From contig JASMFB010000006.1 in the NCBI GenBank assembly GCA_030751995.1, positions 1 to 35,963 of the forward strand: a DNA stretch of 35,963 nucleotides, written 5' to 3'. The position numbers and the translations under genes are program-made. The DNA is from Candidatus Thalassarchaeaceae archaeon (GTDB lineage Archaea > Thermoplasmatota > Poseidoniia > Poseidoniales > Thalassarchaeaceae). Shown here piece by piece: positions 1 through 35,963 of this stretch (its first letter is position 1; every line of letters begins with the position of its first letter). Under the pieces are notes generated by a model. The model had not been told where the DNA came from. It was given only the letters and a program-made list of their open reading frames with translations, and did not search any database.

Positions 1-298
1 CAAGAGGAGCTTCGATGGTCTGATTGAGGAAGTGGGTCGCATTGGTATCCCCATTGAACGCCAAGGCATTGTCTTGTGGAATGCCGTCGATGAGTCTGAC
101 CAAAGTCCAATTGCCTTCGGGGAGTTGCAAATCAATCGGTTGATCTGGATTCACCGCAGTTAGGTTTCCTGAATCATCCCACAATAAAACCGAACCAGGG
201 GCGTGCTCACTCCACAGATGAATAGTCTCGCCCTCGGCACCCACAAAGGGCAACGGCGCCAACAACAGAATTGTGACGATGAGCATCGCCTTTCGCAT
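1..298 (-). CDS. Secreted protein, N-terminal part (runs off left edge)
   Basis: This ORF is missing from the track because it has no stop inside the window. Reading from the ATG at 298 on the minus strand gives an open frame to base 1 (99 codons). The N-terminus (MRKAMLIVTILLLAPLPFVGA) is a clear Sec signal peptide, with likely cleavage after VGA. The mature part begins with a beta-rich, acidic stretch containing Asn-X-Thr/Ser sites, as in exported archaeal proteins. The start is fixed by a GAGGTG ribosome-binding site at 304-309 with a 5-base spacer. That site overlaps the TGA stop of the GHMP kinase gene upstream, so the two are probably co-transcribed and translationally coupled. The function cannot be told from the visible part. 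Confidence 0.8.
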   Translation of the reverse strand, partial: MRKAMLIVTILLLAPLPFVGAEGETIHLWSEHAPGSVLLWDDSGNLTAVNPDQPIDLQLPEGNWTLVRLIDGIPQDNALAFNGDTNATHFLNQTIEAPL

Positions 299-303
299 TC
301 AAA

Positions 304-310
304 CACCTCA
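304..310 (-). promoter_or_regulatory. Stop/ribosome-binding-site fusion TGAGGTG
   Basis: Read on the minus strand, the GHMP kinase stop codon TGA forms the first bases of TGAGGTG, an anti-16S-type ribosome-binding site, 5 bases before the ATG at 298. The same arrangement recurs at 7654-7660 (plus) and 12512-12518 (minus), which supports this as the organism's ribosome-binding sequence inside operons. Confidence 0.7.
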
Positions 311-1279
311 CAGTCGAGAACCATCATCAAAGATGATAATTGAACCATCAGAATCCATGACAAGTGGGAGGACTTTGTGAGTCTCCTCTACCTGATTGCG
401 GATCTCCGATGAACCCTGGAACAGGAAGAAGCCACCACCGCCAGCGCCTAGCAATTTTCCACCGGTGGCTCCCAATTCAATGACACTGGCATAGATTTCA
501 TCAAGAGTATCTCCAGTGATGCCGTCGACGAGGTTTCGCTTGATTTGCCACGAAGAATCAAGCAATTGACCAACAGTTGCATGGTCCCCCGATTCTAAGG
601 CGTTTCGAACTGCAACGGCTTGTTGCCGCAGAGTGTCGAGGTCGGCCCGTTTGTTGTCTGTTGATGCTGATTGTTTTGCCAAAATGTCACTAGCTTGTCG
701 AGTGATTCCAGTATATGTAAGAAAATAATTCGATTCCAGGGCTTCTGCATTGATTTCAATCGGTGTGACGATGACCGTATCGTCGGAAAGGAATGTGATC
801 TGATTTGAACCACCAAAAGCGGCGGCGTACTGGTCTTGGCGACCGATGGGTTGTCCAAGAATTTCAATCTCTATTCGGCACGCTTCCTCGGCCAATTGAG
901 CTGCATCGGGGGTGCGGCCCGCATAGGTATGCAGAGCGTTCAGCAATCCAACCGTCAGAGCGGAGGAGGAACCAAGGCCAGTTCCACGAGAAGGGATGTC
1001 TGCAATCGTGGTAATCTCAACACTATGAGTCACCCCTGTCAACCGCATGGCTTCACGAACCAATTCGTGTTCAAGATCTTCGAAATCATCTACAATTTCA
1101 GTCTGTGAATAGCCAACTCGGACGCTGTTGTCAAATCGCTTGTTGACGGTGACATGGATGTGTTTAGCCAACGCAAGTGAGGTGACAAGGCCGCCATTTT
1201 CGCTGCCCTCGTAGTAAGCAGGAAGGTCCGTTCCACCACCACAAAACGAGACTCGAACCGGGGTCCGACTGATAATCAT
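308..1279 (-). CDS. GHMP-family sugar kinase (HddA-like)
   Basis: A GHMP-superfamily small-molecule kinase of 323 residues, most like D-glycero-D-manno-heptose 7-phosphate kinase (HddA) and related sugar kinases that phosphorylate an anomeric or ring hydroxyl with ATP in the cytosol. The N-terminus RTPVRVSFCGGGTDLPAYY is the family's substrate-side motif. The Gly/Ser-rich phosphate-binding loop is RGTGLGSSSA near residue 105, and the C-terminal glycine motif GGKLLGAGGGGFFLF is intact. The ATG at 1279 is preferred over the TTG at 1309 used in the ORF track, because family members begin right at this 'MII-RTP' position. No clear ribosome-binding site precedes it. A hairpin at 1322-1338 lies upstream. 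The true sugar substrate is unknown; no sugar-nucleotide genes are adjacent. Confidence 0.8.
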   Translation of the reverse strand: MIISRTPVRVSFCGGGTDLPAYYEGSENGGLVTSLALAKHIHVTVNKRFDNSVRVGYSQTEIVDDFEDLEHELVREAMRLTGVTHSVEITTIADIPSRGTGLGSSSALTVGLLNALHTYAGRTPDAAQLAEEACRIEIEILGQPIGRQDQYAAAFGGSNQITFLSDDTVIVTPIEINAEALESNYFLTYTGITRQASDILAKQSASTDNKRADLDTLRQQAVAVRNALESGDHATVGQLLDSSWQIKRNLVDGITGDTLDEIYASVIELGATGGKLLGAGGGGFFLFQGSSEIRNQVEETHKVLPLVMDSDGSIIIFDDGSRL

Positions 1280-1321
1280 CGGTCGGCGGACCCAGCATTC
1301 CCCCTTCAAGCCCTCGCCTTC

Positions 1322-1338
1322 CGATTCCTATGGAATCG
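1322..1338. repeat. Short perfect hairpin, CC-TAT-GG core
   Basis: CGATTCC-TAT-GGAATCG: 7-bp arms and a 3-base centre, in the divergent region between the GHMP kinase and pyrB. One of seven similar elements in the window (see findings). On the minus strand TATA-like stretches lie just upstream (about 1343-1364), so it could fall at or near the 5' end of the kinase mRNA; that placement is inferred. Confidence 0.7.
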
Positions 1339-1400
1339 ACCTTGTTTATGCACCCCAATGAATAAGTCCGAGAGGCGACCGAGGGGTTCCGGCGGGCAGG

Positions 1401-2336
1401 ATGGACGACGACCTCATCACCATGGATGACATGACAAATGAGGAGATTGTTTCCCTGCTTGATGATGCTGAACGCCTTCTTCCTGTAGCACACGGTTTGG
1501 AGTATCTTCCACTGCTACAAGGCAAGTTATTGGCGAACATGTTCTTCGAGCCGAGCACGCGCACTCGAATGTCTTTCGAGACCGCAATGAAGCGATTAGG
1601 CGGGGATGTTGTAAATCTGGGAGATGTGAATTCATCTTCAGCTGTCAAGGGCGAGACATTGTACGACACCATGCGCATGGTCGATGGTTACTGTGACATC
1701 GCAGCACTTCGACATCCCCGACAAGGGGCGGCACAATATGCCGCAGATGCCTGTGCGATTCCAATCATGAATGGAGGGGATGGAGCGGGGCATCATCCAA
1801 CACAGACACTCCTAGATCTGTTTACTATTCAGCAGGCTCACGGACATCTTGAAGGATTGACTGTGGCCTTGATTGGTGATTTAAGATATGGAAGAACGGT
1901 CCACAGTTTATCACACGCTCTCGCTAGATTCGACTGTAATCTCATCTTCGTCTCCCCGGCTCAACTCGCCATGCCGGTAGAGATTGTATCGGACCTGATA
2001 GCAGCAGGAGCCAATATTACAGAGACAGAAGATCTCTACGGTTCTGTTCCAGATGCAGACGTCATCTACATGACGCGAATTCAGAAGGAACGATTCCCTG
2101 ATGAGGATGAATATGTGAAAGTTGCAGGCATCTACAAATTGACTGCAGCAGATCTCGCCGGAGCCAAGGGTGAGATGATTGTCATGCATCCATTGCCAAG
2201 AGTGAATGAAATCTCATCCGATGTAGATGAGACGCGACACGCTCGTTACTTTGAGCAGGCCTTCAACGGAGTGGTGGCTCGAATGGCCCTCATGTGTCGT
2301 CTTCTCGGTGTTGCAATTCCCAGTGGTGATGTCTGA
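1401..2336 (+). CDS. pyrB: Aspartate carbamoyltransferase, catalytic chain
   Basis: Catalyses carbamoyl phosphate + L-aspartate to N-carbamoyl-L-aspartate, the committed step of pyrimidine synthesis, in the cytosol. At 311 residues it has the usual length. All hallmark motifs are visible: the carbamoyl-phosphate loop PSTRTR at residues 51-56, the SSSAVKGET loop with the catalytic Lys near residue 83, LRHP near 103, HPTQ at 132-135, and the aspartate-binding HPLPR near the C-terminus. The ATG at 1401 places the usual DDLT-NEEI-like first helix correctly. No strong ribosome-binding site is present, fitting the first gene of a transcript. Its stop overlaps the start of pyrI (TGATG), so the two chains are translationally coupled and probably made in matched amounts. 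Confidence 0.97.
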   Translation: MDDDLITMDDMTNEEIVSLLDDAERLLPVAHGLEYLPLLQGKLLANMFFEPSTRTRMSFETAMKRLGGDVVNLGDVNSSSAVKGETLYDTMRMVDGYCDIAALRHPRQGAAQYAADACAIPIMNGGDGAGHHPTQTLLDLFTIQQAHGHLEGLTVALIGDLRYGRTVHSLSHALARFDCNLIFVSPAQLAMPVEIVSDLIAAGANITETEDLYGSVPDADVIYMTRIQKERFPDEDEYVKVAGIYKLTAADLAGAKGEMIVMHPLPRVNEISSDVDETRHARYFEQAFNGVVARMALMCRLLGVAIPSGDV

Positions 2337-2809
2337 TGTCTGCTGGTGAAATGCGGCGGGTCACGGCCATCAATAATGGCACTGTAATCGATCATGTTCC
2401 TGCCGGCTCCGCCCTTACAGTGCTACGAATGTTAGGTATTAGTGGAGATCGTTCCTCACCCATCAGTTTGGTCATGAACGTACCCTCTTCAAAGCATGGA
2501 CGCAAGGATATCATCAAGGTCGAGGATCGTGAACTCACACAAGATGAACTCGACCGTCTTGCCTTGATTGCGCCCAAAGCCAGTGTGGCCATTATTCGTT
2601 CATATTCTGTTGCCGAGAAGCGTGAGGTTAGCATCGGCGCTGAACTGGTCAATATTGCTAGTTGCACATTCTCAAATTGTATCACAATTAATCCCCGTGA
2701 GCCACAAGACCATCGTTTGAGAGTAGTTAGAGCAGATCCTCTTGAATTGCGTTGCCGTTACTGTGGCCGCCCACAAGAAATGGATGAGCTGGTAGACAAT
2801 CTGCTTTGA
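2336..2809 (+). CDS. pyrI: Aspartate carbamoyltransferase, regulatory chain
   Basis: The regulatory chain binds nucleotide effectors and joins PyrB trimers into the allosteric holoenzyme. The 157-residue protein has the N-terminal nucleotide-binding domain (VTAINNGTVIDHVPAGSAL is the family start) and a C-terminal zinc domain with four cysteines at residues 110, 115, 140 and 143 (C-x4-C and C-x2-C), which hold the structural Zn that contacts PyrB. The ATG shares one base with the pyrB stop. The gene ends three bases before the convergent end of the tRNA thiolase gene, with no obvious terminator between them. PyrI is widespread in archaea and Gammaproteobacteria, so its presence fits an archaeon. 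Confidence 0.97.
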   Translation: MSAGEMRRVTAINNGTVIDHVPAGSALTVLRMLGISGDRSSPISLVMNVPSSKHGRKDIIKVEDRELTQDELDRLALIAPKASVAIIRSYSVAEKREVSIGAELVNIASCTFSNCITINPREPQDHRLRVVRADPLELRCRYCGRPQEMDELVDNLL

Positions 2810-2812
2810 GAC

Positions 2813-3829
2813 TCATTCGTTAACTTCAGCCAGCCATGATTTGAATGTGCAGGCTTGACAAATTGGTTGACTTGAAGGTGAACCACATTCAGAGCATTCA
2901 GTGGCCTGTCCCGGTTTCCACGATTCAGGAGGATTGTTGGAAGAAGCCCACAATTCACGAATGGCGTCCATAGAATGTACCAAACCATGCATAGTTCCTG
3001 GATTGGCACTCTCCATCTTAGCGAGATGGTCGCGGTGCTTTTGTCGTAGAGCGCCGGTGGCATGCGGACAATCGTCGTGATGAATAGGCAACTCCGCGCC
3101 AATTGCATAGGCATGAATCTCACGTTCAGGAACCCATCGGAGGGGAACAATTCGAGGTGCGAGGCCATCCAATGGCATCGATGTGTGAGGTGCCAAACGA
3201 ATGATTCTCTCCATCTCTCCTTTGCCGAGATTCATCAAAATCGATTGGGCGGTATCGTCGAGGTTGTGGCCAAGTGCCATCCATCTTGCACCGACACGTT
3301 CGGCTAGTGCATTGAGGCCCTGTCTCCGGAAAACTCCGCAATACGAGCAAGGTTTCATTCCTCTTGCTTCCTTGTGATTCTGGCCCATCAATGGCATTGA
3401 TTGAACGACTGAATCCATTCGTTCATATCCCAATTCTGGATAGGTGATTGTTTCAAATCTCAAGTTGTGAGATTCGGCTAATTTACGGGCGCACTCCATC
3501 GAAGGAGACCGATATCCCTCGATGCCCTCGTCGACACATCCACAGACCAATTCGACATCACGACGAGATCCGACAATTTTCACCAACATATCGAGTAACA
3601 CTGCAGAATCTTTTCCACCAGAAATACAGACCAATATGATGGATGGATTGTCATTTTCATCACGGGCATCTGATGGAAGTTGTAATTGTTCCCTTAACGT
3701 CTTGGAAACTCGTTTTCTAATCGATTTTGCAAGATGTGCCTGACAAAGATGTTGGCCACTGTAAATCTGGTGAATCACAGCAGGATGGTTGCATCGACTG
3801 CAAGATTGCACGTCCAATGAGGCGGTCAC
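2813..3829 (-). CDS. tRNA 2-thiolation enzyme, Ctu1/Ncs6/TtuA type
   Basis: An adenylating PP-loop enzyme that thiolates uridine in tRNA, at U34 (Ncs6/Ctu1) or U54 (TtuA); the sequence alone does not decide which. The 338-residue protein carries the full family layout: an N-terminal zinc finger (Cys10, Cys13, Cys29, His32), the PP-loop SGGKDS at 70-75, GHNLDD and PCSYCG motifs that supply the catalytic/Fe-S cysteines, and a C-terminal CSECG...CQAC zinc finger. The start is GTG at 3829; no ATG lies near, and nothing like a ribosome-binding site precedes it. A good TATA box at 3871-3884 implies a short leader of about 20 bases. An 11-bp inverted repeat just upstream of that box may be an operator. 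Confidence 0.9.
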   Translation of the reverse strand: MTASLDVQSCSRCNHPAVIHQIYSGQHLCQAHLAKSIRKRVSKTLREQLQLPSDARDENDNPSIILVCISGGKDSAVLLDMLVKIVGSRRDVELVCGCVDEGIEGYRSPSMECARKLAESHNLRFETITYPELGYERMDSVVQSMPLMGQNHKEARGMKPCSYCGVFRRQGLNALAERVGARWMALGHNLDDTAQSILMNLGKGEMERIIRLAPHTSMPLDGLAPRIVPLRWVPEREIHAYAIGAELPIHHDDCPHATGALRQKHRDHLAKMESANPGTMHGLVHSMDAIRELWASSNNPPESWKPGQATECSECGSPSSQPICQACTFKSWLAEVNE

Positions 3830-3870
3830 GGAACTGGGATGAGGTGTGTATCTTCAAATCGACCCTGTAA

Positions 3871-3884
3871 GTATGTATAATTTT
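3871..3884 (-). promoter_or_regulatory. TATA-like promoter of the tRNA thiolase gene
   Basis: On the minus strand AAAATTATACATAC contains a good archaeal TATA core (TTATAC). Its centre is about 48 bases before the GTG start, which would put the transcription start near 3850. Placement by the usual 25-27 base spacing is an inference. Confidence 0.55.
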
Positions 3885-3914
3885 CCAATTGAATTTACAA
3901 ATTTTCAATTGGAA
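3883..3914. repeat. 11-bp perfect inverted repeat, possible operator
   Basis: TTCCAATTGAA (3883-3893) and TTCAATTGGAA (3904-3914) are perfect inverted copies around a 10-base AT-rich centre. The repeat touches the upstream edge of the TATA box for the tRNA thiolase gene, where a factor-B recognition element or a dimeric regulator would sit. The half-sites are AT-rich and there is no T-tract, so a DNA operator is a better reading than a terminator. Confidence 0.6.
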
Positions 3915-4036
3915 TCTTGTAGTTTAATGAAATTTGATATTTGAGTGAATTTTACATGCATAAAATCGGTTCAATAACCACTAAATCAACGAAAATACAG
4001 CATTTTTCAGTTGGCGAATCAATTTCACTGGTCAAA

Positions 4037-4054
4037 CGGCCCCCATAGGGGCCG
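4037..4054. repeat. Short perfect hairpin, CC-CATA-GG core
   Basis: CGGCCCC-CATA-GGGGCCG: 7-bp arms and a 4-base centre, 36 bases before the chosen start of the roadblock-like gene (15 bases before the alternative TTG at 4070). One of seven similar elements. The rest of the 3830-4090 gap is AT-rich and holds no convincing gene. Confidence 0.7.
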
Positions 4055-4090
4055 GCATGGGGCAAGTTCTTGAAGTCGCATTCGACCTCG

Positions 4091-4414
4091 ATGGCTTCCG
4101 AGGACCCCATGTTAACTCGTCTGCTCACAAATCTCGACGACATCGAAGCCTGCCTACTCTCTGGAGAAGGGCATGTGATGGGTGGCGAAGGAAAAGGAAA
4201 CGTTGCTCTTTACCATCAGGCCATGCGGATGGCAACAACGCTCCAGATCGGTCGCGTTGAAGAGATGTGGTTTGAAGGTGAGTCGACAATGGTCGCAACC
4301 ACAATTCGAGGTGGGGCAAGCCTCTGGTTGACGAGTGATGTATTGCCCATTGGTCGATTGAGCCACGAGGCTCGGACAATACGACCTGTTATAGAAGATT
4401 TAATCGAGGTGTGA
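4091..4414 (+). CDS. Small roadblock/LC7-like protein
   Basis: A 107-residue cytosolic protein with no signal or membrane segment. The pattern of a first helix (LTRLLTNLDDIEACLL), a strand-rich middle (MWFEGESTMVATTIRGGASLWL) and a last helix (SHEARTIRPVIEDLI) matches the roadblock/LC7 fold. That fold, as in MglB, dimerises and serves as a scaffold or GTPase partner. This is fold-pattern recognition by eye, not a proven match. The ATG at 4091 is chosen; an ATG at 4109 and a TTG at 4070 are in frame and possible. The stop is two bases before the next start, whose ribosome-binding site lies inside this gene's last codons. It is therefore co-translated with the large coiled-coil protein, which has a similar domain. 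Confidence 0.6.
   Translation: MASEDPMLTRLLTNLDDIEACLLSGEGHVMGGEGKGNVALYHQAMRMATTLQIGRVEEMWFEGESTMVATTIRGGASLWLTSDVLPIGRLSHEARTIRPVIEDLIEV
4406..4411 (+). promoter_or_regulatory. Ribosome-binding site deciding the start at 4417
   Basis: GAGGTG with a 5-base spacer to the ATG at 4417. The ORF track begins at GTG 4411, but that codon starts on the last base of the ribosome-binding site, so ATG 4417 is the likelier start. Confidence 0.75.
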
Positions 4415-4416
4415 AA

Positions 4417-7400
4417 ATGTTCAATCTACCCCCTGGAAATGCTGTTGATTCTGAAGCCGATTTGAGTGTTGGACAAAATCAGATGCCCTTTGAAACCGGG
4501 GCAATCTCCCACTACAAGCCAAGGGCAAAAACGGCATGTGCTCATCGATTGATTCACGGTGGTCGTGTTGTTGGTTGGTTAGCCGAATCAGAAGCCAAGC
4601 AAACATTTGTCTCCGGGGAAGCTGCAAAAGATCGTCTGTTGGAATTGTCTGATTCACACGATCTCAATGCGCGAGGAGCCGTTTGGACCGTTGCGCAATT
4701 CACTGAGGTGGCCCGACGAATTCCAGAGGCATTTTCCGATCCGTCTGATGTAGCTTCCTTGCTTGCCCAAGGTGCAGCCGCACTGCCCATTGAAACCACT
4801 GATCTTGCATTGCTCGTCGATCGGTTGACAGAATCCGAGGAAGTCATCGGTGCCCTGGCCTTTGAAGAGGGCGTTGTGATCCACTCAAGCGGAGAACTGC
4901 CTTCAACTCCAGACGATCTTGCTACACTGGGTCAAGAACACCTAAGTGGGATATCATCAAAATTCTCTCAAGAAGAATCTCTCTCTGCCAATCTCCGATT
5001 GGAAGGTGGACAATTGATGCTAACTGAAGCAGGTCAAGCATCTGTTGCCATTTGGTGCCGACATGGTGCTGATGCGCACGCGGCACTCTCCAATGCCGCA
5101 AGTTTGGTTGGTTCAATGGATGAAGGAGAGATGGTTGACAACGATGAACTCCCTGAAGGGTTCATCACAAAGGAGACAAAATCTGGAATTGACCAACTCA
5201 TTTCTCATCTTAGAATGGCATACGAAGACCGACTCACCGGTTATCTACAATCAATGTCCGAATCGGCGGAGCCCATCTCAATCATGCTCGTGGATGGAGT
5301 TCCAACCGGATTACGGGAATCGGACGGTGCATCACTCCCGGATGCGGTTCATACTATGACCACGTCCTCACGCCGCCTCCAATCACATCGACTTGAGAGG
5401 AGAGCACGACTTGGCCTATCTGGCTCCACAGTAGAGGAATTCTCACTGGCCCATCTTACCGATGCCATCGCTGGATGTAGGACACGTTCTGATGATCGGA
5501 AGAGATTGGTGACTGGAAGACTGGATGCGCTCTTCGGATTTGATTTGGGCCTAGAGTCTATGGAATCTGGACGCTCGACATGGAAGATGCTCGAAAGTGT
5601 CGGAGGCACGGCCACATTGATGCCAGTCTCCAGTACAAAGGTACTCACTCCAGCTGGAGGAGAAATCAAAAAGCGGCTTGAGCAATTGGAACACACGCAG
5701 ATTTCCTTAGAACGAGAGAAGGGGCGCCTTGAGCGGGAAGTTGCAGATGCACGTGCATCCAGAGATGAATCTAGAGACATGATGCATGATCTTGAAGCCG
5801 CACTGGGTGAAGCACGGGATGGAAGAAGTACACTTCACAGAGAAGTTGACGATTTGTCAGCCAAGGTTCGTAGTGCAGAGGCAGAAACTGATGAGGCGAC
5901 CTCGCTATCTACTCGTCTATCAAAGCGTGTTTCTGAGTTAGAACACATGGTAGGGAAACGTGCAGAAGAATTGGCCAGTGCATTGGGCGAATTTGAATCA
6001 CGCGAAGCGCTCCTCACAGACCTACGCGAACTGTCTACGGAAGAAGCTACGACTAAATCTGAACTCAGTGCTGCTGAAACGCGTCTGGATGAAGTACGAA
6101 AATCACTGGACCATGACGAGCGGCTACAGCGGGTCCTCACAGAACAAGTCAATGCGCAGCGTGATCGTCATCGGACCGGTCAGGGCGAATTAGACGAAGT
6201 TGAGCGGAGAATAGAGAGTCAACGTGCTGAACTTGTTGAACTAGAGGCTGAAGCACATGCGCATCGCCGACTGATGGAAGAGGAGCGCGGACGAATCCTC
6301 GATTCTGAACGAAAATCAACCATCATGCAATCTGAATTGCGTGAAATGATGGAAGAACGCCGACTATTGCTCCGTGAACTCGGAGATCTCGATGCACGCA
6401 AGGCACAATCAGAAACTGAATTGAGAATGCTGCTTGAACAAGCAGAGGATATCCAAGAAGCGCACGAGATGGCATTGATTGATTTGCAAGAGGCAGACCG
6501 AATTCGTGCACGTTTGGCGGAAGAGCCGTTAGCACAGGCTCTGCTTGGTGATGAACGCGGCCTCTCTAGTTTGGAACCCGTGCTTGATCGCATGGCAAAT
6601 GCACGAAGTCGGGGTTACAGCATCGTCCTACTAGACCGGGCTGTTGAACGGGCATTATCTATCATTCAACATAGTGTAGATGAGGTAGCAAAAACGCCAC
6701 GGCATCTCCTATCACTCGAAGTCATGGATCTTCTGGAAAGGCAAGCACCCGAAACCGCGTCAACGGTTCGAGGCTTGACAAGATGGTCTGTGCAATCCCG
6801 TCTTGAGCATCAACTTGCAGAAACCGTTCAACACGTTGTCATTGATCTTGAAGGGTTGCTGGAGGAGTATGAGCGGTCAGTCACAATGCTTGCGCAACTA
6901 CAGGATGTGTTGCGCGGCCTAGTCGATTTGGGCTTGCCCGCTGAAGATGTCAAACCCCTGGAGCGCTTCAGCCACATGCCAGAAGCTCTGCCATACATTT
7001 CGGTTGAAGTTCGACGTCTGATTCAGCGCTCGCTGGACGATATCTATCTCGATGCGGATCGGAGAACGGCTGGAGATGCTGTTGGATTGGCCGAAACCGT
7101 GGAGGTGTTGGAATCTCTACTTCGCAGACTCGATGTGGCTGGCTTGAGTGGGGAAGATCCTACTGGGGCCCTTTGGGCATTCCAACGAAGCGGTAGTTTA
7201 CCTTTCGAAATCGACGGATTGGCCCGTCATGAGCGACCCGAAATCAACAATGAAGCTGTTCGGCACATGAATCCTGTCGACGATGTGGCTGTAGTCACTT
7301 CTACGGCCACTGATTCACCACCGGTTGTCGCCCCGAGTGCCCCCGCTGCAGCACCAACACCCGAGGCGACCGCTGCACCTGCATCCAATTCAACTTGGCA

Positions 7401-7656
7401 ACCAATTGAGGAGGCGGCTGAGACAGATGGGGTCGATATTTCAACCCGAATTTCAGCGGGCCTAACACCCGCTGATGTACCGGGTGATGCTGATGAAGCT
7501 TCATTGATGGCTAATATCGATGTTGCACTTTCTGAGATTGATTCAGCCGCAGATGTTCGTGAAGGAACCGAAAATGGAGTTCCACCTCCCGCTGATCCAG
7601 TTCAACGAGATGCGATGGATGACTTAGAGCGAGAACTATCTGACCTCGATATATGA
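4417..7656 (+). CDS. Large roadblock-like and coiled-coil protein
   Basis: An unrecognised 1079-residue cytosolic protein. Residues about 130-230 (from LALLVDRLTESEEVIGAL) look like a second roadblock/LC7 domain. Residues about 415-700 form a long charged coiled coil rich in Glu/Arg/Leu heptads. A helical globular region follows (about 700-950), then a Pro/Ala-rich linker from about residue 961 and an acidic tail ending ERELSDLDI. There is no Walker A motif, so despite the shape it is not an SMC or Rad50 ATPase. It is tightly coupled to the small roadblock-like gene before it and the two-helix membrane protein after it. The set suggests a scaffold that could pair roadblock domains and be tethered at the membrane, for example in polarity, division or cell shape. 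This role is inference; no function is known to me. Confidence 0.75.
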   Translation: MFNLPPGNAVDSEADLSVGQNQMPFETGAISHYKPRAKTACAHRLIHGGRVVGWLAESEAKQTFVSGEAAKDRLLELSDSHDLNARGAVWTVAQFTEVARRIPEAFSDPSDVASLLAQGAAALPIETTDLALLVDRLTESEEVIGALAFEEGVVIHSSGELPSTPDDLATLGQEHLSGISSKFSQEESLSANLRLEGGQLMLTEAGQASVAIWCRHGADAHAALSNAASLVGSMDEGEMVDNDELPEGFITKETKSGIDQLISHLRMAYEDRLTGYLQSMSESAEPISIMLVDGVPTGLRESDGASLPDAVHTMTTSSRRLQSHRLERRARLGLSGSTVEEFSLAHLTDAIAGCRTRSDDRKRLVTGRLDALFGFDLGLESMESGRSTWKMLESVGGTATLMPVSSTKVLTPAGGEIKKRLEQLEHTQISLEREKGRLEREVADARASRDESRDMMHDLEAALGEARDGRSTLHREVDDLSAKVRSAEAETDEATSLSTRLSKRVSELEHMVGKRAEELASALGEFESREALLTDLRELSTEEATTKSELSAAETRLDEVRKSLDHDERLQRVLTEQVNAQRDRHRTGQGELDEVERRIESQRAELVELEAEAHAHRRLMEEERGRILDSERKSTIMQSELREMMEERRLLLRELGDLDARKAQSETELRMLLEQAEDIQEAHEMALIDLQEADRIRARLAEEPLAQALLGDERGLSSLEPVLDRMANARSRGYSIVLLDRAVERALSIIQHSVDEVAKTPRHLLSLEVMDLLERQAPETASTVRGLTRWSVQSRLEHQLAETVQHVVIDLEGLLEEYERSVTMLAQLQDVLRGLVDLGLPAEDVKPLERFSHMPEALPYISVEVRRLIQRSLDDIYLDADRRTAGDAVGLAETVEVLESLLRRLDVAGLSGEDPTGALWAFQRSGSLPFEIDGLARHERPEINNEAVRHMNPVDDVAVVTSTATDSPPVVAPSAPAAAPTPEATAAPASNSTWQPIEEAAETDGVDISTRISAGLTPADVPGDADEASLMANIDVALSEIDSAADVREGTENGVPPPADPVQRDAMDDLERELSDLDI

Positions 7657-7665
7657 GGTGGAAAA

Positions 7666-7965
7666 ATGAGCAAGGAAGGCGACATTGCCGTTGAACTTCT
7701 TGAAGTAACGACCGAACACAATAATCCAGGCCTCCTTGGGAGGGAAGAAGATCATGGACGATATTATCCAGCGTTCTATGAGAGGATAGTGTTGTTGTTT
7801 TGCATCATTGGGGCCTCGTGGGTAGGGTATTGGATGTGGACAGAAACGAATTGGTCAGCCTTGGCATTGTGGCCAGCAACCGTATGTGCGTTGCCTCTGG
7901 CCACCTTGGTTGTCGCCGAGATATTGGGAAAAATAATCCAGCGAATCCATGTCACGAGTGAATGA
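7666..7965 (+). CDS. Small two-helix membrane protein
   Basis: A 99-residue protein with a hydrophilic, acidic N-terminal half (about 38 residues) followed by two transmembrane helices (IVLLFCIIGASWVGYW and ALALWPATVCALPLATLVVAEI) and a short basic tail. Both ends are probably cytoplasmic. The start is firm: TGAGGTG at 7654-7660, which includes the previous gene's stop, with a 5-base spacer to the ATG. This coupling makes it the likely third member of the roadblock/coiled-coil unit, possibly its membrane tether. I recognise no family. Its stop abuts the stop of the convergent membrane protein gene with no spacer. Confidence 0.75.
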   Translation: MSKEGDIAVELLEVTTEHNNPGLLGREEDHGRYYPAFYERIVLLFCIIGASWVGYWMWTETNWSALALWPATVCALPLATLVVAEILGKIIQRIHVTSE

Positions 7966-9213
7966 TTATGGATTCGTGTTTCCTCTCTTTCGGATAGTAG
8001 ATTCGATGAGACCCGAGACTCTCTGCCAAGGAACAATGTAACGCAGTCCAGCAACAAACGTAAGGAATAACATGGCTGATATCACCTTTCCATAGGTGAG
8101 CCTCAATTCAAGTGATTCTCGAACTTGGCCGCTCCATTGACCCGAACCAGCCCACCCCACAATATCGATAATCAAATCATCGAACTTGAGTGCGAGCATG
8201 GTGACGAATCCAACAGCGAGGATGACGACGACCGTGTGCTGCATGTGGGTGTTCAAAATGCTCTGGAATTGACGCACGTATTCCGGGTCCTTCTTGCATG
8301 ATTCAGGTAATCGGAATGCATACTCGAGGAATCGTATTGTCGCTTGAGCGGTTTCGGAATATACCATCAAGAGTATGGCGACCAACAACAACTCCCAGAC
8401 ATCACCTGAAATCAATCCACCCAATGTATCCGCTTCGCCGATTTGGGTAGGGAGTGGATTGAGTCCCGGAGCATGGGGATCTGAGGCGCTAGACAGTTGA
8501 CTGACAACCCCTTCGTAAGAGAGTAGAGCGTACAAACCGAGGAAGATGAGCATGTACGCCATCGACCAATTAATCATCCGCTTTGAGAGGCCCCAAATGC
8601 CCATCAAACCAAACAGCACTGGGGCCAAGAACAACAACATGACGAGAATCTGGATGTATACCGATAACGGCCATACCAAATGATTGGCATGATTCATCGA
8701 ATCATCGGCGTGACCGAATGGCAAATATAAATCGAAATTGATAATCATTCCAAATGTCCAAGTCAGGAAGAACATGCCTGCAAGGAAGAGAATCATGCCA
8801 CCTAGAAGGCCGAGTGTAATCTTTCGTCTTCGAGCAGGAGGTTGGAAATTGAGAGCGACCCATGCGCCCGCTATGGCCATGGTCAGCAGAATGGGGACGA
8901 AGAATCTGCCATCACCCTCGTTGCCTTGGCCAGTCATCCAATCGGGGAGAGGTAATTCATCGAATCCTCCGCCATCAGCGAAGCCCGCTTCAATCTGGTC
9001 AAGGGTCAGTGTGTGATCCAATGCAGGGCACCATGAGCCATTTGCGACATAATCGGGATGGCAGTGTCCAAACACCCTGGTCATGGTCAAGAATAGCCAG
9101 ATGAGGGCTAAACTGGCCACAAGTTGGAGGCATACAACGCGCCACTCTTTGCGCAATATTCGTAGATGGAGGGAAGTTATCCCTTCCTCTTGCTGTGCAA
9201 CATCATCGGCCAT
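7966..9213 (-). CDS. Polytopic membrane protein, last gene of the DUF58 cluster
   Basis: A 415-residue integral membrane protein with about eight hydrophobic helices. The first spans about residues 28-48, followed by an extracytoplasmic loop of about 55 residues with two cysteines (FGHCHPDY and WCPALDH) that could form a disulfide. Other loops are Asp/Gly-rich. The C-terminus is basic. The ATG at 9213 has a GGGGGTGA ribosome-binding site, 12 bases after the DUF58 gene's stop, so it belongs to that operon. I do not recognise the family. By position it may be the membrane partner of the DUF58 and DUF4350-like proteins. It is convergent with the 99-residue protein gene and has no spacer for a terminator. 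Confidence 0.75.
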   Translation of the reverse strand: MADDVAQQEEGITSLHLRILRKEWRVVCLQLVASLALIWLFLTMTRVFGHCHPDYVANGSWCPALDHTLTLDQIEAGFADGGGFDELPLPDWMTGQGNEGDGRFFVPILLTMAIAGAWVALNFQPPARRRKITLGLLGGMILFLAGMFFLTWTFGMIINFDLYLPFGHADDSMNHANHLVWPLSVYIQILVMLLFLAPVLFGLMGIWGLSKRMINWSMAYMLIFLGLYALLSYEGVVSQLSSASDPHAPGLNPLPTQIGEADTLGGLISGDVWELLLVAILLMVYSETAQATIRFLEYAFRLPESCKKDPEYVRQFQSILNTHMQHTVVVILAVGFVTMLALKFDDLIIDIVGWAGSGQWSGQVRESLELRLTYGKVISAMLFLTFVAGLRYIVPWQRVSGLIESTIRKRGNTNP

Positions 9214-9225
9214 ACATTCACCCCC

Positions 9226-10476
9226 TTACACCTTCACCTGCAACAGTGCCTGACTCAATTCAACATCCGGCATCCAATCTATGACGCGGGCGCCATAACC
9301 TGCAACCGCAGACAATCTATTCTGACGTTCAAGTTTCATCACTTCGTACGACATTCTCGGGATTCGACTCACAAGCCGCTCGTAATCGATGCTGGATGGA
9401 CTGAGAATGACCACTTCGTGGCCACGGCCAGCCAAATCTCTAATCGCGTGTGGAACTGTACCATCGCCCTCGAGGCTTGAAATGACGAAGACGGGGCTGC
9501 CACGACTGAAGCGTGGTGCTAGTGAATTGGTGACAGCTTGAAGCGGCATATCGCCCTTTGGAGCGACACCAGCAAGGCTAGACAGGACCTTGAAATATTG
9601 CTTGTCACCGCCGTCAGCAGGCAAGTAAGACAGCGTGTCATCATACACTGCTAGAGCAACTGAATCACGCCTCTTGATGAAGTACGAGGCTAGGCTTGCA
9701 GCGGCGACCGTGCCCATTTCAAGTGGATTTTTCAATACGGTCCCAATTCGACTGATGTCTCTTGAATCGAGGAGGATGAATACGTCCGTAACAGCGTCTC
9801 GACATTTTTCATTGACCATCATAACTCCTGTTCGAGCAAACGCTTTCCAATTGATAATCTTGAATGGGTCGCCAGGAACATATTCGCGAAGAGAATAGAA
9901 TTCGGAACCGGGACCTGGAGTACGAAGGGTCATCGCACCGGTGTACATCTTGGGGGTTCTGCTTCGAATCATCGCTTCTTCAATCTCACGAACCTGTGGG
10001 AATACGATGAGACCAGAACGGTGGTCGATGTACATCTCTTGACTGTACAGATTGAATGTATTGCGATAGCGAATTGAAACTGGACCAAATGAATAGTGTC
10101 CACGCAGTGGACATCGTAGAACATAACGAATTCGAGTGGTTTCTCCGGGCCCCAGATTGACACGCATGTAGTTGAGTCCGCTGCGGAGTTTCATCTCGTG
10201 TGGGACGTTGTCAAACACCTCAAGTTGTTGTGTTCGACGGAATGAACTGTTGGTGATTGCTAATTCGACATACAGATCATCACCCTTGTACAGATTATCT
10301 GCAGATAACGTTCGTACAACCTCTAGTTCACCATGGCCAACAACCCACGAGTTGATAGCCAGGAATGCGATGAACATGAGACCCAGAATCATCAATTGGA
10401 AATTCGCAATCATCATCCCAATCAAAACCAGCGAAATGCCTGAAGTCATGAACAGTGCTGCCTTTCTTGTCCACAT
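9226..10476 (-). CDS. DUF58 domain protein
   Basis: A 416-residue protein with two N-terminal transmembrane helices (about residues 8-50), a beta-rich extracellular-type domain, then the DUF58 core. The signature stretch LREYVPGDPFKIINWKA with the following ART is the family's best mark, and a von Willebrand A-like fold follows (DVFILLDSRDIS resembles a degenerate metal-ion site). In many bacteria and archaea DUF58 proteins sit with a MoxR AAA+ ATPase, transglutaminase-like and vWA membrane proteins, in envelope stress or polymer-related clusters. Here a DUF4350-like protein is upstream and a polytopic membrane protein downstream, but no MoxR is in the window. The start has a strong GGAGGTGAGGT site 3-6 bases before ATG. 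Confidence 0.88.
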   Translation of the reverse strand: MWTRKAALFMTSGISLVLIGMMIANFQLMILGLMFIAFLAINSWVVGHGELEVVRTLSADNLYKGDDLYVELAITNSSFRRTQQLEVFDNVPHEMKLRSGLNYMRVNLGPGETTRIRYVLRCPLRGHYSFGPVSIRYRNTFNLYSQEMYIDHRSGLIVFPQVREIEEAMIRSRTPKMYTGAMTLRTPGPGSEFYSLREYVPGDPFKIINWKAFARTGVMMVNEKCRDAVTDVFILLDSRDISRIGTVLKNPLEMGTVAAASLASYFIKRRDSVALAVYDDTLSYLPADGGDKQYFKVLSSLAGVAPKGDMPLQAVTNSLAPRFSRGSPVFVISSLEGDGTVPHAIRDLAGRGHEVVILSPSSIDYERLVSRIPRMSYEVMKLERQNRLSAVAGYGARVIDWMPDVELSQALLQVKV

Positions 10477-10492
10477 GTTACCTCACCTCCGC

Positions 10493-12157
10493 TTACTTGC
10501 GCCCCCACATTTTGACCCGTTTGACAACTGCCACGAGTTGCTCAAGGCTGTAATTCCGATCTTCAAAGACGAATTTGATAAGAACGGGGTCGCCAATCAT
10601 CTTCTGTAATTCGCGAGCGGGCAAGGCATCGAATTCATCACGAGTCAAAGAATTGAGATTCCTCACTCTAGAGAGCAAGACTTGTTTGACTTTGTTCGCA
10701 CGACCGTAGTAACCGTATCGTCTAGCATCACCAAATCCGTAGTAAATGATACTGAATACGTGTCGCCATGGTTCTGGATCTACCTTCTTGATAATCACGG
10801 CCTCAAAAGCGACGAAAAGGGCAAGGAAGAGGAAGAGCATGGCCATCCAGTCATTGGTGAAGTAAACTAGAATGTAGTAAATCAGATTGTATGTATCTCC
10901 CATGGCATTGGTTTGTTGGTGTCGACTTTCGTCGAAAATCACCTGCTTGCCCGATGCCGATGTTCCGTTATCATCAGCCGTGTGCATCAACAACGACTCG
11001 GCGATGATGTCGAGAACCCAACGACGGTTGTCATTATTCGGCATCACCTTGCCATTCAACTCACCATATGACCCATCATTGGTTTCTTCCCAATCGTAAA
11101 TTGCATTCATCAGCGCTGAACCATCACTGACGAAGATGGCTCGCCCCATCGGTGCTCCAGGGTCCTCTGCACAATCTCTCTTCTCACAGACCTTGATTGC
11201 CATGGTGAATGGGCCTTGCTCATCACTTTCGATGCCGCCACCCTCGAATCCTACATCTCCTTGGCCATCATCGTTGGTATCCAGATAGGAATCTTGACTT
11301 GAACGACCCCAAGCATAGATGTTATCGGAATTCGATTCCGCAGCATCCTTATCAAAAGCAGATGGCGTATTCAGTAGGACGTTGTAGTTCGTACTGAAGT
11401 TCCAGAATTGACCTCCAGTAGAGTCTGTCTCAATGTGATGGGCACACAGACCTGCATCTGCAACTGTTGGCATATCTGCACCATTGACAGGGCTGTTGGG
11501 CAGAGAATCCAATCGATCGATGATGCCATCGTTATCTGCATCAGAATAACATGGATGTGAACCCGATTTATCGGTCCCTGTATAATCGTAAGGATTTGAG
11601 GAATTCATCCATACGTAGTTGTAATCCAATCCACGAGCCCAAGCTTCTTCATCGTAGAGTTGGTGTCCACTATATCCCAATTCAAATTCTTCTGCAAGAC
11701 CAGTCGAAAAACCAAAATCGTCCATGACTAGTAATGTTCCACCCGAGAATACATACTCTTTGATTGCTTCAATCTCTGTTGTTGTGTAACCTTGTGATTC
11801 ACTGAATTGAATCACGTCCACATCTCCGGTGAAACGAGGTAAGGAAATCGTATCCTGTTCAACACCTGTCACAATGAAGACTGTGTCTTCTGGATTCTCA
11901 ATCTCCCCCAACAGAACCGGGCTAGAAATCATGCTTGTCGTATCGACACCCATCCCCTTGAGGTCGCCACGGAAGGCGGACAGATCATCCCAATCATCAT
12001 CGTAAGCAGACAGGTGAGTGTCACTCTCTACAAGGTAGGATGCGACGATACTGTACAAAAGAAGAGCTAGGACGGCGTAAAACGCAATCATCAAACCTGT
12101 CCTACGTGTTTTTCGGGATTTGAGGACGGTCGCAATGTCAACCGAACCAATCTTCAT
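10493..12157 (-). CDS. DUF4350-like membrane protein with large ectodomain
   Basis: A 554-residue protein with one N-terminal transmembrane helix (about residues 20-42), a large ectodomain, a second helix (about 433-455, WMAMLFLFLALFVAFEAVII) and a basic cytoplasmic tail of about 100 residues. The first part of the ectodomain has the DUF4350/GATase-like pattern (IKEYVFSGGTLLVMDDFG). It also holds a calcium-type DADNDGIIDRLDSLP repeat. DUF4350 proteins usually lie beside DUF58 and MoxR genes, which fits the DUF58 gene 16 bases downstream. ATG 12157 has a GGGAGGTC ribosome-binding site. A hairpin at 12172-12188 ends 14 bases before the start. Substrate and partners are unknown. Confidence 0.75.
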   Translation of the reverse strand: MKIGSVDIATVLKSRKTRRTGLMIAFYAVLALLLYSIVASYLVESDTHLSAYDDDWDDLSAFRGDLKGMGVDTTSMISSPVLLGEIENPEDTVFIVTGVEQDTISLPRFTGDVDVIQFSESQGYTTTEIEAIKEYVFSGGTLLVMDDFGFSTGLAEEFELGYSGHQLYDEEAWARGLDYNYVWMNSSNPYDYTGTDKSGSHPCYSDADNDGIIDRLDSLPNSPVNGADMPTVADAGLCAHHIETDSTGGQFWNFSTNYNVLLNTPSAFDKDAAESNSDNIYAWGRSSQDSYLDTNDDGQGDVGFEGGGIESDEQGPFTMAIKVCEKRDCAEDPGAPMGRAIFVSDGSALMNAIYDWEETNDGSYGELNGKVMPNNDNRRWVLDIIAESLLMHTADDNGTSASGKQVIFDESRHQQTNAMGDTYNLIYYILVYFTNDWMAMLFLFLALFVAFEAVIIKKVDPEPWRHVFSIIYYGFGDARRYGYYGRANKVKQVLLSRVRNLNSLTRDEFDALPARELQKMIGDPVLIKFVFEDRNYSLEQLVAVVKRVKMWGRK

Positions 12158-12171
12158 TTCAACAGACCTCC

Positions 12172-12188
12172 CACATCCATAGGATGTG
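12172..12188. repeat. Short perfect hairpin, CC-ATA-GG core
   Basis: CACATCC-ATA-GGATGTG: 7-bp arms and a 3-base centre, 14 bases upstream of the DUF4350-like start. A weak TATA-like stretch near 12210 (minus) would place the transcript start close to this hairpin, so it may form the mRNA's 5' end; this is inferred. The flanking gap 12189-12263 also has an AAGACC/GGTCTT inverted pair (12216-12221 and 12239-12244). Confidence 0.7.
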
Positions 12189-12263
12189 CAGCCGCGAGAC
12201 GCTGAACTTAGCCTTAAGACCGTTTGGGGGTGGTGGAAGGTCTTGCATCGTGCAAAAACAGCC

Positions 12264-12506
12264 TTATCGAGTCAGATGAATATCCTCATCGATGGAAGCA
12301 ACTTCCTCGGTTGGAACAACCAGATGTTCGCCAAAAGTAGACCACGGGAGCAGTTTGGGATCCAAACCCGCATCGAGTTCTAGAAGTAATCCAAGGACAG
12401 ACCCAGTGACATCATCGATGAACAAATCAACGACTGTTCCCAGAAGGTCGCCCCGACTATCGACAACACGACGACCAGTCAATTCTGTAGAGAAGGCCGC
12501 CGGCAT
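12264..12506 (-). CDS. Single PRC-barrel domain protein
   Basis: An 80-residue protein that is one PRC-barrel and nothing else: STELTGRRVVDSRGDLLGTV followed by VVDLFIDDVTGSVLGLLLEL is the typical beta-barrel start. In haloarchaea, PRC-barrel proteins (CdpB family) act in FtsZ/SepF-based cell division, while others bind photosystem or rRNA-maturation partners; which applies here is unknown. The start is firm: a GAGGTG site at 12512-12517 with a 5-base spacer, overlapping the cdc48 stop. The gene is therefore coupled to cdc48, and a functional link to the unfoldase is reasonable but unproven. Confidence 0.85.
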   Translation of the reverse strand: MPAAFSTELTGRRVVDSRGDLLGTVVDLFIDDVTGSVLGLLLELDAGLDPKLLPWSTFGEHLVVPTEEVASIDEDIHLTR

Positions 12507-12515
12507 TCATTCACC

Positions 12516-14741
12516 TCAAACACTTTCAATTCCCATCAAGGTGTCACTATTACGTCGGATGCTCTCCAATCCACTCGTCAAGAGACTTTCCAACTTAGAA
12601 TAATACGCAAGCATTTCGGGTGTGATTGTCGGGCGGACTCTGCTGACTGCTTCCTCGAAATGCTTCTTTGCGACTGATTTCTTTTCAGCCCTCATGGCGA
12701 TGAGGGCGGCTTCGCGGCAGACCGCCTCTACGTCTGCACCAGTGAAATTCTGCATCTTGTCAGCCAGACTCTCAAGGTCAAACTTTCCTAGAGGCATGTC
12801 CTTGGCATGAATTTTGAGAATTTTTCTAAGACTCGCATGGTCAGGCGGTGGAATGTGCATAACGCGCTCAAACCGGCCACTTCGCAGCAATGCAGGGTCA
12901 ATCATCTCTGGACGGTTCGTCGCAGCAATGACGATGACACCTTCCATGGATTCAACACCATCCATACTGGATAGCAACTGATTGACGACACGATTAGATA
13001 CATCGCTGCCTTCACCGGAATTGGGTGTTCGTGCACCTGCAATCGATTCGAATTCATCTAGGAAAATGATGCTGGGGCTGGCCTGTTTTGCCTTCTTGAA
13101 GACCTCACGGATTGCTTTTTCAGATTCACCAACCCACTTTGAGATCAGTTCTGGGCCTTTGACAGTGATGAAATTCGCTTTCGCTTCATGGGCGATGGCT
13201 TTGGCAATCAAGGTCTTGCCCGTCCCAGGGGCACCAAATAGAACGATTCCGCGAGGCGGTTTGATGCCAAAGTGCTCAAATCTATCAGGCATTGTCAATG
13301 GCCATTCGACGCTCTCCTTGAGGCGTTCCTTGACCTCATCAAGGCCACCAACATCATCCCAAGAGACTTCAGGAATTTCGACATATATTTCGCGCAATGC
13401 GCTCGGTTCGATATCTCTAATTGCAATTCGGAAGTCATTCATTTGGACTTCCATCTTTTCCAAAACTTCAGGTGGAATTTCATCTTGATCTAAATCTATT
13501 TCAGGTAGATAACGTCGAAGAGCCTTCATCGCCGCTTCACGGGTTAGACTCATGATATCTGCGCCCACAAATCCGTATGAATTTTCCAATATCCAGTCCA
13601 TGTCGAAATCATCCGCAATCGGCATGCCTCTTGTGTGGATATTGACGATTTCACGGCGCCCATTCTTATCGGGAACACCAATCTCCAATTCACGGTCGAA
13701 ACGACCTGGTCTTCGAAGGGCTTGATCGATGGCATCGGGTCGATTTGTAGCTCCGATGACAACCACATTGTCACGGCCCTGCATCCCATCCATCAATGTG
13801 AGCAATTGAGCGACGACACGACGTTCAACTTCGCCAGATACGTCTTCGCGCTTCGGTGCGATTGAATCCAACTCATCGACGAAGATGATAGCGGGGGCAT
13901 TTGAAGCAGCATCATCGAAGATTTCACGCAATTGTTTCTCCGATTCACCGTAATACTTCGAGATGATTTCGGGGCCATTGATACTAGTGAAATGCGCATT
14001 GGTTTCATTGGCAACTGCTTTTGCAATCATTGTCTTACCTGTCCCGGGGGGGCCGTGCAGCAAGACGCCCTTGGGGGGGTCGATGCCTAGACGACGGAAG
14101 AGAATAGGATGCTTGAGGGGTAATTCAATCATTTCACGTACCTTCAACAACTGGTCCCCAAGGCCACCGATATCTTCGTACATGATTGAAGAAATCTCTC
14201 CGGGTTCGTCATCTTCGACCATTTCCTCTTTGATGACGATATCAGTATCTGGGAGAACCCGAACAATCCCCTTCGGCTTGGTTGAGACGATTGCGAATGG
14301 AAGTGCTTCAGCAAAGAGAGTCATGCCCGGGATGAAAATGCGGTCACCTGCAACTACTGGTCGCTTGTTGAGGCCGCGGCGAGCGAATCCTTCGATTCCA
14401 GAGCCGAACTTGACCTTCTGTTGCTTGGCCATGACCGGACTCAGAACGAGTCTCTCGCATTCTTTGGTTTCGACCTTCTTGATAGAAACACGGTCCCCAA
14501 GGCTGACGCCTGCATTCTTGCGGATGATGCCATCAATCCGAATGACGCCAAGGTTGGCATCCTCTGGGCGGCATCTCCAGACGATTGCGGCAGTATTCCT
14601 TTCGCCACTAATTTCGATGACGTCGCCCGGTTTTAGGCCTAGATCATTGTCAAAAGGTACGCGAGCCCGTCCGTGACCTACGTCACTAGGAATCGCTTTT
14701 GCCACGCGCAAGGAGAGTGTTTTTTCTTCATCGTCAGCCAT
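12516..14741 (-). CDS. cdc48: Cdc48/VAT-type double AAA+ ATPase
   Basis: A hexameric unfoldase that threads proteins through its pore, usually feeding the proteasome. At 741 residues it has the standard archaeal layout: an N-domain (double-psi barrel plus four-stranded barrel, residues 1 to about 190), D1 with Walker A GPPGTGKT near 228 and Walker [10 protein letters not shown], and D2 with Walker A GAPGTGKT near 501 and Walker [10 protein letters not shown]. Arginine-finger regions (RRPGRFDRE and LRSGRFERV) are present. The second Walker A has Ala where GPPGTGKT is commoner, still compatible with ATP binding. The C-terminus ends MGIESV, with no hydrophobic-Tyr-X proteasome-docking tail visible. 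There is no ribosome-binding site before ATG 14741, so the transcript may be leaderless. A PRC-barrel gene is coupled downstream. Confidence 0.96.
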
Positions 14742-14885
14742 AGTATCGCCCCAATAGCATTACGCGGAGAAGGCGAGGACCCCTTTGAAGATGTGGTTTT
14801 TCACTCTCCTGATAGGCGAGTCTGTCAAGTTGTGTTCAAGCGCCGGAAGGATAGCATTCATGATGGGGATGGCACTCGACCGGGC

Positions 14886-16520
14886 ATGGCGCACGTTCTA
14901 TCGACTGGATTGGAATTTCTTGAACACAACAATCCAAATGGCAACCCTTGTGTAAAGGGATACAATATCATCAACGGGGAACTGAAACAAGCCAGCAGTG
15001 GTGCGACTTTCAGATCCACCAATCCAGCGTGGCTGGATGATTGCCTCGGCGAATTCCCGCTTTCAAACGAAGCAGACGTGCACGAGGCGCTTGATGCAGC
15101 ACGGGCAGCATTCCCTGGATGGGCTGCCACGCCCGCGCCCACGCGTGGGCAAATAATTGGCAATATGGGCCGACTATTGATGGAACACAAGGATGCAATT
15201 GTCGCCATCGAGACCCGGGAAATTGGAAAAACGCTCAAAGAATCGGCTGGATCTGTTCAAGAAGCGATTGACACGTGTCTCTTCTTTCAATCAGAAGGTC
15301 GACGATTGTACGGCCAGACTGTCAACAGTGAGTTGCCAGACAAGGAATTGTTCACCTATCGACGCCCGTTAGGAGTCTGTGGAATCATCAATGCGTGCAA
15401 CTTCCCCGCAGCCGTCCCATTTTGGAAGATGATTCCAGCGATTATGTGTGGCAATACCTGTGTGTGGAAATCACCCCAGGATGCGCCCCTCCTCTCCTTC
15501 GCCCTCGCGCGAATCATGCATGAGTCGGGTTTGCCCAATGGTGTCATCAATCTCGTACACGGGAAGGGTAGTGGAGCTGGCCAACATTTGGTCGATGCTG
15601 TTGACAAAGGCATGGTCAACAAGATCTCATTCACAGGCAGTACAGCCGTGGGTAAGATGATTGGTGAAGTATGTGGCCGTAACTTGGTATCAGCCAGTTT
15701 GGAACTCGGTGGGAAGAACCCACTAGTCATTATGCCAAGTGCCAACATGGACAACGCCGTAGAAGGTGCATATTGGGCTGGATTTGGAACTGCAGGACAA
15801 CGTTGTACAAGTCTTGGAAACTTGATTATTCATCAGGACATCTATGATGAATTCATGTCTAAACTCATGGCCAAGGTCGAGAGTACAACCATTGGAGATT
15901 CATTGCGCAATGAGGGAGTTCTCTACGGGCCAATGTTGTCTGAAAAATATGCGGTTGATTTCCTCAAAGATTTGGGTATGTGTGAAACCAGTGGGGCAAC
16001 CAAACTCTACGGACAGGGTCGAATCACCAACGACAACAAGCCCGCGGGCTTCCTTGGCGATGCTTCAGAAGGAGTCTACATGTGGCCACACGTTTATGCG
16101 GATGTAACTGAAGACATGGAATGCTTTCACGAGGAAATCTTCGGGCCAGTCATCACTGTTGTTAAGGCCAAGGATTTCGAACACGCCCTGCACCTCGCGA
16201 ATGCCAGTCCGTACGGATTGTCGAGTGCAATCTACACCAATGATCGCCTCGAAGCGTACCGATTCAAGACCGGTATCAAGGCTGGAATGACGGGTATCAA
16301 CAACTCGACAACTGGTGCTGAAGCCCACTTGCCCTTTGGTGGCGTCAAAGGTTCTGGAAACGGGACACGTGAATCTGGTATCTGGGTGATAGAAGCCTAC
16401 TCCTATTGGCATGCAGTCAATGATGAACTGAGTGGAAAACTTCAGTTGGCTCAGATGGATGTCGATGAGATTGAAATCGAAGAAGCTGAAGTCGATTGGA
16501 CTGCCCTTTCAAATGGGTGA
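14886..16520 (+). CDS. NAD(P)-dependent aldehyde dehydrogenase
   Basis: Oxidises an aldehyde to the acid in the cytosol. The chosen ATG at 14886 gives 544 residues. The ORF track's 71-residue upstream extension is rejected because it lacks family sequence and overlaps the cdc48 start region. Visible marks are the NAD-binding ITFTGS-type motif (ISFTGSTAVG), the general-base Glu near 273 in LELGGKNP, the catalytic Cys near 307 in GQRCTS and the late motif EEIFGPV. The GRRLYGQTV...PDK stretch resembles aldehyde dehydrogenases related to aminoadipate- or ketoglutarate-semialdehyde enzymes, so an amino-acid breakdown substrate is possible, but the specificity cannot be read. The acidic tail (DVDEIEIEEAEVDW) is unusual. 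The gene is divergent from cdc48 and stands alone. Confidence 0.92.
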   Translation: MAHVLSTGLEFLEHNNPNGNPCVKGYNIINGELKQASSGATFRSTNPAWLDDCLGEFPLSNEADVHEALDAARAAFPGWAATPAPTRGQIIGNMGRLLMEHKDAIVAIETREIGKTLKESAGSVQEAIDTCLFFQSEGRRLYGQTVNSELPDKELFTYRRPLGVCGIINACNFPAAVPFWKMIPAIMCGNTCVWKSPQDAPLLSFALARIMHESGLPNGVINLVHGKGSGAGQHLVDAVDKGMVNKISFTGSTAVGKMIGEVCGRNLVSASLELGGKNPLVIMPSANMDNAVEGAYWAGFGTAGQRCTSLGNLIIHQDIYDEFMSKLMAKVESTTIGDSLRNEGVLYGPMLSEKYAVDFLKDLGMCETSGATKLYGQGRITNDNKPAGFLGDASEGVYMWPHVYADVTEDMECFHEEIFGPVITVVKAKDFEHALHLANASPYGLSSAIYTNDRLEAYRFKTGIKAGMTGINNSTTGAEAHLPFGGVKGSGNGTRESGIWVIEAYSYWHAVNDELSGKLQLAQMDVDEIEIEEAEVDWTALSNG

Positions 16521-16526
16521 ATCGAT

Positions 16527-18530
16527 TCAATCCCAATTGGTTTGATCTGTATCAAAATCAAAGGTACAACTGCCACCACATGTATCGTTGATGATTCCAG
16601 TCAGAAGGAAGTCCTCAACCATTGCATTGACTTGGATGATGGGTGCAATCTCGTTGTGAGCCTTTCCAGCATCACCTATTGGTGGTGCTGCGTTTGTATC
16701 GGGCATGGCCTCGTAACTTCCATCCCAATAGACGATGGCAGAACCGGTGATTGGACCGTCTGCCACATCGATTCCGTAAGGTGACATCATCGACCCACTG
16801 AGCATTGGAATCCCGGCGGTTCTGGCGGCTCTGTCGGAAGAGAGGCCCGGCACCTGAGCATCGTTCACAGAAATAGTGGAAAGGAAGTTGAATGGTTGAA
16901 TCTGGTCACCGTAGCCTGTCTCTGCGAAGCGCAGCCAAGTCTCAGAATCCGAGGCATCCCACATCTGTTGACATATTCCAATCAACAACGCGCGATCGTT
17001 GCGTTGCGGGTACGCCTGAGGCAGGATGAATCCATCGGAGAATGTCGCATAGTTCGTACTGCGTTCGATGAATGTAGAGAATCCAGAGCCGCCGACCCAA
17101 AGGGCCGCACGGTCAATATCTGGAGAGAATCCTGTGATGCTAGCACCATAGATGCCACCCAATGAATAGCCCATGTAATGCACATCCGAACTGTCGACCA
17201 GATTCGTTCCATTGTAATGCAATTCTGCCAAATCGCTGCACACGCCCTTGAACGTTCGCGCGAGTGCCATTTGATTGACGAGCATCTGCTGTAGACGGTC
17301 CGATTGATGCTCAAAATACTCAGGATTGGCAAGACCCATGAAGACAGTGTCCATGTCAGAGCCCGACCAACCGTAGATGTCGGTGGCCACCATCGCGACC
17401 TCGAATTCTTGCATCCAGCCGAGAGACCAACTCGAGACGGCTGAACGACCATCACCTAGGAAGCCGTGACCGAAGACGACCAGAGGGCCACTCTCATTGT
17501 TGTCAGCTAGAACTTGGGGGATGACGAGCGTAAATGGAATCTCTGCATTTTCGACGAATTGTGGAGTTCCGTTAGCATCTCTACTTATTAGACTGGGTGG
17601 ATTTTGCCATTCGAGATACTGCGGCACAGTGTAGGTACCCTTGATGAGGCGGAAATCATTGTCAAGATCACCGAGCCAATCGGTTTCGACGCTTTCGACG
17701 TTGCAAGCAATTCCTCCTGCACCAAGGCGGTCCAATGCATCCGTGCGCATAGAAATCATTGGGCCAACAATAGAGTCTAGAGAAGCCGTGTGGAAGTTCC
17801 ATGCATCCTTGAGGTTCTCTACATCATGGCCGGATTCATTGAGAGCTTGAATCAGTGAAGCCATCGATGCTTGTCGGGCCTCGACATCTGGAGCATCGGT
17901 TTGGTGACCATCGAGAATCGCCTGGAATGCGGCTGAGGGCGTAACACCCAATCCTGAGATACCGATTCCATACGCAGTGTTGGGCTCTAGGGAACGCAAT
18001 GTTCGGATGAATACGATTGTGGCTGATTCATCATCTGCTCTGGCATCGATCTCGACCCAATGGGCAACCTTCTCTCCCGTGTCCAGATTGAGAAGTGTGG
18101 TCGCGTGTCCAGTTTCCATGGAAAGGCCAATCGAATATTGGTCGGCGACACCTGTGAGATTGGGCAGAGTGCTGAATGCCGTCATAATCTGTGTCGAGGG
18201 ACTCATCCCATCGAGACGATTGAGGGATTCAATTTGGACGCTTTCACCTGAATTGGAGAGAGAACCAGAGACGGGTAAAGTGTTCTCAGCATAGTTCACC
18301 CGAAGCCCAGTCACCGTCGTATTGTCCTCAATTAGGAATGCATCAGAGGGAAATGGTAGCATGCAGTGAAGTGGATTGAGATTGTCACAACCATCGGTAT
18401 GAGGGACAGCAACGAGTTCAATCTTATTCTCTTCAGCCTCGTTTTCAATCATCTCTAATTCAGATGATTCCAAACATCCTGGAAGAATGAGTATAGATAC
18501 GAGAATAAGGGCAATCAATCTGCGATTCAT
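16527..18530 (-). CDS. Secreted lipoprotein, alpha/beta-hydrolase (lipase-like)
   Basis: A 667-residue exported protein. The N-terminus MNRRLIALILVSILILPGC is a lipoprotein signal with the lipobox Cys at about residue 19, so it is probably lipid-anchored outside. An N-terminal region with LHCMLPFPSDAFL resembles the start of large extracellular lipases of bacteria. The hydrolase core follows: VFGHGFLG (oxyanion region) and the nucleophile elbow GYSLGG. A CGGSC pair lies near the C-terminus. Start: ATG 18530, not the GTG at 18563; a TATA-like TTTGATAATGG centred near 18556 would give a leaderless transcript beginning at this ATG. A fatty-ester or polymer substrate is plausible but unproven. 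It converges on the aldehyde dehydrogenase gene with a 6-base gap. Confidence 0.8.
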   Translation of the reverse strand: MNRRLIALILVSILILPGCLESSELEMIENEAEENKIELVAVPHTDGCDNLNPLHCMLPFPSDAFLIEDNTTVTGLRVNYAENTLPVSGSLSNSGESVQIESLNRLDGMSPSTQIMTAFSTLPNLTGVADQYSIGLSMETGHATTLLNLDTGEKVAHWVEIDARADDESATIVFIRTLRSLEPNTAYGIGISGLGVTPSAAFQAILDGHQTDAPDVEARQASMASLIQALNESGHDVENLKDAWNFHTASLDSIVGPMISMRTDALDRLGAGGIACNVESVETDWLGDLDNDFRLIKGTYTVPQYLEWQNPPSLISRDANGTPQFVENAEIPFTLVIPQVLADNNESGPLVVFGHGFLGDGRSAVSSWSLGWMQEFEVAMVATDIYGWSGSDMDTVFMGLANPEYFEHQSDRLQQMLVNQMALARTFKGVCSDLAELHYNGTNLVDSSDVHYMGYSLGGIYGASITGFSPDIDRAALWVGGSGFSTFIERSTNYATFSDGFILPQAYPQRNDRALLIGICQQMWDASDSETWLRFAETGYGDQIQPFNFLSTISVNDAQVPGLSSDRAARTAGIPMLSGSMMSPYGIDVADGPITGSAIVYWDGSYEAMPDTNAAPPIGDAGKAHNEIAPIIQVNAMVEDFLLTGIINDTCGGSCTFDFDTDQTNWD

Positions 18531-18580
18531 GGCTTTGCGAAAGGTCGCGCCATTATCAAACACACCCGATGTAGTTCAGG

Positions 18581-18688
18581 TCAGAGAATTGGGGTACCGC
18601 ACTCGGGGCAAGGCATTCCGGGAAAGAATGCACCAGGCATGAAGCCACATTCTGGGCAAATGGATAGGATATCGTCGATGCCGTCCAT
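18581..18688 (-). CDS. 35-residue double zinc-knuckle protein
   Basis: The ORF track shows a 96-residue frame, but its first 61 codons are low-complexity, cross the opposite gene's start and lack conservation marks. The ATG at 18688 gives a 35-residue protein with two CPxCG knuckles (CPECG at 11-15 and at 27-31), a complete four-cysteine zinc ribbon. A possible AAGGTG ribosome-binding site lies 10 bases upstream, and a TATA-like box is at 18738-18747. One-domain CPxCG zinc 'micro-proteins' of this size are known in haloarchaea, where deletions affect growth and stress phenotypes; the role here is unknown. It lies 50 bases upstream of the lipoprotein hydrolase gene on the same strand and may share its transcript. 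Confidence 0.7.
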   Translation of the reverse strand: MDGIDDILSICPECGFMPGAFFPGMPCPECGTPIL

Positions 18689-18713
18689 GATGGTGGCACA
18701 CCTTCGGGGGCTA

Positions 18714-18732
18714 TGAACCCCTATGGGGTTCA
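18714..18732. repeat. Short perfect hairpin, CC-TAT-GG core
   Basis: TGAACCCC-TAT-GGGGTTCA: 8-bp arms and a 3-base centre, the longest of the seven. It lies between the divergent zinc-knuckle and succinate dehydrogenase genes, 25 bases from the zinc-knuckle start. The ORF track's start for the anchor gene (18723) falls inside it, which argues against that start. Confidence 0.75.
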
Positions 18733-18737
18733 CAGCG

Positions 18738-18747
18738 AAGTATATGG
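18738..18747. promoter_or_regulatory. Shared TATA-like box, sdh operon and zinc-knuckle gene
   Basis: AAGTATATGG reads as a TATA box on both strands. On the plus strand it would start transcription near 18768, a short leader before ATG 18786. On the minus strand it would start near 18715, at the edge of the hairpin. Both placements use the usual 25-27 base spacing and are inferred. Confidence 0.45.
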
Positions 18748-18785
18748 TGGGCAGGCATTGGACGAAGGGTGCGGGGCTTAGACGA

Positions 18786-19631
18786 ATGGGCGAGAAGATT
18801 CCTCTACCCCTGAAGAAGGGGTTTGGCGCCACAGACCGGGTCGATGCGTGGTGGAAGGGGCCCAGTGCCATGGCCTTCTATCTGGGCATCATGGTTGTCT
18901 ATGCGACTTGGCGAGGATTCATGGAGGCTGACTTCTGGATCTTCGCTGACTTCGGTCGCTCCGCTGGAGAACAAACCATGGCCATCGAGAGCAATGGCAG
19001 TCACGTTCTGAGTCCATTGTTCAGTCCTCTCATCGTCCCTGATGAGCACAGTTGGATGCCCGAGGCATTGTGGTGGCTTTCTCCTGCGATGTTCATCCTC
19101 ATCTTCCCTGCTGGATTCCGAGGAACCTGTTACTACTATCGAAAGGCATACTATCGAGCCTTCTTCCAGAATCCTACAGCCTGCGCAGTCGGAAAACCAT
19201 GGAACGAATACAAGGGTGAGACGGGTCTTCTGATTGTCCAGAACTTACATCGCTACTTCTTGTATGCTGCAATTGCCTATCTACCGATTCTCTCCTTCGA
19301 CGTCTACTTGTCGATGCGTTTTGAAGGAGGTAATTGGGGGGTCTCAGTCGGCACTCTCGTTCTTCTGTTGAACGTCGTCATGTTGGCTGGTTACACGTTC
19401 GGATGCCACGCTTTCAGGCACCTTGTTGGAGGGGGTGCGAACCATTGGACAGGGGAATCCGGACCCACCCTTCGATATCGCATGTGGAAGATGTCGACAT
19501 GGTTCAATGAACGCCACAAGGAATGGGCTCTCTACTCTCTGCTCGTGGTGATGTTCGCAGATTTCTATGTCTATGCCTGTACCGATGCCATGTTCGGTTG
19601 GACAGATTACATGTTGTGGGGAGGAATCTGA
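18786..19631 (+). CDS. sdhC: Succinate dehydrogenase membrane anchor, Sdh1-like
   Basis: A single-chain membrane anchor that carries electrons from SdhB to the quinone pool, 281 residues from ATG 18786. Five or six hydrophobic helices are visible. The stretch [15 protein letters not shown], the PTACAV motif, [11 protein letters not shown] and [10 protein letters not shown] match what I know of the actinobacterial Sdh1 anchor (Rv0249c type), and its His residues are candidate heme ligands. This differs from the usual two small SdhC/SdhD chains. The start is uncertain: ATG 18744 and the track's 18723 are in frame. It lies one base before sdhA, so the three genes form an operon. The actinobacterial likeness hints at old gene transfer, to be tested by a tree. 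Confidence 0.8.
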
Positions 19632-19632
19632 G

Positions 19633-21468
19633 ATGTCTGAAGATTACACCACCCATGAGTACGATGTCGTCATCATCGGAGCCGGCGGTGCAGGTCTGCG
19701 AGCAGCAATTGAAGCCACTCGTCAAGGAGCATCGGTTGCTGTCATCTGCAAATCGATGCTCGGCAAGGCGCATACGGTAATGGCTGAAGGCGGGGCGGCA
19801 GCAGCACTTGGGAACAAGGACCCCCGCGACTCTTGGCAAACCCATTTTCGGGACACCATGAAGGGTGGCAAATATCTGAATGATTGGCGGATGGCAGAGA
19901 TTCACGCGAAAGAAAGTCCTGACCGAATTCGGGAACTCGAACAATGGGGGGCTATCTTTGATCGGACCCCGGACGGCCTGACCAATCAACGCAACTTCGG
20001 AGGCCACACCTATCCACGTCTGGCTCACATTGGTGATGCCACGGGCCTAGAGTTGATTCGAACCCTCCAAGAACGAGGAATTCACACTGGCATGGAGGTT
20101 TTCATGGAGTACACGGTTCGTAATTTGTTCAAAACCGATGGGCGACTATCTGGATGCTTTGCCTACAACCGAGTCGATGGATCACTTCACGTCTTCAAGG
20201 CCAAGGCAACTGTCCTCGCCACGGGTGGAATCACCCGATGCTGGGCGGTCTGCTCTGGTTCTTGGGAATACACCGGCGAGGGGCATGCACTTGCCTATTG
20301 GGCGGGAGCGGAAATGGGCGATATGGAATTCGTTCAATTCCACCCTACAGGTATGATTTGGCCACCCAGCGTTCGTGGCATCCTTGTGACCGAAGGTGTG
20401 CGGGGAGAAGGAGGAATGCTCACCAATTCTGAAGGTGAACGCTTCATGTTCAACTACGTTCCAGAGATGTATCGAGATGAATTTGCGGATACTGAGGACG
20501 AAGCAATGGATTGGGTTAATTCAATTGTCGCTGATGAAACTCCCAGCGCACGACGTCCTCCCGAATTGTTGACACGTGACGTGGTTGCCAAAGCCATCAA
20601 TTCAGAGCGCGAAGCTGGGCGGGCTAGCAAACACGGTGGTGCGTATCTCAACATCTCTTGGCGACCTGAAGAACAGGTGAAGAAGAAGTTGCCAGGAATG
20701 TATCATCAGTTCATGGAATTGGCAGCTGTAGACATTACGAAGGAACCGATGGAAGTTGGGCCAACAGCACACTACGTCATGGGCGGTGTAAAGGTCAACC
20801 CAGTGACACAAGAATCTACAGTGCCGGGTCTGTACGCTGCAGGTGAAGCGGCCACGGGTCTGCATGGTGCCAACCGTCTGGGGGGTAATTCCCTCTCGGA
20901 TCTAATCACTTTCGGGAAGCGAGCTGGACAATATGCTGCGGAAGCCGCAGCAAAAACGGAGTCGTTTGCTGACATAGATCAAACAGAGATTGAGCAGGTC
21001 ATCTCAGACACTCTTGCACCTCTGTCACGCGAGGGTGGAGAGAATCCAGCCAAGGTCGTCGAGGATTTACGTGAAATGATGCAAGAGAAAGTAGGTATCA
21101 TCCGTCAAGGTCAACAACTGCAGGAAGCAATTGATGATCTCGAAGCATTTCGCCAACGTGAGACTGCGACCTCACCAGGAGGTACCCGAATCTACAACCC
21201 AGGATGGCATCAAGCACTGGAGATTGGCGCCATGATTGACATCAGCAAAATGTGCACAATCGCGGCCTTGGCTCGTGAAGAGAGTCGCGGCGGCCACACT
21301 CGTCTGGATTTCCCCACACCGAATCATGGACACTGGGGGAAAATCAACAGCGTCATCGTGATGAACTCAGAGGGCGATATGGAATTGAATCATGTGAAGT
21401 ATCCACCAATTACTGACGATCTCAAGGAATTGCTCGATGCCGATGACTTACACGAGGAGGAAGAATGA
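19633..21468 (+). CDS. sdhA: Succinate dehydrogenase flavoprotein subunit
   Basis: Oxidises succinate to fumarate with covalently bound FAD, on the cytoplasmic face of the membrane. The true start is ATG 19633, giving 611 residues; the track's longer frame overlaps the anchor gene. Seen: the dinucleotide motif [14 protein letters not shown], His47 in AHTVMAEGG (the covalent FAD-linking histidine position), HPTG near 237, the active-site region [17 protein letters not shown], and [18 protein letters not shown]. The C-terminal helical domain includes the usual RGGHTR motif. A GGGAGGA ribosome-binding site lies just before the start. It is one base downstream of the anchor gene and overlaps the sdhB region by close spacing, so expression is coupled. 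Confidence 0.96.
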
Positions 21469-21469
21469 G

Positions 21470-22231
21470 ATGGTTGAGGATGTGACCTTCCGAGTATTCC
21501 GCGGCGAACCTGACGAAGATGGTGTGCCCACAGGGGAGATGATTGACTACACTGTCGGGATGGATGAGGGCATGGTTGTTCTCGATGTCATTCACCAAAT
21601 CCAAGCAGAGCATGCGCCAGACCTATCTTGTCGCTGGAATTGCAAGGCTGGAAAATGTGGCTCCTGCAGTGCAGAAGTCAATGGTAAGCCTAGACTGATG
21701 TGCATGACACGTATGGAGGACATCATGGAAGAGACGTCGGAGAATACTCCAGTGATCGTCAAGCCGATGCAGGCCTTCCCACTCACCAAGGATTTGGTGA
21801 CCGATGTACAGTGGGCCTATGACCTAAACAAAACCATCACACCCCTCAGAGGTCCAGATGAAATGGATTGGAAATTCGACCAAATTGAAGCGGACCGAGT
21901 TCAGGAGTTTCGCTCTTGCATCGAATGTATGCTCTGCGTCAACACTTGTCACGTCATGAGGGAACACCAATTGTTCGACGAATTTGCAGGTCCTCGCTTC
22001 TTTGTACGATTGGCCAATCTCGAGATGCATCCAATGGATGAAGAAAATCGCCTAGAGATGATTAAGGATGATTTTGGAATCGGGTATTGTAACATCACAC
22101 GATGTTGCACCGAGGTTTGTCCAGCTGGAATTAATATCACAGACAACGCAATCATTCCCCTAAAGGAACGTGTCGTTACAGAATATTATGATCCAATTGC
22201 AATGATTGCAAAGAAGATTGGGCTGCGTTGA
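21470..22231 (+). CDS. sdhB: Succinate dehydrogenase iron-sulfur subunit
   Basis: Passes electrons from FAD to quinone through three Fe-S clusters. The 253-residue frame from ATG 21470 has the plant-type 2Fe-2S set (CRWNCKAGKCGSC then C of RLMC), and the C-terminal ferredoxin-like motifs CIECMLCVNTC and CTEVCPAGI for the 4Fe-4S and 3Fe-4S clusters. The start is supported by the GAGGAGG site that spans the end of sdhA; the track's 21437 start lies within sdhA. The stop of sdhA and this start are one base apart. It is the last gene of the operon; the hairpin terminator downstream serves mainly the opposite strand. Confidence 0.96.
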   Translation: MVEDVTFRVFRGEPDEDGVPTGEMIDYTVGMDEGMVVLDVIHQIQAEHAPDLSCRWNCKAGKCGSCSAEVNGKPRLMCMTRMEDIMEETSENTPVIVKPMQAFPLTKDLVTDVQWAYDLNKTITPLRGPDEMDWKFDQIEADRVQEFRSCIECMLCVNTCHVMREHQLFDEFAGPRFFVRLANLEMHPMDEENRLEMIKDDFGIGYCNITRCCTEVCPAGINITDNAIIPLKERVVTEYYDPIAMIAKKIGLR

Positions 22232-22261
22232 TTCAATGCAGCACTAATTGATTAATAATTG

Positions 22262-22307
22262 AATTAAAAAAGGCCCGCCAGAGGCACCGAAGCGCCTCTG
22301 ACGAGCC
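22262..22307 (-). terminator. Hairpin plus T-tract terminator for the MC1 gene
   Basis: A 14-position stem (12 pairs, two mismatches) with an 8-base loop at 22272-22307. On the minus strand it is followed by TTTTTTAATTC. It lies 45 bases after the MC1 stop. It also sits between convergent genes, so it can block sdhB read-through, but on the plus strand no T-tract follows. Confidence 0.8.
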
Positions 22308-22352
22308 TGTGTGTCATCTTGTGGTTACCGAATCAGATTCTTTCGTTTCTAA

Positions 22353-22622
22353 TCACAGGTGGTCAACGCGCTGCTTCTTGACGTTGGCTTTCTTGATCAT
22401 GCCCGCCTTCTTCAGCCATGCCGGCGCTGAGTCCGGTGGTTTCACCATTTGTGTCCAACCCTTGAAGACGTGAACACGCTTGGTTCCACGCTCTCTCAGG
22501 TGTATGTCGGTCGCGCCACGAGTGGCTGCCTTCAAAGCCGCGCCACGGGGCTGGCGGCTTGCGAAGACCTGGCTTGTGTCTTTTCCGCCCTTCATCAGGA
22601 CGAAGTATTTCTTTTCTCCCAT
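22353..22622 (-). CDS. MC1-family chromatin protein
   Basis: A small basic DNA-binding and DNA-bending protein that compacts the chromosome in many euryarchaea, first known from Methanosarcina. The 89-residue frame matches the family almost end to end: KYFVLMKGG, then RQPRGAALKAATRG, LRERGTKRVHVFKGW, and a basic tail (KKANVKKQRVDHL). ATG 22622 has GAGGTG at 22630-22635 with a 7-base spacer. A possible TATA stretch (GTATAGCG, minus) lies near 22687. The strong terminator downstream fits a highly expressed single gene. This is a good marker for the archaeal origin of the window. Confidence 0.93.
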   Translation of the reverse strand: MGEKKYFVLMKGGKDTSQVFASRQPRGAALKAATRGATDIHLRERGTKRVHVFKGWTQMVKPPDSAPAWLKKAGMIKKANVKKQRVDHL

Positions 22623-23082
22623 AGAGTATCACCTCTAATTCCCACGCTCTTCAGGCCCACCTTAAGGGTTACCCTACCTAAACGCTATACTGCGCCCCAA
22701 AAGGGGGTTTTTTCTATTTTCGGCCATCTGTGGAATATTGCACGCAGGACATCGAAAATGATGGATTTCAGTGTAAAAAACTGAAACTTATTCACCCATT
22801 CTCTTGAAGGCTTAGCAGTACAACGATTCACTGAAAAACGGAATGATTTGGAGAATGATTGTATTCGAAAGTATATGCGATTGAGCAGAGGGTGGTTGGG
22901 AAATGTTGTGGAAAATTTCCACCACGACTACCTAAACGGGCCCTTGTATTTGATAATGCTAGAATCGACTCAGGAATGGGTGGCTCCAAATTGAGGGATT
23001 GGAATCTACTCAATGCGCGAATGAATCTAGGTGTTGGGATCAGCTGGTCTCAATCATCTACAATAATCAATAATTAATTGGA
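22623..23082. other. 460-base gap: MC1 promoter and palindromes, no clear gene
   Basis: The left part holds the MC1 leader and promoter. CCCC-AAAA-GGGG at 22695-22706 is followed on the plus strand by six T, terminator-like, although no plus gene ends nearby. A perfect 15-base palindrome GTGGAAA-A-TTTCCAC lies at 22908-22922, with a near-copy of its left arm at 22892-22904 that could form a competing hairpin. A TATA-like AAGTATATGCG lies at 22869-22879. The ORFs in the track here (22859 plus, 22828 minus) show no family features and are not called. A short non-coding RNA is possible but unproven. Confidence 0.5.
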
Positions 23083-26000
23083 TTATTCTTCCTCGTTAAT
23101 GATATCAAGAATCTCCGCATCGGTGCTCTGTTTTACATTCTCTGTACGGTGGATATCAATCTGTTCTTGAGTCCAACCAGCAGCAAGCAATTGTTCATCA
23201 CTCCATGCTTCCGTTTCCCGAGTTTGTAATCCAGCCATTTCAGTGAGGATATCGTCTGAGATATCTTCATCTCTCTTGGCCCAGACATCGTCAGGCAATT
23301 CATCGTCTTCCTCAATGGGCATATCTTCCCGACGGCCAATCAGTATCGATGTGAGTGCGATTAGCAATAGGAGAGCAACAGAAATTCCAATAATCGTGAT
23401 TGTCGATGATGGGTTGTCCACACCTTGCTGAGTGGTGTTTTCTTCATTCGAAGTATCCGATGGAGCCTCGCGCGCGCGTAGGAGAACTGATTCTGATACA
23501 GAGAGTGATGTCTGATCGAGGCAAGCGAAGTAGAGTGTGTGATTTGCTTCTGAGCGACCGGGTGGAATCCACGATTGAGACCACAAACCATCTGCATCGG
23601 GACGATAAATCTCTGAAAACAATGTTATCTCATCTTCATCTTTCAACAAAATCGAGCATTCCATGTTCTCCATTCCATCGACATCAGATATTTCGACAAT
23701 CAATGTTGTCTCATTTCCGGAAATCAATTCAGTGGGCATGGCTGAGAAATCCAATTCTGGCTCAGAACCTCTCAATTCAAAACTCAATGTTTCTGAAAGC
23801 CCGGTTATTCCATCGATGTCTCTGAGATTCACGACCAATTCTACAGTTCCCAATGACCAAGTCAAGAGATATTCCGAATTGAGATTCATTCGATAATATT
23901 GGGTGTGTTGTCCAGTTCCAGGGGCACAGGGTGCAGGTGGAACCCCCTGTTCAAAGAAAATTGAACTAAATACACTAGATGTAGGGCCAGCAGGACCCAA
24001 GCGAATACCTGCGTACTGTATGGGGCGGCCTCCTGTAATTCCCACCCAAATATCCGTACCTTCAGCACCCCGATTTATTGTGTCAACCAACATGTCATTC
24101 ACACAAAGTTTGGGTGTTGAGATGGTTGGAGGTTTTAGGAAAACTGGGCGGGTCCAAGTCCACTGCATTTCAGCCCAAATGCCGTCGGTAATTTGTGTCG
24201 TAATGGTAGCATCTCCAGATTCTAGTCCTGGTGGTGCGGTGGCCAAATCGCCTTCAAGTGATTGAATTCCGGCACCAGGCCATTCAATGATTGTCGATAT
24301 GGGATAATCGATATCTGGGTCATCTTCGTCGATGATGCGGACCTCAACAAAATCATCTGCACCATCAAGATACGACTGATCTGAGATAAAGAATTCAGCA
24401 CTTGGGGCGAGGTCAATGGGCGTCAGGCTGCGATTCGCCCATTCGGTTCCATCTGCATGAAGACTGATTGCAACAGGGTCTAGCGAACCACCTGCTTCTG
24501 GATTCCAAGAAGTCTGGTAACAGGTTTGACTGCCGCTGGTGCTGGATACAGAAGGGGTTGGCAATTCATCCCCATCGACTCGGATAGATGGGGCCTCAGT
24601 CTCGTTGTTGTGGTCCAAATCAATCACACATGCAGTCATCGCGTGTTCCCTTCCACGAACCCACCCTGATGTACCATGAATGGGGGGATCTATACCAAGC
24701 CAAGGCGCCAAGTCAGCCCCTTCGACATGAACACCATACCATGTTGCACTCGCATCTGTGATATTGAATGCGGCATCCCAAAAAGACTCATCCTGTAACT
24801 CCTGTGCATCCTGAACAACCCAATAGATATCCACACTGTCGAGTGGGGCATCAGTGGGAAGGGAGATTGCTGCGGTCCAAATCACTCCATCATTCTGTGA
24901 AGTGGCAGTGATGGGGATGTATGTCGGATTGCTAGAATTGTTGTAACGCCAAGACAAGGTTGCTCCAGCGATACCGAAATCATCTGTGACTGTGATTCGG
25001 CAAATCACGACTCCTCCACGTGTTGCCGTCGTCGTTGAACATGTCAATTCATCAATGATTGGCGGTGAGTTGATTTCGATGTTCAACAACGCAAGATTGT
25101 TGTCAACAACGCGTTCAGGATGTGCGTCTCCTGGAATCCAACGAACTAGGAATTCGACAAACCCAGTTCGAACCGGAGTGACGTTGATGGGTAATATGAG
25201 ACGACTCCCTGCATCATTACCCCCTGGAATGGTCATCGAATGATTGGCCAAGAGAAGATTGTTCTGTCGATCCCTCACTTCAAGGAAGCCGGTAGCTATG
25301 CCAGGGGCGAGGTTCTCCAAGAGTACCTCTAGCGTTCCGTTTTCCCCAATGGACAAACGTTCGGAGGTGCGGACTTCGGAGACGTTGACATCGTGCAGAC
25401 GATCGCCGTATGCAGCCATCTTTGGGTCTCCAACCACGGTACCCATCCAAGAGAGGAGAACGTTTGATGCCGCATAACATTCGACCATCGTGTAGCCATC
25501 TGCATAACACGAGAACAATTGTTCTGGATTCGAAATTGCAGAGAGATAGGGTTCGTAGACATATCCTTTGACACCGGAGACGCCGTCATCGAGCAAATCG
25601 GCAACTAAACTCTGACCATAGCTCGAGTTGAGCACGAATGTGCGGCCACCTGTACTCACGGCTGTCTCTGCAATACTGCCATCTAACCAAGTGAAGTGAG
25701 GTCGAATTGGATATAGTTTCAGCGTATCAAAGAAAATAGAGCCATTGTATGTTCCATCGGTGAATTCGGCAACATGTCGAACGGCGAAACTTGTTGCAGC
25801 CGCATCGGGACGGAATCGGAGTTGACGGTTCTGCCAATCATCAGAGAAAGAGTGATCATCGGATCTGTTCAGAGATAAGGAATTGCCATTCGCATCGAAT
25901 GCTTCAACTTCTAGCCACCAATCGCCTTCAACCCAGCCCTCTCTCATTGAATATCCATCAAGAACCCAAGCATGTCCTTCTAGGTCCGTATCGATGTCAA

Positions 26001-28212
26001 AGACTTGTTCAACATAGGCAATGGAGTTGTTCGTTGTATTGAATGTAGGGCAAATCCAGACGATTTCATCGTGGACATCTGCAACCTCGTCCTCGGACAA
26101 GGCAGCATCCCAGATTTGGACCTCATCGATGACACCTGTGAAATGTGTGCTACCCGCACGATTGACACCGAATTTGTAGATTTCAATACTGTTCACAGTA
26201 CCATTTGGGACGGTTTGATTGAGAATCTCCACGCCATTCAGATAGAGTGTGACTGTGTCGTTGAGGAAGGTGGCCACGAGATGTTGCCAAACCGTTGGAT
26301 CAACCGTTCCGAAATTGTATGAGGTGTTGTGATACAATTCCCAGTCTCCCGGGCTGCCACCTCCAGTCATTATTTGGAAAGACTCGTCGTCTCCAGCAAC
26401 ATCATTCACGGCAATCGCTGAAGAATATCGGGGTTGGCCACTGTGATTAGCTTGAACCCAGAGACTGACGGTGAAATCAGTCACGGTGTCTGCAACGTCG
26501 ACTCGGGCTTCATCATCAACACCATCAAAGAAAGCGCAGTTACCCAAGACACAAGTTCGCCATTGGTTGCCATTGGTCCCAGTGAAATTGAGGTGGGCGG
26601 TACCCACAGAATCGTTGGCGACATCGCCACTGTTCTCATTGAATTCCCAATGGTGAATGAGATCAACTTCCCGAACGGGGTGACTGCTTCCACGTGTCAA
26701 AACATTGGTTGGGACAGTTTGTTTGGACAAGCCAGGACCTTCCCATTTGAGTTCCAATCCAGCATATCCACCATGCTCAAAGAATTCGGTACGTAGTTCG
26801 TGTTCTCCAGCATCTAGCCACGCCGTACCTGAACGCTCTTGCATGGCATGGTGTCCCTGATTGTCGACGATTTCAACATCATCAATCCACAATTTAGAGC
26901 CATCATCACTTCGCAAGTAAAACGTCCAATTACCAGCGGTAGGAATGTGAATAATGCCTGTGTGTCTCGCACTCCAATAATCGAGGAATCTACTGTCTAG
27001 ACCAGCCCAAGCATTTTGGGTAGATGGCCAATCTAGATTCGGTTCGTGGCGAACAAAGTCTGGAGTTCTTCCAGAGAGGTTTACCATTGTGCTGGAGTTG
27101 TAGGTGATTCCATTGTTATCGAAATATTCAGCGAGCAGTCCATTGGTTGTCGCTGCATCATTGGCTCCACATGGCGCATCCTCAAGACGTCCTTCCATCG
27201 CTGCATTTCCATTTCGTTTTGTCTCGGTCTGACGGGCCCACCACCATTGTTCACCTGGTGAAAGCGCTGGGCCAACTCCGTCCCAATATCGGGCACCAGT
27301 CGGCCAACTGCCATCGGATGTGTCATATCCAGAATTGGACAATTCATTGTCATCCCAAGAACCATCATTGCTGCCCCAGGCGGAATACATCGAGAGATTC
27401 TCCATGTTGGTGACATAGGTTCCATTCTGATTGAAGTGAACGGGGAAACCCATGTTCGTCAGCGTTTCATTCGTGGTGTAGAGTAAGTCATTCCACCACT
27501 TGTACCCAGATCCATTTCGATTCGTTGCCAAGTCGAGAACAGTTAGTCCGTGCTCCCCCAAGCTGTTGTTGGTCTTGGCAATCAAACCCAAGGCTGCCTC
27601 AACATCATACCCAGTTAACCGAGTGACCAAGTAGTACCCTTGTTCGTCTCTCTGGAATTCTTTCATCTCATTACCGGCAGCAGGCCCGTAGTTTGACTCG
27701 ACATACCAATCCGCGAAGATAGCCGAGGCATAGGGTCCGTCGATTAGGGCCAATTCTGAATCAAGGGAAGCACGGGAATTGGTTCCTCCGTTGACTCGAA
27801 GCGGAACTCCCTTCGTAGTGACGAGAACATTGAGTTCGGTCAGATTTCGCTCAGATATCATCTGTGAGATTGGATTTGCGAAGTATGTAGTGAATTGATT
27901 GGAATCGATGGTTTCACCTGTAGGTGTGCTCTCATTGGTCAATAGCAAGACACGTTCTGGAGGAATATTACGGGCCAGAGCAAAGGCAGTACCGATGGTT
28001 CGACTCACCTCGCTTTGATTGTTGATGATGATGGCGACATCACTGTAATCGGCGAAGGTCTGATGAGAAAACGGTTCCAGTACTGCCACATCCCTGAACG
28101 GGGCCTCCTCCCACGCGTCCGCGTGGGCCCTCGCTTCCTCTGGAAGCGATACTGCGGCCCAACTCTGCAGTGAGAGCAGAAGGACGAGAGTGATGGCTAA
28201 GCGAGAGCGCAC
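23083..28212 (-). CDS. Giant anchored surface protein: TIGR03790-like, PA14, LamG
   Basis: A 1709-residue exported protein. Order: signal peptide (1 to about 20); a TIGR03790-like domain (about 50-350, with VAIIINNQSEVSRTIG and ARNIPPERVL); a PA14 domain (about 357-490, NGLLAEYFDN to LELKWEGPG with FYLRSDDGSKLWIDD); a LamG/concanavalin-like domain (about 520-710, HHWEFNENSG to VIDEVQIWD); a CARDB-like beta domain (about 940-1050); further beta domains; one transmembrane helix (about 1602-1625); and an 85-residue acidic cytoplasmic tail with WSDEQLLAAGWTQEQID. PA14 and LamG domains commonly bind sugars, so polymer or cell attachment is likely. Many Asn-X-Ser/Thr sites suggest glycosylation. 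Start: GTG 28212 with GGTGA six bases upstream. No enzyme active site is recognised. Confidence 0.85.
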   Translation of the reverse strand: MRSRLAITLVLLLSLQSWAAVSLPEEARAHADAWEEAPFRDVAVLEPFSHQTFADYSDVAIIINNQSEVSRTIGTAFALARNIPPERVLLLTNESTPTGETIDSNQFTTYFANPISQMISERNLTELNVLVTTKGVPLRVNGGTNSRASLDSELALIDGPYASAIFADWYVESNYGPAAGNEMKEFQRDEQGYYLVTRLTGYDVEAALGLIAKTNNSLGEHGLTVLDLATNRNGSGYKWWNDLLYTTNETLTNMGFPVHFNQNGTYVTNMENLSMYSAWGSNDGSWDDNELSNSGYDTSDGSWPTGARYWDGVGPALSPGEQWWWARQTETKRNGNAAMEGRLEDAPCGANDAATTNGLLAEYFDNNGITYNSSTMVNLSGRTPDFVRHEPNLDWPSTQNAWAGLDSRFLDYWSARHTGIIHIPTAGNWTFYLRSDDGSKLWIDDVEIVDNQGHHAMQERSGTAWLDAGEHELRTEFFEHGGYAGLELKWEGPGLSKQTVPTNVLTRGSSHPVREVDLIHHWEFNENSGDVANDSVGTAHLNFTGTNGNQWRTCVLGNCAFFDGVDDEARVDVADTVTDFTVSLWVQANHSGQPRYSSAIAVNDVAGDDESFQIMTGGGSPGDWELYHNTSYNFGTVDPTVWQHLVATFLNDTVTLYLNGVEILNQTVPNGTVNSIEIYKFGVNRAGSTHFTGVIDEVQIWDAALSEDEVADVHDEIVWICPTFNTTNNSIAYVEQVFDIDTDLEGHAWVLDGYSMREGWVEGDWWLEVEAFDANGNSLSLNRSDDHSFSDDWQNRQLRFRPDAAATSFAVRHVAEFTDGTYNGSIFFDTLKLYPIRPHFTWLDGSIAETAVSTGGRTFVLNSSYGQSLVADLLDDGVSGVKGYVYEPYLSAISNPEQLFSCYADGYTMVECYAASNVLLSWMGTVVGDPKMAAYGDRLHDVNVSEVRTSERLSIGENGTLEVLLENLAPGIATGFLEVRDRQNNLLLANHSMTIPGGNDAGSRLILPINVTPVRTGFVEFLVRWIPGDAHPERVVDNNLALLNIEINSPPIIDELTCSTTTATRGGVVICRITVTDDFGIAGATLSWRYNNSSNPTYIPITATSQNDGVIWTAAISLPTDAPLDSVDIYWVVQDAQELQDESFWDAAFNITDASATWYGVHVEGADLAPWLGIDPPIHGTSGWVRGREHAMTACVIDLDHNNETEAPSIRVDGDELPTPSVSSTSGSQTCYQTSWNPEAGGSLDPVAISLHADGTEWANRSLTPIDLAPSAEFFISDQSYLDGADDFVEVRIIDEDDPDIDYPISTIIEWPGAGIQSLEGDLATAPPGLESGDATITTQITDGIWAEMQWTWTRPVFLKPPTISTPKLCVNDMLVDTINRGAEGTDIWVGITGGRPIQYAGIRLGPAGPTSSVFSSIFFEQGVPPAPCAPGTGQHTQYYRMNLNSEYLLTWSLGTVELVVNLRDIDGITGLSETLSFELRGSEPELDFSAMPTELISGNETTLIVEISDVDGMENMECSILLKDEDEITLFSEIYRPDADGLWSQSWIPPGRSEANHTLYFACLDQTSLSVSESVLLRAREAPSDTSNEENTTQQGVDNPSSTITIIGISVALLLLIALTSILIGRREDMPIEEDDELPDDVWAKRDEDISDDILTEMAGLQTRETEAWSDEQLLAAGWTQEQIDIHRTENVKQSTDAEILDIINEEE

Positions 28213-28262
28213 GTAATGTCACCCATACCCTGAACTTTTCACCGTGTCGGCATCATGAGAAC

Positions 28263-28279
28263 CGGCACCATAGGTGCCG
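28263..28279. repeat. Short perfect hairpin, CC-ATA-GG core
   Basis: CGGCACC-ATA-GGTGCCG: 7-bp arms and a 3-base centre, in the divergent region between the giant surface protein (start 50 bases away) and the macro-domain gene. On the minus strand a TTTATG box near 28312-28317 would place the surface-protein transcript start just before it, an inference. Confidence 0.7.
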
Positions 28280-28342
28280 TAGGGTGAAAATGAGGCGTTA
28301 TTGGCGATGGGCATAAATCCCACCGGCCCCCCCTGTCAATGT

Positions 28343-28981
28343 ATGTCCGACGTAATCATCGCTAGGGAATGCCGTCATTCCATGTTGAGAGTGATTGCAG
28401 GGGACCTAACTCGATACGAAGCTCAGGTCGCAGTCACGTGTGCCAGCAATCGTCTTGCTGGACGCGAAGGATTGGATGCTAAGATGCACACTGCAGCAGG
28501 TGAAGAATTGCGCCAGACTTGTGTGGAAATAGGGAAAGTGCAGCGTGCGCAGAACCTGCAACCTTGTCCCGTGGGAACTGCAGTGACAACCTCTGCCTTT
28601 GATCTGCCTCAGGAACATTTGATTCATGTCGTGGGCCCAGATTGTCGCCGACCCAGCCAGGATGAAGGACGTCGAGAACTCATTGTCAAAGCCTACGAAG
28701 CAATGTTTGCGGAAGTGGCAGCATTGGGTGGTGTAGAAACGATTGTTTGCCCACCACTTTCCATGGGCATCTATGCTTATCCTCATCGCGAAGGTGCGCG
28801 AATGACGATGGAGATTCTACTCGGGTGGCTCGATGCTGAAGAGAAACCTGGCGTGGGTGATTTTGTTCTCTTAGTGAACGATGAAAATTTTGTCAAAAAT
28901 CTGAAAACGGTCTACCGCGAATCTGAAGACCAATTTCCAGGCGTGGATTGTACGCGGCAATTCCGCAAGCGACGCTTCTGA
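28343..28981 (+). CDS. Macro-domain protein
   Basis: A macro domain binds ADP-ribose or related nucleotides; some members remove ADP-ribose from proteins or nucleic acids or dephosphorylate ADP-ribose 1''-phosphate. The domain starts at LRVIAGDLTRYEAQVAVTCASN and keeps VVGPDCRR-type middle and CPPLSMGIYAYP, the usual ribose/phosphate loop (G-I-Y-A-Y-P resembling GIYGYP). From ATG 28343 it is 212 residues. The track's TTG 28301 start is less likely, because a TATA-like CATAAATCC at 28311-28319 fits a near-leaderless start at 28343; ATG 28382 is also possible. The stop is followed one base later by tRNA-Gly(CCC), so both probably share a transcript. That context allows, but does not prove, a role in RNA end metabolism. 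Confidence 0.85.
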   Translation: MSDVIIARECRHSMLRVIAGDLTRYEAQVAVTCASNRLAGREGLDAKMHTAAGEELRQTCVEIGKVQRAQNLQPCPVGTAVTTSAFDLPQEHLIHVVGPDCRRPSQDEGRRELIVKAYEAMFAEVAALGGVETIVCPPLSMGIYAYPHREGARMTMEILLGWLDAEEKPGVGDFVLLVNDENFVKNLKTVYRESEDQFPGVDCTRQFRKRRF

Positions 28982-28982
28982 T

Positions 28983-29054
28983 GCGCACGTGATCTAGCGG
29001 TTATGATGTATGGTTCCCAACCATGCCACCCGAGTTCAAATCTCGGCGTGCGCA
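28983..29054 (+). tRNA. tRNA-Gly(CCC)
   Basis: A 72-base cloverleaf: acceptor arm GCGCACG pairs perfectly with CGTGCGC, discriminator A at 29054, and no CCA encoded. The D-stem is short (ATC/GAT). The anticodon stem is TATGG/CCATG around loop TTCCCAA, giving anticodon CCC (glycine, GGG codons). The T-arm is CCGAG-TTCAAAT-CTCGG. No intron is present. The gene begins one base after the macro-domain stop codon, with no room for its own promoter, so it is likely processed from the macro-domain transcript. Confidence 0.95.
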
Positions 29055-29061
29055 CTCAATC

Positions 29062-29460
29062 TCAGAACAAGGGTTCCTCGTAATCATCATCAGAAAGCGT
29101 TCGCCAAAGCCCATCTGGAACGTCGTCGTAAACACCGGCATAAGGGTCATCATTGGTTAGTACCTTCTTGGGCTTCTCAAGAGCGTTCAAGGCTTCTGGC
29201 TTGAACTTCCAGTAGTGGATTCGCCATTCTCTGCCATCCCACAGAGTGGTTTCTTCGGACTCAGTTGTGAGGAGGTCGTAATCTTGGAACATGTAGAACA
29301 GGTTTCTGTCAGTTGGCTCTAGGGCATTGTCGATGATTCGATCATAAAATCCAAAGAACCCGAGTGCGTGTTCAGCCATACCTTCAGCGGTAATGGTCTC
29401 CATATCGGGGTCGATGTGAGTTTGGATTGCCGCTGTCAATGATGCTAGACTCATTCCCAT
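29062..29460 (-). CDS. Conserved hypothetical, DUF6015-like
   Basis: A 132-residue soluble acidic protein. The helical first half (HIDPDMETITAEGMAEHALGFFGFYDRIIDNAL) followed by a winged-helix-like middle (FYMFQDYDLLTTESEETTLWDGREWRIHYW) recalls archaeal DUF6015 proteins; this is from memory and tentative. The tail is rich in Asp/Pro/Tyr and ends DDDYEEPLF. No catalytic motif is seen. ATG 29460 or ATG 29454 may be the start; no clear ribosome-binding site helps decide. A TATA-like box at 29502-29507 shared with speB would give a leader of about 20 bases. The gene converges on the tRNA with a 7-base gap. A DNA- or RNA-binding role would fit a winged helix but is only a guess. Confidence 0.7.
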   Translation of the reverse strand: MGMSLASLTAAIQTHIDPDMETITAEGMAEHALGFFGFYDRIIDNALEPTDRNLFYMFQDYDLLTTESEETTLWDGREWRIHYWKFKPEALNALEKPKKVLTNDDPYAGVYDDVPDGLWRTLSDDDYEEPLF

Positions 29461-29501
29461 CTCTATTGTCCCCCAAACGGCGGGTTAGTACATCGCCGGT
29501 T

Positions 29502-29507
29502 GATATA
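29502..29507. promoter_or_regulatory. Shared TATA-like box, speB operon and DUF6015-like gene
   Basis: GATATA within TTGATATAGGGG reads as a TATA core in both directions (CCCTATATCAA on the minus strand). It would start the plus transcript near 29531, ahead of the hairpin at 29546, and the minus transcript near 29480. Placement is by usual spacing. Confidence 0.5.
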
Positions 29508-29545
29508 GGGGAGTAGCCTGTCCTATTTCAACGGTTGGCGGTTTT

Positions 29546-29560
29546 CGCCCCGTAGGGGCG
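29546..29560. repeat. Short perfect hairpin, CC-GTA-GG core
   Basis: CGCCCC-GTA-GGGGCG: 6-bp arms and a 3-base centre, 31 bases before the speB start. By the inferred promoter it lies inside the speB mRNA leader, where a stable GC stem could affect translation or message ends. Confidence 0.7.
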
Positions 29561-29591
29561 CACATTATGCTGTTTCGTCACGATTAAACGG

Positions 29592-30527
29592 TTGATTCAA
29601 CGCGTCCAGAATGTGACCGAGTTCGCGGAAGGGACCTTTCTCGGATTGCCCGAGAGCGAAGGTGTGGCTGATGTTGCCATTCTCTCTGTTCCATACGAGT
29701 TGACGACGTCCTATGGCCAGGGTACCAGTGCAGGGCCCGAAGCTGCCCTACGAGCATCCGCTCAGGTGGAATTGTATGACCCGCTTCTTCCTGAAGATTT
29801 GCCCTGTGGATTCAACATACACACGGCCCAACCGTGGAATGGAGTAGGGGATAGCCTTCAGGAACAGTTGGCAGGAATTACGAACTATGTTTCAAAGTTT
29901 CAATCCTCATTCCCAATCATCTTGGGTGGAGAACATGGGATGCTTCCCGCGATTATGAATGCAGTTTCCCAACAAGTCGATTTGAGTGAAATGACTCTGG
30001 TCCAAATTGACGCACACCCAGATTTACGAGATGAACTAGATGGCGATCCAAACAGTCACGCCTGCGCCGCGCGTCGCTCATTGGATCTAGGTGTTGGCAA
30101 GATTTTACAAATCGGAATTCGGGCCTTTGCTCGTGAAGAGGCAACATTTGCAGCCGAAGATGCACGGGTGGAATCATGGCTTGCTCGAGATATATTGAAT
30201 CCGTGTGGAGGCGAGGCGATGTGGCTCAATTGGTTGAATACTCTCTCCGAGATTGAAGGTCCGGTCTGGTTGACACTAGATATCGATGGTTTGGATGCCG
30301 CCTATGTCCCAACCACGGGAACTCCTGTGCCTGGTGGCTTGGCATATTGGCAAGTTGTAGAAACAATCGAAACCATCGCATCTGCACCCGGTGTCAATTG
30401 GTTGGGCGCAGATGTCAATGAAATCGTGCCGGATTCCAGTAATCATGTGACCGAATTTACCGCAGCAATGTTGGCAACCAAGATTGTGGCCGCTCACCTT
30501 GCACGGAAATTGGAGGATGAATCATGA
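29592..30527 (+). CDS. speB: Agmatinase (ureohydrolase family)
   Basis: Hydrolyses agmatine to putrescine and urea, or a close ureohydrolase reaction, with a binuclear Mn centre. The 311-residue frame shows all metal ligands: the His of GGEHG, the Asp-Ala-His-Pro-Asp motif (DAHPD), and DIDGLDAAYVP with its two Asp residues. The start is TTG 29592, or GTG 29613 in frame; no ATG is near. Its last four bases overlap the start of speD (ATGA), and deoxyhypusine synthase follows. In Haloferax, deoxyhypusine is made through an agmatine intermediate that an agmatinase-like enzyme finishes. The operon context therefore allows action on free agmatine, on agmatinylated aIF5A, or on both; the sequence does not decide. 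Confidence 0.9.
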   Translation: MIQRVQNVTEFAEGTFLGLPESEGVADVAILSVPYELTTSYGQGTSAGPEAALRASAQVELYDPLLPEDLPCGFNIHTAQPWNGVGDSLQEQLAGITNYVSKFQSSFPIILGGEHGMLPAIMNAVSQQVDLSEMTLVQIDAHPDLRDELDGDPNSHACAARRSLDLGVGKILQIGIRAFAREEATFAAEDARVESWLARDILNPCGGEAMWLNWLNTLSEIEGPVWLTLDIDGLDAAYVPTTGTPVPGGLAYWQVVETIETIASAPGVNWLGADVNEIVPDSSNHVTEFTAAMLATKIVAAHLARKLEDES

Positions 30528-30889
30528 ATGCAAAAGGTCGCCACATCACGTTGGATTACACCGGATTCTCCGGTGATGGAAAATGGATGCTTGCCGTATT
30601 GCGTGCAGCGGTTTCTCGCTCCAGTGCGCGAGAAGTTCACGCCCATGTCTCAGAATTTGACGGCATCGACAGTCCCCCTGGATTCGCTGCAGTGGTCCTC
30701 ATTGACGAAAGTCATGTCAGTGCGCATTGCTATGCAGATGAGGGGATTCTGGCTGTAGACTGCTTTACCTGTGGAGGAATAAATCCGGTCGGAATTGTTG
30801 ACGACATACATGAACAATTGTCTGAGGCAATCCCTACAATCAACTTGATTCAAAGAACAGAATTGGATCGATTCGTGATGGAGGAATAA
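30524..30889 (+). CDS. speD: S-adenosylmethionine decarboxylase proenzyme
   Basis: Makes decarboxylated S-adenosylmethionine, the aminopropyl donor for spermidine-type polyamines. The 121-residue frame is the small prokaryotic form. It self-cleaves to make a pyruvoyl cofactor: the motif ESHVSAH places Glu62-Ser63 at the cleavage site, His68 for processing, and Cys83 in DCFTCGG as the proton donor, the same numbering I recall for the Thermotoga enzyme. The N-terminus GRHITLDYTG fits the family. It overlaps speB by four bases and has a GGAGG site 9 bases before the ATG; the dys gene follows after two bases. No spermidine synthase gene is in the window. Confidence 0.9.
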   Translation: MNAKGRHITLDYTGFSGDGKWMLAVLRAAVSRSSAREVHAHVSEFDGIDSPPGFAAVVLIDESHVSAHCYADEGILAVDCFTCGGINPVGIVDDIHEQLSEAIPTINLIQRTELDRFVMEE

Positions 30890-30891
30890 CG

Positions 30892-31803
30892 ATGCGAGAT
30901 TTCGTCGAACGTCACTTTCGTCACTTCAATGCCGGCGAATTACGACGCTGTACAGAATCACTCCGAGATTTCATCAGGAAAGATGGGCGATTGATGATTA
31001 CTCTAGCCGGAGCCATGAGTACCGCGGAGATTGGGCGCAGCCTTGCACCGGCCATTCGAGCTGGCAATATTCACGCAATTTGCTGCACAGGTGCCAATCT
31101 TGAGGAGGATCTCTTCCATTTGATTGCGGCGTCACATTATGGAGATGTGCCCAATTGGAGGGACCTTTCTCCAGATGAAGAATCTCAATTGAAAAATCGA
31201 ATTACCAATAGGACAATTCCGGAAGAAAAGGCGATAAGAAAAGTTGAATCTCAATTGATTTCTTTGTGGAAAAATACACCTGGACGATTGCCGCACGAAT
31301 TCCTGTATGATTTGGTCAAACAAGTCGAGGCAGATGCGAATCCAGATGATTCATGGCTTCTAGCCGCAGCTGAGGTCGATCTGCCACTTTTCGTACCTGG
31401 GTGGGAAGATTCGACGCTGGGCAATATCTTCGCTGCCCGAGTCATCGATGGTACTGTCGACGTAGGCGCCGTCCTCAGCGGGACGCACTACATGCTTGGT
31501 CTAGCAGACTGGGTTCGTGAGCATCCAAACAATGGCTTCCTCCAAGTTGGCGGGGGAATTGCTGGTGACTTCCCGATTTGCGTCGTCCCGATGCTGCGAC
31601 AAGACCTTGGGGAAGATGTGCCTCTATGGGCATGGTTTGCCCAGATTTCAGAATCTCGACCATCGTACGGCGGTTACTCTGGAGCACCACCAAACGAGAA
31701 GATTGGTTGGGAAAAACTCGGTGTTGAAACGCCCAAATTCGTCATTGAATCGGATGCAACAATTGTGCTGCCGATTCTACTGACATGTCTGCTCGACGAA
31801 TGA
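30892..31803 (+). CDS. dys: Deoxyhypusine synthase
   Basis: Transfers the aminobutyl group of spermidine, via NAD, to a lysine of translation factor aIF5A, the first step to hypusine. The 303-residue frame keeps LAGAMSTAEIGRSLAP (NAD-binding region), TGANLEEDLFHLI, LFVPGWEDSTLGNIFAA and the active-site Lys at 275 in GWEKLGV, all at their usual places. This argues for a true synthase and not only a relative such as homospermidine synthase, although that alternative exists in the superfamily. A GGAGG site precedes ATG 30892. It is the last gene of the speB-speD-dys operon, joining polyamine supply to its use in translation. A conserved Cys-Cys pair (ICCTG) lies near residue 64. Confidence 0.92.
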   Translation: MRDFVERHFRHFNAGELRRCTESLRDFIRKDGRLMITLAGAMSTAEIGRSLAPAIRAGNIHAICCTGANLEEDLFHLIAASHYGDVPNWRDLSPDEESQLKNRITNRTIPEEKAIRKVESQLISLWKNTPGRLPHEFLYDLVKQVEADANPDDSWLLAAAEVDLPLFVPGWEDSTLGNIFAARVIDGTVDVGAVLSGTHYMLGLADWVREHPNNGFLQVGGGIAGDFPICVVPMLRQDLGEDVPLWAWFAQISESRPSYGGYSGAPPNEKIGWEKLGVETPKFVIESDATIVLPILLTCLLDE

Positions 31804-31827
31804 GGCATACCCTCAAATCAGCGGCGC

Positions 31828-31842
31828 CGCACCTACGGTGCG
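31828..31842. repeat. Short perfect hairpin, CC-TAC-GG core, abutting a start codon
   Basis: CGCACC-TAC-GGTGCG: 6-bp arms and a 3-base centre. Its last base is immediately before ATG 31843 of the M14 carboxypeptidase gene. If it is in the mRNA it would leave no unpaired ribosome-binding site, so it may hinder initiation. Alternatively the transcript begins at or near the ATG and the hairpin is a DNA element. Confidence 0.7.
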
Positions 31843-33174
31843 ATGCGCGTCCTCGCTGTTCTCGCTATGCTCCTTGTCGCTTCTGCGACTCCGATGGCAA
31901 GTGCGCAGCAACCCGACATTGTTCAGGAGCATTGGTACCACTCCTATGCAACACTCACAGTCGATGTCAATGCATGGGCAGGAGATTATCCAGAAATTGT
32001 GGATTTAACTAGTGCTGGAAACACGGAACTTGGACGGGAACTTTGGCTTGTTCGAATCTCTGATTGGAGTGTTGATACGAAACCAGATGGTGCTCAGAAA
32101 GAGATTGTTTACATCGATGGTGGACACCATGGAAATGAGCACTTGGGAACTGAATTGGCTTTCTTGACAGCTGAATTTTACATCGAGGGTTGGGCGACTG
32201 GAGATCAGGAAGTCATTGATGTTCTCACTACAACTGAACTACACATTCTCATCATGCTGAATGCAGATGGTAATGATCTCGACACGCGCTGGAATGTCAA
32301 CCAAGTAGATTTGAATCGAAACTATGACCATTACTGGAATACCTGTCCGGTGACCCAGCCTGGGAGTGCAGCATTCAGTGAATCTGAAACTCATGCGAAT
32401 TCGATTTACATGAACACGGTAGTTCCTGACGCGGATTTGTATGTCACAATGCATACGGGGGTTTGGATAATGCTCTACCCTTGGGGGAAATGGCCAGAGC
32501 AACCCTCCGACTGGGAGTTGTTTCATTTCATCAGAGATGATGTTCATGCAAATATCTCCGACATCCCGATTCAAAATGCAAATCAGGGATTGTATCCCAA
32601 TTGTGGAACCAGTCGAGATTATGGCTATGGGGTAATGGGATTCCCTACATTCACATTTGAAACGGATGATGAACAATGGGCACTAGGTACGGCTGAACCA
32701 TTGTCAAGTCGCCTCGGCGAGGAATTGGATGTGATGCAATATCTGATTTCCAACATTTGGTATTGGAGGGCGCGCTTGTCGGTGACATCGTTTGATTACA
32801 ATGGAGATTCTATTGAGTTGAATGTGGACAATTTGGGGCGAGCAACCACTTCAAATGCCACCGTTCGGTACATCGATGGCGGAGAGGTGACCTGGACCTC
32901 GGATCTGTTTAGTGTCAATGCAACCAACAGCTCTCATGTTAATTTGGATACGACGAATCTGAGTTTCACGGCCAACGGTCATTTCGAATTGTACTATCAG
33001 AAGCGTGTCATTGATGCAAGCCTCTGGGTCAACGAATCAATTCCAGAAGAGTTGATTGAAATTTCTGAAGGAGAAGACAAGGGATGGTTGCCCTTCACAT
33101 CACCAATATGGGCTATTTTGGCCATTGGTTTGGCCGGAATACGGAGAAATGAACGTTTTCAAGACGATTTCTGA
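31843..33174 (+). CDS. Secreted, membrane-anchored M14 zinc carboxypeptidase
   Basis: A metallocarboxypeptidase of the M14 family acting outside the cell on peptides. The 443-residue protein has a signal peptide (to about ASA, residue 21). The zinc-site His and Glu lie in GGHHGNEHLG and the third ligand is His in YVTMHTG. NADGND and VDLNRNYDHYW are substrate-binding motifs, and the catalytic Glu lies in TFTFETDD. A beta-sandwich domain follows (about 310-410). The C-terminus has a transmembrane helix (SPIWAILAIGLAGI) followed by RRNER, so it is probably anchored by its tail. It would release amino acids that cells then import, alongside the cytosolic leucyl aminopeptidase downstream. The start codon directly follows a hairpin; the gap from dys is 39 bases. 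Confidence 0.93.
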   Translation: MRVLAVLAMLLVASATPMASAQQPDIVQEHWYHSYATLTVDVNAWAGDYPEIVDLTSAGNTELGRELWLVRISDWSVDTKPDGAQKEIVYIDGGHHGNEHLGTELAFLTAEFYIEGWATGDQEVIDVLTTTELHILIMLNADGNDLDTRWNVNQVDLNRNYDHYWNTCPVTQPGSAAFSESETHANSIYMNTVVPDADLYVTMHTGVWIMLYPWGKWPEQPSDWELFHFIRDDVHANISDIPIQNANQGLYPNCGTSRDYGYGVMGFPTFTFETDDEQWALGTAEPLSSRLGEELDVMQYLISNIWYWRARLSVTSFDYNGDSIELNVDNLGRATTSNATVRYIDGGEVTWTSDLFSVNATNSSHVNLDTTNLSFTANGHFELYYQKRVIDASLWVNESIPEELIEISEGEDKGWLPFTSPIWAILAIGLAGIRRNERFQDDF

Positions 33175-33225
33175 CCTTTTGTATGCATAAATATATGCTG
33201 AAAAAGGGATTCTTGAACGCAATCC

Positions 33226-33235
33226 TTTGTATATC
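33226..33235 (+). promoter_or_regulatory. TATA-like promoter of the M17 aminopeptidase gene
   Basis: TTTGTATATC contains a TATA core about 33 bases before ATG 33265. The usual spacing would begin the transcript within about 7 bases of the ATG, so it is leaderless or nearly so; no ribosome-binding site is seen, which agrees. The AT-rich GCATAAATATATGC just upstream (33185-33198) is a second candidate box or the 3' end of the M14 transcript. Confidence 0.5.
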
Positions 33236-33264
33236 GGGAAGGAATCGGCGCATTCAGTGATTAT

Positions 33265-34743
33265 ATGGATGCAAGCGTGACCGAATTCAACAATGTTGGA
33301 GAGATACTGATTCTACCGCTCTTCAAGGGCGTTGATAGAGCCCCGAACAATGCACTTGCTGGCTTATCAAGAACTCAACGAAGTCTGGTAAATGAAGCGC
33401 TTGCGAGTGAGAGTTTCTCCGGCAAGGCTGGCAAGCGCCTCAGCGTTTGGACGGCAGGATGTCAAGTCGTATTGGTTGGTATGGGCGAAGATCCTAGTGA
33501 CAAAGCCTGTCGTGATGAGGGGGCTAAGACTCTGGGGTCGCTCTCCAAGGATCATGGTACGTCACTGACTGTACGATTCACGACTGGATGGAATACTGCA
33601 AAGATGGCGTTGTTTGTTGAAGGAATGATTCTACGCAACTATGCCTTTGACAAGTATATGCAAAAGGACGAAGACGAGATTCAAACAGATTGGACGCTCG
33701 TCTGTCAGGCTAGTCCACGACACCAGAATGAACTCGCTGCAGCAGTATCCGATTCCACAGCAGTTGCCACGGGCGTCCATCTCGCACGTGATTTAGCCAA
33801 CGAACCAGCGAATGTAATGTATCCTGAAGAGTTTGCCCGTCGTGCCACTGAGTGGGCCGAGGGGAAAGCAAATGTCGAGGTTGAGGTCTGGGATTATGCT
33901 CGACTAAAGAAAGAAGGAATGCACGCTGTGATTGCCGTTGGAAAAGGTAGTGAACGCAAGCCCTGCATGGTCTTCTTCCGCCTCAATCCAAACGCACAGA
34001 AGAAAGACCGAGTTCCATGTTTTGTCGGCAAAGGGATTACATTCGATACTGGTGGAATCTCAATCAAGCCATCATCTGGAATGGAGGATATGAAATTCGA
34101 TATGCACGGTTCGGCTACTGTCTTTGGATTGTTTGCTGCACTTCACGCCACCGGCTACAAGGGACGTGTGAATGGCATCACTTGCATGGCTGAGAACATG
34201 CCAAGTGCGGGGGCTTACCGGCCCGGGGACATCATCAATACTTACTCTGGAAAGACGATTGAGGTCATCAATACCGATGCTGAAGGACGCAACGTTCTCG
34301 CAGATGGTCTATGCAAGGCCGGAGAACTCAATCCATCCTACATCGTTGATCTTGCAACCCTGACGGGTGCGTGTGTAGTGGCTCTTGGCAATGAAGCCAG
34401 TGGGTTATGGACTAACGATGATGATTTGTCGGACCGAATCCATGCAGCAGGAAACGCTGAGGATGAAATCGCCTGGCCGATGCCAATGCTACCGGCCTAT
34501 GAGAAGGCGATGACTGGCTCAAAGATTGCTGATGTCCGTAACACTGGAACGAGTCGTTGGGCGGGCGCCTGTACGGCAGCTGCCTTCCTCAAACAATTCG
34601 TACCCAAACGCGATGGTGAACAGATTCCCTGGGCTCATATGGACATTGCAGGGACTGCTTGGGGGGTAACCTCGAATGCAACTGTGACCAGTGGAGTGAC
34701 TGGCGTTCACGTTCGAACACTACATCGTTTAGTTACAGAGTGA
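33265..34743 (+). CDS. pepA: Leucyl aminopeptidase, M17 family
   Basis: A cytosolic hexameric metallo-aminopeptidase that releases N-terminal residues in peptide turnover. The 492-residue frame has the two-metal site: VGKGITFDTGGISIKP (Lys and Asp ligands), MKFDMHGSA (Asp) and NTDAEGRNVLADGL (Asp and Glu, with the catalytic Arg). The N-terminal part is a macro-like regulatory domain typical of M17. The MHGSA motif has His where many bacterial forms have Cys or Gly. No signal peptide is present. Its own TATA-like box makes it a separate unit from the M14 gene. The stop abuts that of the convergent dnaK gene with no spacer. Confidence 0.94.
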   Translation: MDASVTEFNNVGEILILPLFKGVDRAPNNALAGLSRTQRSLVNEALASESFSGKAGKRLSVWTAGCQVVLVGMGEDPSDKACRDEGAKTLGSLSKDHGTSLTVRFTTGWNTAKMALFVEGMILRNYAFDKYMQKDEDEIQTDWTLVCQASPRHQNELAAAVSDSTAVATGVHLARDLANEPANVMYPEEFARRATEWAEGKANVEVEVWDYARLKKEGMHAVIAVGKGSERKPCMVFFRLNPNAQKKDRVPCFVGKGITFDTGGISIKPSSGMEDMKFDMHGSATVFGLFAALHATGYKGRVNGITCMAENMPSAGAYRPGDIINTYSGKTIEVINTDAEGRNVLADGLCKAGELNPSYIVDLATLTGACVVALGNEASGLWTNDDDLSDRIHAAGNAEDEIAWPMPMLPAYEKAMTGSKIADVRNTGTSRWAGACTAAAFLKQFVPKRDGEQIPWAHMDIAGTAWGVTSNATVTSGVTGVHVRTLHRLVTE

Positions 34744-35963
34744 TCAATCGTCACCATCATCATCATCATCATCGACGACTTCGAAATCCGCATCGACCAC
34801 ATCGTCGGCACCGTCAATCCCAGTGTGATCGCCGCCTTCTTCATCGGCCATGTTTGCTGCTGCAGCCTCGTACAACTTCGCTGAGATTGCATGCATGGCT
34901 TCCTCCAATTCCTGAACCTTGGCTTGGATTGCATCCTCGTCGAGATCTTCATCAGATACAGGTCCATCATCGCTACGAATGAGGGCTTCAAGTTCAGTGA
35001 GTTTGTCTTCAACAGGTGATGTGTCTTCACCCTCAAGTTTGTCTCCAGCATCCTTTAGCGTGCGTCGGGTCTGATATACGATATTGTCCGCAGTGTTACG
35101 CAATTCCACCTTCTTCTGACGCTCTTCGTCTTCAGATGCAAATTGCTCAGCTTCCGAAATCTTCTGTTGAATCTCATCCTCTGAAAGGCTGGTTGCACTC
35201 TCGATACGAATCGATTGCTCCTTGCCCGTACCCATATCTTTGGCAGACACACTGACGATGCCGTTAGCATCGATATCGAAGGTAACTTCGATCTTCGGAA
35301 TGCCACGAGGTGCCTGTGGAATCCCTTCAAGGAAGAACTTGCCCAATGTGACATTGTCCTTGGCGAACTTGCGCTCACCTTGGAGAACATGAACCTCGAC
35401 TGCGGGTTGATTGTCGGCCGCGGTGCTGAATTCTTGAGTTCGGCGAGTTGGGATGGTTGTGTTTCGCTCAATCATCGGTGTCGATACGCCACCCAATGTC
35501 TCAATCCCAAGGCTTAGGGGAGTCACGTCGAGGAGGAGAACATCGGTTACACCCTCATCGCCAACAATGATGCCGGCCTGAAGGGCAGCACCCATGGCAA
35601 CCGCTTCATCGGGGTTGATACCCTTGAATGGAGATTTGCCCGTTTCCTTCTCAATCGCCGCTTGGACGGCTGGAGTTCGAGTGCTACCACCAACAAGTAG
35701 AATCTTGTCAATATCTCCTGCCTTAACACCAGCATCTTTCATTGCACGCCGAGTAGGTCCCATGGTCGCCTCGACAAGATCCGCAGTCAAATCGTCAAAT
35801 TGAGCACGTGTTAGATTGAGATCCAAGTGCTCGGGGTTGCCATCTTTCATGGTGATAAATGGGAGATTAATGTGGCTGGTTTGAGTGCCTGACAATTCGA
35901 TTTTTGCCTTTTCAGCCGCTTCCTTGAGGCGACTCATGGCCTGACCGTCACCCGAGAGATCGA
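34744..35963 (-). CDS. dnaK: DnaK (Hsp70) chaperone, C-terminal part
   Basis: ATP-dependent folding chaperone. The frame is open through the right edge; the track's ATG at 35937 is internal, since the codons before it (DLSGDGQA) continue the ATPase domain. What is present: the end of the nucleotide-binding domain ([29 protein letters not shown]), the linker [19 protein letters not shown], the beta-sandwich substrate-binding domain ([17 protein letters not shown]), the helical lid, and an acidic tail of Asp repeats ([14 protein letters not shown]). Archaea vary in having DnaK; those that do are generally thought to have acquired it from bacteria. The promoter and any grpE or dnaJ partner lie outside the window. 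Confidence 0.97.

Follow-up and report, generated by a model that had tools for sequence, protein, structure and literature searches.

The question raised by this locus is what roadblock/LC7-like proteins do in archaea when one of them is built into a giant coiled-coil protein and no Ras-like switch GTPase is recognizable in the searched genomes. The analyzed window is a 35,963-nt stretch, contig 141 of a draft genome (1.65 Mb, 71% complete) of a Thalassarchaeaceae archaeon. The Thalassarchaeaceae correspond to Marine Group IIb of the order Poseidoniales, and among the planktonic archaea of ocean surface waters, the Poseidoniales are the most abundant (PMC6461757). A sequence-only reading had described three coupled genes here and proposed a membrane-tethered scaffold for polarity, division or shape.

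All three of these open reading frames exist in the sequence. The start of gene 1, which had been placed at 4091, had to be moved, since the ATG at that position is not conserved and the orthologues begin at the ATG at 4109, with GAGG at 4100-4103 upstream. The ribosome-binding sites had been said to overlap the preceding genes. This holds for gene 2, the Shine-Dalgarno sequence of which (GAGGTG, 4405-4410) lies within gene 1, and is only marginally so for gene 3, where the first bases of GAGGTGG (7655-7661) lie inside the gene 2 stop codon. The features are as follows.

4004..4105, + strand: unit-specific leader in which the boxes CAGTTGG and AAGTTCTTGAAG flank a hairpin (sequence model)
4109..4414, + strand: gene 1, free-standing roadblock/LC7 protein, 101 aa (orthologue starts, Robl_LC7, PDB profile, AF2, Foldseek)
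4417..7656, + strand: gene 2, roadblock/coiled-coil protein, 1079 aa
4417..4782, + strand: gene 2 residues 1-122, conserved N-terminal region (alignment; low-confidence model)
4795..5106, + strand: gene 2 residues 127-230, roadblock domain (profile, model, Foldseek, Robl_LC7)
5146..5652, + strand: gene 2 residues 244-412, alpha/beta region (alignment)
5659..6486, + strand: gene 2 residues ~415-690, long coiled coil (hydrophobic periodicity; SMC/Rad50 coil matches)
6484..7251, + strand: gene 2 residues about 690-945, probably helical domain, most conserved (column identity)
7237..7653, + strand: gene 2 residues 941-1079, Pro/Ala linker, acidic tail and LExxLSxLD motif
7666..7965, + strand: gene 3, two-helix membrane protein, 99 aa, a usual neighbor and not an obligate partner

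Two roadblock folds and a coiled-coil scaffold

The window's own copies of gene 1 and gene 2 gave no direct Pfam match to a roadblock family (Robl_LC7 for gene 1) because they are too diverged, and the fold was settled using their orthologues. For gene 1, 9 of 19 orthologues matched Robl_LC7 at E<=1 (best, 9e-8), and in a profile search against the PDB, roadblock chains ranked first (7f8m at 2.2e-9, followed by 7yh1 and MglC). The AF2 model (pLDDT 85.5) has the topology a-bb-a-bbb-a, and its best 50 Foldseek matches in the PDB were all roadblock proteins or roadblock complexes. Family-model, PDB profile and predicted-structure searches thus agree with the earlier description of gene 1 as roadblock/LC7-like, and by sequence and predicted fold we assign its product to the roadblock/LC7 superfamily.

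A second roadblock-like domain had been suspected at about residues 130-230 of the gene 2 protein. Robl_LC7 was matched by 7 of 20 gene 2 orthologues (best, 0.0014), and the profile of this domain had CvnB5 as its best PDB match (5e-4), followed mostly by roadblock chains. The AF2 model of residues 1-412 was built from close relatives only and has low confidence outside the roadblock domain; within residues 127-230, where the block pLDDT is ~45-74 (moderate confidence), it has the same a-bb-a-bbb-a topology, and all 50 listed Foldseek matches were roadblocks or their complexes (MP1/p14, Ragulator, MglB, Asgard and other). Based on family match and predicted fold, this suspicion is borne out, and residues 127-230 are assigned to the roadblock/LC7 superfamily. 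When the profiles of the two roadblock regions were compared directly, the match was weak; the regions thus belong to one superfamily without being near-duplicates of each other.

Neither of the neighboring N-terminal regions could be linked to a family: residues 1-122 had no relative in PDB or Pfam searches, and none was found for residues 244-412 by profile and Pfam. A PATAN/DUF4388 assignment of the latter region came from a sequence pattern only and was rejected, as Pfam gave no support. Profile comparison detected no internal repeats among the N-terminal domains.

The long coiled coil, described earlier at about 415-700, is supported by a 3.5-residue hydrophobic period that is significant relative to shuffled sequences over residues ~421-700, and the coil is ~275 residues long. 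The top NCBIfam matches of gene 2 were SMC and Rad50 models (9e-9), which would be compatible with an SMC/Rad50-like chromosome protein. However, these matches are confined to the coil and score about 30 bits, whereas the cut-offs of the models exceed 500, and the protein has a roadblock domain near one end and lacks Walker A. Searches of the gene 2 protein for the P-loop motifs G-x4-GK[ST] and GxGK[ST] came up empty, as the earlier claim that it has no ATPase motif predicted. We consider a chromosome protein of this type extremely improbable, and membership in the SMC/Rad50 family was rejected on the coil-only matches and the lack of a Walker A ATPase head.

Judged by column identity, the best-conserved part of gene 2 is its C-terminal domain and not the roadblock: residues 690-945 have a mean column identity of 73% across both families vs 48-55% in the three N-terminal regions. 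This domain matched no known family and had no accepted PDB match by profile; a FliS-like match (E 0.027) was not accepted. The last 139 residues contain 40 P+A and 29 D/E vs 5 K/R, in agreement with the Pro/Ala linker and acidic tail noted previously, and end in an LExxLSxLD-like motif at the extreme C-terminus that is kept in both families. Together, these data support that gene 2 encodes an undescribed giant scaffold protein.

Distribution of the gene pair and separability of gene 3

Genes 1 and 2 are adjacent in every one of the 21 loci read, which span both Poseidoniales families, and are jointly present or jointly absent in 23 genomes. In a search of relatives, gene 2 was present in 23 of 23 Poseidoniaceae-side genomes. 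A profile of the gene 2 C-terminal domain matched 107 of 176 genomes of the class and 94 of 392 genomes of the phylum, with none of the matches listed lying outside the two Poseidoniales families. The surroundings are conserved as well: with few exceptions among the 21 loci, the unit is flanked on one side by a divergently oriented gene of TtuA type (clustered in 20) and on the other by convergent genes for a 415-aa membrane protein and a DUF58 protein, and DUF4350 completes the convergent run where the contig extends far enough. The pattern indicates that the unit of genes 1 and 2 is old and was inherited vertically within the Poseidoniales. The earlier reading had named two outcomes that would count against it, namely predicted structures without a roadblock fold and orthologues scattered over the genomes; for genes 1 and 2, the fold was recovered and the orthologues are syntenic in all 21 loci.

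Genes 1 and 2 are absent from seven Thalassarchaeaceae genera. In eight genomes without the pair, the distance between TtuA and the 415-aa gene is 0.1-0.4 kb, i.e. the site is closed up. In a tree of four flanking proteins, the genera without the unit form one clade (support 0.992), the sister of which is a genus with the unit, and joint loss of the two genes therefore fits a single event.

These closed-up sites also bear on gene 3. The length of 99 residues and two hydrophobic segments (about 41-60 and 64-92) agree with its description as a two-helix membrane protein. Since gene 3 comes next after gene 2 in 20 of the 21 loci and has its ribosome-binding site at the stop codon of gene 2, it might be taken for the anchor of an obligate three-gene, membrane-tethered complex, as the sequence-only reading had it. 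However, it was not found behind gene 2 in one genus (L064), and it is still present in 6-7 of the 8 genomes that lack genes 1 and 2. In six of these, the ORF in the gap tops the ranking of 722 ORFs against the gene 3 profile (E 4e-8 to 0.003), while the seventh has a syntenic, similar ORF that is statistically unsupported (E 0.43). Because gene 3 remains where genes 1 and 2 are gone, the unit consists of genes 1 and 2, and gene 3 is a separable neighbor; an obligate three-gene complex is, in our estimate, quite unlikely.

The distribution also speaks to a role in polarity or adhesion exerted together with the archaellum. Rinke and colleagues found the archaellum operon in all Poseidoniaceae and in half of the Thalassarchaeaceae genera, could not identify chemotaxis genes, and proposed that the archaellum serves adhesion in this order (PMC6461757). 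Consistent with such a role, the unit and archaellin are both present in all Poseidoniaceae genera tested. Within the Thalassarchaeaceae, however, the unit does not track the archaellum, as four genera are discordant: in g2 and g4, the unit occurs but archaellin does not, and g5 and g6 show the reverse. A polarity role linked to motility is not supported by this pattern, and we regard an organizing function shared with the archaellum as very unlikely.

GTPases, a second roadblock locus and a possible platform

The sequence-only reading had allowed for a GTPase partner encoded elsewhere in the genome, a suggestion that our searches do not support. Using an Arf model that scores in 13 of 14 control genomes, we obtained no match in 20 Poseidoniales genomes, one of them in a single contig. 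A Ras model gave weak matches in 17 of 23 genomes, nearly all within long frames, and six of these proteins, when scanned, were aIF5B (three) and NOG1 (three). Roc was absent from the window's own genome, a draft that is 71% complete. At either of the two roadblock loci (see below), there is no GTPase gene among the genes identified. An MglA-, Arf- or Ras-type GTPase of the usual kind was thus not detected in 20-23 relatives, including the one-contig genome, with the sensitivity of family-level models applied mostly to draft genomes, which a diverged GTPase would escape.

This last point matters for the possibility that genes 1 and 2 encode a regulator of the GAP/GEF type, comparable to MglB acting on MglA, with a GTPase or other NTPase diverged beyond recognition as its target. 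Most characterized roadblock complexes control small GTPases (PMC9481161; PMC10933270), and the structural and profile matches include MglB and MglC. By contrast, the Arf, Ras and Roc searches gave no candidate beyond NOG1 and aIF5B among the matches scanned, and neither roadblock locus supplied one among the genes identified. We consider such a regulator unlikely.

We identified a second, unlinked roadblock gene, the copy of which in the window's own genome lies at G000:C92:7570-7875. In 12 of 12 loci read, it adjoins genes for a long coiled coil and for a DUF7121 coiled coil. All 12 also contain a conserved gene that resembles purP (by eye only), and 10 of them contain a GNAT gene. In the one-contig genome, the two roadblock loci lie far apart, at 0.99 and 1.86 Mb. 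Of 17 genomes with the gene 1 and 2 unit, the second locus was detected in 16, vs 0 of 7 genomes without the unit. This joint absence suggests a functional link between the loci, with the reservation that the genomes lacking both represent one branch and that absence of the second locus may reflect loss or strong divergence.

Our preferred, though tentative, interpretation is that the two proteins of genes 1 and 2 together form a roadblock platform, mounted on a long coiled coil as scaffold, that functions independently of small GTPases. Gene 2 would dimerize via its coiled coil, and the gene 1 roadblock would pair with the gene 2 roadblock near the N-terminus to create a docking platform, a mixed pairing for which the LC7 dimer of dynein or the pairs within LAMTOR would be models. 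About 40 nm off, the C-terminal domain and tail peptide of gene 2 might bind a conserved cell component. Gene 3 could provide membrane contact or simply be a co-transcribed neighbor with its own function. This platform is consistent with both roadblock folds, the coil signal, the strict pairing and joint loss of genes 1 and 2, the lack of a detected Ras-, Arf- or MglA-type GTPase, the high conservation of the gene 2 C-terminal domain, and a second roadblock that also lies beside coiled-coil genes and tracks the pair. Against it stand the weak profile match between the two roadblock regions and the confinement of joint loss to one clade, which makes it one event.

A broader and more doubtful extension is that the Poseidoniales possess a GTPase-free internal scaffold, a network of roadblocks and coiled coils from two unlinked loci in which roadblock dimers would act as structural joints and not as GTPase regulators. 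The second roadblock would contribute to it with GNAT, DUF7121 and a further long coiled coil, and one clade would have dropped the two roadblocks together.

Several known systems resemble the unit in part. MglB and MglC, the bacterial polarity roadblocks, share the roadblock fold and appear among the structure matches of the unit and the profile matches of gene 1, respectively, but the second roadblock of the unit is built into a 1079-aa coiled-coil protein, and no MglA-family GTPase was found in the searched Poseidoniales genomes. Ragulator/LAMTOR and p14/MP1 are the top structural matches of both unit roadblocks, and Ragulator is likewise a heteromeric roadblock scaffold, located at a membrane; its clients are Rag GTPases and LAMTOR1 is its anchor, whereas we saw no counterpart of LAMTOR1 and, with the Arf, Ras and Roc models, no Rag-like GTPase. 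The dynein light chain roadblock (LC7), which joins subunits of a larger coiled-coil machine, is among the profile matches of the gene 2 domain, but gene 2 has no motor domain, and there is no dynein partner. Streptomyces conservons, the source of CvnB5, also include a sensor kinase and a GTPase, neither of which is present at the unit locus. The Asgard roadblocks (7f8m, 7yh1 and 9jue) are archaeal and are the best profile matches of gene 1; they have been studied alongside Rab/Rag-like GTPases, of which none was found in the genomes with the unit. One Asgard roadblock has been proposed as a protein-protein scaffold (PMC10933270).

A 2014 survey listed 328 MglB homologues uncoupled from MglA; by its account, none of the orphan MglB proteins had yet been characterized by experiment (PMC4316618). 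Our literature search found no paper describing the gene 1 and 2 unit. The unit represents roadblocks that are conserved order-wide and fixed to a giant scaffold without a recognizable partner GTPase in the searched genomes, and their loss as a set in one clade offers a natural comparison for the function of roadblock dimers on their own.

A leader before gene 1

Along with the second roadblock locus, a unit-specific leader with a hairpin is new in this analysis. A model of ~100 nt identified the leader directly ahead of gene 1 at all 21 loci, 17 of which were used to build the model, and gave no further match elsewhere in 641 kb that included loci without the gene pair. An Rfam search for a known RNA had no match. 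RNAalifold returned no pairs for the whole leader alignment because the columns of the hairpin do not align. Folded singly and compared with mononucleotide shuffles, the hairpin (stem 4037-4043 / 4048-4054 in the window) had z < -1.5 in 17 of 21 leaders, with a mean of -2.9. The sequence of the stem differs between genera, and pairing is kept in most. These observations suggest that the leader exerts control specific to the gene 1 and 2 unit.

Leader of gene 1 and possible variants of the pair

window 4004-4105: leader with a hairpin and a CTTCTTGAAG-type box

The leader is conserved and its hairpin covaries; across the 641 kb searched, its sole position is 5' of the roadblock gene. As for gene 2, we noticed that in the one-contig genome G036 its frame is broken within the C-terminal linker (about 6635-6680 of the pair locus, L056) and that the tail resumes in a different frame after this break, which may be natural or a sequencing error. 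Genes 1 and 2 are present twice in genome G022, on contigs C4 and C8, with equal scores, and these copies are perhaps assembly variants.

Second roadblock locus

G000:C92:7570-7875 (L117:7534-7878): second roadblock gene of the window's own genome, with counterparts in loci L118-L128

In L117-L128, the second roadblock gene adjoins a long coiled coil and DUF7121 and, mostly, also a GNAT gene. It was identified in 16 of the 17 genomes with the pair, but in none of the 7 genomes without it, which represent one Thalassarchaeaceae clade.

Other genes of the window

window 7966-14741: conserved convergent run (415-aa membrane protein, DUF58, DUF4350, CDC48-type AAA protein)
window 23083-28212: 1,709-aa protein with LamG-like and PA14 domains

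The convergent run, whose 415-aa membrane protein is without a Pfam family, is retained where genomes lost genes 1 and 2. The LamG-like/PA14 protein is probably a surface protein.

Follow-up and report, generated by a model that had tools for sequence, protein, structure and literature searches.

Many otherwise unrelated giant surface proteins of the archaeal order Poseidoniales carry the same kind of short, tryptophan-containing module near a terminus that faces the cytosol. Here we describe this module, type A, in the tail of a 1709-residue protein of a Candidatus Thalassarchaeaceae archaeon (assembly GCA_030751995.1), encoded in the first 35,963 nucleotides of contig JASMFB010000006.1, the whole stretch analysed and hereafter the window. 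Type A recurs on many membrane proteins, is restricted to the order, is exchanged among orthologues and is similar in profile to three sister types, B, C and D. We give about even chances to the proposal that it is one form of a family of short tryptophan-anchored helical hairpins, with the core GW[ST]x[ED]Q[ILWY], that would act as docking tags.

Among planktonic archaea, those of Marine Group II are the most abundant in surface waters, and they are without cultured representatives, as passages of PMC6461757 set out; their contact with particles and polymers is therefore known solely from gene lists. Other passages of the same paper, which names Ca. Poseidoniales, give thrombospondin and flotillin genes as evidence of adhesion; term searches within it did not find the tail element. 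At the level of titles and abstract openings, no description of the motif was found in the open-access literature; an earlier one is possible. That unrelated giant surface proteins of this group have the same inner tryptophan tag suggests one inner partner that handles or anchors them all. A cytosolic tag would provide a sequence handle for listing, in any genome of the order, the surface proteins that are anchored, as well as a bait with which to fish for a partner organizing them. It is also an unusual prokaryotic case of an element common to unrelated surface proteins lying inside the cell, not outside.

The window protein and its outer domains

The gene lies on the minus strand of the window and encodes the following features.

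23083..28212 (-), whole coding sequence with GTG start, type I secreted single-pass membrane protein, 1709 aa
28153..28212 (-), signal peptide MRSRLAITLVLLLSLQSWAA, residues 1 to about 20, from direct sequence reading
27364..28041 (-), TIGR03790 domain, piece 1, residues 58-283, profile positions 2-227 (NCBIfam)
26713..26985 (-), PA14 domain, residues 410-500, nested within TIGR03790 (Pfam)
26080..26490 (-), LamG/ConA-like lectin domain, residues 575-711, nested within TIGR03790 (Pfam)
25447..25710 (-), TIGR03790 domain, piece 2, residues 835-922, profile positions 232-316 (profile match)
23338..23400 (-), transmembrane helix, residues about 1605-1625, followed by GRR (transmembrane prediction)
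23086..23334 (-), acidic cytosolic tail, residues 1627-1709 (83 aa), with 28 D/E and 7 K/R
23146..23205 (-), type A tail module WSDEQLLAAGWTQEQIDIHR, two-helix hairpin (recurrence, AlphaFold2)

The open reading frame, profiles and transmembrane prediction agree with a preliminary description of this DNA, which had read a 1709-residue protein with TIGR03790, PA14 and LamG domains, one helix and an acidic tail holding a motif. The tail is acidic as described there but is 83 rather than 85 residues long, and the CARDB-like domain also proposed was not recovered, with no Pfam match at E ≤ 1 in the window protein (CARDB, PF07705, was found in locus L072). Three domain families scored well above their cut-offs in the window protein: TIGR03790 over two stretches (134.8 bits against 67, E = 4e-39; NCBIfam), PA14 (PF07691; 62.5 against a Pfam gathering threshold of 24 bits, E = 5e-17) and Laminin_G_3 (PF13385; 72.5 against 27.6 bits, E = 5e-20). 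Its PA14 domain also matches solved PA14 chains. The two TIGR03790 pieces together span positions 2-316 of 316, minus a short gap, and because the profile range of the second continues that of the first, PA14 and LamG sit between pieces of one domain; the window protein thus matches both pieces of the family model, but its domain is interrupted. The two-piece match was found in nearly all 34 carriers among 60 genomes sampled from the order. There appears to be one copy of the TIGR03790 protein per genome, and the sampled genera g7, g8, g9, g10, g12, g14 and g15 yielded none. By eye, we suspect a likeness of TIGR03790 to gingipain-type peptidases.

Orthologues L088, L108 and L136 are of similar length (1708-1731 aa), and a hydrophobic N terminus was scored in the latter two. 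N-glycosylation sequons number 35 in the ectodomain, against 15.3 ± 3.6 in shuffled sequences, and none in the tail, which supports the assignment of the two regions to the outside and inside of the cell. AlphaFold2 modelling of the ectodomain from four sequences gave a mean pLDDT of 30.5.

The gene is flanked by those of a chromosomal protein MC1 (22353-22622, minus strand) and a macro-domain protein (28301-28981, plus strand), neither with an evident link to it. Elsewhere in the window, open reading frames of 1081 and 678 aa (4411-7656, plus strand, and 16527-18563, minus strand) have no Pfam match at E ≤ 1e-5. A PADLOC search for defence systems returned no match.

The tail motif and its predicted hairpin

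The motif of the window tail, WSDEQLLAAGWTQEQID, is encoded at 23155-23205 on the minus strand. Modelled by AlphaFold2 together with 30 related tails, it is predicted to form two helices with block-mean pLDDT of 76-90, the long extension of the second helix past the motif being of low confidence; outside the motif, pLDDT falls to about 53-62 over most of the tail, with 73 just after the motif. The ordered tail envisaged in the preliminary description is therefore retained at the motif and abandoned for most of the remainder. Neither the motif profile nor the tail matched any solved structure above chance, the best match to the motif being an 11-residue GWTxEQI stretch of RNA polymerase beta (E = 0.28).

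Constraint on the motif is stronger than on the linker preceding it: between the window protein and orthologue L136, motif codons differ by five synonymous changes and one nonsynonymous change, against four and ten, respectively, in the linker, the counts being small. A degenerate DNA pattern written for the motif matched the window once and 100 shuffles of it not at all.

Recurrence across the order

Type A is present on three further membrane proteins of the same genome. Two other open reading frames match the motif at E ≤ 8e-6, each encoding a transmembrane helix and a tail with the motif at its end, and the fourth copy in the genome is on a 1284-aa protein; a variant, GWSPQQVQESLDAGWTLEQLREKYESEQ, ends an unrelated protein. 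As the genome is 71% complete, the number of copies per proteome is a minimum. Same-genus relatives retain type A, among them orthologues of the window protein, so the motif is neither absent elsewhere nor unconserved, the outcome that the preliminary description had named as telling against it.

With a profile of 12 sequences, type A was detected in 42 of 116 genomes of the order, whereas a sample of the phylum outside the order yielded only two marginal matches (E of about 0.009). Within the order, E-values reach about 1e-15 per genome on unrelated proteins; most members of the family with reduced genomes lack type A. Found order-wide at the cytosolic end of many unrelated membrane proteins, the motif lends strong support to the earlier suggestion that it is the mark of a class of anchored proteins within the group.

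Scanning one genome per species from about 85,000 species with the degenerate DNA pattern gave at least 80 loci. All but two of the 80 listed are archaeal, labelled Poseidoniales, Thalassarchaeaceae, Poseidoniaceae, MGII or unspecified Euryarchaeota. Beyond the loci listed, rare occurrences in other groups are possible. The first exception, L129, bears the label Deltaproteobacteria AH-558-G13, and 4.9 kb of it align at 87% identity with L134, a Euryarchaeota contig that encodes the same module-bearing protein; judged by this identity, L129 is probably a contaminated or mislabelled assembly, which is likelier than transfer. In the second, L151 (Granulosicoccaceae), the motif of a short protein directly follows a signal-peptide-like segment, and the match is probably a coincidence.

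Given a short motif in an acidic tail, one might ask whether a low-complexity sequence has come to resemble it by chance or drift. This explanation is hardly credible: it is contradicted by the order-wide recurrence, and the result with shuffled sequences, the E-values on unrelated proteins and the constraint on the motif codons relative to the linker all stand against it.

Position, sidedness and carriers

Sixty-eight of the 80 listed loci were fully readable, and in every one type A adjoins a transmembrane helix, following it in 57 loci and preceding one, at the N terminus, in 11. Positive flanking charges lie on the side of the module in 65 of the 68, tie in 3 and contradict this placement in none; type A is thus cytosolic in every locus where the flanking charges are decisive. 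The window motif, like that of all 68 loci, fits the core beside a transmembrane helix, on the positive side and near a terminus. The ectodomains of type A carriers fall into at least nine BLAST clusters. Locus L162 has two copies in tandem, and in L081, a relative of a 1842-aa protein, module and EF-hand have changed places. Use at both termini, the nine ectodomain clusters, the tandem and the reversal together indicate a discrete mobile module.

A median of 8 residues separates type A from the terminus. Such near-terminal placement, together with flexible linkers, is what one might expect of a turnover or quality-control tag, an exposed terminal hairpin by which a protease or chaperone system would recognise the secreted giant proteins it surveys. 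We consider this distinctly improbable in view of the N-terminal copies and of the 9 of 58 C-terminal loci in which the module lies 60-81 residues short of the end.

N-terminal use was seen only in a type II collagen-repeat family (Pfam Collagen and DUF7151; L075, 2363-4501, minus strand, and also L048, L049, L053, L054, L061 and others), whose members start with the module M-WTDEQL..GWT.EQI. Several tails contain further segments. In a 1284-aa CARDB protein (L072, 5236-9084, minus strand), type A precedes a zinc-finger-like segment at the C terminus (Pfam Zf_2nd_IFT121), and a related protein from genus g11 (L082, 1990-6051, plus strand) ends in a different Cys-rich finger. Other cytosolic tails, read by eye, have a SAP-like end (L241), Trp-rich WW-like ends DGVWWWQDPNDSSWWYKDANGEI (L238 and L239) or EF-hand-like segments (L237 and L140). 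These SAP-like, WW-like and EF-hand-like tails suggest a wider set of exchangeable tail modules. At L071, the gene downstream of that for a 426-aa type A protein (past 4908, plus strand) encodes a product with a SAP-like start and a transmembrane helix, as read from L002, and is a candidate functional neighbour.

Sister types and exchange among orthologues

Three further terminal modules have the core GW[ST]x[ED]Q in common with type A. Type B reads PGWTxxxIQxYLxQGWTxDQLxxYYxEQ and is carried by proteins of about 1640 aa; type D reads IPEGWTxEQYxxWLxGPxPEGWTxEQWxxF. Type C (GLPxGWTMEQWxHYGQQYL) was found in 24 of 24 genomes from both families sampled, with 3-11 matches each at E ≤ 0.1; its GW lies 19-33 residues from the C terminus in 29 of 29 loci read, with a transmembrane helix detected in 27 of these. 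Pairwise hhalign probabilities among types A-D are 76-96%, and for all six pairs none of 100 column shuffles reached the observed score; the likeness could nevertheless reflect convergence.

The types replace one another on orthologous proteins. The 1842-aa protein has an EF-hand and type A in the genus of the window but type C in Poseidoniaceae. Among 20 orthologues of the window protein from other genera, 15 carry type D (all 15 in f2, the second family, which we read as Poseidoniaceae) and 5 have no recognisable module (genera g11, g13 and g17, and one g5 genome). The motif is accordingly not tied to the window protein, whose orthologues outside the genus have a different related module or none, and the existence of module-less orthologues indicates that the module is dispensable for it.

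This exchange bears on inward signalling, in which the tail would inform a cytosolic effector that the ectodomain has bound a ligand. The preliminary description had suggested such a role, for which we obtained no positive support in the window protein: no signalling domain was detected on it with Pfam or NCBIfam, and the ectodomains of type A carriers are unrelated. The EF-hand-like, SAP-like or zinc-finger segments beside the module in some related tails would suit signalling, but a module that occurs with nine or more ectodomain clusters, that stands at either terminus and that orthologues exchange or lose is unlike a dedicated receptor, and we regard this role as improbable.

Proposed docking of a cytosolic partner

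Unrelated ectodomains with a common inner element, at either terminus and on a flexible linker, are most simply accounted for by a common cytosolic partner, and we infer docking of such a partner as the best-fitting explanation. Counting against it are the orthologues with no module, the absence of type A from most family members with reduced genomes, and the chance that types A-D are convergent. Many unrelated giant surface proteins of Poseidoniales have modules at the end facing the cytosol, on flexible acidic or Pro-rich linkers, and each module would be a tag read by one or a few common putative partners. A partner of this kind, perhaps a cortical scaffold or sorting factor, would position, cluster or retain the surface proteins, while the ectodomain of the window protein, with PA14 and LamG nested in TIGR03790, would act outside the cell, probably by binding glycans or particles. 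More tentatively, and with some doubt, we suggest a dedicated Poseidoniales tail code, in which the related Trp-hairpin types A-D are exchanged between giant surface proteins in the course of evolution and recognised by at least one cytosolic adaptor, through which the surface proteome is sorted or anchored.

Like LPXTG, PEP-CTERM and PGF-CTERM, the module is a short terminal element common to otherwise unrelated surface proteins of one lineage, and by analogy with such tags a shared terminal element on unrelated proteins suggests a common handling factor. Those tags lie on the outer side, just before the transmembrane helix, and are processed by sortases or exosortase-type enzymes; the GWTxEQ module, in contrast, lies beyond the helix, in the cytosol, and is sometimes N-terminal.

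Possible self-association and known hairpin domains

The main rival to docking is self-association, by which a miniature SAM-like or SHOCT-like hairpin would pair with those of neighbouring tails, giving clustering without an adaptor. SAM domains often self-associate. Twenty-two of 30 type A tails match part of SAM_SMF (PF25317), and tandem copies of the module are known. Single modules nevertheless score 20-23 bits, below the cut-off of 27, and cover only about positions 25-54 of 65, and the window tail scores 13.6 bits. Coverage reaches position 64 in L014 and a tandem copy; the tandem pair attains 40.9 bits, only as the sum of two stretches. A full SAM domain was rejected on the basis of this partial, sub-cut-off match, which takes in less than half of the 65 positions; the modules also differ from the SAM domain of SMF/DprA in sitting on membrane proteins rather than on DprA. 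No Pfam or NCBIfam family covers the module, this part of the DprA SAM model being the nearest, below its cut-off. A 20-residue hairpin is, moreover, small for a stable dimer, and the oligomer role proposed for SHOCT found no support in experiment (PMC3581485). Self-association is for these reasons unlikely, and docking of a cytosolic partner remains our preferred reading.

Of the classes described, SHOCT comes closest; it is a short terminal domain of two helices whose function is unknown and has been proposed to be localisation (PMC3581485). SHOCT (PF09851) and the module resemble each other in length (about 30 aa), two helices, a conserved turn glycine, terminal position and occurrence on many unrelated proteins, and the tail module is likewise a short two-helix hairpin near a terminus by AlphaFold2 and locus positions. 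They differ in that the tail module has the signature GWTxEQ and is found in one order only. Membership of SHOCT was rejected: PF09851 matched no module tested at E ≤ 10 and nothing above its cut-off in 20 relatives, and hhalign against a SHOCT-like segment of an MGII ion channel gave a probability of 1.3%. A likeness to SHOCT below the cut-off is seen in MIERLERLADMRRDGWLTATEFHDAK, a C-terminal segment of an ion-channel-like protein (L249; G000:C90, 8063-8137).
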